This document shows positions 1 through 64,000 of a DNA stretch of 64,000 bases, one piece after another. Source of the stretch: Ignavibacteriota bacterium (GTDB taxonomy: Bacteria; Bacteroidota; Ignavibacteria; UBA10030; BY39); assembly GCA_003327435.1 (NCBI GenBank), contig QOQV01000012.1, positions 1 through 64,000 on the forward strand. The letters are read 5' to 3'. The position numbers and the translations under genes are program-made. Under the pieces are notes generated by a model. It saw only the letters and a program-made list of their open reading frames with translations. It ran no database searches and had not been told where the DNA came from. The first letter of the stretch is position 1. Each line of letters opens with the position of its first letter.

Positions 1-18
1 ATTATTTGTATTGTTACT

Positions 19-750
19 GTCATCCTGATCCGCCTCTGGCGGACCTGTCCGTCTCTGACGGAGAAGGATCTGACCACATGGTTACTGTCATCCTGAACGC
101 AGTGAAGGATCTGATTATAAACCACGAACGAAGCGAAGCATCTGACAATATTCAGTCAGATTCTTCACTCGTCCGTTTACCAACGGACTCGCTCAGAATG
201 ACAAAGCCGAATTGTCATCCTGAACGAAGTGAAGGATCTGACTATAAATCACGAGCGAAGCGAAGCATCTGACAATATTCAGTCAGATTCTTCGTTCGTC
301 CGTTTACCAACGGACTCACTCAGAATGACAAAGCCGAATTGTCATCCTGATCCGTCTCTGGCGGACCTGTCCGCCTCTGGCGGAGAAGGCTCTGACAACA
401 CGGTTACTGTCATCCTGAACGAAGTGAAGGATCTGACTATAAATCACGAGCGAAGCGAAGCATCTGACAATATTCAGTCAGATTCTTCGTTCGTCCGTTT
501 ACCAACGGACTCACTCAGAATGACAAAGCCGAATTGTCATCCTGAACGCAGTGAAGGATCTGATTATAAACCACGAGCGAAGCGAAACATCTGACAGAGC
601 TTCGGTCAGATTCTTCACTCGTCCGTCTACCGACGGACTCGTTCAGGGAGAAGTCTGTAGTTGTCATGCTGAGCGTTAGCGAAGCATCTGACAATATTCA
701 GTCAGATTCTTCGTTCGTCCGTTTACCGACGGACTCGTTCAGAATGACAA
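19..750. repeat. Array of nested palindromic repeats
   Basis: This stretch contains no credible gene. Units begin with TGTCATCCTGA at 19, 86, 213, 340, 409 and 535, and with a diverged copy at 662. Their lengths run short (67), long (127), long (127), short (69), long (126), long (127), then a partial unit, so 19-339 and 340-661 form a duplicated block of about 321 bp. The start of a long unit pairs with its end (TCAGAATGACA). Inside lie smaller hairpins: ATCTGAC/GTCAGAT, GTCCGT/ACGGAC, and TCCGCC/GGCGGA in the short units. Short open frames across it translate repetitive peptides such as HPERSEGSD and are almost certainly not genes. Its role is unknown; a mobile hairpin repeat or a transcript-end structure downstream of the carboxykinase gene are both possible. 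Confidence 0.9.
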
Positions 751-761
751 TTATTCTTTCC

Positions 762-2594
762 TTACCTCCATCTCCAGCTACCTGGTTTACGCGGACGGGT
801 AAATTGCTCTTCTGATTCAACAACTACTTCTCTCTCACCATATGCAGACGGTACATAAACATATTTCTTTCCATAAGTTCTCTCAATAGCAAAAGCTTTC
901 TCTGCAGCGTTTATAATCTCCTGCTTCAATCCCTCAGATGCAATTTCCTCAGTCCATTTCCTTCTTCCATCTACTAAATCCCTTATATAATTTCCTATTT
1001 GCTCTTCATTATAAAATTTATAAACATCCCACTCACTCAATGTCTTACCTTCACAACTCACAATGGATTTTGTGCCTAATATACCTAACTCATATTTATT
1101 TGTTCCTCTTAAATCCCCTCTCTGTATTGCAGCCATTAATTCAAGTGGGACCCTATTAGTTTTTCTAACAAGTGTTTTTTTAATCTTTCCACCTTCTTCT
1201 TTTACATCGATAATTTCCCCCATACCACCAGTATTATACATCATAAATTTCACTTTATTGGGATACTTGCTTGTTAATTCCATAACAATATCATAAAATC
1301 TGTTTACTTTTCTTGCTCTTGAACCAATAATAAAGTCGTCAGTTCCAACAATTCTCACAGATTCGCCTGCCTTTGCTGGGTTGGTTGCAAAGCTATGTGT
1401 CGACTCGCCCCAGAGATATGCTAATACCCCCTGTTCTGCTGTTAATTCCTGTGCAAATGGCATTATTGTATTCCGTCGGGTGATAAATGCAAATATAAGT
1501 CCATCAAGTTCATCGAGTGAAGGTAGATTTATTGATTTGGAACTTATACCAATTAATTTTCCGTCTCTTTTTACACGAAGTTTATCTCTGAATACAATAG
1601 CTCGACCGTTAGCACAAAGCGACTCGTCTAAGAATTGAATTTCGCCATCATAATTAATCATCACATTTTCAAGCAAAGCAGTTTTATCGGTGAGAGCATA
1701 ATACATTGCTTCTTGCTGTTCAGGAACTATATCTGTTTTCACATAAAATCCATTTTCTGTGCCAAGAGCTGAACCATCTTTTCTTAAAAACACTATGTCG
1801 TCCTGTGCGACTTCTGTTTTTTCTCCTCTGGTGTGATCAAGTCCCAACTGATGACACGACCAGGTTGATTTTCCGGTAGCGGTCATTCCGAAAAGAAAAA
1901 TTCCGTATCTTTTTAGTTTACCAGTTTTTGCATCCATAGCTGTTACGAGTTTTGTGCCGGCGTGTAAACCCAACATTCCCTGTTCATCTGCTAAGAACAT
2001 CGCCTGTCTTAAAAATCCTTTTTTATCCTCGCCCATATAGTCGGTTCCAAGTGCAATGTTCAGGTTGTATTCTGGAAATGTAAGTATTTGTTGCCGCATT
2101 TGATGTTCTTCAGGAATGTGTATCATTATCAAATTCGGTCCCGGTCGCGAGGTTGGTTTTAATAATGTATTCCCCCACATATATCCTATTCTGTAATTCT
2201 TTGGATCAGCTGTGCAAACATAGAGCTCGCAGATTGGATTGAAAATATCATTATCCCCCATCTGCCTGCGGATGTGATAAAAGGGAAGAGTTTTCATATA
2301 ATGCAAAATTTTCTCAAGTTGGTCGGGAACTCGTTCGATTAGTTGCTTCTGATTTTCATCTGGATTTGGAAGTTGTACATATTCGCTACCTAAATAAACC
2401 GTTTTTGCAGCAAGTCGGTTTGATACAAAGGATCTCCAACCGTATGAACCATATTTTGTTTTTGTGCCAAATTCTCTTGCTCTTGGTTCCAACCAGTCGA
2501 GATCAACATTTTTTATATTGGGACCTTTAAGCAAAGGGATTAATTGCTCATAAAATTTTTTGTATAGTTCGGTATTGTATATAGGTTTTGCCAT
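762..2594 (-). CDS. pckA: Phosphoenolpyruvate carboxykinase (ATP-type, divergent)
   Basis: The 610-residue protein resembles ATP-dependent PEP carboxykinase, which interconverts oxaloacetate plus ATP with PEP, CO2 and ADP at the entry to gluconeogenesis. Visible motifs are GTDYMGEDKKG (183-193, the metal/substrate segment with the usual Tyr and Lys), His211, the P-loop GMTATGKST (236-244), an Asp-Asp pair at 265-266 and the ENGFYVKTD segment (about 280-288). It is longer than the usual 530-540 residues, and its motifs differ from the E. coli enzyme (LHAGT where that enzyme has HCSAN), so cofactor preference is inferred. It lies 23 bp downstream of an aminotransferase/P-loop fusion on the same strand, suggesting coupling of aspartate/oxaloacetate metabolism with PEP formation. 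The palindrome array follows its stop codon. Confidence 0.8.
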   Translation of the reverse strand: MAKPIYNTELYKKFYEQLIPLLKGPNIKNVDLDWLEPRAREFGTKTKYGSYGWRSFVSNRLAAKTVYLGSEYVQLPNPDENQKQLIERVPDQLEKILHYMKTLPFYHIRRQMGDNDIFNPICELYVCTADPKNYRIGYMWGNTLLKPTSRPGPNLIMIHIPEEHQMRQQILTFPEYNLNIALGTDYMGEDKKGFLRQAMFLADEQGMLGLHAGTKLVTAMDAKTGKLKRYGIFLFGMTATGKSTWSCHQLGLDHTRGEKTEVAQDDIVFLRKDGSALGTENGFYVKTDIVPEQQEAMYYALTDKTALLENVMINYDGEIQFLDESLCANGRAIVFRDKLRVKRDGKLIGISSKSINLPSLDELDGLIFAFITRRNTIMPFAQELTAEQGVLAYLWGESTHSFATNPAKAGESVRIVGTDDFIIGSRARKVNRFYDIVMELTSKYPNKVKFMMYNTGGMGEIIDVKEEGGKIKKTLVRKTNRVPLELMAAIQRGDLRGTNKYELGILGTKSIVSCEGKTLSEWDVYKFYNEEQIGNYIRDLVDGRRKWTEEIASEGLKQEIINAAEKAFAIERTYGKKYVYVPSAYGEREVVVESEEQFTRPRKPGSWRWR

Positions 2595-2617
2595 TTTTAT
2601 CTCAACTTAGTTTTTAT

Positions 2618-4963
2618 CTATCTTATGATTTCATAAATATACTTTTCCGTTTCACCAACAGATAGAGCACCTGAATTCAAACTGTAGCATACTGCTGATT
2701 TAAATAGCTTCTTGAAGAATTTTTTCTGTAATTCGATTCTATCTGTGTCTGTGTTTAAAAGATATGGATTATAAAAAGGTTGATTGTGTAGTGGGGAATA
2801 TTCACTCGATATACCGGAAGTTTGTCCGCTTTCAAGTATTCTAATTGCTTCTTCTGGTTCAAGTTTTATAAATGCTGAGGATAATGGATCATTTTTTAAT
2901 ATGAATACATATCGTATATCAATCCTCTTTATATGTTTCTTCATACCACCAATCCAGTAAGGATCCAGCATTGCAAATGAATTTTTTGAAGCTTTAAAAC
3001 AGTAAGGTGAACCTCTATCGAGGCGGCATTCTCCTTCTCTTAAACAATCTAAATTTGTACAATCCTCTTTTTTAGTAACTACATTTTCACATTTTGATTT
3101 GTCGAATAACTTTGGAAGTAAATCGAATAATTCAGCTGTGTTTGTGGGGATGTAAATCTTTCGTTCTGGATTGTCGGCAGCTGCGAATCCACCACCATAT
3201 CTGACGAAGGAGAAATCAAGTGAGTGAAGGAAAACATTTGGTTTCTTTAGAAGATTGAAAAAATTTTCCGTTTTTTTTGTACCCTTTGGACCGATCAAGA
3301 GAATTCCGTTGCCATCAATTTCGAGTGTCATACCTCGAATTGCATGCGTATCGGTTAACCTTTCCACAACATCAGTAACAAGACCTAAAGCAAGTGAGCG
3401 GAGCGTGCTGTAGTTATCTGAGTTAAAGATAATACCGGTTTTTGTTTCGGAGTTATAGAAAGCGTGCGCTTCGCGAGCAGTTACTCCATCAACTGCGTAT
3501 ATTATACCGTGTGGTTCAATGTCAGCTTCCAGTTGGGCTGGGTACCAGTTTTCAATCCAGAATTCATTCAGGTGATCCACATTTGTGCGAAGCTGCACCA
3601 CCACACCGTTGATATTAGCATTCCACTCGTAATAGTTTTCATATTTCAGATGAGCTTCGGCTTCTGCTACAAGAGCGTCTCGCATTTCAGCATTTATGTT
3701 CGCATCAATAGAAATTTGCTTCTTGACTTTTGTACTTGTGTTCTTGAGGGAGATGTATTTGACTTTCTTTGGAGTTTTAAGTTTTGAGAAAGCTTCAACA
3801 ATTCGATTCATTCCTTTCTCTAAATTTTCCATTGAAGTAGCGTATGAAATTCGAATGAATTGGTCGCTGCCAAAAGCATCACCCGGAACAACTGCTACGT
3901 TTGCATATTTCAGTAAATAATAAGCCATTCCGTATGAGTTTCTTATAACTGTACCTTCGTATTCCTTATTGTAATAAGAGGAAACATTTGGGAAAACATA
4001 AAATGCACCGTCTGGTTTAGCACAGGATAAATTTGGAATTGTTTGTAGTTTATTCAGTACATAGTTTCTTCGTTTTTGGAATTCTGCCAGCATTCTTGAT
4101 ACTTCATGCTGAGGTCCTGCAAATGCTTCTAAGCTTGCGTATTGCGAAACCGAAGATGCATTGGATGTGCTGTGACTTTGTATCCTGCTCATCGCATCGA
4201 TGATTTCTGCTGGTCCAGCAGCATATCCAATCCTCCAGCCAGTCATTGAATATGATTTTGAAACTCCGTTTATGATAACTGTGCGTTTCTTAATCTCATC
4301 ACCAAGAGAAGCAAAACTAACAAATTTGAAATTATCGTATACTAACTTTTCATAAATTTCATCTGCGATTACAATTATATTTTCATCGATGATTATATGT
4401 GCTAATTCTTCAAGTTCAGATTTGCTGTAAACAGCTCCTGTTGGATTTGATGGGTTGTTCAATATAATGGCTTTTGTGCTGGCAGAAATTGATTCCTTCA
4501 GTTGTTTGGCTGTTAATTTGAATCCGTTTTCTTCCTTTGTGTGAACTATTACAGGTTTTCCTCTTGCTAAAAATACCATCTCTGGATATGAAACCCAGTA
4601 TGGTGCAGGTATTATTACCTCCTCACCGTCATTGATTATTGCCATCATTAGGTTGTAAAGTGAGTGTTTTGCACCGTTAGAAATTATAATTTGTGATGGT
4701 TTATAATCGAGATTATGGTCTTCTTTTAATCTCTGTGCTATGACTTTTCTGAGTTCTAAAATACCTTCGTTAGCAGTGTATTTTGTCTGGTTGGAGTCGA
4801 TGGCTTTTTTAGCTGCTTCTTTAACATTTTCTGGAGTGGGAAAATCTGGTTCACCTACACTGAGGTCAATAACATCTATTCCCTCAGCCTTCATTGCACG
4901 AGCTTTTGTGTTTATTCTTAATGTAGCCGATATTCCAATCTGATTTGCTCTTTCAGAAATCAC
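2618..4963 (-). CDS. Aspartate aminotransferase fused to a HprK/PEPCK-like P-loop domain
   Basis: Residues 1-395 are a class I PLP aminotransferase of the aspartate type. Asn173, Asp201, Tyr204, the PLP lysine Lys236 (SKSYSMTGWR), Arg244 and the carboxylate-binding Arg371 are all present, so this half looks active. Such enzymes convert aspartate and 2-oxoglutarate to oxaloacetate and glutamate. Residues about 415-781 form a second domain containing GPKGTKKT (558-565). This resembles a P-loop, but the Gly before the Lys is replaced by Lys. A cysteine cluster (C625, C635, C640, C646, C655) may bind metal. The fold assignment of the second half to the HPr kinase/PEP carboxykinase group is tentative. 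One uninterrupted frame spans both halves, and the usual aminotransferase is only about 400 residues, so this is a genuine fusion in the sequence given. It sits immediately upstream of PEP carboxykinase. Confidence 0.8.
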   Translation of the reverse strand: MISERANQIGISATLRINTKARAMKAEGIDVIDLSVGEPDFPTPENVKEAAKKAIDSNQTKYTANEGILELRKVIAQRLKEDHNLDYKPSQIIISNGAKHSLYNLMMAIINDGEEVIIPAPYWVSYPEMVFLARGKPVIVHTKEENGFKLTAKQLKESISASTKAIILNNPSNPTGAVYSKSELEELAHIIIDENIIVIADEIYEKLVYDNFKFVSFASLGDEIKKRTVIINGVSKSYSMTGWRIGYAAGPAEIIDAMSRIQSHSTSNASSVSQYASLEAFAGPQHEVSRMLAEFQKRRNYVLNKLQTIPNLSCAKPDGAFYVFPNVSSYYNKEYEGTVIRNSYGMAYYLLKYANVAVVPGDAFGSDQFIRISYATSMENLEKGMNRIVEAFSKLKTPKKVKYISLKNTSTKVKKQISIDANINAEMRDALVAEAEAHLKYENYYEWNANINGVVVQLRTNVDHLNEFWIENWYPAQLEADIEPHGIIYAVDGVTAREAHAFYNSETKTGIIFNSDNYSTLRSLALGLVTDVVERLTDTHAIRGMTLEIDGNGILLIGPKGTKKTENFFNLLKKPNVFLHSLDFSFVRYGGGFAAADNPERKIYIPTNTAELFDLLPKLFDKSKCENVVTKKEDCTNLDCLREGECRLDRGSPYCFKASKNSFAMLDPYWIGGMKKHIKRIDIRYVFILKNDPLSSAFIKLEPEEAIRILESGQTSGISSEYSPLHNQPFYNPYLLNTDTDRIELQKKFFKKLFKSAVCYSLNSGALSVGETEKYIYEIIR

Positions 4964-4981
4964 ATCTTCCTCTTTGTTTGA

Positions 4982-6370
4982 TTATTTTTTATCACTTGAT
5001 AGTTTTTCTTTTAAATATTTTTTTAAGTCAATTCCTGTTAATGATTCAACGACTTCAGGAATTTGTGCTAACACCTGGGCAACCTGACCTGTAATTTTTG
5101 ATGTCCCTAAATTTCCATCGCTACCTATCATTACAATCTTATCGACTTTTGAGAGAGGTTCTGAGATTGATTTTGCGAGTTCAGGCATTATATCGATTAG
5201 CATCTGGTAAATTGCATTTTGGTTATAATGAGCATATGCTTTGGCTTTTTCAAGCATTGCCTGTGCCTCTGCCTGTCCAAGTTTTCGAATCCTTTCGGCT
5301 TCAACATCACTTTCAATTTTCTTTGCTTCGGCTTTGCCTTCTGCTTCTTTGGATATTTTGTAACTTTCAGCTTCTGCTTCAACCTGTACCTGATATTTCC
5401 GTGCATCTGCAGGTTTTAGTATATTTGCTTCTAATTCCTTTTGCTTCCTTTCAATTTCAAGAGCTTCAAGTTTTATAGCGTTTTCTTTTTCAATCATTTT
5501 TACAAGATGTTCAGCTTTCTTCAATTCCTGAGCAATCATATGTCGCTCAAGTTCGTAAGCCATATCTGCGTGAGCTTTGCGCTTGTTAACTTCAACCTGT
5601 GAATTAGCTTTTTTGGTTTCGTTCTCCCACATAGCACCTGCAATTTCGGCTTCAGCTTTGAGGCGTGCAATTTCTGCTTCTTTCTTTGCACGGGATGCTT
5701 CGATTGCTGCTTCTTTATCAGCTTCAGCTTGTGCGACGGCTGCATCTCTTTTCACTGCTGCGATTCTTGGTCGGCTAAGTGCATCTAAATAACCCTGAGT
5801 ATCGCTGATGTCTTTAAGCGTAAACGACACCATTACCAATCCCATATCGGCAAAGTCCTTCTCAACTGATTTAAAGACTTTTTCAGCAAACTCCAATCTA
5901 CCTTTATAAATTTGTTCTACAGTCATCGTGCCGATTACAGCTCTCATTTTACCTTCAAGTACATTCGATGCAACTTCTTTTATTCCATCGGTGCCACGAC
6001 CCAGGAATTGTTCAATTGCAAGCGTGAGTGGATAATCGTTTGTATCAATTCGGACTTGAGCCGTTGCCTCTGCAAGTATTGGAACACCTTCACCTGTCAG
6101 CACTTCAGGTGTTTTGATGTTTACAGTTATTACCTCCAGCGGCATTGTTTCGGCTTTCTCAGTAAATGGTTTAATGAAAGAGCCACCGCCAATACGGAAT
6201 CTGTAGCCAATCTGCTTTTTTGTTCCATCTGGTGCCTGGACGGTATATTTTTTTCGTCCCGATATTACCAAAACTTGATTAGGGGCTACTCTCTTGTACT
6301 GGTTTGCGAAAATTATTGCAAACACTATTAGCAGAATAATTAAAACAGTTAAAGCTATAATAATAGTCAT
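4982..6370 (-). CDS. Flotillin-like SPFH-domain membrane protein
   Basis: The 462-residue protein has an N-terminal membrane helix (about 3-25), an SPFH/prohibitin-homology domain (about 30-200), then a long Ala/Glu/Lys-rich coiled coil (about 200-380) and a flotillin-type C-terminus. Flotillins scaffold ordered membrane microdomains. I chose the ATG at 6370 because GGAGGA lies 4-5 bases before it; a TTG at 6382 is in frame but overlaps that ribosome-binding site. No NfeD gene, the common partner, is adjacent. The next gene downstream is the aminotransferase fusion, 18 bp away. The family assignment is strong; the cellular role here is inferred. Confidence 0.88.
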   Translation of the reverse strand: MTIIIALTVLIILLIVFAIIFANQYKRVAPNQVLVISGRKKYTVQAPDGTKKQIGYRFRIGGGSFIKPFTEKAETMPLEVITVNIKTPEVLTGEGVPILAEATAQVRIDTNDYPLTLAIEQFLGRGTDGIKEVASNVLEGKMRAVIGTMTVEQIYKGRLEFAEKVFKSVEKDFADMGLVMVSFTLKDISDTQGYLDALSRPRIAAVKRDAAVAQAEADKEAAIEASRAKKEAEIARLKAEAEIAGAMWENETKKANSQVEVNKRKAHADMAYELERHMIAQELKKAEHLVKMIEKENAIKLEALEIERKQKELEANILKPADARKYQVQVEAEAESYKISKEAEGKAEAKKIESDVEAERIRKLGQAEAQAMLEKAKAYAHYNQNAIYQMLIDIMPELAKSISEPLSKVDKIVMIGSDGNLGTSKITGQVAQVLAQIPEVVESLTGIDLKKYLKEKLSSDKK

Positions 6371-6472
6371 TTTATCCTCCAAATATTTTCAAAAGTTAAA
6401 GGTTTATTAGGAAAGAACAGATTCATTAATAATTTAACTCAAATCTAATGATTTTTAGGAGATTTTCAAAAA

Positions 6473-6985
6473 TTAGTAATCCTTGTTCAGTTTTATTTTC
6501 TCGATTTGTTTAACTTTTTCTTTCAGTTTTTTCTCTACATAAGATGGGACGAAATTTGATATGTCGCCACCTAACATAGCAATTTCTCGCACAATTGAGG
6601 AGGTGAGATATGTATGATTTTCGTGGGGCATTAAAAATACAGTTGTAATATTTTCTGCCAATTTTCTGTTCATTAATGCCATCTGAAACTCATATTCGAA
6701 ATCTGTCATTGCTCTTAATCCTCGAACCAGCGCTTTCGCTTTTTTCCGCTTTGCGTATTCTACAAGTAAACCTTCAAAACAATCCACTTCAACTTTTTTA
6801 CCAAACTTCTTTACAGTTTTTTTAACCATATCCAATCGTTCTGCTTCTGTAAAGAGTGGTTCTTTAGCTGAATTGAGGGCAACGGTTACAATTACCTTAT
6901 CAAATATTTCAACTGCTCTCTCAATTATATCAATATGTCCGTATGTAATCGGATCAAATGTACCAGGATAGATTGCAATTTTCAT
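6473..6985 (-). CDS. coaD: Pantetheine-phosphate adenylyltransferase
   Basis: CoaD transfers AMP from ATP to 4'-phosphopantetheine, the penultimate step of coenzyme A synthesis, in the cytoplasm. The N-terminus YPGTFDPITYGHIDII carries the TxGH nucleotidyltransferase signature, and the SSIVRE segment near residue 130 is the second conserved motif. At 170 residues the length is normal. It overlaps rsmD by 4 bp, a pairing common in bacteria, so the two are probably translated together. Confidence 0.96.
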   Translation of the reverse strand: MKIAIYPGTFDPITYGHIDIIERAVEIFDKVIVTVALNSAKEPLFTEAERLDMVKKTVKKFGKKVEVDCFEGLLVEYAKRKKAKALVRGLRAMTDFEYEFQMALMNRKLAENITTVFLMPHENHTYLTSSIVREIAMLGGDISNFVPSYVEKKLKEKVKQIEKIKLNKDY

Positions 6986-7542
6986 TTTAATTCCTTTTTA
7001 TGATGTTGAAAAAATGTGACTATTGTGTTTCCAAATTCTTTTTGAACCGCGATTTTGTATAAATTTGTAGGTTCAAAAGTTGTTTTTCTTGAATGTTCTA
7101 TTATGAGATAACCTTTTGGTTCAAGTATGTTGTTAAAAAAAATTTTTGTTGGGATTTCTTGAAGATGTGTATACTCGTAAGGCGGATCCGCAAAGATTAA
7201 GTCAAATTTTTCCGATGTATGCTCAATAAATTTTATTGCATCAGTACAGATAATTTCACTGGATTGTTCAATCTCTAAAATTTTGATGTTTTCTTTTATC
7301 AACTTACAAACTTTTGGTGAGTTGTCTACAAATATTACTTTTAATGCAGCTCGACTGATTGCCTCAATACCCAAACTTCCAGTACCTGCAAAAAGATCTA
7401 AAACTTTGACTCCTTCTAAATCCAGGCGAGTTTGTAATACATTAAAAATTGTTTCTTTTACTCGATCCGTTGCAGGTCTGATATTTAGCTTATGTGCTGA
7501 TTTTAGTTGCCTGTTCTTTAAGTATCCTGATATTACCCGCAT
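6982..7542 (-). CDS. rsmD: 16S rRNA (guanine966-N2)-methyltransferase
   Basis: RsmD methylates G966 of 16S rRNA using S-adenosylmethionine during small-subunit assembly. The SAM-binding motif LDLFAGTGSLGIEAISR and the catalytic DPPY tetrad (about residues 119-122) are present, and 186 residues is typical. The gene overlaps coaD downstream by 4 bp and follows the PilM-like gene with 1 bp between them, so it belongs to the same transcription unit. Confidence 0.94.
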   Translation of the reverse strand: MRVISGYLKNRQLKSAHKLNIRPATDRVKETIFNVLQTRLDLEGVKVLDLFAGTGSLGIEAISRAALKVIFVDNSPKVCKLIKENIKILEIEQSSEIICTDAIKFIEHTSEKFDLIFADPPYEYTHLQEIPTKIFFNNILEPKGYLIIEHSRKTTFEPTNLYKIAVQKEFGNTIVTFFQHHKKELK

Positions 7543-7543
7543 C

Positions 7544-8416
7544 CTAAATGTTCCTCAAAGCAATACCAATAGTGGGAATAAAATTTTGTAGATTTGAAGT
7601 AAAGCTATTAAAATTCTTTATATTGTTTACATCTATTCTTAAAAAAGGATTTAATATTGTAAAGTGTGGTGAAATATCTGTTCGTAGTTTAACTAAAGTT
7701 TCAGTCGTGGCTTTTGCACCATATATAAATATTCGTTCCGATTTTTCTTTTGTGAAATTATATTTTATAAACTGAACTATACCATCTATTTCTGTTTCTA
7801 TACGACTTTGATAATCGGTAAGTTTGCCAGATGAGTATCTACTACATTCGATGTAAGAGTTATTTAATGCAACAAGTAAAACATCCTGGGATTTGGTCTC
7901 AGGATGATTATAAAAGAGTAAGTCGCCACTTGCAAAGTGAGTTGCATCTATATAATCTAAACTATAATTTTTAGCGGTGACTTTGTCATTAATTTCGTAC
8001 ACATAAGAACGTTTAATTGAAACTGAAAGAATTTCTTTTTTTTGTTTATCAGGTGTGGCTCTCAATACATGTGTATCGCTTAAATATTCCTTGGCATGAT
8101 AACCTAAAATATGTTGGGATAGCTCCCAATTCATATGTTCGTTTTCTTTTTCTTTGGTTAATCCTGTATCCATTGGAAATGTATGGATGAAAAGAATTTT
8201 TCTATCGAGAACTATGGATATGTTTTTTGGCTTGCCAGGTATTGAATCACTTTTATTAACAAAAAATTTTAAAAACCATAAGTCACTCTTATCAAGCTCA
8301 TCTCTGTAAAACTCGTCCATAAATAAAGCTTCTATTTTGGCATCAACTTTTTTTAATACAATAAAATGTGCAATATTGTCAGTAACGCTTAAGGCTGCAT
8401 ATGTTTGATGTGCCAT
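7544..8416 (-). CDS. PilM-like actin-fold protein (tentative)
   Basis: I do not recognise this 290-residue protein with certainty. It has no signal peptide or membrane helix. The spaced beta-strand pattern, the YGAKATTETL segment near residue 228 and the closing PTIGIALR resemble the actin/ASKHA-fold PilM proteins of type IV pilus systems, which typically end with a similar GLALR element. Its position directly after comEA supports a competence or pilus link, but no pilN, pilO or pilQ is nearby. A degenerate PilM homologue is the best guess; an unrelated lineage-specific protein remains possible. Confidence 0.5.
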   Translation of the reverse strand: MAHQTYAALSVTDNIAHFIVLKKVDAKIEALFMDEFYRDELDKSDLWFLKFFVNKSDSIPGKPKNISIVLDRKILFIHTFPMDTGLTKEKENEHMNWELSQHILGYHAKEYLSDTHVLRATPDKQKKEILSVSIKRSYVYEINDKVTAKNYSLDYIDATHFASGDLLFYNHPETKSQDVLLVALNNSYIECSRYSSGKLTDYQSRIETEIDGIVQFIKYNFTKEKSERIFIYGAKATTETLVKLRTDISPHFTILNPFLRIDVNNIKNFNSFTSNLQNFIPTIGIALRNI

Positions 8417-8431
8417 ATCCTGTCTCTCTAT

Positions 8432-8884
8432 TTATTCGATATAAATATATTGTTTAATTTTCTCAAGTTTCTTCTTACCGATTCCCTTTACCTTTAAAAG
8501 TTCATCAATGCTATCGAATTTTCCGTTTTCCTCTCTATATTTAATAATATTTCCAGCTAAAACTTCTCCAATACCTGGAAGTTTTACCAGGTCGCTTTTA
8601 GTTGCTTTATTAATATTGATGGATTTTTCTTTTAAAGACAAATTCTTTGGTTTTTCTACCTGTTTATCACTTGGTGTTGCGTTTAATGAAGTTTCTGTGT
8701 TTGATAAAGAAAAAAATATGCTATCACTTTTTGAATAATCAAGGGATAAATTTGAGTCTTGAGAATTGGATTTTATAAATTTAATGGTTACACCTATCAG
8801 AAATGTAAATACGAGGAAAAATAAAATTTTAATCTCATTCTGTGTTAAGTTAAGATTATATCTTATTTTTTCTACTAATTTCAT
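8432..8884 (-). CDS. comEA: ComEA-like helix-hairpin-helix DNA-binding protein
   Basis: The 150-residue protein has an N-terminal membrane helix (about 18-37), a low-complexity Ser/Asn/Lys linker, and a C-terminal pair of helix-hairpin-helix motifs (KLPGIGEVLAGNI and KVKGIGKKKLEKI) from about residue 85. ComEA binds incoming DNA on the outer face of the cytoplasmic membrane during natural transformation. The Ser/Thr-rich linker and single anchor fit that topology. It lies 6 bp downstream of dnaJ. dprA, another transformation gene, is at 38559 in this window. Confidence 0.85.
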   Translation of the reverse strand: MKLVEKIRYNLNLTQNEIKILFFLVFTFLIGVTIKFIKSNSQDSNLSLDYSKSDSIFFSLSNTETSLNATPSDKQVEKPKNLSLKEKSININKATKSDLVKLPGIGEVLAGNIIKYREENGKFDSIDELLKVKGIGKKKLEKIKQYIYIE

Positions 8885-8890
8885 TTCAGA

Positions 8891-10066
8891 TCAGGAGAAG
8901 GCTTCTTTAAATTTTTCGAAAAAACTTTTATCCGAGTTAGCTGATTTATCGCCTTCACGAGGTTTCATAGATTCTCGATTCATTAGTTCTCTTAATAGTT
9001 CTTTGTCCTTCTGTGTAAGTCGTGTAGGAGTCCAAATATTTACTCTGACGAGTTGATCACCTCTTCCATATCCATTCAAGTGGGGTAATCCCTTGTCGCG
9101 CATTCTTAAAATTTTTCCTGATTGTGTACCTGGTTCTATGTGAAGTTTTGCTTTTCCTGTTAGTGTTGGAATTTCTATATCTGCACCTAAAGCGGCTTCT
9201 GGGAAACTTATCAGGAGGTCGAGCATAATGTCATCTCCCTGTCTAACAAAATATTTATGCGGTTCTTCTTCGATTATGATTATAAGATCGCCAGCAGGTC
9301 CACCTCTTTTACCAGCATTACCCTGACCTCTAAGTGTTAGGTAATTACCTTCTGCAACTCCTGCTGGAATATTGACTTTAACAGTTTTTTCTCCTTGGAC
9401 ACGCCCTTCACCTCTGCATTCTGGGCACAAATCTTTGATTATTCTTCCTTCGCCACCACACTGGTCGCATGTGGAAATGTTTACAAATTGTCCGAAGACG
9501 GAGCGCGAAACCTGTCTAATTTCACCACTGCCGTTACATTTCGGGCATATAACTCTTGATGAAGTTGAGCGTGCACCAGAGCCACCACACAATTCGCAGG
9601 TTTTATATGCTTTAATTTTGAGTTTTTTCTCAACGCCGGTTGCAATTTCTTCGAGAGATAACTTTAACCTGATTTTTAAATCGCTTCCTGGAGTACCAAC
9701 ACTTGTGGATCTTCTCTGTCGGGTTGACCTTCCACCAAATGCCTCTTCAAATATGGAACTTCCGAAACCACCACCAAGTATATCGCTGAATGCTGAAAAT
9801 ATATCGTGAATATCTGTAAATCCATGGAAATCATAACCTGCTCGCATTCCTTCATGACCAAACTGATCGTACCTGCTCCTTTTTTCAGGATCGCTTAAAA
9901 CTTCGTATGCTTCGGCTGCTTCCTTGAATTTTTCCTCAGCTTCTTTGTTGTTTGGGTTACGATCAGGATGATACTGCATTGCGATTTTTCTGTATGCTTT
10001 CTTGATTTCTTCCTGAGTTGCATTTCTTGAGACACCCAAGACCTCGTAGTAATCTCTTTTAGGCAT
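8891..10066 (-). CDS. dnaJ: Chaperone protein DnaJ
   Basis: DnaJ (391 residues) is the type I Hsp40 co-chaperone that stimulates DnaK ATPase and hands over unfolded substrates. In order: a J-domain with HPD at about 33-35, a Gly/Phe-rich linker, four zinc-binding CxxCxGxG repeats ([32 protein letters not shown]) and the C-terminal substrate-binding domains. It starts 2 bp after the grpE stop and is part of the hrcA-grpE-dnaJ group. dnaK is not in the window. Confidence 0.98.
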
Positions 10067-10068
10067 TT

Positions 10069-10704
10069 TTAATCTGCACCACCTTCCTGATTGTTATTTT
10101 GTATCGAACTGGGTTCGCCAGCAACTATCACTTTTGCATGGCGTATAATTTTGTCGTTTAATATGTAGCCCTTTTCCACTTCTTGAATGATTGTATTTGG
10201 TGATATTGCTGGATCATTGGTAGGTACAACAAGTAATGCATCGTGATAGTTGACATCGAACTGCTGTCCAATACAATCAATTTTCTTCAAACCCTGTAGT
10301 TCAAGAAGCTTCGAAAGTTTATTGTAAATTAATTCCACACCTTTGTAAAAAGGATTGTTAGAGGTATCTTCATTTTTTGAATGTTCGAGAAATCTTTCAA
10401 AGTCATCCAGGATTGGAAGAAGTTTTTCAATTAATTCTTCATTTGCAAATTTTGTAATACTTATAATATCGTTTTCGATTCTTCTCTTATAATTTTCGAA
10501 ATCAGCAGCTTTACGAAGTAGTTGATCTTTTAATGCTTCATTCTGTTTTTGAACTTCTTCGATTTTATTTTTTAATTGAGTAATTTCATCGATTTCTTTA
10601 ACAGTTTCACTTTCCGGAATCTGTTCAGCAGCGCTTTCCTTTTGATTATCTTCGTTTAAATTATCTTTCTGTTCTATATTGTTATTTTCCATATTTTCTT
10701 TCAT
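10069..10704 (-). CDS. grpE: Nucleotide exchange factor GrpE
   Basis: GrpE releases ADP from DnaK during the Hsp70 cycle. The 211-residue protein has an acidic disordered N-terminus, a long coiled-coil helix (about 40-95) and the C-terminal beta domain with [18 protein letters not shown], the family signature. It sits between hrcA (8 bp upstream) and dnaJ. A second in-frame ATG four codons in is an alternative start; neither has a strong ribosome-binding site. Confidence 0.96.
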
Positions 10705-10712
10705 AATTGAAT

Positions 10713-11744
10713 TTAGTTGTTTAAAGATATAACTTCAGCAACGCAACTTACTAATGGGATAAGTCGATTGTATTCCATTCTTTTGGGACCAATTACCCCG
10801 ATTGTACCTTTTGTTTCACCTATTTTATAAGAAGATATAATTAAACTGTAGTTTTGTAATTTTTCAATATCATTTTCAGAACCAATCAGAATTGTAATGC
10901 CTTCTGAAGTAATTTTATCTTCGTGTTTATCCAATACATGTATGATTATGTCTTCATTATCGATTAATTCGATTATACTTCTAACTTGTTCAGGAGATTC
11001 AAATTCTGGTTGAAAGAGAATGTTTTTTGCACCACTAATGTGTAGCCGTTCTCTACTTGAAAAATCGCTAAATAATTTATCAGTGTTGCCCACAAATAAT
11101 CTTATCAGTCCGGTCTCTTCATCTTTTATGTCTTTAATTCTATCATAAAAAGTATCTCTGATTTCTTTCAATGTCAGGCCGCATAACCTTTCATTCAAAA
11201 ATCTGTTTATATTTTCTAATTTTTCTTTTGGTATTTCAGAATTAAACTCCATCGTAATAGTTTTAACTAAACCTGATTCTACAGTTAAAATTACGAGAAT
11301 TTTTATTGTAGATATTTGAATAATTTCAATCCTTTTGAGTGTGCCTGTTTGCAGATGAGGTGAAGAGACAATGCTCAATTGTTTTGAGATTCGGCTCAAT
11401 AGTTTAGCGGTTTCTTGTAGCAATTCTTCTGTATCTGAAATACCTTTTATTTCTTTATAGATAGTTTCCTGTTCATATTCAGGGAGTTTACAAAACTCCA
11501 TCAGGGCATCGACATAAAATCTATAAGCTTTATCGGTAGGAATTCTACCTGCAGATACATGTGGATGTGTAAGATAGCCTAATTCTTCTAAATCTGCCAT
11601 TACATTTCTGATGCTGGCTGGGCTTAAGCCCAGTTCTGCACGCTTTGAGAGAAAGCGTGAACCGACTGGTGTAGCAGTCAGGATAAATGTTTGAACTATA
11701 TATTTTAATACCTCTTTTTGTCTATCTGTTAATTGTTCGCTCAT
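10713..11744 (-). CDS. hrcA: Heat-inducible transcription repressor HrcA
   Basis: HrcA (343 residues) represses chaperone operons by binding CIRCE operators. The N-terminal winged helix (LTDRQKEVLKYIVQTFI onward) and the GAF-like domain with the conserved GxIGVIGPKRMEY segment near the C-terminus are present. It is the first gene of hrcA-grpE-dnaJ. No CIRCE inverted repeat (TTAGCACTC-N9-GAGTGCTAA) is visible in the 126 bp before it, so autoregulation by the canonical site is not supported here. Confidence 0.96.
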   Translation of the reverse strand: MSEQLTDRQKEVLKYIVQTFILTATPVGSRFLSKRAELGLSPASIRNVMADLEELGYLTHPHVSAGRIPTDKAYRFYVDALMEFCKLPEYEQETIYKEIKGISDTEELLQETAKLLSRISKQLSIVSSPHLQTGTLKRIEIIQISTIKILVILTVESGLVKTITMEFNSEIPKEKLENINRFLNERLCGLTLKEIRDTFYDRIKDIKDEETGLIRLFVGNTDKLFSDFSSRERLHISGAKNILFQPEFESPEQVRSIIELIDNEDIIIHVLDKHEDKITSEGITILIGSENDIEKLQNYSLIISSYKIGETKGTIGVIGPKRMEYNRLIPLVSCVAEVISLNN

Positions 11745-11793
11745 ATACCTGATTTTATTAAAAAATGAGTAATTTTTCTATTTTTCTATATAA

Positions 11794-11822
11794 AAAATAA
11801 GCATTTTCAAGGTGTTTGTCAA
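11794..11822 (-). promoter_or_regulatory. Probable sigma-70 promoter of hrcA-grpE-dnaJ
   Basis: On the minus strand a TTGACA hexamer (11817-11822) and TATTTT (11794-11799) are separated by exactly 17 bases and lie about 50 bp before the hrcA start. This is close to the housekeeping consensus. No CIRCE element overlaps it. This is a sequence match only. Confidence 0.5.
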
Positions 11823-11870
11823 ACTTTGCAATTCAAATTTCAAATGGTTATATTATTTTCAGTTTTTAAT

Positions 11871-11943
11871 GGGGCTGTAGCTCAGCTGGGAGAGCGTTCG
11901 GTTCGCATCCGAAAGGTCGAGGGTTCGAATCCCTTCAGCTCCA
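11871..11943 (+). tRNA. tRNA-Ala (anticodon CGC)
   Basis: A complete cloverleaf folds. The acceptor stem pairs GGGGCTG with CAGCTCC and includes the G3-U70 wobble that is the identity element for alanyl-tRNA synthetase. The D-arm is GCTC/GAGC, the anticodon stem TTCGG/CCGAA has loop TTCGCAT (anticodon CGC, reading GCG), and the T-arm is GAGGG/CCCTT with loop TTCGAAT. The discriminator base is A, and the CCA end is not encoded. The SRP RNA begins one base downstream. Confidence 0.95.
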
Positions 11944-11944
11944 C

Positions 11945-12048
11945 AAGAGGTCAAGTCCTGTGCAACCGTATTCAACCTAACCCCGCCAGGTCCGGAAGGA
12001 AGCAACGGTAAGTTGAAAAAGGTGTGACGCAGGGTAGCTTGGCCTCTT
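11945..12048 (+). ncRNA. ffs: Small signal recognition particle RNA (4.5S type)
   Basis: The conserved SRP domain IV is explicit: GCCAGGTCCGGAAGGAAGCA on the 5' arm with its GGAA tetraloop, and GGTGTGACGCAGGGTAGCTTGGCC on the 3' side, broken here as GGTGTGACGCAGG then GTAGCTTGGCC. The ends AAGAGG/CCTCTT close the long hairpin. It binds Ffh and targets nascent membrane and secreted proteins. About 104 nt is the usual bacterial small form. It starts one base after tRNA-Ala, implying a joint precursor cut by tRNA-processing enzymes. Confidence 0.94.
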
Positions 12049-12064
12049 AATTTTTGCAAAAATA

Positions 12065-12099
12065 AAAAATGGCAGCCATGTCTTTTGGCTACCATTTTT
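12065..12099. terminator. Bidirectional intrinsic terminator
   Basis: AAAAATGGCAGCC (12065-12077) pairs with GGCTACCATTTTT (12087-12099) with a single mismatch. The A- and T-tracts flank both arms, so it can terminate the tRNA/SRP RNA transcript on the plus strand and the convergent DUF6600 gene on the minus strand. Confidence 0.8.
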
Positions 12100-12123
12100 C
12101 GTTTTAACTTTATAGATTAATTT

Positions 12124-13314
12124 TTATCTCTTCCGTTCTCTTGATTGCCTGCCGCCTTCCTGTCGCTCGCGCGGTCTTTCCTGAATTCTTGGCTCACTTC
12201 TATCTTCTCTTGAAGGTACTCGCTCGCGCCTGATTTCTATCTCTCTTTCTCTTCGCTCAGGTTTGTATTCTCTCTTTGGTTCTATTTTTCTTTCCTTTTC
12301 TCTTTTTGGTTCAGGTCTGACTCTTTCGGTTTCTCTCTGAGCATCTCGAGTCTCAATTCTTCTCTGGTGCTCTATTCTCTGTTCGGATTCGCGTGGATAT
12401 TGCCTTTCATACTGGTTTCGCTCTCGAGTTTCAGTCCTGATTTCTCTTTCATCCCTGCGAGTTGATTTTCTTTCATCAAATATAGTTCGATCAATTTTAT
12501 CTAAATCAATGTTCAGCTTTCTTTCACTTCTACGGGCTTCTATGCGATCCTGTCTATAACGGTCTATTTCATGTTCATCAGGGCGATAAATTTCGATCTT
12601 TGGTTGTTCACTTTCTCTAATAAATCTTTCACCTCTATTGGTTCGGTTTTCTATAATTTCTGTTTGAATTATTCTTTTGCCAGTTTTTCGCTCAATATAT
12701 TCCGGCTCTATTCCTCTGTTAATTATTCTGTTATCTTCATATCTGTAATCAATTGCTTGACGGGTGTTTCCGAAAATTCTTTCAACTCTTTTTGGGTCTT
12801 CATAGTATCGGTTCGGATTCTCTGAATGAAAATTCCGATATTTAATAAATGTCCAGTGGTGTGGATGATGATGCCACCTTTTTGTGAAATGAATTCCTAC
12901 TCCAACTCTAAATAAGGCATAAGGTGGAAGTGGTGCCCAACCGATGTATGCATCGTTATATCTCCATTCAACCCACGCAGGTGCCCATTCGTATCCAGGT
13001 ATCCAGATCCAACCATAATAATCATCATAATACCATCTTCCGTAGTGAAATACTATCCAGCCGAAGGGTTCTGTTGCAACCCAATACCATCCATATCTTG
13101 TCCACACCCAGCGGCCATCCCAATAAGGTCTCCAGCCATATCTCACGGAAATTGGTCTCCAAACATAAAAATCTGGTTCTATTTCTATCCATTCGCCATA
13201 TGGAGTAAGTGATTGGTAAAAAAATCCAAATGAAACTCTTACATCAGTATAGGAATATGAATTTTTTGTACCGATTAGCATCAAGAGTCCAATTATAATT
13301 AGTAATTTTTTCAT
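12124..13314 (-). CDS. DUF6600-type aromatic-rich envelope protein
   Basis: The 396-residue protein starts with a signal peptide (about 1-21). Residues about 28-145 are extraordinarily rich in Trp and Tyr (YGEW, RPYWDGRWVW, YGWYWV, YGWIWIPGYEWAPAWVEWRY, IGWAPLPPY), which is characteristic of DUF6600. The C-terminal half (about 190-396) is a highly charged Arg/Glu-rich region, probably disordered or helical. Function is unknown; export to the periplasm is predicted. It is monocistronic, convergent with the SRP RNA and divergent from the C69 peptidase gene. Confidence 0.75.
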   Translation of the reverse strand: MKKLLIIIGLLMLIGTKNSYSYTDVRVSFGFFYQSLTPYGEWIEIEPDFYVWRPISVRYGWRPYWDGRWVWTRYGWYWVATEPFGWIVFHYGRWYYDDYYGWIWIPGYEWAPAWVEWRYNDAYIGWAPLPPYALFRVGVGIHFTKRWHHHPHHWTFIKYRNFHSENPNRYYEDPKRVERIFGNTRQAIDYRYEDNRIINRGIEPEYIERKTGKRIIQTEIIENRTNRGERFIRESEQPKIEIYRPDEHEIDRYRQDRIEARRSERKLNIDLDKIDRTIFDERKSTRRDEREIRTETRERNQYERQYPRESEQRIEHQRRIETRDAQRETERVRPEPKREKERKIEPKREYKPERREREIEIRRERVPSREDRSEPRIQERPRERQEGGRQSRERKR

Positions 13315-13461
13315 TTTATCATCTCATAATTGTTAAACATTCACTGTTATTAACCATCAATGATTATGCCAGTAAATAATCTTTGAATACTCATAATTTT
13401 TAGAGATAAATTTTGGACTATGTATAGTAAAATATGCAGTTTGTTTTTAAGATTAAAAAAT

Positions 13462-13489
13462 TTGAAATTTGAGTTATATAACTTATATT
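13462..13489 (+). promoter_or_regulatory. Candidate promoter of the envelope/glycolysis gene run
   Basis: TTGAAA (13462-13467), 16 bases, then TATATT (13484-13489), placed about 30 bp before the C69 peptidase start. The surrounding DNA is so AT-rich that chance matches are likely. Confidence 0.35.
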
Positions 13490-13520
13490 TTAAAAAATTT
13501 ATTAAACAAAAGGAGTTGCT

Positions 13521-15329
13521 ATGAAATTAGTTCCATTTTTTCTTGGAATCATTTTATTATACAATCAGGTTTTTTCCTGTACAAATATTTTAGTTACAAA
13601 GGGTGCTACGATTGATGGGTCAACAATGATTACATATGCTGCAGATTCACATAACCTTTATGGTGAATTGTATCATTTTCCAGCAGCAAAATATCCTGAA
13701 GGTGCTTACCTTGATATATATGAGTGGGATACGGGAAAATATTTAGGGAAAATCAGACAGGTTAAAGAAACTTATGAAGTAATCGGTTTGATGAATGAAT
13801 ATCAGGTAAGTATTGGCGAGACAACATTTGGTGGTAGGGAAGAATTAAGAGATAAAATGGGTGTCATGGATTATGGTTCATTAATGTTCATTGCCCTGCA
13901 ACGTTCTAAAACCGCTCGCGAAGCAATCAAAGTTATTACCGACTTAGTTGCTGAATATGGTTACTACAGTACAGGGGAATCAATTTCTATTGCTGATCCA
14001 AATGAAGTGTGGTTACTTGAAATCATTGGCAAGGGAGAAGGCAGAAAAGGTGCGGTGTGGGTTGCAGTGAAAATCCCGGACGGATATATTTCTGCACATG
14101 CAAATCAAGCAAGAATAACAAAATTTCCGCTGAACGATCCTAACAACTGTGTTTATTCACCTGATGTAATTTCTTTTGCAAGAGAAATGGGATATTTTTC
14201 AGGAAAAGATCAGGATTTTAGTTTTGCCGATGCATATGCACCACTGGATTATAGTGCTATACGCTTTTGCGAAGCACGAGTTTGGTCAGTGTTTCGAAGA
14301 GTTAACAAAGATATGCATAAATATATTTCTTTCGTAAAGGGTGAAAGTGAAGAAAGAATGCCACTCTGGATTAAACCTGATAAAAAATTATCTGTTCAGG
14401 ATGTAATATCATTGATGAGAGATCATTTTGAAGGTACAGAGTTAGATATGACAAAAGACCCAGGCGCAGGCCCTTTTGGATGCCCTTATAGATGGAGACC
14501 ATTAACCTGGAAATATGGAGAAGATACATACTTTAACGAGCGAGCAATTTCGACACAACAGACAGGTTATTCTTTCGTTTCACAAATGCGTTCCTGGTTA
14601 CCAAACCCAATCGGTGGTGTTCACTGGTTTGGTGTCGATGATACTTATCTTACAGTCTACATTCCGATGTATTGTGGAATCAAAAAAATACCAAAAAATT
14701 TTGCAGTTGGAACTGGCTCATTCAATGAATTTACCTGGGAATCAGCTTTCTGGGTTTTCAACTTCGTTTCTAATTATACATATACCAGATTCAGTGATAT
14801 GATTGTGGATGTTCAAAAAGTACAAAATGAGCTTGAAGGCAGATTTTTTGCCAACCAATCCGAAGTAGAAAATAATGCTCTGGTACTGTATAAGCAATCA
14901 CCGGAACAAGCAAGGCAATACTTAACTCAATATAGTTGTGAACAGGCTGAGTATGTCTTTAATAGATGGAAGAAATTAGGAGAATATTTAATTTTTAAAT
15001 ATTTAGATGGCAATGTAAAAGATGAGTTTAATAAGCCCAAACATCCTGGTTATCCTGATAGCTGGAAGAAAATGGTAGTTGATGCAACAGGTGATTTTTT
15101 GAAAATGAAGAAAACCAGAACTGAAATAGAAGAAAACTATAAAGAACTTGTTACCACTGGCGATAAAAATCTTAAAGAAAAAAAATATAAGGAAGCAAAA
15201 GAATCATATGAAAAAGCATTAAAATTGAAACCTGATGAAAGCAAAATAAAAGAAAAGATTTCAAAAATAGATGAAGTACTTAAAGAATTAGAGACTCTTC
15301 ATCAACAACATTTTCAATCATCAAAATAA
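13521..15329 (+). CDS. Peptidase family C69 (PepD-type) dipeptidase, exported
   Basis: An Ntn-hydrolase of the C69 dipeptidase family. The signal peptide (1-19) ends exactly at Cys20, the expected N-terminal nucleophile, in SCTNILVTKGATIDGST. The core extends to about residue 520. A C-terminal Lys/Glu-rich helical tail (about 545-602) includes one TPR-like unit (YKEAKESYEKALKLKPDESK). The family cleaves short peptides; export suggests peptide turnover in the periplasm or lumen. A good ribosome-binding site (AAGGAG) precedes the ATG. The murA gene starts 12 bp later, so they may be cotranscribed. Confidence 0.88.
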   Translation: MKLVPFFLGIILLYNQVFSCTNILVTKGATIDGSTMITYAADSHNLYGELYHFPAAKYPEGAYLDIYEWDTGKYLGKIRQVKETYEVIGLMNEYQVSIGETTFGGREELRDKMGVMDYGSLMFIALQRSKTAREAIKVITDLVAEYGYYSTGESISIADPNEVWLLEIIGKGEGRKGAVWVAVKIPDGYISAHANQARITKFPLNDPNNCVYSPDVISFAREMGYFSGKDQDFSFADAYAPLDYSAIRFCEARVWSVFRRVNKDMHKYISFVKGESEERMPLWIKPDKKLSVQDVISLMRDHFEGTELDMTKDPGAGPFGCPYRWRPLTWKYGEDTYFNERAISTQQTGYSFVSQMRSWLPNPIGGVHWFGVDDTYLTVYIPMYCGIKKIPKNFAVGTGSFNEFTWESAFWVFNFVSNYTYTRFSDMIVDVQKVQNELEGRFFANQSEVENNALVLYKQSPEQARQYLTQYSCEQAEYVFNRWKKLGEYLIFKYLDGNVKDEFNKPKHPGYPDSWKKMVVDATGDFLKMKKTRTEIEENYKELVTTGDKNLKEKKYKEAKESYEKALKLKPDESKIKEKISKIDEVLKELETLHQQHFQSSK

Positions 15330-15341
15330 GGGAAAAATATA

Positions 15342-16604
15342 TTGGATAAGTTTATTATAAAAGGTGGAAAAAGATTAAAAGGTGAAATTGAAATCAGTGG
15401 TGCAAAAAATGCAGCCCTTGCACTAATGCCTGCAACCTTGCTGGCAAATGGAATTTATAATTTTACAAATATGCCAAATTTACGAGATGTAAAAACAATG
15501 GCTTCGTTGTTGAACAGATTGGGGGTTGATATAAGATTTCGATTACACAGGATGACGCTTAACACAAAATCAATAAATAAATACGAAGCTCCGTATGAAC
15601 TTGTGAAGAAGATGAGAGCATCTATTTATGTTTTGGGTCCACTTGTGGCTCGTTATGGGTATGCAAAGGTCTCGATGCCCGGAGGTTGTGCGTGGGGACC
15701 AAGGCCAATCAATTTACATCTCGAAGGTTTATCAAAATTAGGTGTTAAAATTGAACTGGATCAGGGATATATAATTGCAAAAGCCAACAGATTGACTGGA
15801 AATAATATAACTTTTGATGTCTCGAGTGTGGGCGCTACGGGAAATATTTTGATGGCTTCAGTACTTGCAAGAGGTACAACAATTATTGAAAATGCAGCAA
15901 TAGAACCTGAAATTACAGCACTTGCTGAATTCTTATTAAAGATGGGTGCTAAGATTTCGGGTATTGGAACAAGAAGATTAGAAATTGAAGGTGTTGATGA
16001 GTTGACACCGGTTGATGAAAAAATGATTCCCGATAGAATCGAAGCAGGTACTTTTTTAATTGCTGGTGCAATTACAAAAGGAGAAGTTACAGTTACAAAA
16101 TGTAATCCGGAAAATCTGACTGCAATTTTGGAAAAATTGAAGGCAGTAGGTTGCAGGCTGGAAATAGGCAACGACTCTGTAAAATTGAAAGCACCTAAAA
16201 TACTTAAATCGGTTGATGTAAAGACGGAAATTTATCCTGGCTTTCCAACAGATATGCAGGCACAATGGATTGCACTTATGACATTAGCTTCAGGGACATC
16301 TGTGGTGACTGATACAATCTACTATGATCGTTTCAAACATGTCCCTGAACTTATGCGTTTGGGAGCAGATATAGAATTACACGAAAATGTTGCTGTGGTT
16401 AGAGGTGTGCGTAAACTGATTGGAGCAAAAGTTATGTCCACCGATTTAAGAGCTTCTGCATCTTTAATATTAGCCGGTCTTGTAGCAGAAGGAACCACTG
16501 AGGTGCTTCGCGTTTATCACATTGACCGTGGCTATGAATTTATAGAAAAAAAACTTAGAGCTCTCGGTGCTGATATAAGACGGGTTTCCTCGAAAGAATA
16601 TTAA
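15342..16604 (+). CDS. murA: UDP-N-acetylglucosamine 1-carboxyvinyltransferase
   Basis: MurA transfers enolpyruvate from PEP to UDP-GlcNAc, the first committed step of peptidoglycan synthesis. The 420-residue protein shows the N-terminal [17 protein letters not shown] segment and the catalytic Cys116 in [11 protein letters not shown], so it is expected to be fosfomycin-sensitive. The start is a TTG at 15342; the family N-terminus begins there, and no ATG fits. It follows the C69 peptidase by 12 bp and precedes a glycosyltransferase by 16 bp. Confidence 0.96.
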
Positions 16605-16620
16605 AGAGGATTTTTTCTAA

Positions 16621-17352
16621 ATGAAAGTAATAGCTGTTATGCCTGCATACAATGCTGCCAGAACCATTGCTCAAACTGTCCAGGATATACCAGAGAATAC
16701 AGTCGATGAAATTATAGTGGTAGATGATAACAGCATTGATAATACATATGAAGTTGCAAAGGAATTAGGTTTAACAGTGTTCAGGCATAATAAAAATCTG
16801 GGCTATGGTGCCAATCAGAAAACCTGTTACAGGCTTGCTCTCGAAAAAGGCGCAGATATTGTCGTGATGATCCACCCTGATTACCAATACGATAGCCGAC
16901 TTACACCATATTTAATTAATTTTATTAAGGATGGTTATTTCGATGTAATGCTTGGAACAAGGATCAGGACAAGGAAGGAGGCACTCGCAGGCGGGATGCC
17001 GCTTTATAAATACCTCGCAAACCGTTTTTTAACTATCATCGAAAACATTATCACAGGACAGAACCTATCAGAATGGCATACAGGATTTAGAGCATTTTCA
17101 AGGAAGGTGTTAGAAACCATACCATGGAATAAAAATTCAGATGATTTTGTGTTTGATAGTCAGTTTCTATTTCAATGTGTGGCATTTGGATTCAGGATTG
17201 GTGAAATACCTGTGCCGGTGAGATATCACGAGAAATCCTCATCAATTGATTTCTGGCGGAGTATTGTTTATGGATTATTAACACTTAATACAACTTTGTC
17301 CTATGCTTTATTTATCTCAAATATATTAATTCCAAAAATATTTAAAAGATAA
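16621..17352 (+). CDS. Family 2 glycosyltransferase (DPM1/undecaprenyl type)
   Basis: The 243-residue protein is a GT-A fold glycosyltransferase. [11 protein letters not shown] at the N-terminus, [10 protein letters not shown] (about 36-45) and HPDYQYD (about 85-91) match the nucleotide-sugar and metal-binding motifs. The lack of membrane helices and the [12 protein letters not shown] segment fit the dolichyl/polyprenyl-phosphate sugar synthase branch. It abuts the next gene, a multi-spanning glycosyltransferase-like protein that could use a lipid-linked sugar made here; that pairing is inferred. Confidence 0.85.
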
Positions 17353-19182
17353 ATGAAAAAGAATATTGTATTTTCCTTTCTACTTCTTATCGTGTTATTA
17401 AACGCTGTTATATATTTACAAACTTTACACTACGGTTTTGTAAATTATGATGATGATAAGATGGTATATGAAAATTCTAATTTCCTGAGATCTTTAGATA
17501 ACATTCCTAAAGCTTTTTCAGTGAGTGTATTTGAAATGCATAATTTGAAAACAAATTTTTATAGACCAATCCTACTTACATCCTACATTGTTGATTATCA
17601 AATCTGGGGACTTAAACCGTTTGGATATCATCTTACTAATTTGTTTTTGCATATATTAAATGCAATTGGAGTTTTTTATTTGTTAAATTTATTACTTAAT
17701 GAAAGTAAAATATCATTTATTGGTTCAATAATATTTTCGCTACACCCAATTCAAACTCAAGCAGTTGCATGGATTGCAGGAAGGAATGATGTGCTACTTG
17801 GGCTTTTTACTATTTTAATGTTTCTTTCTTATCTAATTTATACAAAAACAAAACTTAAAAAATATTATGTTTTTTCTTTAATATCTTTTTTATTTGCATT
17901 ATTTACAAAGGAGCAAGCATTATTTTTATTCTTTATTTATCCACTATATGATTTGTTTTTTTACATATATAGTCGGACAAGTTATTCAATAAAAAATAAA
18001 ATAATCCATTATTCAGTGCCATTAGCTTTAATTTTAATTTATTTACAAATCAGGGTTATTGTTTTTGGTTCTTATTTTGGTCAAGGCAACTATATAGTTA
18101 ATCCTTTTACAGACCGATTAATTCAATTCCCGTCGGTATTAGGAGCATATATTAAACTTATTTTAATTCCTATCAATCTGAATCTCGTACATATAGAAAG
18201 TGGAATTACAAATTATATTTTCGGTTTTTCCTTTTTAGCACTTATTTTATGGATATTCATTAGTATAAGAGAAAAATTACCAATCATGACTTTTGGTTTA
18301 TTCTGGTTATTTTTATTTATTATTCCGTCAGCAAATTTATTCCCTTTACCTGTTGCAGTGCTTGAGCATCGTATGTACACTCCTTTAATTGGATTTTCAA
18401 TATTTATCACATCAGTTTTGTATTTTTATTATCAAAAATATAGAAAGTATGTTTTTATAATTTCTTCAATGATGATAATTGTTTACGCAACGATAACGTA
18501 CTTAAGATTACCTGTTTGGAAATCCAGTGAAACATTATGGCTTGATGTTATTAAGAAAAACCCTCAACACGATTTGGCCTACTATAATTTAGGTACATAT
18601 TATCTTCAAAATGATAGATTAAATGATGCGATTCTATATCTAAAATTTGCTGAATCCAAAAACCCAGGAAAGAGAGATATTTTAATCAATCTAGCTTATG
18701 CCCTTTTAAAAAATAAGGATTATGAACAGGCAATTAATGTATATGAAAAACTTCTTAAACTTGATCCCTACAACGAACAGGCTTACATAGGATTGGGAAA
18801 CGCATTCAGATTTTTAAGAAGAGATACAGAAGCAAAGGAGGTTTATTTAAATGGCATCTCAAAGTTGCCTAATTCAGAAAAGTTACATTATGAACTTGGA
18901 TTGTGTTATGGTTCATTAAAAGATCATCAAAGCGCAGAATATGAACTCAAAAAAGCTATCGAACTAAATAAACATTATGGTATGGCTTACTTTAGTTTGG
19001 GTGGGCTTTATTCACACACTGGCAAAGATTCCCTGGCAATTAAATATTTAGAGGAGGGACTAAAATACGATAAACCAACCCTCGGTGTATATTATATCAT
19101 GTCCAATTCATACCTGAATATCGGCGATACATTAAAGGCGGGCTATTATAGAAATCTCTATGAAAAACTTAAGCAATTCTAA
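17353..19182 (+). CDS. Multi-spanning membrane protein with C-terminal TPRs (TMTC-like)
   Basis: Residues 1-390 contain about ten predicted membrane helices, with FYRPILLTSYIVDYQIWGLKP followed by the GYHLTNLFLHILNA segment (broken here by the linker PFG) that typifies the GT-C/TMTC O-mannosyltransferase-like group. Residues about 405-609 are TPR units (YYNLGTYYLQNDRLNDAILY, AYIGLGNAF, LHYELGLCYGSL, AYFSLGGLYSHTG). Such proteins are thought to use lipid-linked sugars to modify proteins outside the cytoplasm. It begins immediately after the stop of the GT2 gene, supporting a joint role. Substrate unknown. Confidence 0.75.
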   Translation: MKKNIVFSFLLLIVLLNAVIYLQTLHYGFVNYDDDKMVYENSNFLRSLDNIPKAFSVSVFEMHNLKTNFYRPILLTSYIVDYQIWGLKPFGYHLTNLFLHILNAIGVFYLLNLLLNESKISFIGSIIFSLHPIQTQAVAWIAGRNDVLLGLFTILMFLSYLIYTKTKLKKYYVFSLISFLFALFTKEQALFLFFIYPLYDLFFYIYSRTSYSIKNKIIHYSVPLALILIYLQIRVIVFGSYFGQGNYIVNPFTDRLIQFPSVLGAYIKLILIPINLNLVHIESGITNYIFGFSFLALILWIFISIREKLPIMTFGLFWLFLFIIPSANLFPLPVAVLEHRMYTPLIGFSIFITSVLYFYYQKYRKYVFIISSMMIIVYATITYLRLPVWKSSETLWLDVIKKNPQHDLAYYNLGTYYLQNDRLNDAILYLKFAESKNPGKRDILINLAYALLKNKDYEQAINVYEKLLKLDPYNEQAYIGLGNAFRFLRRDTEAKEVYLNGISKLPNSEKLHYELGLCYGSLKDHQSAEYELKKAIELNKHYGMAYFSLGGLYSHTGKDSLAIKYLEEGLKYDKPTLGVYYIMSNSYLNIGDTLKAGYYRNLYEKLKQF

Positions 19183-19190
19183 AATATTAA

Positions 19191-20603
<1,413 letters not shown>

Positions 20604-20617
20604 AATTTAAGGAATAT

Positions 20618-22015
20618 ATGGAGATAAAGTTCGGAACTGATGGTTGGCGTGGTGTAATTGCCCAGGATTTTACATTTGAAAATCTGGGTAAGGTAGCCCT
20701 GGCAACAGCATTACATTATAAAAGCAACAAAAAAATTAAAAATGGAATTGTGATCGGATATGATGGTAGATTCCTCGGGAAAGAATTTGCTGAATATGTA
20801 GCTCTGGTTCTGGCTAATAACAATATTAAAGTACATATATCTGATAAAATCTCCTCCACACCTATGGTATCACTGCTTACCAAAAAAATGAATGCTGCAG
20901 CTGGGGTGATAATAACAGCAAGTCATAATCCCCCACGCTATAGCGGTTATAAACTTAAAGCTGATTATGGAGGACCTGCTTTACCGGAAACTATTTCCAA
21001 AGTTGAAAACAAACTGCGCCTGATAATGAATTCCGGAAGAAGTATACAGCTTAAAAAAGATTTGAATGAACTCCAAAAGGTGAATTTTATCAAATATATC
21101 GATATGAGTAAGATTTATATTGATGATATTAAGAAGAAATTTGATCTGAAAAAGCTCGAAAGTTCCGGTCTAAAAATATTGCATGATTCTATGTATGGCG
21201 CAGGAATGAACATCCTGACAACCTTATTACCGAGTGCAAAACAAATACATGCTGAATTTAATCCCTCCTTTGCAGGTGTAAATCCCGAACCAATTGAACA
21301 AAATCTCTCGGAACTTAAACAGAAAGTTGTATCAGAAAAATTTGATTTAGGATTCGCAACCGATGGTGATGCAGATAGAATTGGTGTGGTGGATGAAAAA
21401 GGAAATTATGTTGATCCACATAGAGTATTTTCATTATTACTTAAATATCTTGTTGAAGAAAAGAAATTAAAAGGTGAGGTAGCCCGTTCATTCACAGTTA
21501 CAGATATCGTCGAGAAACAGTGTGAAAAATATAAAATAAAATTACATACTACTCCTGTTGGTTTCAAATATATCTGCGAACTAATGAATGAAAGAAAAAT
21601 AATATTAGGTGGTGAAGAAAGTGGTGGATTAGGAGTATACGGTCATATCCCTGAAAGGGATGGTATATATCTTGCTCTATTAATTGCTGAAATTATTATA
21701 AACAGACAAAAATCTCTCAGTGACTTGGTACACGAATTAGAAGATGAATACGGGAAGAGATATTATAAGCGGATAGATCAACATATAACAACCAAAGAAA
21801 AAGAAAAGATAATGCGTAAATTTACACCAACTTTGAGAGAAATTGGCGGATATGTTGTGAATCGCATAGAAACTATAGATGGCTATAAATACTATATTAA
21901 AAATGGCTGGTTGCTGGTAAGACCCTCTGGTACAGAACCGCTGATACGATATTATGCAGAGACCGATAGTTTGAATAAAACCGAGTATTTGTTAAATTGG
22001 GCAATGGGAAAATAA
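20618..22015 (+). CDS. Phosphoglucomutase/phosphomannomutase family protein
   Basis: An alpha-D-phosphohexomutase of 465 residues. It has the phosphoserine loop TASHNP (about residue 100), the metal-binding DGDADR (about 250), the sugar-specificity loop GGEESGGLG (about 335) and the phosphate-binding RPSGTEP near the C-terminus. The GEESGG loop fits glucose phosphate. Its place between enolase and the GalT-like and glycogen phosphorylase genes argues for glucose-1-phosphate to glucose-6-phosphate conversion during glycogen breakdown. A second mutase of the family, at 35980, is more GlmM-like. Confidence 0.9.
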   Translation: MEIKFGTDGWRGVIAQDFTFENLGKVALATALHYKSNKKIKNGIVIGYDGRFLGKEFAEYVALVLANNNIKVHISDKISSTPMVSLLTKKMNAAAGVIITASHNPPRYSGYKLKADYGGPALPETISKVENKLRLIMNSGRSIQLKKDLNELQKVNFIKYIDMSKIYIDDIKKKFDLKKLESSGLKILHDSMYGAGMNILTTLLPSAKQIHAEFNPSFAGVNPEPIEQNLSELKQKVVSEKFDLGFATDGDADRIGVVDEKGNYVDPHRVFSLLLKYLVEEKKLKGEVARSFTVTDIVEKQCEKYKIKLHTTPVGFKYICELMNERKIILGGEESGGLGVYGHIPERDGIYLALLIAEIIINRQKSLSDLVHELEDEYGKRYYKRIDQHITTKEKEKIMRKFTPTLREIGGYVVNRIETIDGYKYYIKNGWLLVRPSGTEPLIRYYAETDSLNKTEYLLNWAMGK

Positions 22016-22016
22016 T

Positions 22017-23333
22017 ATGCAGTATAATTTGTTTTACAACATAATGCCTGATGGAACAGTCAAACAAATAAACCCATTTACTGATACAGAAGTTTGGGCT
22101 GTCCCTGGGAGAAGTTCAAAGCCAATAAGTAACGAAATACCCGAAACCGCTAAACCACTTGATAAATCAAAGATTACAAAGTATTGTAGCTTTTGTCCTG
22201 AAAGGTATTTTGAAACTCCACCGGAAAAAGCCAGATTGGTTAAACGAAATGGTAATTATGAGGTACTGAAATTCCTTCCTGCAGAGAAATATTTTGAAAC
22301 AGTTGCGGAGTTTAGGAGAACACCAAATTTGTTTGAAATCGTAACACTTGATTATTGGAGAAAAAATTATAATTATAGAATTCCAGAAGAAAGAAAGAAA
22401 TGGAGAGATGAGTATCTCTCCACACCCGAAGGCGTTAAACATATTGATTCATTGTTGGATTATAAATTAAGACAATTAGGAAAGACAGAAGAACAAATCA
22501 AGAAGATGCACTCTTACGATAGGCTTGCAATGGCTGACGCTTTTTTTGGTGGTTCACACGAAATTATCATAGCCCGTCATCACTTTCAGAAAGATGCTGA
22601 GTGGGATTCGCAACTGTTTTCATCAGGTAGTATGAGCGTTGAGGAACATTATCAATACTTTAAATTTACAATTGATGCAATCCAGGATATTTTTGCAAAC
22701 AACAGGTATGCAAGATACATAAGTGTGTTCCAGAATTGGCTCAGACCAGCAGGAGCATCAATGGACCATCTACACAAACAATTAGTTGCATTGGATGAGT
22801 GGGGTGCTTCGATTGAAAAACAAATCAAAATGTTAAGAGAGGATCCCAATGCTTTTAATGAATTGGGAGTAAACTTTGCTGCAAGATTTAATTTGATTAT
22901 AGCGGAAAACGATTTTGCAATTGCCTATGTGGGAATTGGACATAGATTTCCGACAATTGAAATTTTCTCACGCTCAAAAGCAGGCAGACCATACGAACAT
23001 ACTGATGAGGAAATTAGAGGAATGAGCAGCTTGGTTCATGCTTTTCATGTCGCTATGGGAAGTGGTATTTCTTGTAATGAAGAATGGTATTATACACCTG
23101 TCGATTCTGTCTATAAAATGCCCTGGCATGTTTTAATAAAATGGCGTATTAATGTTCCAGCAGGTTTTGAAGGGGGGACAAGCATTTATTTAAATCCGAT
23201 GACACCAATCGAACTCAGAGATAAAATTGTACCTCGATTATATCAGGTAAGAGATGAAGGCAAAATTAACGGAATCCGCATCGCAGAGGAATGTAGAATT
23301 TTTCCAAATCCGTTACAGTATTACTTAAAATAA
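22017..23333 (+). CDS. DUF4921/GalT-like nucleotidyltransferase of the HIT superfamily
   Basis: The 438-residue protein opens with an MPDGTVKQINPFTDTEVW element typical of DUF4921. A YCSFCPE pair (about residues 57-60) corresponds to the zinc site of galactose-1-phosphate uridylyltransferases, and DHLHKQL (about 245) gives the HxHxQ triad in which the second His carries the nucleotidyl intermediate. This predicts transfer of a nucleotide between a sugar phosphate and a nucleotide sugar. Neighbours (phosphohexomutase 1 bp upstream, alpha-glucan phosphorylase downstream) suggest glucose-1-phosphate as one substrate, with ADP- or UDP-glucose as the counterpart. The precise reaction is inferred. 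Confidence 0.8.
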   Translation: MQYNLFYNIMPDGTVKQINPFTDTEVWAVPGRSSKPISNEIPETAKPLDKSKITKYCSFCPERYFETPPEKARLVKRNGNYEVLKFLPAEKYFETVAEFRRTPNLFEIVTLDYWRKNYNYRIPEERKKWRDEYLSTPEGVKHIDSLLDYKLRQLGKTEEQIKKMHSYDRLAMADAFFGGSHEIIIARHHFQKDAEWDSQLFSSGSMSVEEHYQYFKFTIDAIQDIFANNRYARYISVFQNWLRPAGASMDHLHKQLVALDEWGASIEKQIKMLREDPNAFNELGVNFAARFNLIIAENDFAIAYVGIGHRFPTIEIFSRSKAGRPYEHTDEEIRGMSSLVHAFHVAMGSGISCNEEWYYTPVDSVYKMPWHVLIKWRINVPAGFEGGTSIYLNPMTPIELRDKIVPRLYQVRDEGKINGIRIAEECRIFPNPLQYYLK

Positions 23334-23373
23334 TTTTTTTGAAAATAACCTACCAGCTTAAATTGTATAATCA

Positions 23374-25509
23374 ATGGAAAAAATAGACAATAAAAATTTT
23401 AACTCACGTACATATTTACAAATCATAGAGCAACTAAAAAATTTGGCTTATAATTTATGGTGGACATGGAATCCAGAAGCTGCTCTTATATTTAAGGAAT
23501 TATCACCGTTAGTGTGGGAGACCAGTAATCACAGTGCGGTTGCAGTTTTGAAACGTGTTTCCGATGCTGAAATCATAGCTCGACTTGGTGATCCAGATTT
23601 TTATAAGCGTGTTACATTAGTATTGGATGAATTTGCTGATTATATGTCCAATACAAACACCTGGTGTGCTCAAAATTATCCGGAATTTCTGAACAAACCA
23701 ATTGCATATTTTTCCGCTGAATTCGGACTGCATGAATGCCTACCAATTTATTCTGGTGGGCTTGGAGTCCTCGCAGGTGATTTTGCCAAATCTGCAAGCG
23801 ATCTCGGTATAAATTTCTATGGTGTAAGCTTATACTATCGGCTTGGCTATTTCAAACAAAGGATATCCGATGATGGATGGCAATTCGAAGAATATCCACA
23901 AATCAATGCTGATGACGTTCCTATTCAACCGTTGGTAGATAAAAAAGGAAGACCAGTTCAAACCTCTGTGACAATTGGACACAGTATCGTTAAACTAAAT
24001 GCATGGAAAATCAATGTAGGTAGAGTATCTATAATTTTATTAGATAGCAACTTACCTGAAAATGAGTTGCATTTTCGGGAACTTACAGGCAGAGTTTATG
24101 GAGGGGATATATCAACCCGTATTATGCAGGAGATAGTTTTAGGCATTGGTGGAGTGAGAATTCTGCGAGCAATTGGAATCGAACCAGAAATATTTCATAT
24201 GAATGAAGGTCATTCAGCATTTCTTACACTCGAACTATTGAGAGAACAGATAAGTAAAGGTATGCCACTGGCTCAGGCAGAAGAGTATGTTAAAAAACAT
24301 TGTGTATTTACAACTCATACACCGGTAGAAGCCGGCCATGATCGATTTCCAAAAAGCTTAATTGAATTGCAACTTTCCAATTACCTGAAGGATTTAAAGC
24401 TCTCCGTCGATGAAATTATGAAATACGGTCGTATAAATGAGAAAGATCAGAATGAGTTGTTTTGTATGACGGTTTTGGCGTTAAAATTTTCAAAAGTTTC
24501 GAATGCCGTAAGCAAATTACATTCTCAAGTAAGCAAAGCTATGTGGAAAAATTTGTATCCAGAATTGGAAGTTGATAAAGTTCCAATAATTCATATAACG
24601 AACGGCGTTCATACACCTGGATGGGCTAATGTAAGAGCTCATGAATTCTGGAACAAAAGATTGGGATACGATTGGACGGAAAAAATAATGGATAGGGAAT
24701 ACTGGATAAAGTTTACAAATCATAATATCGCATCTGATGAGGAAATTTGGGCTTTAAGAAATATATTGCGTCGAGAACTAATTGAATTTGTGAGGATGCG
24801 TTATCTGAGTTCGCATTCAAATCGCATATCAATCTCAGAACTGGATCATATTCTATCACCTGACGTTTTAACTATTGGATTTGCAAGAAGATTTGCTGTT
24901 TATAAAAGGGCGCCTTTAATTTTTAGAAATTTAGATGCAATTGATGAATTGGTAAATCATCCTCAAACACCAATTCAATTGATCTTTTCTGGTAAAGCAC
25001 ACCCCAGAGATGATGAAGGTAAAAGATTTATTCAAAAGATTATTAATTATACCAAAGATCCAAGATTTTCTGGGAAAATTGTATTTATTGAAAATTATGA
25101 TATGAATATTGCAAGGTATTTAATTTCTGGTTCAGATGTATGGTTAAATACACCCAGAAGACCGCTTGAGGCGAGTGGAACAAGTGGAATGAAAATTACT
25201 ATACATGGTGGATTGCATTTAAGCACACTTGATGGTTGGTGGGTTGAAGGATATAACGGTAAAAACGGTTGGGCGATTGGGAATGAGCGTTCATATCCAG
25301 ATGAAGAGACACAGGATCAGGTGGATGCGGATTCGCTTATAAGTATTTTAAAGAAAGAAGTTATTCCAGAATTTTATAATAGGGACAGACAGGGAATTCC
25401 GCGGGAATGGATTAAAAGAATTCGTATATCGATACAAAGTTTAATCACGGAATTCAGCTCCCATCGAATGGTTTCAGAATATATGCAAAAGTGTTATCAT
25501 AAAATATGA
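23374..25509 (+). CDS. glgP: Alpha-glucan (glycogen/maltodextrin) phosphorylase
   Basis: A GT35 phosphorylase that releases glucose-1-phosphate from alpha-1,4-glucans. It is of the 700-850 residue type found in Thermotoga-like and archaeal enzymes. The N-terminal LAYNLWWTWNPEA region, the substrate segment YFSAEFGLHECLPIYSGGLG, FTTHTPVEAGHDRF and EASGTSGMK (PLP lysine about residue 607) are all visible. At 711 residues it is slightly short but complete. It ends the plus-strand run from enolase and overlaps the convergent rluE by 13 bp. The product feeds the mutase at 20618. Confidence 0.93.
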   Translation: MEKIDNKNFNSRTYLQIIEQLKNLAYNLWWTWNPEAALIFKELSPLVWETSNHSAVAVLKRVSDAEIIARLGDPDFYKRVTLVLDEFADYMSNTNTWCAQNYPEFLNKPIAYFSAEFGLHECLPIYSGGLGVLAGDFAKSASDLGINFYGVSLYYRLGYFKQRISDDGWQFEEYPQINADDVPIQPLVDKKGRPVQTSVTIGHSIVKLNAWKINVGRVSIILLDSNLPENELHFRELTGRVYGGDISTRIMQEIVLGIGGVRILRAIGIEPEIFHMNEGHSAFLTLELLREQISKGMPLAQAEEYVKKHCVFTTHTPVEAGHDRFPKSLIELQLSNYLKDLKLSVDEIMKYGRINEKDQNELFCMTVLALKFSKVSNAVSKLHSQVSKAMWKNLYPELEVDKVPIIHITNGVHTPGWANVRAHEFWNKRLGYDWTEKIMDREYWIKFTNHNIASDEEIWALRNILRRELIEFVRMRYLSSHSNRISISELDHILSPDVLTIGFARRFAVYKRAPLIFRNLDAIDELVNHPQTPIQLIFSGKAHPRDDEGKRFIQKIINYTKDPRFSGKIVFIENYDMNIARYLISGSDVWLNTPRRPLEASGTSGMKITIHGGLHLSTLDGWWVEGYNGKNGWAIGNERSYPDEETQDQVDADSLISILKKEVIPEFYNRDRQGIPREWIKRIRISIQSLITEFSSHRMVSEYMQKCYHKI

Positions 25510-26090
25510 CTTCTTAATTTCTCAATTTCATGGTCATTAAGTTCCCTGTGTTCTCCCGGCTTCAAATTTCCTAATTTTACATTTCCAATTTTTATTCTTA
25601 CTAAGCGTAATGTTGGATGACCTACTGCAGCGGTCATCTTGCGAACCTGTCTATTCCTTCCTTCATAGATTGTTAATTCAAGCCACGATGTAGGTACATT
25701 CTTCCTGTATCTGATTGGAATTTCCCTTTCCCATATTTCTGGCGGGGTTTTCAGCAGACGAACCTCCGCTGGCAAAGTTCTTTTACCTTCAATAATTACT
25801 CCCGCTCTCAGTTTATCAAGGGTTACTGGATCTGGAATTCTTTCTACTTGAACAAGATAAGTTCTGGGATGTTTGTGCTTTGGGTGTAATAAAAAATTAA
25901 TTAATCTTTTATCGTTTGTTAATAATACCAAACCCTCACTATCGTAATCCAGTCTTCCTGCTGGATAAACATCTTTTGGAAAATTTCCCAAATCGGAAAG
26001 AGTCCTTCTTCCAGCTCTATCGGTAAATTGACACAGAACACCATAAGGTTTGTTCAAGATTATATACTTGAATTCCTTTCTGTTAAACAT
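25497..26090 (-). CDS. rluE: 23S rRNA pseudouridine synthase, RluE/RsuA family
   Basis: The 197-residue protein lacks an S4 domain and begins directly with ILNKPYGVLCQF. The catalytic Asp sits in AGRLDYDSEGLVLLTND (about residue 46), and the C-terminus has the EGRNRQVRKM signature. RluE modifies U2457 of 23S rRNA in E. coli. The gene overlaps the upstream DUF523 gene by 8 bp and the convergent glgP by 13 bp. Confidence 0.9.
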   Translation of the reverse strand: MFNRKEFKYIILNKPYGVLCQFTDRAGRRTLSDLGNFPKDVYPAGRLDYDSEGLVLLTNDKRLINFLLHPKHKHPRTYLVQVERIPDPVTLDKLRAGVIIEGKRTLPAEVRLLKTPPEIWEREIPIRYRKNVPTSWLELTIYEGRNRQVRKMTAAVGHPTLRLVRIKIGNVKLGNLKPGEHRELNDHEIEKLRSHIL

Positions 26091-27042
26091 GATTTCTCAA
26101 CATTAATTCCTTTGGATGAGGATTTAAGTATGTCTGAAATTTTATATATTCGATATTGTGCTTTTCAATATAATGACGAATCAGGGTAAGTGGTACAATC
26201 AAGGGTACCAACTCGTTTTGGTAATCATTAATAATTTTTACTATTGCATCTTTTTCAAATTTATCCAAGATATTTTTTAAATAACCCAAAATATGAAATA
26301 GAACATTTGCATTTTTTTTGGTTGTTGTTTTAATTTTTAATGCTTCCATAAAGATTTTAGAATATCTTTCTCTTAATTCTGAAGTGCCATAAAATTTTGC
26401 CTTTGCAACAATATTGCCTAATTCCCTGTAATGTTTTTCACTATGTGATAACAATTGCAATTTTTCGTAAGTATGGAATCGAACAAGTTCTCCTCTTGAA
26501 AATTTTCGTGAAAATAAGTTTAATAATCTGTTATATGCAAATACGCGTTCTATAAAATTTTCCCGGATTTTAATGTCATTTAATCTACCTTCTTCTTCCA
26601 CTGGTATCAAAGGAAATTGCTCAATAAAACTTCTTGCAAAAATACCAATTCCTTCTTTACTTGGTGAGCCAGATTGTGAGTAAACCCGAACACGTTCCAT
26701 ACCACAGGTTGGTGAATCTTTTTTAAAAATAAATCCACTTAAATTCATTTCAGCAAGTTGTTTATTCCTCATTTGTGAGAATTTTTTCATTTCATCTGTC
26801 CAATCCCTGCCTGATTTTGTTCCAACCAGATTTGGATTATTGGCTTTTCCAACTAAGCGTATAGCTTCACGAGGTACTCCCATTCCAACTTCAACCTCAG
26901 GACATACAGGTATCCATTCAACATATTTACCCAATATGTTTGTTAAATATAGATCTTTTTTGTGCCCCGCATCAAATCTTACCTTTTCACCCAAAAGGCA
27001 AGAACTTATTCCTATCCGAATTGGAATTTCATCATTAAACAT
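26083..27042 (-). CDS. DUF523-DUF1722 protein (TudS-like N-domain)
   Basis: Residues 1-165 are a DUF523 domain with three conserved cysteine sites: SSCLLGEKVRFD, PVCPEVEVG and SPTCGMERV. In the 2-thiouracil desulfurase branch these hold a [4Fe-4S] cluster. Residues about 190-319 form DUF1722, a helical domain found in YbgA-like proteins. The fusion architecture is common. By family knowledge it may remove sulfur from thiolated bases; here that is inferred. It overlaps rluE by 8 bp, and the restored frame of the upstream SRPBCC gene overlaps its start by 8 bp. Confidence 0.85.
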   Translation of the reverse strand: MFNDEIPIRIGISSCLLGEKVRFDAGHKKDLYLTNILGKYVEWIPVCPEVEVGMGVPREAIRLVGKANNPNLVGTKSGRDWTDEMKKFSQMRNKQLAEMNLSGFIFKKDSPTCGMERVRVYSQSGSPSKEGIGIFARSFIEQFPLIPVEEEGRLNDIKIRENFIERVFAYNRLLNLFSRKFSRGELVRFHTYEKLQLLSHSEKHYRELGNIVAKAKFYGTSELRERYSKIFMEALKIKTTTKKNANVLFHILGYLKNILDKFEKDAIVKIINDYQNELVPLIVPLTLIRHYIEKHNIEYIKFQTYLNPHPKELMLRNHV

Positions 27043-27495
27043 GATTATCTCTAAATGTCTCTTGAATTTTTAATTTTCTATAATCAAATATATCATTTAA
27101 TTTTTTTCTAACAAAAAATCTATTAATTATAGGTGATAAAACCCGCCATATAACTCATATTCAACTAAATCAATCATTAAAATAAAATCAGGGAATTCCT
27201 TAAAAATATGTGAGTGTACCCATTTTTTGTATGGACCTTTGATTTGTGTATCTACAAATTTATATGGTGGATTATATTCTGAAATTATGGATTTCCATTT
27301 TACTCTAATACCGAGAATTTTAATTGTATATTCGAATTCAGAATTTTCTTTTACTATATAAGGTCTGTTGCTTATAATTTTAAATTGTAGCCAGGGCGGT
27401 GTGATTTTTTCAAGATTTTCGACTTTTTCAAAGAAAGCAAAAACATCTTCTAACTTTGAATAAATTTTTTGTTCTCGATATAAATTAAAAATCAT
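27035..27495 (-). pseudogene. SRPBCC-family (START-like) protein, frameshifted
   Basis: Residues 1-117 match the SRPBCC lipid/ligand-binding family (PPWLQFKI, LVEYELYGG). The frame then runs into a TAA at 27127 after only 122 residues. Continuing on the same strand one frame over, the DNA reads VLSPIINRFFVRKK then LNDIFDYRKLK, which is exactly the expected family C-terminus, ending at 27035. Adding one base within the run AAAACCC (27138-27144, plus strand) restores a protein of about 152 residues. The restored gene overlaps the next gene by 8 bp and the TonB receptor by 4 bp. Either a real one-base deletion or an assembly error. Confidence 0.8.
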
Positions 27496-29771
27496 AGTTC
27501 AGCACTAATTCCTATCGAGGGTATAATTCCAATCGATTGGGCATCATCTACTTTTTTATTTCTTGGATCCCAGCGAATAAAATTAACATTTTTACGATTA
27601 TATATATTCTGTACATCCAAGTAAGTAATTAGTACCCATTTTTCAAAGAACCATCTGCGATCAATTCTCAGATCCACGCTATGGTTAGGTGGCAATCTTT
27701 TAGTGTTGTAATTTGCGATTGATTGAGTTCCATCTGGATTGAATGGTGTGTAGGGTTTACCAGTTGAATATCTAAATTTAATTGTAGCTTGCCATCTTTC
27801 ATTAAATATATATCCTCCGCTTAAATTTATGATCCAGCTTTGATCATAGGAACCTATTCTGGAAATCCCGTCAAGCGCAGAAAATTTAGTCTTGCTATAT
27901 GTGACACTTAAAAGTCCAAAATGGGGAATATCGGATGATTTTTTCTGTATTGATAATTCGATTCCATTTGAGTTTCCCTTTCCCTGACTGACTAATGGTT
28001 CAAGTCCGAATGATGAAAAGTTATCATCTGCACCTGAAAATCCAGCTCCGGTATTTGAGAGTACAAGATATGGGCGTAATTCACTTGCAGGATAATTTTG
28101 ATAGAATTTATTAAAGTACTCTAATTTTAAATTGATGTCTTCCCTTAATAATTGCTCAAATCCAAATATTATATGATTTGCTCTGATATGCTTAAGGTTT
28201 TTATTTTTTTCATTCCCTGTAAGCCATATATAAGAAGGACTTTGATAATAAACTCCACTACTTAGGTTAATAAAAGTATTTTGCAACAGTTGATATGATA
28301 ACCCAAATCTTGGGCTAAAAACAGATTTATTTGTTAATGCGTCGAAATAATCGTATCTGGTTCCGAGAGTTATTCTCAATTTGTTAAAATAATATCCACC
28401 ATATTGTAAATAAAATCCGATTTTATGAAATCTGCTTCTATCGTTTTTGTTAAGTGTTAATGTGTCTCCAAAGCTTGTAACAAATTGTGGGATCCTTATG
28501 TCGTAATTAAATTTTATTGATTTAATTTCCGTTCCGAGACTGAATTCCGATTTTTTGGTTAGTTTATAAACAAGTTCAGATTTTAATACATTTTCACCTT
28601 CTCTTGAATCATTTAAAAATATTGGATTGAGAATGGAGTCTCTTTGTGATGTGTTGAAATCTGCAAAATTCCGGTTTAAACTGAATTTTAAAAATCCTTT
28701 GTTGAAGAAGTATTTGTAACTCAATCCAGTTAGATACTGGATTTGATCACTTCCCAGAGCTCTTGAGTTCTTGTAACGGCTCTCTGAATCTTTATTGAAA
28801 AAACGGACATAATCAAATGCTCCAACAAACAAGAAGGAGATGGAGTTGTATGCGTTTATATTGTAATCCACTTTTGAAATTACATCGTAATACTCAGGAA
28901 CGAATGAAAAGCCTGCAGATTTAAATATGAAATCGAGGTAACTTCTTCTTGCAGAAAAGAAAAATGAGGATTTATTTGATATTGGTCCTTCGATGTTTAA
29001 ACCGAATTGGGTTGCTGATATTGTTAGTTTTCCACCTAATCTATCGTTTCTGCCTTCTCTCAGGTTGATTGAAAGGACCGAAGAAAGCTTGTCTCCATAA
29101 TTTACTGAAAATCCCCCGGTTGAGAAAAATGATTCTTTAACAAAATCTAAATTTATGTAACTTAAAGGTCCGCCAGTAGCTCCTTGTGTGCCAAAATGAT
29201 TAATATTTTGTGCAACATAGCCATCTATTAAATACAAATTTTCTGATGGTGCTCCACCTCGAACAATTAAATCGTTTCTTCCAGCATCTGCTTGTGCAAC
29301 CCCGGGAAGTACCGAAACGGCTCTAATAACATCTTCAAAACCACCGGGAAATCGTCTTATCTCCTCATAATTAAAATTAGTAATGCTGGTGAGTTCATAT
29401 GGATTGCGAGTAAAAATTTCATTTGTTACTACAACTTGCTCTAATTCAATTGGGGATTCGTTAAGTTGAAAATCTACTTGTACAGGTCGGGAAGTCATAA
29501 CCATAATATCTGTTTTTATTTCTGCTTTATACCCAATTGATGAAGCACGAATTTGATAGATATTAACTGGAATTTTATCAATTAAAAATTTTCCATCTAA
29601 ATCAGTTACAGTACCATAGTCAGTTCCTATAATTATAACATTAGCACCAGGAATTGGTTGTTGAGTAATTGCATCTACAACCTTTCCTACAATACTTCCG
29701 AATTTTTCTTCACCAATGGAAAAGTTGATAAGTAAGATTAACAGAAATATTAGTTTAAAAATTGATTTCAT
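27492..29771 (-). CDS. TonB-dependent outer-membrane receptor
   Basis: The 759-residue protein has a signal peptide (about 1-20), a carboxypeptidase-regulatory-like beta-sandwich (about 24-110; GSIVGKVVDAITQQPIPGANV), a plug domain (about 115-230; RGGAPSENLYLIDGY) and a long beta-barrel ending with the aromatic-poor EL terminus. This N-domain is typical of FCB-group receptors. The substrate is unknown; no binding-protein (SusD-like) gene is adjacent. It overlaps the SRPBCC gene downstream by 4 bp. Confidence 0.9.
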   Translation of the reverse strand: MKSIFKLIFLLILLINFSIGEEKFGSIVGKVVDAITQQPIPGANVIIIGTDYGTVTDLDGKFLIDKIPVNIYQIRASSIGYKAEIKTDIMVMTSRPVQVDFQLNESPIELEQVVVTNEIFTRNPYELTSITNFNYEEIRRFPGGFEDVIRAVSVLPGVAQADAGRNDLIVRGGAPSENLYLIDGYVAQNINHFGTQGATGGPLSYINLDFVKESFFSTGGFSVNYGDKLSSVLSINLREGRNDRLGGKLTISATQFGLNIEGPISNKSSFFFSARRSYLDFIFKSAGFSFVPEYYDVISKVDYNINAYNSISFLFVGAFDYVRFFNKDSESRYKNSRALGSDQIQYLTGLSYKYFFNKGFLKFSLNRNFADFNTSQRDSILNPIFLNDSREGENVLKSELVYKLTKKSEFSLGTEIKSIKFNYDIRIPQFVTSFGDTLTLNKNDRSRFHKIGFYLQYGGYYFNKLRITLGTRYDYFDALTNKSVFSPRFGLSYQLLQNTFINLSSGVYYQSPSYIWLTGNEKNKNLKHIRANHIIFGFEQLLREDINLKLEYFNKFYQNYPASELRPYLVLSNTGAGFSGADDNFSSFGLEPLVSQGKGNSNGIELSIQKKSSDIPHFGLLSVTYSKTKFSALDGISRIGSYDQSWIINLSGGYIFNERWQATIKFRYSTGKPYTPFNPDGTQSIANYNTKRLPPNHSVDLRIDRRWFFEKWVLITYLDVQNIYNRKNVNFIRWDPRNKKVDDAQSIGIIPSIGISAEL

Positions 29772-29791
29772 ATTTACCTCAAATTATGATA

Positions 29792-29820
29792 GGAGTTCCT
29801 GATTTATCATCAGGAACTCC
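29792..29820. terminator. Perfect 12-bp hairpin, possible terminator or mRNA end
   Basis: GGAGTTCCTGAT (29792-29803) pairs perfectly with ATCAGGAACTCC (29809-29820) around a 5-base loop. It lies between two minus-strand genes, just after the small outer-membrane protein. No T-run follows on the minus strand, so termination would be weak; partial read-through or transcript stabilisation are alternatives. Confidence 0.55.
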
Positions 29821-29831
29821 GTATTGATTGT

Positions 29832-30335
29832 TTAATTAAAATAGAAGTGGAAACCGACGTTATTAAAGCTGAGAGCTCGCAGTGCTGTAATTCCCCATTT
29901 GGAATCATCTGATGGATGGCTCAGCTGTTCAAATTGTAAACCATGACCTACGCTGAGTGTGAAATTTTCTGTAATCCACCATTCAGCACCTAAATCTGCA
30001 GTGATAATAATTTTAGATTTTAGGTCTGCTCCAACTGTTCTTGCGTTGGTTTGCAATTCAAATCCTGGTCGGATAAAGAAATTTACTGAATTGGTTTTGA
30101 AAACATTTACTGGTAAACCAATATTGAGGTGAAAACGATCTTTATCGGAACCTAAAAAGTTTTTATCAGCATATCCTAAACCGAGATCAAGTCCGTAATT
30201 GGAATTGAACCAAATACGACCACCAACTGGAGCTGATGATGAATACCAGCCTAAGCCATATTTCATCTCGTTAGCGGATACAGTTGATATAACTAAAAGT
30301 GTTATTAGGATATTTAGTATTATTGATTTTTTCAT
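29832..30335 (-). CDS. Small outer-membrane beta-barrel protein
   Basis: The 167-residue protein has a signal peptide ending near residue 21 (STVSANE) and alternating amphipathic strands rich in Gly, aromatic residues and Asn (LDLGLGYADKN, HLNIGLPVNVF, FFIRPGFELQ), ending in FHFYFN with the C-terminal aromatic typical of barrels. It is probably an 8-stranded barrel of unknown function. AAAGGAG precedes the start. It follows the CarH-like gene by 32 bp, so it could be under light-dependent control; that is inference. Confidence 0.65.
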   Translation of the reverse strand: MKKSIILNILITLLVISTVSANEMKYGLGWYSSSAPVGGRIWFNSNYGLDLGLGYADKNFLGSDKDRFHLNIGLPVNVFKTNSVNFFIRPGFELQTNARTVGADLKSKIIITADLGAEWWITENFTLSVGHGLQFEQLSHPSDDSKWGITALRALSFNNVGFHFYFN

Positions 30336-30367
30336 TTTTGACTCCTTTTATTTGTTTGTGTTGTTGT

Positions 30368-31285
30368 TTATTTATTATTTATTTTGTGTTTTTTACCTGG
30401 TTTTAATTTAAATACATTCTTTACAAATTCTATAGTATCTGTGGTGGAATATGCAATTAAATCTACCTGCAAATCTTCCTTTGCAAATAGATTTGAATAA
30501 ATTCCACCACAGATTATTTTGCCGTTATAGCTGTGGGTTAATTCAGCTATCTCTCGGACGGCTTCTTTAAATTTTGATTTTGGAATTTCTGGTGATGTAG
30601 CCGATAAACAAACCAGTTTTGGCTTATGCTTTTGAATATAAGTTTTTAATGATTTAAAAGGTGTATCTATTCCTAAGCTTGTAACCTGAAAACCTTCAAT
30701 TTCCAGAGCATAAGATATTGCAATGATTCCTATGTCATGTAACTCACCTTCAACACATGCACAGATGGCATTTAAGCCATTTGGATTTTTATGAAATAAT
30801 ACAGAACCCAATCTAATTAAAGCTTCTTTAACAGCAGTTGAGGAGAGATGTTCCTGGTCAACATCAATAGTTTTTTCCTGCCATAATTCTCCAATTCTGG
30901 CGAGTGCAGGATGTAAAACCTCATCAATTATTGTTGTAAACTGTACATGATTTCTGTAGAGATAAAGCAATAAATTTTCCAGACCCGCTTTATCACCCTG
31001 AAGTGCTTCAATTTTAAAAATATCAGCTACTAATTGATAATTTTTTGTGTATACACCAAATTCTAAGTTTTTGAGCTGTTTTGAAGATAATGGTGGGGGA
31101 ATGACACCGGTTATTGGGAAGGAGTTTTCTTCTGCAAATTTAAGGATGTCATTAATATAAAATTTACGGTGGCCACCAAGAGTTTTGGTGCAGGGCAATT
31201 TTCCAGCTTCAGACCAGCGTTTTACCGTCGTTTCCGTAATATTTAGCAAAGAAGCTACTTCTTTTGTTGATAATTGAGTTTTCAT
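30368..31285 (-). CDS. CarH-like B12-binding light-responsive transcription regulator
   Basis: Residues 1-50 are a MerR/excisionase-type winged helix (STKEVASLLNITETTVKRW, LGGHRKFY). Residues about 75-165 form the helical B12 cap with W135-x9-E145-H146, the Wx9EH motif that contacts the adenosyl group in CarH. Residues about 170-295 form the B12-binding domain with E181-x-H183-xx-G186, the lower-ligand motif. CarH represses genes in the dark as an adenosylcobalamin-bound tetramer and is released by light. The residue after Trp135 is Gln136, where the Thermus protein has the His that ligates cobalt after illumination. The photolyase gene lies just upstream on the same strand. Confidence 0.88.
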   Translation of the reverse strand: MKTQLSTKEVASLLNITETTVKRWSEAGKLPCTKTLGGHRKFYINDILKFAEENSFPITGVIPPPLSSKQLKNLEFGVYTKNYQLVADIFKIEALQGDKAGLENLLLYLYRNHVQFTTIIDEVLHPALARIGELWQEKTIDVDQEHLSSTAVKEALIRLGSVLFHKNPNGLNAICACVEGELHDIGIIAISYALEIEGFQVTSLGIDTPFKSLKTYIQKHKPKLVCLSATSPEIPKSKFKEAVREIAELTHSYNGKIICGGIYSNLFAKEDLQVDLIAYSTTDTIEFVKNVFKLKPGKKHKINNK

Positions 31286-31293
31286 TTAGATTT

Positions 31294-31356
31294 CGTTATG
31301 TATGTTATGTTCGTTTTGAACGGTTTAAATATACAAAATAATTTTTTAATTGTCAA
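31294..31356 (-). promoter_or_regulatory. Promoter and candidate operator of the carH-like gene
   Basis: On the minus strand TTGACA (31351-31356) and TATATT (31328-31333) have a 17-base spacer, nearly the ideal sigma-70 promoter. Just downstream lie an inverted repeat GTTC-AAAAC-GAAC and two CATAAC direct repeats 9 bases apart (about 31294-31319, plus-strand coordinates). Their position between promoter and start suits an autoregulatory operator, which is inferred. Confidence 0.55.
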
Positions 31357-31372
31357 GTTTTAAAATATTATT

Positions 31373-32731
31373 TTATAGATTTATTGGTATGAATTTTTTT
31401 ATATAGGATTTAACATCAAATTTGTGTTTACATCCAGAATAGTTCATGTAGCGAATTTTACCAAAAACATTTCTTTCTCCCCATGCACGGTCATGAACTC
31501 CTCCAATTGACCACGCAATACCAGTATAACCATTAGGATCGTTTCCATCTAACTCATATTTGTCATTTAATTCTGTCGCAATATTAAGCGCATCTTCAGG
31601 GTGTCTTGTCCATTCTAAAATTTTCTTTGCCCAGTACATTCTCATATATCCATGCATTTTTCCTTTCTCGAGCATTTCTATTTGTGCAGCATTCCATAAT
31701 GAATCATGTGTCTCAGCTTCTTCAAATTGTCTCAGCGTATAAATATATTCTCTCTTATCATATCTATGTTTATTTAGAGTTTCTTTTGCCCAATTGGGAA
31801 AACCATTAAAAGAATCATAATTTGGATTGTAATAACAGAAATTGTCTGAAAGTTCCTTTCTGATTATTAATTCTTCGAGAAAAGCTTCTTTTGAAACTTT
31901 GTTTGTTTCAACTTTTATAACTTCAAGAGCTATTCTTTGAGAACTGATCTGTCCTAAATTCAGGTATGGTGAAAGGTTTGATTGTCCATCCTGATTTGGA
32001 TCATTCCGACTAAATGAGTAATGTTTTAACTTTTTGTTGATGAAAAGCTTCATCAACTTTATTGCTTCATCTTCACCTGATTTCAACCAGGTCAATTCAG
32101 AAGCATCTGTTTTTAGTCTTAAATATTTTTTCAAATAATTCCAGTTGATCTCGGGACATCTAATTTCCCAATTATATTTTTGCTTTTTGATCTGTGGAAA
32201 TGTTTCAAGGTACTCTGATAAATTTCTTTTTATCTTTGGTCTGATTGTATAAGCTCCAAATTCTAATTTATCAGAGGCAACCCAGACAGGGACTATATTA
32301 TGAGTATCAACTTCATAAAAAGGTATATTGATTTTTTTTGAAATTTTTTCTTTAAATAATTTTACATTTTTTAGTGGAGAGAAATCAGATATCAATATAC
32401 CTATTTTGTTTGTATTAATAAATTCAGGTAAGGTTTCTGAGGGATTGCCTGTTAAAATATAGAAAGGAATATTTTTTTTCTTTAAACTTGAATCTATTTT
32501 TACAAGTCCGTTTAACATAAATTCATACTGTCTGGAATTTAAATTTCGGAATTCTGGATATAAACAAAATATTACAGCAAAAGGAGATTTGTATTTTATT
32601 GAAAGTTCCTGTGCGTAAATAAGTGCCCAATTATCGTTGATTCTCTGGTCTCGATCCATCCAGTATAATATTGGTCCACCTGAATAAAGAATGTAATTTA
32701 AGTTTTTTACACGATTTAGGTTCATTTTCAA
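31373..32731 (-). CDS. phr: Class II deoxyribodipyrimidine photolyase
   Basis: The 452-residue flavoprotein repairs cyclobutane pyrimidine dimers using blue light. The N-terminal antenna domain (about 15-150) and C-terminal FAD-binding helical domain are present. The class II signatures are clear: ELIIRKELSDNFCYYN (about 305-320), GYMRMYWAKKILEW and NGYTGIAWSIGGVHDRAWGE. It starts 6 bp after the M14 peptidase gene and is followed by the CarH-like regulator. Light-dependent repair beside a light-dependent regulator is a natural pairing. Confidence 0.95.
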   Translation of the reverse strand: MKMNLNRVKNLNYILYSGGPILYWMDRDQRINDNWALIYAQELSIKYKSPFAVIFCLYPEFRNLNSRQYEFMLNGLVKIDSSLKKKNIPFYILTGNPSETLPEFINTNKIGILISDFSPLKNVKLFKEKISKKINIPFYEVDTHNIVPVWVASDKLEFGAYTIRPKIKRNLSEYLETFPQIKKQKYNWEIRCPEINWNYLKKYLRLKTDASELTWLKSGEDEAIKLMKLFINKKLKHYSFSRNDPNQDGQSNLSPYLNLGQISSQRIALEVIKVETNKVSKEAFLEELIIRKELSDNFCYYNPNYDSFNGFPNWAKETLNKHRYDKREYIYTLRQFEEAETHDSLWNAAQIEMLEKGKMHGYMRMYWAKKILEWTRHPEDALNIATELNDKYELDGNDPNGYTGIAWSIGGVHDRAWGERNVFGKIRYMNYSGCKHKFDVKSYIKKFIPINL

Positions 32732-32737
32732 GATGTG

Positions 32738-35518
32738 TTATTCTAAGTCAACAACTTTATTTGTTCCCCAGCCTGGGCCTAAAAGGATGCTGTTTAATAA
32801 CATTCTTTGTGTTCCAAAGAAATATCCTCTAAAGTTTGGTTCGCCAGCAAAAAGGATAATTTGCCCATTTCCCATTGCCTCGCGGGTTAAGTAAGTTGAG
32901 TTTTCCCAACGTCGGCGAGCTTCGGGCCATAATAATCCTGATAATCTAATATTATCAAAGCTTTTGAAACGCGCTGCGGTTTGAATCGGTTGCTTAGATA
33001 AAAATACATTTGATGAAGAAACTATTGCCCCACATCTTTCCTCCATTCCAAATGTTAACCAATTCTCCTGATCAAGTGTTAATGCTAAGATTGCGCCTCT
33101 GGGCATAAAAGTTCTTAAATATTCGTCCTCTATTTCAAGGATTTTCAGATCGGGGTTACTTTTCCTTTCCTCAGGTTTTTGATTTGCTTCAGGTGAATCC
33201 CAGATTTTTACACTATCAATTTTGATATTTGATATGTTTTTTTCTCTTTTAAATTCATCATTGTATATATTCAATTCATTTAATGCTTGATGCCTCAATC
33301 GTACTTTACTTATTCCAGTTGATGTATCAGCAAGAAATGCAGCAGAATTGGCAATTCCAATTAGTGTACCACCATTTTCAATCCACTTTTTTAGTTTGTT
33401 TATCCCTTCCTTGCCAAGTATCTGAGATAATGTTTGTGGACTATTTGATGATGGGAGAATTAAAACATTGTATTTTCTCAAATCAAAATATTGTAAACCA
33501 TCAACATTCAAAATGCTTGCATTCATTTTTATTTTAGCATCGATTAAGTGCCATATTGTGGAGAAACTTCCCAAACTTATTTGTGGACCGGTCACAATTG
33601 CAACTTTTGGTTTTTCAAGTAGAATGAAATCATTCCCACCTAAATCTGGCCCTGAGGTGCTCAGGGCTGTATTAACTCCATATAATTTGACTGGTAGATT
33701 TTTAGCAAACAGTATTATGTCGCTTTTAATTGACTCAGGATTTTCGTTGAGACGAATTAGGATCGAACCTCTTTCGAATGAAATACCTTCAATGGTAAAA
33801 GGTTCTCTTGCAGAGCGGACTTTGTATCCTTTTTCAAGTAATAATGATAGCAACTTTAAAGCTGAATCATCAGAGTATTCGAATATATAGCCGTATTTAG
33901 GTGAAGGATTATCAATATTATATGATGGTATAGTAGTATGTGCTAATTTATTTGTACGGGCTTTAATTTTATTATCTGTCCAGTAACATTCTACATCATA
34001 TGCGATCGGTAAGGACCATGCAGTTACATCGTACATTTTGCTTTGTTTTTCTTTTTCGAGTTTCTTTCTTTCTATTTCAAGAGTTTTATTATCAATTCTT
34101 GGGTCAAATTCGAGAATTGTTTTTGCAAGTCGGCCCATTGGCTGATCGAGATTTACAATGAAGCTTCCCTTTGGAATATTTTTACTGATTAATTTTTTCT
34201 CCCAGATGCTATGTAAATTATCAATTCTAATATCAGTTTCCAAAATTTCAACTTCGATATTTTGCATTAATAGCTTCTCGATTAAATCGTTAAGGCGGGT
34301 AATATTTTTATTAGCTACAAATATAAAGCTTTGAGGATCACCCTTTTTAATAGTTATATCATTCTTTTTTGCATCAAAATATTCCTGTAAGATATTTTTT
34401 CTATTTTTTGAAGTCGTTTTTAAATTTGCAAGGGAACTTACAAATTGACGGTGAACTGCATCTCTAAAATTTAGATATGTTCCATCAGGCCTTTTTACAA
34501 TCGAACCATCTGTTTGTGCTTGCTCATATAAAATTCCAATCGCTCCTATATAAAGTGACCAACCGCTTCCATATCCTGGGTACCATTCATCGTTCCATTC
34601 TCGTGTATAATAGCTCCATCCATATTGATCAAATGCTTTTGCCTGATCCTGAGAAAAAATTTTTCGCCACCTATGGTTAAATTCGTTCATATTGGGATTT
34701 AATGGGGGACCTGCTGGTGAAAAAAGGTAAGTATCGAATGAGCCCATCTCGTGTGCATCTACGAATACCTGAGGATTCCAGCTTAATATTGTTTTAACCC
34801 TTGCCTGAGTTTCTGGATGGACAAGCAAGAACCAATCTCGATTCATATCAAAAAGATAATGATTGCCTCTTCCCCAGGGCCAGAGACCTGTATGTTGAAT
34901 TGATTGAGCATCGCTATTAATAATTTCACTTTTCCATTGTTGCATTTGTGTAAGGTATCTCTCTCTTCCATCAGGATTTTGCATCGGATCTATTAAAATT
35001 ATTAATTCATCCTTTAATTTTTTAGTAACCTCATCATTGTTAGCAACAAGATGATAAGCTAACTGCACTGCCGCATCTGGACCTGATAATTCGTCACCAT
35101 GAATTCCATAGCCTAACCACACAACAGCAGGTGTTTTTTCAAAAACCTGATTAATATTTTCTTTCGAGTTTATCTTACGCGGATCAGAAAGTTTTGCTAT
35201 GGAATTTTTTATTTCCTCAATTCGTGAAAAATTATTTTTTGATGTAATGATCAGGTAAACTAATGAGCGTTCCTCATAAGTTTTTCCGAACTCCACTAAT
35301 TGTACTTCTTCTGATTTTTCATCTAATGTCTTTAAGTAGTGAATAATTTCACCGTATCTTAATGGCTTTGTTCCAATATCATATCCTAAAATTGATTTTG
35401 GTGGGGGGATCTCTGAATTATAATTTGCATCCGGGACAAATTGAAAACCTTCTACCTGGGAAAGAGAATTGAAGCAAAATAATGTTATCGATATAAATAG
35501 TATTAAATAAGGTCTCAT
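32738..35518 (-). CDS. M14-family zinc carboxypeptidase, exported
   Basis: The 926-residue protein has a signal peptide (about 1-20). The M14 domain has the zinc ligands HGDE in GIHGDELSG (about residue 138) and a third His in the VDAHEMGS neighbourhood (about 255), with DPMQNPDGRERY between them. The remaining 550 residues contain a ThuA/GATase-like region (ALSTSGPDLGGNDFILLEKP and LILPSSNS), seen in large M14 proteins of this phylum. It probably degrades peptides or wall material outside the cytoplasm. The photolyase gene is 6 bp downstream. Confidence 0.87.
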   Translation of the reverse strand: MRPYLILFISITLFCFNSLSQVEGFQFVPDANYNSEIPPPKSILGYDIGTKPLRYGEIIHYLKTLDEKSEEVQLVEFGKTYEERSLVYLIITSKNNFSRIEEIKNSIAKLSDPRKINSKENINQVFEKTPAVVWLGYGIHGDELSGPDAAVQLAYHLVANNDEVTKKLKDELIILIDPMQNPDGRERYLTQMQQWKSEIINSDAQSIQHTGLWPWGRGNHYLFDMNRDWFLLVHPETQARVKTILSWNPQVFVDAHEMGSFDTYLFSPAGPPLNPNMNEFNHRWRKIFSQDQAKAFDQYGWSYYTREWNDEWYPGYGSGWSLYIGAIGILYEQAQTDGSIVKRPDGTYLNFRDAVHRQFVSSLANLKTTSKNRKNILQEYFDAKKNDITIKKGDPQSFIFVANKNITRLNDLIEKLLMQNIEVEILETDIRIDNLHSIWEKKLISKNIPKGSFIVNLDQPMGRLAKTILEFDPRIDNKTLEIERKKLEKEKQSKMYDVTAWSLPIAYDVECYWTDNKIKARTNKLAHTTIPSYNIDNPSPKYGYIFEYSDDSALKLLSLLLEKGYKVRSAREPFTIEGISFERGSILIRLNENPESIKSDIILFAKNLPVKLYGVNTALSTSGPDLGGNDFILLEKPKVAIVTGPQISLGSFSTIWHLIDAKIKMNASILNVDGLQYFDLRKYNVLILPSSNSPQTLSQILGKEGINKLKKWIENGGTLIGIANSAAFLADTSTGISKVRLRHQALNELNIYNDEFKREKNISNIKIDSVKIWDSPEANQKPEERKSNPDLKILEIEDEYLRTFMPRGAILALTLDQENWLTFGMEERCGAIVSSSNVFLSKQPIQTAARFKSFDNIRLSGLLWPEARRRWENSTYLTREAMGNGQIILFAGEPNFRGYFFGTQRMLLNSILLGPGWGTNKVVDLE

Positions 35519-35587
35519 GATATATCCTTTTTTTATTATTTTCTAAATAATTCTATGTAAGGGAAATATTTAGCATTTATTTTTGTA

Positions 35588-35842
35588 TTATGGAATTAGT
35601 TTCGTTCCATCAAATGAGGAGTCACTTTCAAAGTCCTGATTATCTAATACTTCTCTGGCTTTGATTTCATCTTCTTCCTTAACCATTATTTTAAAACCCT
35701 TTGATGAATAATTTCCAAGGATTATTGGTCCTAATGGATCCGTCTGAATAAGTGATTCTATCTCGTGCATATTGAGGTAACTCTGTATCATTTCGGCAAT
35801 AAATCTTTCATTACATATTTTAACACATTTTAATTTGCTCAT
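35588..35842 (-). CDS. DUF2007-type small protein
   Basis: The 84-residue protein matches the DUF2007 fold: CNERFIAEMIQSYLNMHEIESLIQ, then a strand and KEEDEIKAREVLDN. The family has been called a putative signal-transducing domain, related to ACT/GlnB-like ferredoxin folds, but no function is established. It stands alone, 69 bp upstream of the M14 gene and divergent from the GlmM-like gene. Confidence 0.7.
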   Translation of the reverse strand: MSKLKCVKICNERFIAEMIQSYLNMHEIESLIQTDPLGPIILGNYSSKGFKIMVKEEDEIKAREVLDNQDFESDSSFDGTKLIP

Positions 35843-35979
35843 AGGTTGGCTTTCTTATATATTTAAATTCATAATTTTAAACTAATTTAACCAGAAAATG
35901 ATAAAATCCAAAATGATTTTTGCTTCTCTGATTGGGATTTGCTAAATTTGTTTAAAATAAAACAAAATATGAAAAATTT

Positions 35980-37380
35980 ATGTCGTTAATAGTCAGTATA
36001 TCAGGTATCCGTGGTATTTTTGGTGAGGGATTAAATCCTGAAAATATTATCCATTATACAAAAACATTTTCTGAATATTGTAAAATAAGAAAGAAAAATG
36101 GTGAGAAAATCAAGATAATTATCGGTCGGGATGGTAGAATAACCGGTAAGATAATTGCAAATATTGTTTCTTCAACTTTGATTTCGCTTGGATGTGATGT
36201 GGTTGCGATAGGTGTATGTCCAACCCCAACAGTTGCAATCGCCGTTAAAAACTCAGATGCTGATGGAGGTATTTCAATTACAGCAAGTCATAATCCAATT
36301 GAATGGAATGGATTGAAATTTTTTAATAGTGATGGCATGTTTTTAAATTCTGATGATATGAAAGATTTTGTTAAGATTTCAGAATCACTATCTGTTCAAT
36401 ATGTGAATTGGGATAAACTTGGAAGATATGAATTAGATGAAAGCTGGATTCAAAAACATATTGAGCTTGTTTTAGGTTTATCTTACATAAACATAAGTAA
36501 AATTCGTGAAAAAAAATACAGAGTAGTGTTAGATTGTATCAATAGTTCTGGTGGTAGAATAATTCCACAGTTATTGAAAACACTTGGTTGTGAAGTTTAT
36601 GAAATGAATTGTGAATTGAGCGGAGTATTTTCACGAAAACCTGAACCGGTTCCCGAAAATCTTTCAGAAGTAATGTATAAAGTAAAATATTTGAAAGCTG
36701 ATCTCGGAATAGTCGTTGATCCTGACGTTGACCGTTTGGTATTGATAACGGAAAAAGGTGAACCATATGGGGAAGAATACACAATTGCAACTGCTGTAAA
36801 GTTTATTTTGGGTAAGAAATTCAACGAAAAGCAAAAATTTAAGGTTGTTGTAAATCTTTCTACTACTCGTGCGGTGGAGGATATTGCATATGAATACAAT
36901 TCAGAGGTGATTCGTACACCTGTTGGTGAGATTAATGTTTCTACAACAATGAAAAAGCATAATGCGATTATAGGTGGTGAAGGCAGTGGTGGTATTATTT
37001 TACCGGAAGTTCATTATGTTAGAGATGCTGTACTTGGGACAGTTTTGATTTTACAGATGCTTACAGAATTTGGTGGAAAATTATCTGAATTAAAAGAAAC
37101 AATGCCTGAGTATTTTATTACAAAGGATAAGCTGGGAATTAAAGACCTCAACGCAGACGATTGTTTAAAGTTACTTAAAAAAAGATATGAACATGAAAAA
37201 ATAAATGTGGATGATGGTCTCAAAATTGATTTCGTAGACAGATGGGTTCATTTAAGAAAATCCAATACAGAGCCCATAATCAGAATTATTGCTGAAGCTA
37301 AATCGGAAATGATGGCAAAGAAATTAGTTGAGGATTTTAAAAAAGAAATTTACGAACTTGCTACTTCTCAGCGTAAATAG
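35980..37380 (+). CDS. glmM: Phosphoglucosamine mutase-like phosphohexomutase
   Basis: The 466-residue protein is an alpha-D-phosphohexomutase with ISGIRGIFGEGL at the N-terminus, phosphoserine loop ITASHNPIEWNGLKF (about 100), metal loop DPDVDRL (about 246), sugar loop GGEGSGG (about 330) and phosphate site KSNTEPIIRI. The GEGSGG sugar loop and SISGIRG start fit phosphoglucosamine mutase (glucosamine-6-P to glucosamine-1-P, for UDP-GlcNAc). Specificity is inferred, and phosphomannomutase activity is possible. Its 3' end overlaps the convergent arsM by 20 bp. Confidence 0.8.
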   Translation: MSLIVSISGIRGIFGEGLNPENIIHYTKTFSEYCKIRKKNGEKIKIIIGRDGRITGKIIANIVSSTLISLGCDVVAIGVCPTPTVAIAVKNSDADGGISITASHNPIEWNGLKFFNSDGMFLNSDDMKDFVKISESLSVQYVNWDKLGRYELDESWIQKHIELVLGLSYINISKIREKKYRVVLDCINSSGGRIIPQLLKTLGCEVYEMNCELSGVFSRKPEPVPENLSEVMYKVKYLKADLGIVVDPDVDRLVLITEKGEPYGEEYTIATAVKFILGKKFNEKQKFKVVVNLSTTRAVEDIAYEYNSEVIRTPVGEINVSTTMKKHNAIIGGEGSGGIILPEVHYVRDAVLGTVLILQMLTEFGGKLSELKETMPEYFITKDKLGIKDLNADDCLKLLKKRYEHEKINVDDGLKIDFVDRWVHLRKSNTEPIIRIIAEAKSEMMAKKLVEDFKKEIYELATSQRK

Positions 37381-38131
37381 TAATACTCAATATTTTGCTC
37401 TCATCGTTAAATTTTTTTATTCCTTCGTTATTTAAATACTTTTTAAGTAAAGAATTTGGTATTGGAATTTTTTTAGCTTGTTTTACACTAATGTTTTTGA
37501 ACCCAGATTCTTTTATTATTTTAATATATCTTTCAAATTGGATTGCACCCGCAATGCATCCGATATAAAGCTCTGCATCCTTTTGTAATTTTTTTGGTAA
37601 TTTTCCAGTTGTAACAATATCAGATATACAGAAATGTCCGTTTTCCTTTAGGATTCTGAATATTTCAGAGAATACCTTTCTTTTATCACGAACTAAATTT
37701 AAAACGCAATTGCTAATTACAACATCTGTCGATTTATCGGGTAGAGGAATTTCTTCAATATCGCTTAGTAAGAATGTTACATTTTTATAACCTAATTTTT
37801 GATTGTTCATTTTTGCTCTTTCGATCATCTGTGGAGTGAAATCAATTCCGTAAACAGTTCCGTTTTTGCCTACTTTTGAGCGAGCAATGAAGCAATCGTT
37901 GCCTGTACCACAACCTAAATCTACAACTGTGTCGCCATTTTTTATATTAGCAAACTCAGTTGGTAATCCACATCCTAATCCTAAGTCGGCTTCTTTCAAG
38001 TATCCATTAATATTCAGATAACTATCAGAAAATGTGATAAAATTTGAATCACAACAGTTATTTGAAATGCAACAACAGCTTTCTGTATTTTTAGCGATCT
38101 TCCCATATTTCTGTTTAACCAGTTTTTTCAT
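37361..38131 (-). CDS. arsM: Arsenite methyltransferase
   Basis: The 256-residue SAM-dependent methyltransferase has the ArsM pattern: an N-terminal cysteine cluster (ESCCCISNNCCDS, about 18-30), the SAM motif VVDLGCGTGNDC, SNCVLNL with the As-binding Cys, and a second one in YIGCIAGA (about residue 198). ArsM converts As(III) to methylated and finally volatile species. No arsR, arsC or arsB lies next to it, so regulation is not evident. The gene overlaps the mutase gene tail by 20 bp. Confidence 0.88.
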   Translation of the reverse strand: MKKLVKQKYGKIAKNTESCCCISNNCCDSNFITFSDSYLNINGYLKEADLGLGCGLPTEFANIKNGDTVVDLGCGTGNDCFIARSKVGKNGTVYGIDFTPQMIERAKMNNQKLGYKNVTFLLSDIEEIPLPDKSTDVVISNCVLNLVRDKRKVFSEIFRILKENGHFCISDIVTTGKLPKKLQKDAELYIGCIAGAIQFERYIKIIKESGFKNISVKQAKKIPIPNSLLKKYLNNEGIKKFNDESKILSITIYAEK

Positions 38132-38250
38132 AAAAGATTTTCCAAATTTATTCTGATAATACTCATAATTTTTGTGACTAAAATATATGGATAATCATAA
38201 TTTTCTACAATTTTTGTATAGTTCGAGAGTTTTGATTATATTTGATTGTA

Positions 38251-38523
38251 ATGTTTTTAGCAAAAATTATAGGTACAATTGTTTCCACGCAAAAAAATGA
38301 ACATTTGCGTGAACATAAAATTTTGATTGCTCAACCAATCGATTTATCCGGTAAATTTATTGGTCGCGATGTACTGGCTATTGATACTGTAGACGCTGGT
38401 GTTGGTGATACTGTACTTGTAATGGCAGAAGGAAATTCCGCAAGGCAGGTTCTAAAAGATGACAAAGTTCCAGTTCATTCTGTAATTGTTGCAGTAGTGG
38501 ATGGACTTGAAATAGTTGAATAA
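38251..38523 (+). CDS. EutN/CcmL-type microcompartment vertex protein, isolated
   Basis: The 90-residue protein matches the pentameric BMC-P family, which caps the vertices of bacterial microcompartment shells: MFLAKIIGTIVSTQKNE, then LIAQPIDL, and GVGDTVLVMAEGNSAR, with IVAVVDGLEIVE at the end. I start at ATG 38251 because family members begin with MFLAKVxG; a TTG at 38242 is possible. No hexameric shell protein or cargo enzyme gene is visible anywhere in the window, so this copy is an orphan. It sits between arsM and dprA. Confidence 0.87.
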   Translation: MFLAKIIGTIVSTQKNEHLREHKILIAQPIDLSGKFIGRDVLAIDTVDAGVGDTVLVMAEGNSARQVLKDDKVPVHSVIVAVVDGLEIVE

Positions 38524-38558
38524 AGCTTTATCTTCCTCCCGAGCGACTGTATGCATAT

Positions 38559-39680
38559 ATGGTCGATATAAGAAATTTATTAATGCTTACTTGCATTCCT
38601 GGTATAGGTTCTAACCGGGTGAGGCAACTTATATCTCATTTTAAAAATTCTAAAGATGTTTTTTATGCTTCTCCAAAAGAACTTATCCAGATAGAAGGTT
38701 TTAATAAAAAGTTAGCATACAAGATTACTAATTTTAAAAATACACCTGAATTTAAAAAAGCTGAGGAATACTCCAACCATCAACTTTCTAAGCTGAATAA
38801 AATTGGTGGACGAATAATTACATACTGGGACAATGAATACCCTGAATTGTTGAAGAAAATTTTTGATCCACCACCATTTATATTCGTTCTGGGTAAATTG
38901 GAAAAAGTTGACAGATATTCTATTGCGATTGTTGGTACAAGAAATCCAAGCAGATATGGTATTTCAGTCACAGAAAAATTCACAACTGAATTGGTACAGA
39001 TGGGTATTCCAATTGTAAGTGGACTGGCTCGGGGCATTGATACAATAGCACACTCAACTGTGTTAAAAAATGGTGGAAGAACAATTGCGGTGATTGGCTC
39101 AGGTCTCGATGTAATTTATCCCCCCGAAAATAAAAATTTATTCTGGAAAATTGCAGAAAATGGTGCAATAATTTCAGAATACGAGATGGGTGCCCAACCC
39201 GATGCAGTCAATTTTCCTCGCCGTAATAGAATAATTAGCGGCATTTCGCTTGGAACGCTTGTGATAGAAACCGGTATCGATGGTGGCGCTATGATTACTG
39301 CACAAACTGCTTTTGATCAAAACAGGGAAGTGTTTGCTATCCCTGGATTGATTACAGAATCTCGCTCCAATGGGTGTAACACACTTATTAGAGATAACAG
39401 AGCCAAGCTGGTGATTACTGTGGAGGATATACTAAATGAGTTGGGAAACAAACTAAAACCAATCTTAAAAATTCCAACCAAGATTGATTCTAAGCCAGAA
39501 CCTGATTTGACACTTTTTGAGAAGAAAATTTATGAATTGTTGAATGATGAACCAACCCACATTGATCTGATTGCTGAAAAATCAGGTTTATCAGTCTCTG
39601 ATGTACTTGTCAACCTTTTAAATTTGGAATTCAAGGGTGTTGTAAAACAGCTTCCTGGCAAGATGTTTGTTAGAAGTTGA
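38559..39680 (+). CDS. dprA: DNA-processing protein DprA
   Basis: DprA loads RecA onto single-stranded DNA taken up during transformation. The 373-residue protein has an N-terminal helix-hairpin-helix region, the Rossmann core with VGTRNPSRYG, VSGLARGIDTIAH, VIGSGLDVIYPPEN, FPRRNRIISG and a C-terminal winged-helix domain (about 310-373; FEKKIYELLNDEPTHIDLIA). This is complete. It begins 35 bp after the microcompartment gene and overlaps nothing. Confidence 0.95.
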   Translation: MVDIRNLLMLTCIPGIGSNRVRQLISHFKNSKDVFYASPKELIQIEGFNKKLAYKITNFKNTPEFKKAEEYSNHQLSKLNKIGGRIITYWDNEYPELLKKIFDPPPFIFVLGKLEKVDRYSIAIVGTRNPSRYGISVTEKFTTELVQMGIPIVSGLARGIDTIAHSTVLKNGGRTIAVIGSGLDVIYPPENKNLFWKIAENGAIISEYEMGAQPDAVNFPRRNRIISGISLGTLVIETGIDGGAMITAQTAFDQNREVFAIPGLITESRSNGCNTLIRDNRAKLVITVEDILNELGNKLKPILKIPTKIDSKPEPDLTLFEKKIYELLNDEPTHIDLIAEKSGLSVSDVLVNLLNLEFKGVVKQLPGKMFVRS

Positions 39681-39723
39681 TTTTTTCTTTTTTCGGCGAA
39701 AAAAAGTTATATTATATACGAAA

Positions 39724-40308
39724 ATGTTTTCAGTAGAAAATAAAATAATTGATGAAAGAATTCCTTATATTAAGTTTTCTTGCAATTTAGAAGCTTGTAA
39801 AGGTGCTTGCTGTACTGTTAAAGGCGGCAAAGGTGCACCTCTAGCCGATTTTGAGATTTTTGAAATCCAGAATTGCTTATCTGAAGTGAGTAAATACCTC
39901 TCAGAGAGAAGCTTGGAAATTATCAAGGAAAATTCAGGCATAGAAGGATATTCAGGTAATTATACCACAAGCTGTATCGATGATGAGGATTGTGTTTTTG
40001 TGTATTACGAGGATGATATTGCAAAATGTGCTTTTGAAAAGGCTTTTCAAGATGGAAAAATTGAGTTTCGCAAACCAATTTCCTGTCATTTATTCCCTAT
40101 CAGAATATCTAATTTTGGTGGCGATGTAATAAGATATGAAAAGTTTATTGAATGTAAACCTGCTCTTATTAAAGGCCAAACTGATAATGTACCGCTTCAT
40201 ATTTTTTTGAAAGATGCTTTAGTTAGAGCATATGGTGAAAAATGGTATCAAAAACTTAAGGATAAATGCGAATCATTATTAAAAGTTACTAACGAAGTAG
40301 AAATGTAA
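39724..40308 (+). CDS. DUF3109 cysteine-rich protein
   Basis: The 194-residue protein belongs to the DUF3109 family, small Cys-rich proteins of Bacteroidetes and relatives. Cysteines occur as CNLEACKGACC (about 22-32), CIDDEDC (about 80-86), C-at-AKCAF, the ISCHLFPIR motif (about 122) and IECKP, arranged like the YkgJ zinc/iron family. Metal binding is predicted, function unknown. ATG 39724 is chosen; the frame is open upstream to 39667 but that part overlaps dprA and is not family-like. The rpoN start follows directly at 40309. Confidence 0.7.
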   Translation: MFSVENKIIDERIPYIKFSCNLEACKGACCTVKGGKGAPLADFEIFEIQNCLSEVSKYLSERSLEIIKENSGIEGYSGNYTTSCIDDEDCVFVYYEDDIAKCAFEKAFQDGKIEFRKPISCHLFPIRISNFGGDVIRYEKFIECKPALIKGQTDNVPLHIFLKDALVRAYGEKWYQKLKDKCESLLKVTNEVEM

Positions 40309-41760
40309 ATGTTAAAATTATCACAACATCAAAAACTTCTTCAAAAGTTATCCCCTCAACAGGTTCAGTATTTAAAACTGTTACAATTACCTGTTATTGC
40401 ACTCGAACAGAGGATCAAAGCTGAACTTGAACAAAACCCCCTGCTTGAAGAAGGGATTGATGAAGAAATGGAACTTCTACAGGAAGAACCTGTTGACGAA
40501 CCTCCGACTGTAGTTGAAGAAACAGATGAGTTGAAAGCTGAACCAGAGGACGATAAATATTCTATAGAAGATTTTATGAATGATGAGTTGGATGGTTATA
40601 AATCCTTTTATTCCTCTTCAGAGGAAGATGAAAAGAAGGAGGATTTACCAATACCAGCCCAGGTACCGCTATCTGAAAAATTACTTGAACAAATTAGATT
40701 ATTGGATATTACAGATGAGGAATTACAACTGGCAGAAGAAATTATTGGTAATATAGATGAGGACGGATATTTAAGAAGACCACTTCAAAATATTTTGGAT
40801 GATTTAAATTTAAGTAGAAATCTAAATCTCACGATAGAACAGGCGGAGAAAATTTTATATCAAATTCAGCGACTTGATCCACCTGGAATTGCAGCACGAG
40901 ATTTACGCGAGTGTTTGCTTGCACAACTGGATGTAATGGAAAATGATAAAAAGTTAATATCATATGCTCAGAAAATATTGCTTGAGCAGTACGAAAATTT
41001 CACAATGAAACATTATGACCAGCTTGCAAAACATCTTAACATAACTCAGGAACAATTAAAACAGGTACTTGAACTTATCCAGAAGTTGAATCCCAAGCCC
41101 GGTGAAGGCCAGTTTACTCCTCAAGAAAATTATATCGTTCCAGATTTTATTGTTGAGCACGACGGTGATGATATTATTATAACTCTTAATGAACGGAATG
41201 TTCCACCACTTAGAATAAATAAAAATTATAAGGAATTGATTTCAAGAAAAAAAGGGAAAGGTATTCCTCCTGAAACTAAAGAATTTATAAGAAAAAGATT
41301 TGAAGCAGCAAAGTGGTTTATTGCGTCAATCCATCAAAGAAGAGATACATTGATGAAAGTGATGCGTGCAATTGTAGAAAAACAAAGGGAGTTCTTTGAT
41401 ACTGGAGAGAAGCTCAAACCGATGATCTATAAAGATATTGCAGAAACAATTGGTATGGATATATCTACAATAAGTAGAGTTGTTAATGGAAAGTATGTAC
41501 AAACTGAATATGGTGTATATGAATTAAAATATTTCTTCAGTGATAAAATATCTACAGTGGACGGTGAAGACATTTCCAATAAAGAAGTTAAAAAGAAGAT
41601 CAAATTTATAATTGAAAATGAACCTCCCGATAAACCATATAGTGATGATGAAATATCAAAGATGTTAAAAGAAGAAGGTTTGATAGTGGCAAGGCGTACG
41701 GTTGCAAAATATAGAGAACAGATGAGAATCCCAATTGCCCGATTGAGGAGGAAGATTTAA
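40309..41760 (+). CDS. rpoN: RNA polymerase sigma-54 factor
   Basis: RpoN recognises -24/-12 promoters and needs an ATPase activator. The 483-residue protein has the glutamine/leucine-rich region I (LLQKLSPQQVQYLKLLQLP), an acidic region II (about 45-120), the core-binding domain with LDPPGIAARDLRECL, the HTH (DISTISRVVNGKYVQT) and the RpoN box ARRTVAKYRE near the end. It starts immediately after the DUF3109 stop. No activator gene is in the window. Confidence 0.97.
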   Translation: MLKLSQHQKLLQKLSPQQVQYLKLLQLPVIALEQRIKAELEQNPLLEEGIDEEMELLQEEPVDEPPTVVEETDELKAEPEDDKYSIEDFMNDELDGYKSFYSSSEEDEKKEDLPIPAQVPLSEKLLEQIRLLDITDEELQLAEEIIGNIDEDGYLRRPLQNILDDLNLSRNLNLTIEQAEKILYQIQRLDPPGIAARDLRECLLAQLDVMENDKKLISYAQKILLEQYENFTMKHYDQLAKHLNITQEQLKQVLELIQKLNPKPGEGQFTPQENYIVPDFIVEHDGDDIIITLNERNVPPLRINKNYKELISRKKGKGIPPETKEFIRKRFEAAKWFIASIHQRRDTLMKVMRAIVEKQREFFDTGEKLKPMIYKDIAETIGMDISTISRVVNGKYVQTEYGVYELKYFFSDKISTVDGEDISNKEVKKKIKFIIENEPPDKPYSDDEISKMLKEEGLIVARRTVAKYREQMRIPIARLRRKI

Positions 41761-41805
41761 AATAATTGTGAGATATAAAACAAACCTAAAACAAAGGGTA
41801 AAATT

Positions 41806-42342
41806 ATGTCGCAAATAATCAAAGCCACCACCGTAATTGGATTAAAACATAAAGGCAAATGTGTAATGGGTAGTGATGGACAGGTAACTGTTGGTAATAC
41901 AGTTATGAAGCAGCACGCACGAAAAGTCAGACGACTTTATAACGATAAAGTTCTGGCTGGGTTTGCGGGAGCTGCTGCTGATGCTTTCACGCTATTTGAA
42001 CGCTTTGAAGATAAATTGCAACAATATCAAGGTAATCTTGTACGTGCCGCGGTCGAACTTGCAAAAATGTGGCGAACTGATAAGTACCTTCGACATCTTG
42101 AAGCTCTTTTAGCTGTACTCGACAAAGAACAATCTCTGATAATATCAGGTACTGGTGAAATTATTGAGCCAGATGATGGAATAGTTGCTATTGGCTCAGG
42201 CGGAAGTTATGCTCTTGCAGCAGCAAGGATGCTTATAAAGTATTCTAATTTATCGGCAAGAGAAATTGTTGAGGAGGCGCTTTCAACTGCAGGGGACATT
42301 TGCATTTATACAAACAAAAATTTCATAATAGAAGAGATATGA
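41806..42342 (+). CDS. hslV: ATP-dependent protease subunit HslV
   Basis: HslV is the threonine-protease chamber of the HslUV degradation machine. The 178-residue protein aligns so that its nucleophile is Thr8 (KATTVIGL), meaning a seven-residue propeptide is removed to expose it. The GSDGQVT, NTVMKQ and [14 protein letters not shown] segments are conserved. The TGA stop overlaps the hslU ATG (ATGA), a coupled arrangement. Confidence 0.96.
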
Positions 42343-43715
42343 ACAAAAAAAACAAATCAAAATTAGAAAACGAATTAACACCACGCGAAATTGTTCAAGA
42401 ATTAGATAAATATATTGTTGGTCAGGATGCCGCAAAAAAATCTGTTGCGATTGCAATCAGAAATCGCTGGCGAAGGATGCAGGTTCCAGAAAATCTACGC
42501 GAAGAAATTATGCCGAATAACATTATAATGATTGGACCAACTGGAGTTGGTAAGACCGAAATTGCACGCCGACTTGCAAAGCTTGTTAACGCACCCTTCA
42601 TTAAGGTTGAAGCTTCAAAATACACAGAGGTTGGTTATGTTGGCAGAGATGTAGAATCTATGGTCAGAGACCTGACAGAATATGCAGTTAATATGGTGAA
42701 GGCAGAAAAAAGTGCAGAGGTTCAGGACAAAGCCCGCCAGCTGGCTGAGGAACGTATTATTGATATTTTATTGCCTCCAAAGCCAAAACGACCGATTAAT
42801 GAACAGCCGTTATTAGAAGAAGACACCGTAACTCAAACGCGAGAAAAATTTCGCGAAAAATTAAGAAACGGTGAGCTTGATAATCGAACAATCGAGGTGG
42901 ATATCCCAACGGAACAATTACCAGCTATGCAAATTTTCGGCCCGTTTAGCTTGGAAGAAATGGGCGTCAACATTCAGGAGATGTTTGGAAATATTTTACC
43001 AAAAAAAATGAAAAAGAGAAAAATGACAGTTGCTGAAGCTAAAACCATTCTTGCTCAGGAAGAAGCTCAAAAGTTGATTGATATGGATATTGTGGTGAAA
43101 GAGGCGCTGAACCGTGTGCAAAATTCAGGAATCATTTTCATAGATGAAATTGATAAAATAGCTGGAAGTCGTGGCGAGACTCACGGACCAGATGTCTCAC
43201 GAGAAGGTGTCCAAAGAGATCTGCTACCAATTGTTGAAGGTACGAATGTTATGACAAAATACGGACTCGTAAAAACGGATCATATTTTATTCATTGCCTC
43301 AGGTGCATTTCATATTTCCAAACCATCAGATTTGATCCCGGAGTTACAGGGTAGATTTCCCATAAGAGTCGAATTGAATAGTTTGACTGAAGAGGATTTT
43401 TATAAAATTTTAACAATGCCTCAAAATGCATTGATAAAACAATATACCGCATTATTGGAAACTGAAGGTATAAAACTTGAATTTTCAGATGATAGCATCA
43501 GAGAAATTGCTCGCATAGCAACAGAAGTCAACGAACAGGTCGAAAATATTGGTGCACGGAGATTACATACAATTATGACAACACTTTTAGAAGAGTTGTT
43601 GTTTAATGCTCCTGATCTTGTTCCGAATAAGAAAATTGTTATTACAAAAGAAATGGTAAGAGAAAAACTCTCTGATATCGTAAAGAATCGTGATTTAAGT
43701 AGATACATCCTTTAA
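42339..43715 (+). CDS. hslU: ATP-dependent protease ATPase subunit HslU
   Basis: HslU unfolds substrates and feeds them to HslV. The 458-residue AAA+ protein has [17 protein letters not shown], Walker A GPTGVGKT (66-73), the I-domain (about 130-245), Walker [11 protein letters not shown] and arginine finger/sensor regions ([18 protein letters not shown]). I start at ATG 42339, which overlaps the hslV stop; an in-frame TTG at 42300 inside hslV is unlikely. It is followed 42 bp later by an OPT transporter. Confidence 0.96.
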
Positions 43716-43757
43716 AAAATGATTAAATCAATTATTCTCACAAAATAAGGAGATTCA

Positions 43758-45752
43758 ATGGAGACATCAAAGCGTAGTTTACCATCGAATGCATATCGGG
43801 AGCTCCAACCGGGTGAAAAATACATACCTGTTGTGCCGGCTGAAACCATATTACCTGAAGTAACACCTTGGTCGCTTGGTTGGGGTCTGATTATGGCAGT
43901 TATATTTTCTGCTGCAGCTGCTTATCTGGGATTAAAAATTGGACAGGTATTCGAAGCAGCAATTCCTATCGCAATAATTGCTGTGGGTTTGGCAGCAATT
44001 ACAAAGCGTAAAAACGCACTTTCTGAAAATGTGATTATTCAATCAATTGGTGCTGCATCGGGTGTGATAGTTGCAGGTGCGATTTTTACTATCCCGGCTC
44101 TTTATATTTTACACGGAGAAGGAGCAATTGAACAAACTGCAAGCTTCTGGCAAATATTTTTTGCTTCACTATTTGGAGGATTTCTTGGCATTTTATTCTT
44201 GATTCCTTTCAGGAAATATTTTGTTCAGGAAATGCACGGTCAATTTCCGTTTCCTGAAGCAACTGCAACTACAGAGGTTTTGGTTGCAGGAGAAAAAGGT
44301 GGACAACAGGCAAAAGTTCTGGTATCAGCAGCATTAATCGGTGGCTTATATGATTTTTTAATACAAACTTTTGGTGCGTGGAAGGAGGTTTTTAATTCTA
44401 AAATTTTACCGGTCTTTGATAAACTTTCCGAAATATACAAACTTGAGTTTAAATTGAATGTTGGTGCTGCAGTATTAGGACTTGGTTACATTGTTGGCTT
44501 AAAGTACGCATCGATAATTGCAGCTGGTTCTTTTCTTTCCTGGTTCTTGTTGATTCCTGTTTTTTCCTATGTGGGCTCAGGCCTGACAACAACACTCGGT
44601 TCAACAGCAACAAAACTGATTAGCCAGATGAGTGCTGATGAAATTTTTAGAACCTATGTTCGCCATATTGGAATCGGTGGTATTGCTATGGCTGGTTTGA
44701 TTGGAATTTTCAAGTCGAGAAAAATTATCGCAGGAGCTTTCAAACTTGCATATCAGGAAATCTTTCACCCTAAAGCTGCTCACGAAAAAAGTGTACTTAG
44801 AACCGAAAAAGAACTTTCTATGGGAATTGTCGTTGGTTTGATCGTTGTTGTAGCTTTGTTCATTCTGATATTTTTTGCAGTCGCAGTGGTTGATACCTTC
44901 TGGTTTGCTCTAACGGCTCTCTTCATTGTTTTGATCGTATCATTTTTATTCACCACAGTTGCTGCTCGGGCAATCGCAATTGTTGGTACAAATCCTGTTT
45001 CAGGTATGACACTGATGACTTTAATACTTTCTTCTTTTATACTTGTATCAATTGGATTGAAGGGAAGTGCGGGCATGATATCTGCACTCATAATTGGTGG
45101 TGTGGTTTGCACTGCACTTTCGATGGCGGGTGGTTTTATTACAGATCTAAAAATTGGTTACTGGCTTGGAACAACTCCAATTAAACAACAAACATTTAAA
45201 TTTTTAGGAACACTCGTTGCTGCAGCCACAGTAGGACTTGTAATAATGTTGTTGAATGAAACTTATGGATTTGTTGGAGAGGGAGCACTTGTTGCACCAC
45301 AGGCAAATGCAATGGCTGCTGTGATTAAACCATTAATGTCTGAAATGCCTGCACCCTGGGCATTATATATCGCTGGTGCACTTGTTGCATTAACACTCGA
45401 AATGATTAAAGTTCCACCACTTGCATTTGCACTCGGTATGTACATACCACTCGAGTTGAACACACCCATTTTGCTTGGCGGCTTAATTGCACATATAGTG
45501 TCAACTTCAACTAAGGATGAAGCAGTAAACAACGCACGCCGTGAGAGGGGTACTCTTATCGCATCAGGATTCATTGCTGGTGGAGCGATTATGGGTGTAA
45601 TGAGTGCTGTGCTGAAATATTTTGGTTTGAATTATGAAAATTTTGGTTGGCATTGGAGCGAATCTACAGGTGGTGAGCTGCTGGCAATCGTAATGTTTTT
45701 AGTAATTGCTGCATACTTTATCTGGGATTCAAAAAGAGCAAAGTTAGAATAA
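43758..45752 (+). CDS. OPT-family oligopeptide/metal transporter
   Basis: The 664-residue protein has about 15 predicted membrane helices and the OPT-family features, including the early GLGWGLIMAVIFSAAAAYLGL-like segment (reading SLGWGLIM), the GQFPFPEATATTEVLVAGEKGG region (split by HG before it), SLSMAGGFITD-type loops and the C-terminal ALGMYIPLELNTPILLGG. OPT proteins import peptides or metal chelates. Substrate unknown. AAGGAG precedes the ATG, and a strong terminator follows the stop. Confidence 0.9.
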   Translation: METSKRSLPSNAYRELQPGEKYIPVVPAETILPEVTPWSLGWGLIMAVIFSAAAAYLGLKIGQVFEAAIPIAIIAVGLAAITKRKNALSENVIIQSIGAASGVIVAGAIFTIPALYILHGEGAIEQTASFWQIFFASLFGGFLGILFLIPFRKYFVQEMHGQFPFPEATATTEVLVAGEKGGQQAKVLVSAALIGGLYDFLIQTFGAWKEVFNSKILPVFDKLSEIYKLEFKLNVGAAVLGLGYIVGLKYASIIAAGSFLSWFLLIPVFSYVGSGLTTTLGSTATKLISQMSADEIFRTYVRHIGIGGIAMAGLIGIFKSRKIIAGAFKLAYQEIFHPKAAHEKSVLRTEKELSMGIVVGLIVVVALFILIFFAVAVVDTFWFALTALFIVLIVSFLFTTVAARAIAIVGTNPVSGMTLMTLILSSFILVSIGLKGSAGMISALIIGGVVCTALSMAGGFITDLKIGYWLGTTPIKQQTFKFLGTLVAAATVGLVIMLLNETYGFVGEGALVAPQANAMAAVIKPLMSEMPAPWALYIAGALVALTLEMIKVPPLAFALGMYIPLELNTPILLGGLIAHIVSTSTKDEAVNNARRERGTLIASGFIAGGAIMGVMSAVLKYFGLNYENFGWHWSESTGGELLAIVMFLVIAAYFIWDSKRAKLE

Positions 45753-45775
45753 AGATATTAAATACAAATTTTGTA

Positions 45776-45812
45776 GGTACAGGAAAAACTATTTCCTGTA
45801 CCTTTTTTATTT
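45776..45812 (+). terminator. Intrinsic terminator after the OPT transporter
   Basis: GGTACAGGAAA (45776-45786) pairs perfectly with TTTCCTGTACC (45792-45802) around a 5-base loop and is followed by TTTTTT. It ends the plus-strand run and overlaps the end of the convergent M24 gene by 2 bp. Confidence 0.88.
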
Positions 45813-46986
45813 ATATTACCCAGATTTGTTTTTGTGGCTTTGATAAAAATTTACAACCGCTATCCGTTACAAGTACGATTTCTTCTACGGTTGCAATTCC
45901 ATATCCTTCGACGGTTAATCTTGGCTCGAGTGTATAGACCTGTCCAGTTTCAACTTTTTCATAGGGTAAATTTCCGTATCTATCCCATTTTGGACAAAGC
46001 AGACCACCACCATCATGTGCAGAACGACCAATCTGATGTCCAAGTGCGTGAGGATATTCTTTGTAACCTTGTGATGTAATGTAATCTCTTGCTATTGCAT
46101 CTATTTCATAACCCTGGACACCAGCTTTGAGTGCTTCTGCTGCTCGTGCTATAGCTTCAATGATGACATTAAATCCTTTATGAACTTCTTTTGGCACAGT
46201 TTTTTCGCCTTTTCTTCTAATATACCAGGTTCGTTGCAAATCGGAGCAGTAACCATTCTTTCTAACACCAAAATCTATATTTAAAATATGTCCACCCTGA
46301 ATTTTTCTTTTTGTTGGTTCTGCATGTGCACCTGCTGATTCAGGACCAGAAAAAACCGCCGGGCATTGTTTCTCATCCCAGGCAGTTTCAAGTTTTGTTT
46401 TTCTAACCAAATTCAAAATATAATTTGCTACCTCCTGTTCTGTTTTTCCAGGCTTAATAAACTTTGAAACCTTATCAAATATTCTCAATGTCTCAACAAT
46501 TGCTTCTTTAATATATTTGATTTCAGTTTTTGATTTTCTACCTCTTAAAGCAGAAATAATTCTTTCCGAAGATATAATTTTATCCTCATACCCGGTACCT
46601 TCCAGATATCGCATTAATGATAAATACATTCCATGAGTCAGACCATCTGCAATTACTGTATCGGTTGAAAAATTTATTGCGATTTTATTCGGCTTAATCT
46701 TATCCAAAATTCTTAGCAATGGTTCTTTAATTGATTCAACATATCCAATAACGTCTTTGTAGTAGCCATATGCTTTTATGTTTGCAACATCTAAACTACC
46801 CGCAATAGCAATCGTGTCTCCATATTTTGTGATAATGTAAGCAGTTTGCCATGTGCTATGAGTTCCAACTGTTATATCAATCATCGGATCAGGAATAAGC
46901 GAACTCTCTCTAACAAAAGTTAACCACATATCAATATCTTTTCCTTTTAATATTTCGACAGCTTGTTTGATCTTTTCTTTTATCAT
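45811..46986 (-). CDS. M24-family Xaa-Pro aminopeptidase-like protein
   Basis: The 391-residue protein has a creatinase-like N-domain (about 1-150) and a pita-bread metallopeptidase domain. The five metal ligands are visible: two Asp in NIDFGVRKNGYCSDLQ, His in HALGHQIG, Glu in YTLEPRL and Glu in ATVEEIVLV. It probably removes N-terminal residues next to proline. It stands alone on the minus strand between an OPT transporter and a STAS gene, with no obvious operon partner. Confidence 0.88.
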   Translation of the reverse strand: MIKEKIKQAVEILKGKDIDMWLTFVRESSLIPDPMIDITVGTHSTWQTAYIITKYGDTIAIAGSLDVANIKAYGYYKDVIGYVESIKEPLLRILDKIKPNKIAINFSTDTVIADGLTHGMYLSLMRYLEGTGYEDKIISSERIISALRGRKSKTEIKYIKEAIVETLRIFDKVSKFIKPGKTEQEVANYILNLVRKTKLETAWDEKQCPAVFSGPESAGAHAEPTKRKIQGGHILNIDFGVRKNGYCSDLQRTWYIRRKGEKTVPKEVHKGFNVIIEAIARAAEALKAGVQGYEIDAIARDYITSQGYKEYPHALGHQIGRSAHDGGGLLCPKWDRYGNLPYEKVETGQVYTLEPRLTVEGYGIATVEEIVLVTDSGCKFLSKPQKQIWVI

Positions 46987-47082
46987 AATCTTTGCCTTTT
47001 TGATTTAATCTTAAATTTTACCTAATTTATTAAAGGTATTTATTAAAAACAATATCCTTTCCAAAAGTTATATTATAGATAT

Positions 47083-47111
47083 TTGATTTTAATTATTAAA
47101 ATTCTTATAAT
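47083..47111 (+). promoter_or_regulatory. Probable promoter of the STAS gene
   Basis: TTGATT (47083-47088), 17 bases, then TATAAT (47106-47111), which is a perfect -10. It lies 34 bp before the ATG at 47146, a normal leader length. Confidence 0.6.
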
Positions 47112-47145
47112 TTATCAGTTAAAAATCAAAAATTCAGGAAAATAT

Positions 47146-47490
47146 ATGCAAATTAAAGAAAAAATCGTTGATGATATTGCAGTGTTGACACTCAACGGCG
47201 ATTTAATTGGTGACCCAGAAACAACAAAATTAAGGGAAAAAGTAAAAAGCTTAATTACCGATGAAATTAAGAAAATCGTAATCGACTTATCGGGGGTTTC
47301 TTATATTAACAGTGCTGGTTTGGGTAGCTTAATATCTGTCCTTACAACAGTGCGTAATGCTGGTGGCGATTTAAAATTAGCCAGAGTCGGGAAAAGGATT
47401 AAAAGTATTTTTGTAATAACTCAACTTGTTAAGGTATTTGATACTTACGAAACACAGGAAAGAGCAATCGCAAGTTTCAAGAAAAAATAA
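47146..47490 (+). CDS. STAS-domain anti-sigma factor antagonist
   Basis: The 114-residue protein is a single STAS domain of the SpoIIAA/RsbV type. The phosphorylatable Ser lies in SYINSAGLGSL (about residue 57). Such proteins free a sigma factor by sequestering its anti-sigma kinase when unphosphorylated. No kinase or phosphatase gene is adjacent, so its partner is encoded elsewhere. I start at ATG 47146 with AGGA before it; an upstream frame extension from 47083 lies over the promoter. Confidence 0.9.
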   Translation: MQIKEKIVDDIAVLTLNGDLIGDPETTKLREKVKSLITDEIKKIVIDLSGVSYINSAGLGSLISVLTTVRNAGGDLKLARVGKRIKSIFVITQLVKVFDTYETQERAIASFKKK

Positions 47491-47498
47491 TTAAAATC

Positions 47499-47530
47499 AA
47501 CGCCAGGTATTTGCCTGGCGTTTTAATTTT
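47499..47530 (+). terminator. Intrinsic terminator after the STAS gene
   Basis: AACGCCAGG (47499-47507) pairs perfectly with CCTGGCGTT (47514-47522) around TATTTG, followed by TTAATTTT. The STAS gene is therefore monocistronic. Confidence 0.87.
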
Positions 47531-47544
47531 GAAAGGAGGTTAAT

Positions 47545-49699
47545 ATGCTTAAAAAAATTTTAATTATTTTTGTAATGACCTCCGTACCTTGTCTAACCCA
47601 GTGGAGGTGGATAAATCCTACTACAAATAATTTATCAATCAATGAAATAAAATTTTATGAAAACTTTATCACATTATCAGGTGAAAATGGAAATATTTTA
47701 ATATCAACTGATAATGGAAAAAGTTGAGAATTTTTTGCGGATTTTGGCAAATATGCAGTAGAGAAAACCCATTATTTAAATACCGATACTGGATATATTC
47801 TAAAAGTGCAAAGAAGGAAGAATGACTTTTTGATAGACATAAGTACAGAATTAAAGATTACTACTGATAAGGGTAATAACTGGAGCGAGCTACAATTCAC
47901 TGAAAGGCCTGGTTTTATTCAAGATGTATGCTTTTATAAAAATAATATTTGGTTAAGTTTCTTTGAAGGGGCTGGATGTATATGGTTTGGTAATTTTGTT
48001 TATCATTCAAGTGATTATGGAAATAGCTGGAATAAGATTGAGGCAAATGAACTTGGTTTCTGTACTAATATGATTGCTATTAATGAATCTACGGTAATTG
48101 CTCAAAGTAATTCTGTACGTATTTCTTATGACAAATTTTTAGTCAAATCAACGGATTATGGTAGAACCCTGGAATTATATACATAACTTGGGTTACTATG
48201 TTTTAAACGATTTGAAAGTAATTAATGATATGTTTATTGTCGGTGGTGGTTGGGGAGGAATAATTGTAAAGTCACAGAATCGAGGAGAAACCTGGGAAAC
48301 AACTTTTTTGCCGGATGAAGTTGAAATAATTAATATTGCTGGCACAGTTAATAACCTGTTGGCATTAACTAAATCTGAGGATAAAAATATTTTGTATCGT
48401 TCAACAGATCAAGGAACAAATTGGATAAAAGTTTATGAGCCAGATACTACATTTAATACAGTGGCGTGTAAATCTGATTCGGAGTTCTGGCTTGGTGGAA
48501 AAGGTGGTAAAATTCTTAGATCTACAAACTCGGGAATAAATTGGGAGAAGTTTAATTATTTGTATGAACAAAATTTTAACGCAGTCTGTTTTAAATCCAA
48601 ATTCGAAGGGTATATTGTAGGTGATAAAGGGACAATATTAAAGACAACAAATGCTGGAAAATCCTGGAATTATACTAATTCACCAACTGATTCTAATTTG
48701 ATAGATATTGAATTTTATCCCCTAAGCAATTCAGGTTTCTTAATAAGTTCCGATGGTAAAATTTTTAAGTCAGTTGATGGAGGTTCTTCTTGGATAAATG
48801 TGTATAGCGATCCTTCCTTGAAAGTAAAGAAAGTATCTTTCATTACTGCAGATCAGATCTTGGCAGTTGGAGATTCGAATCTTGTGTTATTAAGTACAAA
48901 TTTTGGAGAAACCTGGGTAATATCCAATAAAAATATTGATATATCTAGTAAATTTATAAACATATCAATTCCTAGTCCAGAGTGTATTTATCTGGGTTAC
49001 GAAAATATAATTTACAAAAGTACTGATACAGCAAAAACCTGGAATAAATTTTATCAAGATGAGCTAAGAATTTTATCTTTTAATTTCCCATCAAGAAATA
49101 ATGGATATATTTTTTCACAATCTCTACACAATATAATTATTGCTAAAAATACTACTGATGGAGGTTTAACCTGTTCAAGTGAAATGATAAATTTTCTGGA
49201 GCATACATTGACCAACTTTAAATCAGCTTTTCCAAATGACTCAATTGGATATTTGCTTGGTTCTTTACTAATTTCTACTATCAATGGTGGGCGCAGGTGG
49301 AATATCAATTACAATATTAATGGGAATGATATTTATATCGATAGTGATTTAACTGGATGGATTGTAGGTAATGATGGTGCAATTATTTCAAATGTAGAAT
49401 TTGATGATATAATATTACCACCAATTTATGAAGTGATGGAATGTAAACTTCATCAAAACTATCCAAATCCATTCAATGCAGGTACATTAATTGAATATGA
49501 AGTTTTACCTGATGGCTATGTTATTTTGAAGATTTTCGATATATTAGGTAAAGAAGTGGACAGATTAGTAGATAAGTTTCAGAAAGCTGGAAGGTATACA
49601 CTATTATGGCAACCTCAAAATTTACCCTCAGGAATATATTTTTATAATTTACAATTTAATAATCATCTTTTAACTCGTAAAATGTGTCTCATAAAATAA
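47545..49699 (+). pseudogene. Broken gene for a type IX-secreted YCF48/BNR beta-propeller protein
   Basis: A strong ribosome-binding site (AAAGGAGG) and a signal peptide (MLKKILIIFVMTSVPCLTQ) start a reading frame of about 717 residues that is interrupted twice. First, TGA at 47725-47727 stands where the propeller repeat ISTDNGKSW needs a Trp (TGG to TGA). Second, an extra C in the CCC run at 48167-48169 shifts the frame: STDYGRT should continue as WNYIHNLGYYV. The rest, with at least eleven S-T-D-x-G-x-x-W repeats, is open to a C-terminal sorting domain. Two independent lesions suggest decay, though sequencing error is possible for the C-run. Confidence 0.82.
48158..49699 (+). CDS. 3' part of the propeller protein with type IX sorting domain
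   Basis: The intact 3' frame of the broken gene encodes 513 residues. Propeller repeats include KSQNRGETW, RSTDQGTNW, RSTNSGINW, KTTNAGKSW, KSVDGGSSW and LSTNFGETW, as in YCF48-like photosystem stability-type propellers. The last 85 residues (HQNYPNPFNAGTLIEY onward, with the closing LLTRKMCLIK) are the type A sorting domain that directs export through the type IX system. The frame's own ATG lies inside the frameshifted region and has no ribosome-binding site, so it is probably not a true start. Confidence 0.7.
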   Translation: MVEPWNYIHNLGYYVLNDLKVINDMFIVGGGWGGIIVKSQNRGETWETTFLPDEVEIINIAGTVNNLLALTKSEDKNILYRSTDQGTNWIKVYEPDTTFNTVACKSDSEFWLGGKGGKILRSTNSGINWEKFNYLYEQNFNAVCFKSKFEGYIVGDKGTILKTTNAGKSWNYTNSPTDSNLIDIEFYPLSNSGFLISSDGKIFKSVDGGSSWINVYSDPSLKVKKVSFITADQILAVGDSNLVLLSTNFGETWVISNKNIDISSKFINISIPSPECIYLGYENIIYKSTDTAKTWNKFYQDELRILSFNFPSRNNGYIFSQSLHNIIIAKNTTDGGLTCSSEMINFLEHTLTNFKSAFPNDSIGYLLGSLLISTINGGRRWNINYNINGNDIYIDSDLTGWIVGNDGAIISNVEFDDIILPPIYEVMECKLHQNYPNPFNAGTLIEYEVLPDGYVILKIFDILGKEVDRLVDKFQKAGRYTLLWQPQNLPSGIYFYNLQFNNHLLTRKMCLIK

Positions 49700-49708
49700 A
49701 AATTAAAA

Positions 49709-50242
49709 ATGATTAAAAAGATACTTTTATTAATAATTTTATCGGTAGTATTTATGCAAAACAATAAATTTACATTAACCTCAAAGTCCTTTGAAGATGG
49801 TAAAGCAATACCAACCAAGCATGCAACAACTGGTGTAACAGGTGGGAAAAACATATCAATTCCTTTAAGGTGGGAAAATGCACCTCAAGGAACAAAATCG
49901 TTTGCAATTTCCATTATCGATTTGCATCCGATTGCTAATAACTGGGTACACTGGTTTGTAATTAATATTCCGCCAAATATTAGTTCAATAGAAGAAGGTG
50001 CATCCAAAACAGAAAAAATGCCAAAGGGGTGTAAAGAATTGAATAATACATTTGGCTGGCTGGGTTATGGTGGCCCACAACCACCAAAAGGTTCAGGACC
50101 TCATAAATATGAGGTAACAGTTTATGCCCTTGATATGGATAAGTTAGAACTGGAAGTTCATACACCACTTAAAGTTTTCCAGAAGGCAATAGAAGGGCAT
50201 ATTATTGCTACTGCAAAAATTGTTGGTATCTTTGAAAGATAA
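49709..50242 (+). CDS. PEBP/YbhB-family protein
   Basis: The 177-residue protein belongs to the phosphatidylethanolamine-binding/RKIP family. An N-terminal hydrophobic segment (about 1-17) may be a signal or anchor. The family motifs SIIDLHPIANNWVHWFVINIP and GYGGPQPPKGSGPHKYEVTVYALD are present. Function in bacteria is largely unknown. It starts 9 bp after the sorting-domain gene and converges with the GIY-YIG gene with 5 bp between stops. Confidence 0.88.
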   Translation: MIKKILLLIILSVVFMQNNKFTLTSKSFEDGKAIPTKHATTGVTGGKNISIPLRWENAPQGTKSFAISIIDLHPIANNWVHWFVINIPPNISSIEEGASKTEKMPKGCKELNNTFGWLGYGGPQPPKGSGPHKYEVTVYALDMDKLELEVHTPLKVFQKAIEGHIIATAKIVGIFER

Positions 50243-50247
50243 TATTT

Positions 50248-50613
50248 TTACTTTAATAGTTTGAGGTTTTTACCCAAAAAAATCAAATGACTCTTACAAT
50301 TACAGTCACTTGAACCAAATCCCTCAATTAATTCTTTGCCATCGTAGAATCTTAAAGTCGATTTATGAATATTACATTCGTCCCATAAGTCACTTAACTT
50401 TTTAATCTGAATTATTTTTCCCGCTTTTAACAAATAATCGATATGCCATTTATATTTTTTCTTTTTTTTAATATGTCTATAAATTCTTTTGGAAAAGTTA
50501 CGTTTAGCACTTCCGGAATAAACATAATACCCCCCTGGGAAATTAAATTTTCCTAATGCACCTATTTTAAGCTTTTTGTCGGAATTTAGTTTTATTAGAA
50601 GTTGGTAGAACAA
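50248..50613 (-). CDS. GIY-YIG nuclease-fold protein (DUF123)
   Basis: The 121-residue protein is a DUF123-type GIY-YIG domain: [21 protein letters not shown] gives the YxY-x-SG pair and the Arg, here shown as GYYVYSGSA and RIYRH. It continues with WHIDYLLK and a Cys-containing [11 protein letters not shown] tail. In other bacteria this domain is fused to or sits near endonuclease III-type enzymes; here it is alone. A structure-specific nuclease is predicted; the substrate is unknown. Confidence 0.8.
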
Positions 50614-50629
50614 TTTTTATTTATTTTAT

Positions 50630-50659
50630 GGAGTGAGGAATAATTAATCTCCTCACTCC
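50630..50659. terminator. Perfect 10-bp hairpin between HTH and GIY-YIG genes
   Basis: GGAGTGAGGA (50630-50639) pairs with TCCTCACTCC (50650-50659) around a 10-base loop. It lies directly after the minus-strand HTH gene. The T-rich side (TTATTTTTT) is on the plus strand, so its efficiency for the minus-strand transcript is uncertain. Confidence 0.55.
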
Positions 50660-50664
50660 AGTAA

Positions 50665-50847
50665 TTATTTTTTCAGCAGCTTTTTGACTTTCTCACATGT
50701 TTCGCGGGTATAGTATGAGCATCCACCTTTAGTTATTACAGGTTTTGCTTTTATTGATTTTAGAGCTTTTCTTACTTCAGAGGCAGATACTCCATATAAC
50801 TTCGCTATTTTACTTGCAGTAAAATATTCGTTAGGATTTATTGACAT
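50665..50847 (-). CDS. Small helix-turn-helix protein
   Basis: The 60-residue protein is a single helix-turn-helix: TASKIAKLYGVSASEVRKALKS with a trailing basic tail (CEKVKKLLKK). Two Cys (in GGCSYYTRETC) are present. It may be a stand-alone DNA-binding protein or regulator. It sits 14 bp downstream of the TauE-like gene, whose transcript it probably shares. It is not assignable to a named family by sight. Confidence 0.65.
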   Translation of the reverse strand: MSINPNEYFTASKIAKLYGVSASEVRKALKSIKAKPVITKGGCSYYTRETCEKVKKLLKK

Positions 50848-50861
50848 ATTTTACTCCTGAA

Positions 50862-51665
50862 TTATTTTAAGAACATATAGAGTGAATTAATGATTAAAAA
50901 GATTGCAAAAAGTTTTCTTAACCATAGAGAGGAAGTTTTATTGGCAACCATTGCACCGTATCTTGCAAGACCAGCTGTTCCTATAATTAATGGAATTGCA
51001 TGAAGATAGTTTACATAACCTAATGTAAATTCTGGGAGAAGGTTGTTATGCAATCCATTAAAAATATAACCTATGACGGCTGATGTTGCAGTAATAATAA
51101 CTGTTGCTGAGGAAGTACCGATTGCCTGTTTAATTGGAAAATTGGCAAGGTAATACATTAATGGTACTGCAAATACACCACCTCCAATTCCAGTGAGAGA
51201 GGAGAGTATGCCAACAGTTGTGCCGATTATTATAAGTTTGGTTCTATGTGGACGAAAATTTTCCTTTTGTTCGGCTGATGATTTTTCAACAAGCAGACGA
51301 ATCGCGACAAGCAACACAGCAAAACCAAAAATTTTTCTCAATATTTCCCCGGAAAGTGATGCGGCAATTACGCTTCCAATAGCGGCTCCAAGGATGCTGG
51401 CAATACCAATATATAAAACCCCGCGAATGTAGACATTTCCATTTTTTTTATGTTTGATTGCGCTTGATATCGAAGCGAATATTACAATGAATAAACTTGT
51501 CCCCATTGCCATTTGGGTTATGATATTAGGATTAAATTTTTGCAATTCAAAAAATGATATAAGCACTGGTACAAGTATAACTCCACCACCGACACCAAAA
51601 AAGCCAGCTAAAAAACCGACTACACATCCCACTAATAGAAGTATTAAGAAAATTGATATACTCAT
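50862..51665 (-). CDS. TauE/SafE-family sulfite exporter-like permease
   Basis: The 267-residue protein has seven or eight membrane helices and the two GxGGGxxxxP repeats of the family (FGVGGGVILVPVL near residue 27 and GIGGGVFAVPL near 160). Members export sulfite, sulfoacetate or related organosulfur anions. It is followed by a small HTH gene and precedes nothing of sulfur metabolism in the window, so the substrate is open. It begins 1 bp after the S41 peptidase stop. Confidence 0.88.
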   Translation of the reverse strand: MSISIFLILLLVGCVVGFLAGFFGVGGGVILVPVLISFFELQKFNPNIITQMAMGTSLFIVIFASISSAIKHKKNGNVYIRGVLYIGIASILGAAIGSVIAASLSGEILRKIFGFAVLLVAIRLLVEKSSAEQKENFRPHRTKLIIIGTTVGILSSLTGIGGGVFAVPLMYYLANFPIKQAIGTSSATVIITATSAVIGYIFNGLHNNLLPEFTLGYVNYLHAIPLIIGTAGLARYGAMVANKTSSLWLRKLFAIFLIINSLYMFLK

Positions 51666-51666
51666 T

Positions 51667-53337
51667 TCAATTCAAATTTTTATAACCCAATAATTTTTTA
51701 TAAGCTTTTTCTTCACGAAGAATATTGGTAGCGGTAGTTACTAAATCGTCGTCAATATATGAAGCTTCAATTCTTCCAGATTCACCTTTATAACGACTCA
51801 TAATTTCCTGGCGTAATGCACGGGCTAATTCTTTATGTTGTGAATTGAATATTGTTTCCTTAGATTTTTCAAGTTTTAGCTTTATATTTTTTATATCTAA
51901 TAGTATCCCTTCTTTATTTGGATCATTTTCAGTTAAAGATTTAATCTCTTCAAGTTTTTTTTCTGCATCACTTTCATAATTGAATTTAACACTATCTAAA
52001 AATTTTCTGAATTCGGAACATAATTTTCCGTTAATAGAAAAATCTTCAGGTGGTTCTTTGTGTTTTAGTGTATAGTTTGTGGCAAATTTAAAAAACATCG
52101 CTTTCCTTAGAAGTTCTGTGAAGAGTGGGTCAATATCAGTAGCTTTAATTATTGTATCGGGTTCGATTCCACCAAGTTCTTTGACCGGTCTACCATTTTT
52201 TGTGTAAAAAATTTTCTTTAAACTATCAGGTGTAATGGTAGCAGATTCTCCTTTCTCCTGATGAGTATAATTGATTTCCTGTATGCATCTACCACTTGGT
52301 GTGTAGTACTTTGCTGTTGTCATCTTTAATTGTGATTGATATGGAAGAGGAAATACATTCTGCACCAGTCCTTTACCAAAAGTTTTTGTACCTGCAATTA
52401 TTCCGCGGTCTAAGTCCTGAATTGCACCAGCTACAATCTCGCTTGCACTTGCACTGTTATTGTTCACAAGTACCGCAAGTGGAGTATTCTCAAGTATTGG
52501 TTCTTCAACAGATTTGTATGTAATTGCATTTTGACTTTTTCTACCTTTTGTTGATACTATCGGGCTACCTTTTGGAACGAATTTGGAAACTATATCTACA
52601 GCAGATTCAAGTAAACCTCCTGGATTATCCCTTAAGTCGAGGATAAGTCCTTTTAATTCACCTTTGAGTTTTAATTCTTTTATAGCCATACGAAGTTCTT
52701 CACCTGCGTTTCTGGTAAATCTCTCGAGTTTTATAATTGCTATTCCATCTTTAAGAAAACCTGAGTATGTGATGTTTTTTAGTTTAATTTCTTCTCTGAT
52801 TAGTACAAACTCGAGAGGTTTTGGTTCTCCTTCACGTTTAATTTTGAGACGTACTTCTGTTCCAGGCTCACCTCTTGTTAAATGCCTGACATTTTCTGGG
52901 TTAGCACCTATTAACGACTTACCATCAATTTCAATGATTTGGTCTCCAATTCTTAAACCCTGTCGTTGTGCGCTATAACCTTCCATAAGAGATGTAATGA
53001 TAATCATACTATCGCGAATACTTATTGTGATTCCAATTCCACCGTATTTACCGGTCGTGATCAGTTCAACATCACTTGCTTCTGAACTGGTGATAAAGTT
53101 AGTGTAGGGATCCAGTGTTTTTAACATTCCCTCAATTCCGGCTTTCATCAGTGTTTCTGGATCTATTTCATCAACATAATTAAATGCAATTTCTTTATAA
53201 ACATTTCCAAATATTTCTATGCTCTTGTTGATTTTAAAAAAGTAATCTGAGTCCTGTAGTTTAAAACCAATGGAGAAAGACAAAATTGTCAGAATCACAA
53301 CTAATTTTAATCTATATTTTTGAAAAGTTTTTTTCAT
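51667..53337 (-). CDS. Carboxy-terminal processing peptidase (S41, CtpA-like)
   Basis: The 556-residue protein has an N-terminal membrane helix (about 8-25), a PDZ domain (about 100-180) and the S41 core. The catalytic Ser lies in NNSASASEIVAGAIQD (about 290-300) and the Lys in GTKTFGKGLVQ. It degrades or processes periplasmic proteins from their C-termini. I chose ATG 53337 because GAGGA lies 8 bases upstream; the ATG at 53352, five codons earlier, overlaps that site and the tmk stop (TAATG). The TauE-like gene is 1 bp downstream. Confidence 0.9.
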   Translation of the reverse strand: MKKTFQKYRLKLVVILTILSFSIGFKLQDSDYFFKINKSIEIFGNVYKEIAFNYVDEIDPETLMKAGIEGMLKTLDPYTNFITSSEASDVELITTGKYGGIGITISIRDSMIIITSLMEGYSAQRQGLRIGDQIIEIDGKSLIGANPENVRHLTRGEPGTEVRLKIKREGEPKPLEFVLIREEIKLKNITYSGFLKDGIAIIKLERFTRNAGEELRMAIKELKLKGELKGLILDLRDNPGGLLESAVDIVSKFVPKGSPIVSTKGRKSQNAITYKSVEEPILENTPLAVLVNNNSASASEIVAGAIQDLDRGIIAGTKTFGKGLVQNVFPLPYQSQLKMTTAKYYTPSGRCIQEINYTHQEKGESATITPDSLKKIFYTKNGRPVKELGGIEPDTIIKATDIDPLFTELLRKAMFFKFATNYTLKHKEPPEDFSINGKLCSEFRKFLDSVKFNYESDAEKKLEEIKSLTENDPNKEGILLDIKNIKLKLEKSKETIFNSQHKELARALRQEIMSRYKGESGRIEASYIDDDLVTTATNILREEKAYKKLLGYKNLN

Positions 53338-53351
53338 TTTAAAAATCCTCA

Positions 53352-53972
53352 TTAAGGTATGTTTAATCTTGATCGAACAATGTTCCAGACTTCTTCATGA
53401 ATAATATCAATGTCTCGATTTCCATCAATAATAATAAACCGGTTTGGTTCGTTCTTAGCAATATTTATATAGCCATTACGGGTTTTTTCAAAAAATGTTT
53501 TCCCGGCAGCTTCCATTCGATCAGTTGAAGAATTTGAATCCATCAATCTTTGCGTTATGACGGTGAGTGGTATATCTATAAAGAAAGTTATGTCTGGCAT
53601 TGTACTATGTGTTGCAAGTTTGTTAATTTGGTTAACCGCATCGAGATTAATTCCTCGACCGTAACCCTGATAAGCTGTCGTGGAATCCACAAAGCGGTCA
53701 CAGATTACAATTTTACCCGATTGAACTGCTGGCAGGATTACCTCGCTTACAAGCTGTGTGCGTGCCGCAGAAAAAAGCAAAAGTTCTGCAATTTCCGTCA
53801 TCTCAGAATATTTTTTATCCAAAAGTATTTCTCTAATTTTTTCAGAAATTGCAGTACCGCCTGGTTCGCGAACTAACACAACACTGAATTTGTGTCTTTG
53901 AAGTTTCTCAACCAGAAGCTTAATCTGAGTTGTTTTTCCTGAAAAATCTAAACCTTCGAATGATATAAGCAT
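53352..53972 (-). CDS. tmk: Thymidylate kinase
   Basis: Tmk phosphorylates dTMP to dTDP. The 206-residue protein has the P-loop GLDFSGKTT (about 7-15), the DR(F/Y/H) motif as CDRFVDSTTAYQGYGRG and the LID region around residues 140-155. It is the usual length. The stop overlaps the alternative S41 start (TAATG), so the pair is probably cotranscribed. Confidence 0.96.
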   Translation of the reverse strand: MLISFEGLDFSGKTTQIKLLVEKLQRHKFSVVLVREPGGTAISEKIREILLDKKYSEMTEIAELLLFSAARTQLVSEVILPAVQSGKIVICDRFVDSTTAYQGYGRGINLDAVNQINKLATHSTMPDITFFIDIPLTVITQRLMDSNSSTDRMEAAGKTFFEKTRNGYINIAKNEPNRFIIIDGNRDIDIIHEEVWNIVRSRLNIP

Positions 53973-54296
53973 AGTTTTTATTTATAAATTATGCAAAATT
54001 TTCTATTAATTCAAAATGAGTGGCCTACACTGCAAAATAATTGTGATTATATAATAGTTTTTTATTAATGCATTGGAATTTTGTGATTATTAAATATTTA
54101 AACTTGTGTATTTCCAAAAAAATGTTTAATATAATTACAGATAGTTTGTTAATTTGAATACGGTTATTGATATGGACAATAAAGTACTTTATAAAAATTT
54201 TATAATAAAACAGAATCGAATAGAAAGGAGGTAGGTTAGGATAGCATTTAGGTAACATTTTAGCTAATATCAATAAATTAATCAGGAGACACAGAA
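53973..54296. other. 324-bp gap without a gene; orphan Shine-Dalgarno-like site
   Basis: The gap between divergent tmk and tsaC holds no open frame in which I would believe. It is 78-80% AT by eye. A perfect AAAGGAGG (54224-54231) is followed by TAGGTTAGGATAG, with stop codons in every frame and no start codon in range. It may be a decayed gene end, a leader RNA or chance. Promoters for both flanking genes should lie here, but AT-richness makes any call unreliable. Confidence 0.5.
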
Positions 54297-54920
54297 ATGT
54301 ACCTCAAAATTCATCCTCAAAATCCACAGGGCAGGCATATCAAGCGTGCTGTGGAAATTTTACAAAATGATGGAATTATAATTTATCCCACCGATACAGT
54401 ATACGGAATTGGTTGTAGCATTTTTAGTAAGAGAGCTATTGAGAAAATTTATCAGATAAAGAACCAGGACTCATCTAAACCCTTCAGTTTTATTTGTTCA
54501 GATCTAAGCCATATAGCAGAATTTGCTGTTGTTTCAAATACAGCATACAGAGTTATGAAGCATCTAATTCCCGGTCCATATACATTTATTTTACCGGCAA
54601 GTCGCCTTAAACAATTACCTAAAAGTTTGATTTCAAAGCGTAAGACAGTTGGTATTCGAGTCCCGGATAATATTATATCACAGATGATTATCAACGAACT
54701 TGGACATCCAATTTTGAGTGCAAGCGCAACAGACGCAACTGGTAATGTTTTGTATGATCCCGAAATTATAAAAAAAGAATATGAAAAAAAGGTTGATTTA
54801 ATTTTGGATAGCGGAATCCAAGTTTCTGATCTGTCAACAATCATAGATTTTACAGAAGAACCACCTGTGGTTGTGCGAGAAGGTGCAGGAGATGTCAGTA
54901 AAATATTGGTTGTCGCTTAA
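54297..54920 (+). CDS. TsaC/Sua5/YrdC-family threonylcarbamoyl-AMP synthase
   Basis: The 207-residue protein has a single YrdC domain: IIYPTDTVYGIGCSIF (about 22-37), KNQDSSKPFSFICSDLS, PGPYTFILPAS and VGIRVPD, all family motifs. It makes threonylcarbamoyl-AMP for the t6A37 modification of ANN-decoding tRNAs. The C-terminal Sua5 domain is absent, as in TsaC-type proteins. An AGGAGA ribosome-binding site precedes the ATG. The next gene starts 2 bp after its stop. Confidence 0.9.
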   Translation: MYLKIHPQNPQGRHIKRAVEILQNDGIIIYPTDTVYGIGCSIFSKRAIEKIYQIKNQDSSKPFSFICSDLSHIAEFAVVSNTAYRVMKHLIPGPYTFILPASRLKQLPKSLISKRKTVGIRVPDNIISQMIINELGHPILSASATDATGNVLYDPEIIKKEYEKKVDLILDSGIQVSDLSTIIDFTEEPPVVVREGAGDVSKILVVA

Positions 54921-54922
54921 TT

Positions 54923-55435
54923 ATGTTTGATGGAAAATATATAGCAGAATATCTTTTAAAAAGTAAAAGCCAGAGGCCATTTGCAGGTATTCTGAGAAAT
55001 CTTTTGTATAGTATTGTATTTACATTAATGGTACTTTTAATATCTGTGATTTTTTCAATTGAAATTACACTTGAATATTTTTATGCTGTGATTTTTATAT
55101 CCTGTTTTATTTTTTATTTTGGTTGGGGTGCAGAGCGGTTATGGTACGCGTTTGTCTCCAATAATTTTTATAATCCATTTTCCTTAACTGCGTATATAAC
55201 AAGAATCCCATTATGGTTCATCAGCGGTGGAATTGCTCTATCGTTTTCTTCTCTGATTGTTTTTAAATTAGAGTTAATGGATTTAATAACATGGACAAGA
55301 CAATATGTTCTTTTTTTATATGGTGGGATCTTGAATTTGTTTGTTCAGTTACCATTACAATATTACACATATCATTCGATCAAATCTAAAATAAATAAAC
55401 ATAACATTACCTCAAATTATGAAAACAATAAATAA
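54923..55435 (+). CDS. Membrane protein of unknown function
   Basis: The 170-residue protein has four predicted membrane helices (about 25-45, 52-70, 92-118, 128-150), with aromatic residues clustered at helix ends. No conserved motif or family is recognisable. It is tightly packed with its neighbours: 2 bp after tsaC and overlapping the SRPBCC gene by 17 bp. A lineage-specific inner-membrane protein is the safest description. Confidence 0.6.
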   Translation: MFDGKYIAEYLLKSKSQRPFAGILRNLLYSIVFTLMVLLISVIFSIEITLEYFYAVIFISCFIFYFGWGAERLWYAFVSNNFYNPFSLTAYITRIPLWFISGGIALSFSSLIVFKLELMDLITWTRQYVLFLYGGILNLFVQLPLQYYTYHSIKSKINKHNITSNYENNK

Positions 55436-55862
55436 ATCTTTTCTAATTGATGCAGATCATAAAAAAGTCTTTGAATCCTTCGTAAATCCAGAAGAAATTA
55501 AAAAGTGGTTAAGAGCCCATAGCGCTGTAGTGGTAGTTTGTGAGAAAGGACCATATTCAATTGGTTGGGATGCATCAAATGATGGTGATTTTTACTGCTG
55601 TAGCGGTAAGATTAAGAAAGTCAAGAAAAATAAGTTTCTGCATATTGGAGAACTAAATTATTACTGTGAGAGCAAGAAGTCAATTGGTCCAATAGAACTT
55701 ATGTTCTCCTTCAACAGGAAGCACAAGGGTACTGAAATATGCTTTAAATTAATTGGCAGGAAGAAACAAACAGCATACTCAAAGAATTTTGATGCGGTGT
55801 TCTATAGCTGGGAAGAGGCATTTTATTTACTCAAAAAATATCTTGAAAGGAAAAATGTATGA
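55419..55862 (+). CDS. SRPBCC-family protein
   Basis: The 147-residue protein has the start pattern NKSFLIDADHKKVFESFVNPEEIKKWL and the closing helix (SKNFDAVFYSWEEAFYLLKKYLE) of the AHSA1/START-like SRPBCC fold, which forms a hydrophobic ligand pocket. The ligand is unknown. The frame overlaps the membrane protein gene by 17 bp and the small gene after it by 4 bp, implying coupled translation. Confidence 0.65.
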   Translation: MKTINKSFLIDADHKKVFESFVNPEEIKKWLRAHSAVVVVCEKGPYSIGWDASNDGDFYCCSGKIKKVKKNKFLHIGELNYYCESKKSIGPIELMFSFNRKHKGTEICFKLIGRKKQTAYSKNFDAVFYSWEEAFYLLKKYLERKNV

Positions 55863-56050
55863 CAAAATCAGAACAGCATAAAATAATTGAAACTTTAAGG
55901 GATTATATTCATAAAATGAATAGATATGAGCTTGAGGATTATGAAATGTTTAGAAAAAGAGATCGCGATGATGAAGATCTGGACTCTATATCGTTAAAAA
56001 AGCTAATTGAACTTTACGAAAAATATGTTCCTGCTCGTTTTAGGTATTAA
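55859..56050 (+). CDS. Small charged protein
   Basis: The 63-residue protein is highly charged and predicted to be helical (IIETLRDYIHKMNRYELEDY, then acidic RDRDDEDLDSISLKKLIELYEKY). It overlaps the SRPBCC gene by 4 bp (ATGA), which supports its being real. I do not recognise a family. Confidence 0.5.
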   Translation: MTKSEQHKIIETLRDYIHKMNRYELEDYEMFRKRDRDDEDLDSISLKKLIELYEKYVPARFRY

Positions 56051-56073
56051 TTAAATTTTGTCTTCTTAAACTT

Positions 56074-59000
56074 ATGCCCATTATTCTTTACAAAAATTGT
56101 GGACCAATTGAAAATGTTTATAATGAAGTATATAAAATTATAAAAAATCAAGAATATGACAGTTTTATTTTAATTGTACCAACACGCCGAAAGGTTCGAG
56201 AACTTCAAAGAGAACTTTTAAAAATTTCGAGTAATACAACTTCACCTGCATTTAATTTATTTACATTAGAAACTTTCGCAATCAAACTATATGAAATATT
56301 TTTCCCTCCACTTAAGTATCTTAACGCTACGACGCAAGCAATTTTATTTGAACAGGCAATTAAAAATTGCAGAAGTGATTTAAAGTACTTTATATCAGCA
56401 ACTCGGGATTATTCAATTCCTAAAGGTACATTTAATAAGATTATTTCTGTTATAAATCATTTGAGAGAATCAGGAGTTTATATATCAAATTTGTATGCAG
56501 AACTTGATTATGCTGAGGAAAGCGAAAAAGCAAAATTAAATGATATTTTGTTAATTTATAAAGAGTATGAAAAACTGTTAAACGAATCCTTCATTGATAC
56601 CGGGGGTATATACAAAAGATTGAATGAATTGGTATTTGATTCTGTTGTTATAGAAAAATTTTTTAAAGTGTTTCCCTCGTTGAAGGATATATTCATCACT
56701 GGCTTTGATGAATTTAAGGATCCAGAAATTACATTGATTGATAATATCTCAAAAATATCATTTGAGGGAAGAGTACTAAATACAATAATTTCCTTTGATT
56801 ATCACTTTGATAATGATGAACTGTTTGGGCATTTAAAGGAAAATTACGAAAAATTCAGGAAAATGGGATTTAATTTGTTTACACAAAAATCTGGGAAAGA
56901 AGAAAATTTCAGAGATTTTGTAATAAAAAAACTATTTAAAGAAAATAATGTGATAAAGAATACAGAATTTGGGAAGAAAATTACTTTAATTACTGCAGAA
57001 ACTCGTCAAGAAGAAGTTGAAACTATTGCAAAGATTATAAAATACTGCGTATACAAAAACCCTGAAATAGACTTGAGCAAAATTTGTATCAGTATGTATC
57101 AACCTCAACTTTACACAAATCTTTTTCACGAAGTTTTTAGTCGCTATGGTATTCCTGCTAATATTACCGATAGATTTTCGCTTGATCAATCACCTGTTGT
57201 GGTTTCAATAATTTCTTTGTTAAATATTTTGCAAAATAATTTTATGCGTAGAGATTTGATGAGGACGCTCTCAAGTCCATATTTTACATTCGAAGCTAAT
57301 GGTATTAAAATTAGTGCAGGTAATCTAATAAGTGTTTCATCGAATTTAAAAATAAATTTTGGAAAAAATATCTGGAAAGAAAGAATTGATAAGCGAATAT
57401 CACAAATTGAAATTGAATTAAAAGATATAGATGATGAAGTTACTTTGAAAAATTATCATAAAGAGAAGGATATTTTAATTAAAGCAAAAAATGATTTTGA
57501 AGGATTGATAAAATTTTTAGATAACTTAAAATATGAATCAACACCAGTTGAATTTCGCTCGAATCTTCTAAATACTCTTGAAAGCTTGCATATATCAGAA
57601 AATATTTTAAAATACAATTTTAATAATTCCGATTTACTTGAGAAGGATACACGAGCGTATCAAAAATTTATTAATATTTTAGATGAGTTAACTGGAATAT
57701 TAATTTTTGAAAACGGTAAGGAAAGAAAATATAATTTAAGTTTCTATATTGAAAAATTGAAAGCTGCTATATCACAGACAAGATATAATATCCGACAAAA
57801 ATATGGTTATGGTGTTTATGTTACATCATTTGAAGAAACCAGAGGATTGGAATTTGATACAATGTTTATTATTGGTATGGTTGATGGTGAATTCCCCCGA
57901 GAATATTCACCAGAAATATTTTTTAGCAAAGAACGACAGAAGCAAAAAGAAAAATATCATTTAACCGAGAATCGTTATCTATTCTATCAATGTTTAACAA
58001 ATTTTTCTGACAAGCTATATTTGAGCTATCCAAAACAGGATGGTGAGGTAGAACTTGTTAGATCTCCATTCATAGATGATTTACTTGAAATCGTTGAGGT
58101 ACAGTTTTATGAAAAAGAGCTAAAACAGAAATTAGATGAAATCGAATTTAATGAAGAAGGTTTATTGAGTAAAATTGGATTTAATTTAAGTGTGGATTCT
58201 GAATTTACTATTCCTGATGTATTTGATGAAAATTGGAAAAGTACAATTGATTTTATTTCTTATGCCATTGGTATTGAAAAACAACGGTATATGGATGATA
58301 CTAAATCTGAATACAACGGATATATATTAGAAAAATTATCAAAGGAAGCTCTGAAAAAATTAAGTGCAAGTAGGACTAAGGTTTACTCAATAACACAGTT
58401 AGAAAAATATGCAAAATGTCCATTTAGTTATTTTATCAGTAATTTATTAAAGATTAGTGTGATACAGGAGCCAGAAGAGGGTATTACACCGCTTGAAAGG
58501 GGGAGTATATTACATGAGATTTTGTTTGATTTTTACAGGAATAGGATTCAAAATAATTTACCTTTGCTTTCTAATAGCAACGACGAACAAATTAAAATAG
58601 CAATTGAGGAAATTACAAAAATTGCAAAGGGAAAATTAGAAACAATTGATACAAACGATTTGCTTGCATTTCTGGATAAAGAGTTAATAATCGGCACAGC
58701 GGATAAAAAGGGGTTGCTGCAAGAATTTGTAAATTATGAGCGCAATAGAAATGTTAAAGTAAAACCAAGATATTTTGAAGCAGCATTTGGAACAAGAGCT
58801 GGTGGTAGTAAACGGATAGATAAAGAAATCAGTACAGACGCTCCTGTTGAAATTGATGGATATAAGATTAGAGGAAAAGTTGATCGAATAGATATCGATG
58901 ACGATTATTTTGCAATTATAGATTATAAGACAGGTAGTAAAACAGTAACATATAAAAATGTTGTGGAAGGACTTGCACTTCAGCTTCCGATATATCTGTA

Positions 59001-59340
59001 TGCTGTTGAAAAGTTGTTGAGTGCAAAACATAATAAGCACTTTAATCCAGCAGCTGCAATTTATTATACTTTGAGTGATAAGGTTCAGGAAAAAGTATTA
59101 TTAGCCAATGAGCAATATATTGAAAAAGCATTTCCTAAAGCGAAGCGAGGAACCGGTATTTTAACTAAGGAAGAAGAGCTTTCTGAAATTATATCTAAAT
59201 CAATTGACTATGTAAAGGAATATATAAATTGTATTTCAGAGGGGAAATTCCCGATCGCAACAGATAAAAATATAAATATTGCTTGCAATTATTGCGAATA
59301 TCATAAAATTTGTAGAAAACCACTCGAAAAGGAATTTTAA
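56074..59340 (+). CDS. AddB-like PD-(D/E)XK nuclease with Fe-S cysteines
   Basis: The 1088-residue protein resembles AddB, the subunit of AddAB/RexAB double-strand-break repair. The C-terminus has the nuclease motif KVDRIDIDDDYFAIIDYKTG (Asp about 936, IDYK about 949-952, given here as separate pieces KVDRIDID and AIIDYKTG), preceded by ERGSILHEILFDFYR. Four cysteines, C782 in KCPFSYF and C1071-xx-C1074-x5-C1080, give the AddB iron-sulfur pattern. The N-terminus lacks a P-loop: the first 40 residues read LYKNCGPIENVYNEV where a GxxGxGKT would be expected. No addA is adjacent. The next gene starts 1 bp later. Confidence 0.82.
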   Translation: MPIILYKNCGPIENVYNEVYKIIKNQEYDSFILIVPTRRKVRELQRELLKISSNTTSPAFNLFTLETFAIKLYEIFFPPLKYLNATTQAILFEQAIKNCRSDLKYFISATRDYSIPKGTFNKIISVINHLRESGVYISNLYAELDYAEESEKAKLNDILLIYKEYEKLLNESFIDTGGIYKRLNELVFDSVVIEKFFKVFPSLKDIFITGFDEFKDPEITLIDNISKISFEGRVLNTIISFDYHFDNDELFGHLKENYEKFRKMGFNLFTQKSGKEENFRDFVIKKLFKENNVIKNTEFGKKITLITAETRQEEVETIAKIIKYCVYKNPEIDLSKICISMYQPQLYTNLFHEVFSRYGIPANITDRFSLDQSPVVVSIISLLNILQNNFMRRDLMRTLSSPYFTFEANGIKISAGNLISVSSNLKINFGKNIWKERIDKRISQIEIELKDIDDEVTLKNYHKEKDILIKAKNDFEGLIKFLDNLKYESTPVEFRSNLLNTLESLHISENILKYNFNNSDLLEKDTRAYQKFINILDELTGILIFENGKERKYNLSFYIEKLKAAISQTRYNIRQKYGYGVYVTSFEETRGLEFDTMFIIGMVDGEFPREYSPEIFFSKERQKQKEKYHLTENRYLFYQCLTNFSDKLYLSYPKQDGEVELVRSPFIDDLLEIVEVQFYEKELKQKLDEIEFNEEGLLSKIGFNLSVDSEFTIPDVFDENWKSTIDFISYAIGIEKQRYMDDTKSEYNGYILEKLSKEALKKLSASRTKVYSITQLEKYAKCPFSYFISNLLKISVIQEPEEGITPLERGSILHEILFDFYRNRIQNNLPLLSNSNDEQIKIAIEEITKIAKGKLETIDTNDLLAFLDKELIIGTADKKGLLQEFVNYERNRNVKVKPRYFEAAFGTRAGGSKRIDKEISTDAPVEIDGYKIRGKVDRIDIDDDYFAIIDYKTGSKTVTYKNVVEGLALQLPIYLYAVEKLLSAKHNKHFNPAAAIYYTLSDKVQEKVLLANEQYIEKAFPKAKRGTGILTKEEELSEIISKSIDYVKEYINCISEGKFPIATDKNINIACNYCEYHKICRKPLEKEF

Positions 59341-59341
59341 T

Positions 59342-59659
59342 ATGCAACCATTAAAAATTTATAAATCTGGTAATAGAGAACTTACTATAGAATGGGATGA
59401 TAGACACTATGGTAAACATACATATATAAATCTTAGAAATCTATGTCCTTGTGCATATTGCAAGCTGCAAAGAGAAAACTCGGAACAAAATGCTGATGAT
59501 AAAATTTATGAGATAACGGATATTGAGCAGGTTGGTTCGTACGCTATAAAAATAATCTGGGCAGATGGGCACGATACTGGTATTTATTCTTTCGAGTATC
59601 TTAGAAGTATTTGCGAGTGCTCTAATTGTACAATGGTAAGAGAAAATTTAAATATTTAA
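59342..59659 (+). CDS. DUF971 protein
   Basis: The 105-residue protein is a DUF971 (GBBH-like N-terminal) domain, with cysteine pairs CPCAYCKLQ (about 39-47) and CECSNCTMV (about 90-98) and the YAIKIIWADGHDTGIYSFEYLR core that typify the family. A zinc or Fe-S site is likely; function is unknown, although related proteins have been linked to Fe-S assembly. Start at ATG 59342; the frame extends into addB to 59279 but the family begins here. Confidence 0.82.
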   Translation: MQPLKIYKSGNRELTIEWDDRHYGKHTYINLRNLCPCAYCKLQRENSEQNADDKIYEITDIEQVGSYAIKIIWADGHDTGIYSFEYLRSICECSNCTMVRENLNI

Positions 59660-59675
59660 TAATTTATAAAAGGTT

Positions 59676-60293
59676 ATGACAGAAAAAATTATTGATTATA
59701 CCCCCGAATACTGGGAGAAGAGATATAAAGAAAAATCTGCGCAAATGGATTCCGATGATCCTACGCCAATTTTAAAAGAACTCTTAAAAAGCGAGTACTT
59801 CTCAGAACCTGGAAAAATTGCAATAATTGGTTGTGCCTTATGTCAGGATGTTGTTTTGTTTGCCAAAAATAATTATTTAGTTACAGTTATATCTCCTTCT
59901 CAAAGTGTTATCAACCAGATACGAAAAAAAGCCAAAAAATTAAAATCGGTAATTGAGACAACATATTCTGATCTTTTTGCTCTGTCTGGTAAATTGTTAC
60001 ACAAATTTGATTATTTGGTAGAATATTCTTTCAGTTCAGAGATTCATCCTGATCGACAGATGGAATATTTCGATAACATTCAAAAATTAATCAAACCAGG
60101 TGGCTTATTAATAATCTTTCTGCAGATGTATTCAAATTTGGATGCTGGTCCACCTTTTCCTGTAGATGTCATAAAATTGGAAAATCATTTAAAGGAAAAA
60201 TTTCGACTTATCGAATCAAAACCTAGACAAACATCAATTAAAGAAAATGGATATAAAGAAGTTTTATTGATATGGAAAAAATATTTGGTATAA
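59676..60293 (+). CDS. TPMT-like SAM-dependent methyltransferase
   Basis: The 205-residue protein resembles thiopurine S-methyltransferase-family enzymes, with YWEKRYKEKSAQMDSDDPTPIL at the N-terminus (first part YWEKRYKE) and a SAM site IAIIGCALCQDVVLFA, where Cys-Gln replace the usual GxGxG core residues. LIIFLQMY forms strand 4. The substrate is unknown. It follows DUF971 by 16 bp and precedes the eRF1-like gene. Confidence 0.65.
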   Translation: MTEKIIDYTPEYWEKRYKEKSAQMDSDDPTPILKELLKSEYFSEPGKIAIIGCALCQDVVLFAKNNYLVTVISPSQSVINQIRKKAKKLKSVIETTYSDLFALSGKLLHKFDYLVEYSFSSEIHPDRQMEYFDNIQKLIKPGGLLIIFLQMYSNLDAGPPFPVDVIKLENHLKEKFRLIESKPRQTSIKENGYKEVLLIWKKYLV

Positions 60294-60330
60294 ATTTTAA
60301 TCATAAACTTTAATATTAGAGGAGGTTGCT

Positions 60331-61491
60331 ATGTTAAAATTACATTCACTATTTAATAAAATGTTAAATGAAAAATCACAGGAAGTTCTAAGTGTTTATC
60401 TTAACACTGATCCCTCACAGCTTGGTAAAAGTAGCAGATCAATTGCTTTGATCTGGTTGAAAGATTCTCTTAAAGAGATTAAGAGAAGTTTAACTCAAGA
60501 CACGATGAAAATATTTGAACAGCTTGAAAAGAAAATATTGGATGAAGTTGAATATGGCGACCTTCATGGGAAATCTTTAATTGCATTTCTGTCAACGAAT
60601 TTTTTTGAAATCGCTTATCCAAGAGTGAATGTTGTAAATGAGATATGGTGGGGTAAACCAAGTTTAGGGCAGTTAGATTGGTTGCTCGAAGAATACCGCA
60701 ATATTGGTATAATTAAAGTGGAAGCAGAAAAGATTCATTACTATATTGTTTCATTGAATGAGGTTATCAAAGAATGGGAAGAACATATTTCACAAGACAC
60801 TTTATTATGGCAAACCAAACATCTTCCACCAGAAAAAATTTTGAGAGAAAAAGCCATACCCGGATTGCGTGGTGGCGATACGAAAGAAATAATTGAAAGA
60901 CATATTAACGAAGAAATTCAAAAATTCTGGAAAGAAAGTGTCTCTTCACTCGAAAATATGCAGAAAAATTATTATATTAAGGAAATTATTCTGGCTGGTC
61001 AGGATTCTCAAACAGAAATCTATCAAAAATATGTTCATACTAATCAATTGAAAATTATAGGTAATATACATTTATCTAAGGACACATCTGTTAATGAGAT
61101 GATTGCTTTAGCCCAAGAAGTCTTTAAAAAATACGAACGCGATGTAGAAACAAAACTTATCACAGAAATTTTAGATAGGTCCGAACAAAATACAAACGCA
61201 AGCTTAGGTATTAAGAATGTCTTGAAACTAATTCAAGAAGGTCGAGCAGGTCTTGTGGCTTTAACAGATGATACTGATAAAATTTTGATTGAATGTGCGA
61301 GTTGTGGTTATGTAATGACCAAAGATGCTAAAGAATGCAAGCAATGTTTATCTAAAAATCTAAGAATTGGTTCTATAAAAACATTGCTTCCCCCATTATT
61401 ACGAAAATATAAAGTACAGATGAATATAGTTTCAAGTAGTATTTCAGATAAATTTTCAAAACATGGAATTGGTGCAATATGGCGTTATTAA
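60331..61491 (+). CDS. Bacterial archaeo-eukaryotic release-factor-like protein (baeRF)
   Basis: The 386-residue protein follows the baeRF/eRF1-like plan: LSVYLNTDPSQ at the N-terminus, a central RNaseH-like eRF1 domain 2 (residues about 130-245), and an L7Ae-like domain 3 with LVALTDDTDKILIECASC. A zinc ribbon C322-xx-C325 and C336-xx-C339 interrupts it, and the tail GIGAIWRY is the closing motif of the eRF1 family. There is no GGQ loop visible, so peptidyl-tRNA hydrolysis is not assured; roles in ribosome rescue have been proposed for these families. AGGAGG precedes the start. Confidence 0.72.
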   Translation: MLKLHSLFNKMLNEKSQEVLSVYLNTDPSQLGKSSRSIALIWLKDSLKEIKRSLTQDTMKIFEQLEKKILDEVEYGDLHGKSLIAFLSTNFFEIAYPRVNVVNEIWWGKPSLGQLDWLLEEYRNIGIIKVEAEKIHYYIVSLNEVIKEWEEHISQDTLLWQTKHLPPEKILREKAIPGLRGGDTKEIIERHINEEIQKFWKESVSSLENMQKNYYIKEIILAGQDSQTEIYQKYVHTNQLKIIGNIHLSKDTSVNEMIALAQEVFKKYERDVETKLITEILDRSEQNTNASLGIKNVLKLIQEGRAGLVALTDDTDKILIECASCGYVMTKDAKECKQCLSKNLRIGSIKTLLPPLLRKYKVQMNIVSSSISDKFSKHGIGAIWRY

Positions 61492-61507
61492 CAAATAAAG
61501 GAGAAAA

Positions 61508-62593
61508 ATGCAATTAAAAAGAGTTGGTATCTTAACTGGTGGTGGCGACTGCCCCGGGTTGAACGCAGTAATTAGAAGTATTGCAAAACCGGCAATGAAT
61601 TATTTCAACGCCACAGTTATAGGAATTCAGGATGGGTTCGAAGGGCTCGTAGAAGGTCGTATGCGAATCCTGACACCACTTGATGTAACAGGCATAATTA
61701 ATGTTGGTGGAACAATTTTAGGAACATCCAATAAAGGTGATCCATTCAATTACCCAGTCGAAGGTCCAACAGGTATCAGAATTATCGATGCTTCAGAACA
61801 AGCTTTTGAGAATTATCGAAATTGGCAACTGGATGTTCTTTTTGCTGTGGGTGGCGATGGGACTATGCATATTGCACATAAATTTGGTAAGATGGGTATG
61901 AATATAATCGGAATTCCCAAAACCATTGATAATGATTTAGACGCAACAGATATTACATTCGGACATGATTCAGCCAGAGCAGTCGCCACAGAAGCTATTG
62001 ATCGATTGCAGACCACGGCTTCAGCTCATCATAGAGTTATGGTTGTTGAAACTATGGGGAGATATGCTGGTTGGATCGCACTTGGAGCAGGTGTTGCCGG
62101 TGGTGCTGATATTATTTTAATTCCAGAAATTCCTTTCCATTGGGAAAATGTTTATAAAGCTGTACTACAAAGAAGTAAAGGTGCGCGGTTCAGTATAGTG
62201 TGTGTTGCTGAAGGTGCAAAACCAGCAAATGGCGATATAGTTGTAAAAGAATTGGATAAAAAGAGAACGGATCCTGTTCGTTTAGGCGGAATCGGTGAAT
62301 TGGTTGGAGAAAAAATTGCACAGGAAACTGGACTTGAAACAAGAGTCACTGTACTTGGACATGTTCAAAGGGGTGGAAGCCCCACACCATACGATAGAAT
62401 TTTAGGTACAAGATTTGGTTCTATTGCACTACAGGCAGCTTCACAAGGAAAATTTGGTGTTATGGTGAGCCTGCAAAGAAGAGAAGTCGTTACAGTCCCG
62501 ATTGAAGATGCAATTGGAAAATTACGCCTTGTACCACCTGATTCTCAACTTATTTTTGCTGCAAGGTCGGTTGGGACATGCTTTGGTGATTAA
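61508..62593 (+). CDS. pfkA: 6-phosphofructokinase
   Basis: The 361-residue protein phosphorylates fructose-6-phosphate. GILTGGGDCPGLNAVIR opens the sequence, then VGGDGTMHIAHK and PKTIDNDLDATDITFGHDSA. By family rules the Gly after GGD (position 104, E. coli numbering) favours ATP, whereas Lys in PKTIDND (position 124) is shared with pyrophosphate-dependent enzymes; so the donor is best called probably ATP. It is followed by aat, whose start nearly overlaps its stop. Confidence 0.92.
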   Translation: MQLKRVGILTGGGDCPGLNAVIRSIAKPAMNYFNATVIGIQDGFEGLVEGRMRILTPLDVTGIINVGGTILGTSNKGDPFNYPVEGPTGIRIIDASEQAFENYRNWQLDVLFAVGGDGTMHIAHKFGKMGMNIIGIPKTIDNDLDATDITFGHDSARAVATEAIDRLQTTASAHHRVMVVETMGRYAGWIALGAGVAGGADIILIPEIPFHWENVYKAVLQRSKGARFSIVCVAEGAKPANGDIVVKELDKKRTDPVRLGGIGELVGEKIAQETGLETRVTVLGHVQRGGSPTPYDRILGTRFGSIALQAASQGKFGVMVSLQRREVVTVPIEDAIGKLRLVPPDSQLIFAARSVGTCFGD

Positions 62594-62594
62594 T

Positions 62595-63194
62595 TTGGAA
62601 ACAAAGAAAAATAAATTGAACATAATCCCACCAAATTTGTTGCTGGCTGCCTATGCTACCGGTTATTTCCCTATGGCAGATTCAGAAAATAAGAAAATAT
62701 ACTGGTATTCTCCAGATCCAAGAGCAATTATTCCATTGGAGGATTTTAAAATTTCTAGAAGTTTGAAACAGACAATTAAAAAAAACATCTTTAAAGTAAA
62801 AATTAATACAAGTTTTCAAAATGTTATTATCGCCTGCGCTGATAGAAAAGAGACCTGGATTTCACAGGAAATTATCGATAGTTATATTAATTTACATAAG
62901 TTAGGCTATGCACATAGTGTAGAAACATGGTATAAGGATAAACTCGTTGGTGGCTTGTATGGTGTAGCAATGGGTTCTGCCTTTTTTGGTGAGTCAATGT
63001 TCAGTCGAATGAGAGATGCTTCTAAGGTAGCACTTGTTACTCTTGTAAACATTTTAAAAAATAATGGATATTTGCTTCTGGATACACAATATATTACTCC
63101 TCACCTTCGACAGTTCGGAGCAATTGAAATTTCTAAAGAAGAATATTTGCAAATTTTAGGTAATGCTCTCAGAAAAACAAATAAATTTCCGTAA
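62595..63194 (+). CDS. aat: Leucyl/phenylalanyl-tRNA--protein transferase
   Basis: Aat adds Leu or Phe to proteins with N-terminal Arg or Lys, marking them for ClpAP (N-end rule). The protein of about 199 residues has PPNLLLAAYATGYFPMAD, WYSPDPRAIIPL and the core GGLYGVAMGSAFFGESMF. The start is uncertain: no ATG fits. I use TTG 62595, preceded by GGTGA at 5 bases; GTG 62586 is the alternative and would overlap pfkA by 8 bp. Confidence 0.9.
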   Translation: METKKNKLNIIPPNLLLAAYATGYFPMADSENKKIYWYSPDPRAIIPLEDFKISRSLKQTIKKNIFKVKINTSFQNVIIACADRKETWISQEIIDSYINLHKLGYAHSVETWYKDKLVGGLYGVAMGSAFFGESMFSRMRDASKVALVTLVNILKNNGYLLLDTQYITPHLRQFGAIEISKEEYLQILGNALRKTNKFP

Positions 63195-63198
63195 GTAA

Positions 63199-63909
63199 TT
63201 AAAATAATCCTATTACAGTTGCTGGACTTCCGGAACCGCTAACAATTCGAAGTGGTAGAGCGATTAAAGTGAAATTTTTTTGTGGTAGATATTTTATGTT
63301 TGTCAGATTTTCGATTGCAAATTTGTTGTTTTCTAACAAAATTTTGTGTACCTGAAAATCTGCAGAATCACCAGGATCAATACTTAAAGTTTCTACTCCA
63401 ATTCCGCAAATAAATCGTTCTTTTATTAAAAATTCAACAGACTCTTTTGAAAATCCAGGGAAATGCATAATTCCTGTATCATCAGTGTTTAAATATTTTT
63501 TTGGTTGATTCCAGTAATCGCTCCAATCAGTTCGCATAATTATAAAAGAATTACTCTTAATCTTACCATTTATTCTTTCATATTCTAAAATATCATCCAC
63601 CTCCAACTCATAATCGAAATTTTGTTTTACTTTTCTTGTTACATCAATTACACAACCATGCACAATAAAGTTTTCTATCGGTAATTGTTCAATTGATAAT
63701 TTACCTTTAGCTGTGTGAATTGGTGCGTCAATATGTGTGGAAGTATGTTCTGAGAAGGATAAATGGTTGTAATAGAATCCAGTTTCCTGATATCTTGATA
63801 AAATTTTTTTTGTAAAAGTATTTTTATAATTCTCATCAGGCCAACAAGGCATGTTTTCTTCAATAGGGTGAGACAATTCAACTATTTTTCTATATTTTAA
63901 TGTATGCAT
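63199..63909 (-). CDS. Cyclase-family metal hydrolase (kynurenine formamidase-like)
   Basis: The 236-residue protein belongs to the cyclase family (PF04199-type). The metal motif HTSTHIDAP (about residues 56-64) is the signature HxxTHxDAP, and the ligands continue with [11 protein letters not shown] near residue 165. Members include kynurenine formamidase and isatin hydrolases. The substrate is unknown, as no tryptophan-degradation gene is nearby. Its start overlaps the folD end by 20 bp. Confidence 0.85.
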
Positions 63910-64000
63910 TGGTAAAATTTTTTGCAGCTTTTAATGTATTTGATAATAGCATTGCAATTGTCATCGGTCCAATTCCACCAGGTACAGGTGTTATAGCAGA
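63890..64000 (-). CDS. folD: FolD C-terminus (cut by the window edge)
   Basis: The last 36 residues of bifunctional methylenetetrahydrofolate dehydrogenase/cyclohydrolase are encoded here: [19 protein letters not shown] with the nearly invariant PVPGGxGPMT motif, then the short tail ending at TAG 63890. The gene enters from beyond the right edge. It overlaps the cyclase start by 20 bp, so the two share a transcript. Confidence 0.93.

Follow-up and report, generated by a model that had tools for sequence, protein, structure and literature searches.

We consider it likely that the window analysed here, a stretch of 64,000 nt from an Ignavibacteriota contig, encodes a CtMerR-type adenosylcobalamin (AdoCbl) photoreceptor that in the dark acts through 9-bp direct repeats as a repressor of its own operon, and that light induces this operon. 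The features on which this reading is built are the following.

31373..32731, minus strand: class II CPD photolyase gene, upstream of the operator and 6 nt after an M14 peptidase gene
31351..31356, minus strand: −35 element TTGACA of the carH-like promoter, 11/12 consensus, top promoter-like site of the region
31328..31333, minus strand: −10 element TATATT, from promoter match and orthologue alignment
31289..31324, minus strand: predicted operator, four 9-bp direct repeats (ACCGTTCAA, AACGAACAT, AACATACAT, AACGAAATC) directly downstream of the −10 element
30368..31285, minus strand: carH-like (CtMerR-type) gene of a predicted AdoCbl photoreceptor-regulator of 305 aa, from domains, signature and fold; its Pfam domains are HTH_17 (5-55), four-helix B12-binding_2 (95-158), and Rossmann B12-binding (173-263)

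A preliminary description had recognised a B12 regulator adjoining a class II photolyase, and both genes were found at these positions on the minus strand, together with the Pfam domains. Judged by its sequence, the regulator is of the CtMerR type and not a canonical MerR-type CarH. HTH_17 was the best-scoring profile for the DNA-binding domain, which resembles BldC and excisionase, and the MerR models were weaker. The CarH equivalog NF052513 gave 67 bits, below its cut-off of 400, and the BldC family NF033787 gave 47.7 bits over residues 5-48, below its cut-off of 77. The likeness to Streptomyces BldC (6AMA/6AMK) thus appears to be confined to the type of DNA-binding domain and the 9-bp length of the direct repeats; unlike the regulator, BldC has no sensor domain.

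The closest PDB relative by sequence is 8JBS, i.e. CtMerR (E 2e-34). The AF2 model of the regulator (pLDDT 93.7) has a CtMerR-type sensor fold, a four-helix bundle plus a Rossmann domain, which superimposes on 8JBS with a Z score of 28.1 and 1.9 Å over 226 residues, whereas the values for methionine synthase and the TtCarH CBD are well below (Z about 18–19). In a tree of 78 proteins, the regulator forms a supported clade (100/99) with those of the congener G395, of genomes G255 and G172, and of loci L107, L108 and L109. It is a single-copy gene in a genome of 2.63 Mb (23 contigs, 98.6% complete); a second match to a B12 domain, on contig C19, lies within a 1152-aa frame of methionine-synthase size.

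CtMerR of Chloracidobacterium thermophilum (8JBS/8JBT) is an AdoCbl-binding protein; green light photolyses it to the aquo/hydroxo-Cbl form and turns the tetramer into monomers (PMC11796333). The regulator shares with it the domain order, a DNA-binding domain that differs from the one in CarH, the full GxxW/EH/ExH/P signature, and the lack of a His after the Trp. The two proteins differ in having about 26% identity, in phylum, and in gene neighbourhood. With canonical CarH/LitR proteins (Thermus thermophilus CarH, 5C8D/5C8E; M. xanthus CarH) the regulator has in common the sensor of B12-binding_2 and B12-binding domains, the W-x9-EH and ExHxxG motifs, and a frequent location near photolyase and crtB. 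In contrast to them, it has an HTH_17/BldC-like instead of a MerR domain, no His at the CarH 132 position, and linked targets that are non-carotenoid genes. From the CarH-like AdoCbl light sensor of the preliminary description, we therefore retain, by homology, a probable AdoCbl-type photosensory regulator linked to photorepair, but not the assignment to canonical CarH, given the HTH_17/BldC-like domain and the NF052513 score.

The light signature of the CtMerR type, i.e. GxxW, EH, ExH with the His ligand, and GxxxP, is complete in the regulator (G132, W135, Q136, E145-H146, E181-x-H183-xx-G186, G205, P209). The residue numbers given earlier for the motifs W135-x9-E145-H146 and E181-x-H183-xx-G186 were verified, and G132, W135, E145, H146, H183 and P209 are invariant among 58 aligned relatives. 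It had also been suggested that the photoproduct may differ, as Gln136 replaces the His of Thermus CarH. The Gln is present, and the His after the signature Trp that underlies the bis-His photoproduct in Thermus is missing, but this is not unusual: of the 75 homologues that have the full signature, 20 carry Glu here, 17 Ala, 10 Gln, 9 Ser, and just 2 His. Gln136 thus appears typical of the subfamily and His the exception; at the position of Thermus CarH His132, CtMerR has Arg, SasPcob Gln, and AbDPcob Tyr (PMC11796333). The idea that Gln136 marks unusual photochemistry within the subfamily was dropped after this count. Because residue 136 is Gln, a photoproduct without bis-His ligation is expected, by analogy aquo/hydroxo-Cbl as in CtMerR.

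The carH-like proteins of loci L177 and L182 have lost the B12 signature (no Trp, EH, or His ligand) and have kept 9-bp repeats upstream; they are possibly light-independent, CarA-like derivatives. As they indicate that DNA binding can persist without B12 sensing, the regulator could be a B12-bound, light-insensitive protein that merely keeps the signature. We regard this as very improbable, because the regulator and its counterpart in the congener both retain every signature residue, and the gene is under purifying selection (dN/dS 0.10 versus G395).

The promoter of the regulator gene (TTGACA-17-TATATT, 31356-31328) outscores every other promoter-like match in the region and is conserved in the orthologue alignment; promoter and repeats are both kept by homologues from seven further genomes. 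The core pattern CGNNCAWAWCGNNCA has its sole exact match in the 2.6-Mb genome at the regulator's own promoter. In the window alone, the period of 9 is modest (4% of shuffles are as high), and the operator is predicted from the conservation across homologues, not from the periodicity of the window.

The autocorrelation of 81 regions upstream of carH-like genes, with start codons assigned by rule, rises at period 9 (z 14.6) and period 18 (z 6.5) and at no other, and other genes of the same loci do not have a period-9 peak. CarH operators consist of 11-bp repeats, TnnACA (PMC9304148); repeats of this type were ruled out by a z value of −2.2 for period 11. Coding 3-periodicity was excluded as the source of the signal, as periods 6, 12 and 15 are flat. 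A weight matrix of two repeats (A[AT]CG[TC][GT]CA[AT] twice, threshold score 12) was trained on most of the carH-like loci. In-sample, scores >12 were obtained for 64% of the carH-like upstream regions versus 1.4% of other genes, and about a third of the training homologues had no site in the stretch scanned. The period test, the G255 and G172 upstream regions (scores of 20.4 and 19.0, outside the training set), and the Acidobacteriota are independent of the training. The repeats of the congener score 12.9 and are weaker than those of most of the family.

The held-out Acidobacteriota are the strongest independent evidence for the operator: 28 of 30 homologues scored >12 on either strand, compared with 2.7% of 784 control upstream regions. 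The set includes L258, which is nearly identical to CtMerR (8JBS) over the 238 residues compared, and close relatives of CtMerR carry the 9-bp repeats upstream. In most of the acidobacterial loci L263-L282, the repeats have the opposite orientation relative to the gene.

A genome-wide search with CGNNCAWAWCGNNCA and one mismatch yielded 67 matches versus 141 in the reversed control, i.e. no excess that would indicate other operators. Matrix matches elsewhere in the fetched genome stretches had no clear promoter or tandem context, and in the rest of the window no operator-like site scored above 12.1. Rfam models did not reveal a riboswitch in the window. Further features of the window are a tRNA-Ala(CGC) followed directly by a small SRP RNA (11871-12047, plus strand), and a repetitive stretch at 229-594 that reads as NHERSEASDNIQSDSSFVRLPTDSLRMTKPNCHP... 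and is possibly an intergenic repeat element, not a gene.

In the open-access literature, we found neither a prior report of a 9-bp repeat operator for a cobalamin photoreceptor nor, as far as its accessible parts go, a report of the DNA target of CtMerR. The 9-bp tandem repeat is predicted to be the operator, so far unreported, of CtMerR-type regulators. BldC protomers bind head to tail and cooperatively to 9-bp direct repeats (PMC5859096); the BldC repeat is AATTNNNNC, compared with A[AT]CG[TC][GT]CA[AT] upstream of the carH-like genes. Because BldC binds 9-bp and CarH 11-bp repeats, we propose that the subfamily joins a CarH-type sensor with a BldC-type DNA-binding mode.

The regulator gene is followed by five genes, which together with it are predicted to form the controlled operon, to the exclusion of the photolyase gene.

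29832..30335, minus strand: 167-aa protein, small and predicted to lie in the outer membrane, 32 nt after the carH-like gene; adjoins carH-like genes in G395 and G172
27492..29771, minus strand: TonB-dependent receptor with a CarboxypepD_reg N-terminus; together with carH-like genes in G395, G172, G255, L120 and L175
27127..27495, minus strand: SRPBCC/polyketide_cyc-like gene with a disrupted frame near 27145; the congener has an intact version of 155 aa (L106)
26083..27042, minus strand: RudS homologue (TudS/2-thiouracil desulfurase plus DUF1722), predicted tRNA 4-thiouridine eraser
25497..26090, minus strand: RNA pseudouridine synthase, overlaps the end of rudS; last gene of the block

Downstream of the regulator, the genes overlap or are separated by 32 and 60 nt; only behind the broken SRPBCC frame is the gap larger, at 84 nt. 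Nine genes stand in the identical order in the congener G395, namely DUF2007, M14 peptidase, photolyase, regulator, outer-membrane protein, TonB receptor, SRPBCC, RudS, and pseudouridine synthase. In G172, the operator precedes a different order, i.e. regulator, DUF378, outer-membrane protein, photolyase, SRPBCC, SDR, TonB receptor, and RudS, showing that these genes form a set. Within the block, dN/dS indicates the strongest constraint for the TonB receptor (0.04 versus the congener) and RudS. In 80 loci drawn from many phyla, carH-like genes have as neighbours crtI (22), crtB (18), SDR (15), lycopene cyclase-like (15), and photolyase genes (14).

The photolyase scores 615.5 bits with TIGR00591 (cut-off 550), and its closest PDB structures are the class II enzymes 8OET (E 1e-157) and 2XRY, confirming it as a class II CPD photolyase; ATG at 32725 is a likelier start than TTG at 32731. 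The preliminary description envisaged a light-induced operon with the adjacent photolyase under carH-like control. The adjacency is real, in G172 the photolyase lies inside the operon behind the operator, and on Thermus pTT27 carH is one gene away from phr. However, here the photolyase gene ends 87 nt before the regulator start and the predicted operator lies within that gap, i.e. downstream of the photolyase, and the window has no other site above 12.1. We therefore consider a photolyase-containing controlled operon improbable at this locus and place the photolyase probably outside the directly controlled genes, which are those downstream of the regulator itself. With a distance of 6 nt to the peptidase gene, expression from the peptidase transcript seems more likely. 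No terminator was found between the photolyase and carH-like genes, so read-through could put the regulator partly under the upstream promoter.

Carotenoid genes had been noted as absent. This holds for the window, but elsewhere the genome contains a decayed crt cluster (crtB, crtZ, lycopene cyclase, crtI) on contig C18 (C18:365217-369624, L222). The frames of crtB, the cyclase and crtI are broken, while the cluster of G395 (L245) is intact; its acyl- and glycosyltransferase genes have no match in the genome studied here. Some of the frameshifts could be assembly errors, but the damage affects several crt genes and spares the hydrogenase genes next to them, which argues for real decay. As the regulator remains while the crt frames are broken, the predicted light switch persists without intact carotenogenesis. 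Upstream of the intact G395 crt cluster, no 9-bp operator with a score >12 was found.

The supply of AdoCbl is plausible, because the genome encodes a PduO adenosyltransferase (211 bits) and has a cobalamin riboswitch elsewhere. The regulator might sense the level of AdoCbl instead of light and act as a cobalamin-homeostasis repressor, with the TonB receptor importing corrinoids. Within the block, the receptor is indeed one of the best-conserved members, and release from the DNA is expected from both the apo and the photolysed forms. We nevertheless judge this to be unlikely: the family-wide neighbours are photolyases, carotenoid genes and RudS, not B12 genes, an ordinary cobalamin riboswitch exists elsewhere in the genome, and CtMerR is proven to be light-sensitive (PMC11796333). 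In addition, comparison of the receptor with the PDB, a weak test, yielded matches to the N-terminal domain only and no kinship to a B12 receptor.

The light-sensing reading is therefore the one that we prefer. The RudS homologue of the block matches PF04463 (142 bits) and PF08349 (131 bits), i.e. it is a TudS-DUF1722 fusion, and three Cys are common to four homologues. RudS is an eraser of tRNA 4-thiouridine (s4U; PMC11417400), and the 4-thiouridine writer ThiI is encoded in the genome (387 bits). We infer that RudS here removes s4U from tRNA, and its position in the block of a B12 photoreceptor suggests light control of this removal. With RudS and ThiI both present, the operon would have a consistent function in UVA tolerance, alongside DNA photorepair. 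Light operons of Pseudomonas with class II LitR, PhrB and RudS likewise unite a light regulator, a photolyase and RudS in one cluster (PMC9758184, PMC11417400). Class II LitR is, however, reported to lack B12-binding ability and to work through LOV proteins (PMC9758184), and the regulator described here is of another subclass.

In the proposed mechanism, the four-helix/Rossmann sensor would tetramerise in the dark with AdoCbl bound, and the BldC-like domains would line up head to tail on the 9-bp repeats (31289-31324) downstream of the −10 element, blocking RNA polymerase. Light would break the Co-C bond, yielding aquo/hydroxo-Cbl (Gln136) as in CtMerR, and the oligomer would fall apart, allowing transcription to start. 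The light-induced products would be the regulator, the outer-membrane protein, the TonB receptor, SRPBCC (broken here), RudS, and the pseudouridine synthase, and RudS would remove the UVA-sensitive 4-thiouridine from tRNA. The photolyase would be made from the upstream peptidase transcript, probably not directly controlled here. The sequence itself shows the domains, the signature, the promoter, the conserved repeats and the gene order; cofactor binding, light response, repression, photoproduct and RudS activity are predicted.

The conserved 9-bp operator provides a predicted DNA target for the large CtMerR-type subfamily. Regulons of CtMerR-type switches would thereby become readable from genomes, with predictable and testable targets, and optogenetics could gain a green-light switch that binds a site other than that of CarH. 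Because a B12 light sensor is here linked to an eraser of a tRNA modification, the proposal that light controls 4-thiouridine can be tested directly. More broadly, and with the chances in our view evenly balanced, the CtMerR type may represent a second class of B12 light switch that occurs in several phyla and has its own 9-bp operator code, bound head to tail in the manner of BldC. In this genus, the switch would serve nucleic-acid photoprotection (RudS, beside the photolyase) and a pair of outer-membrane import proteins rather than carotenoids, and it would have outlived the decay of carotenogenesis.
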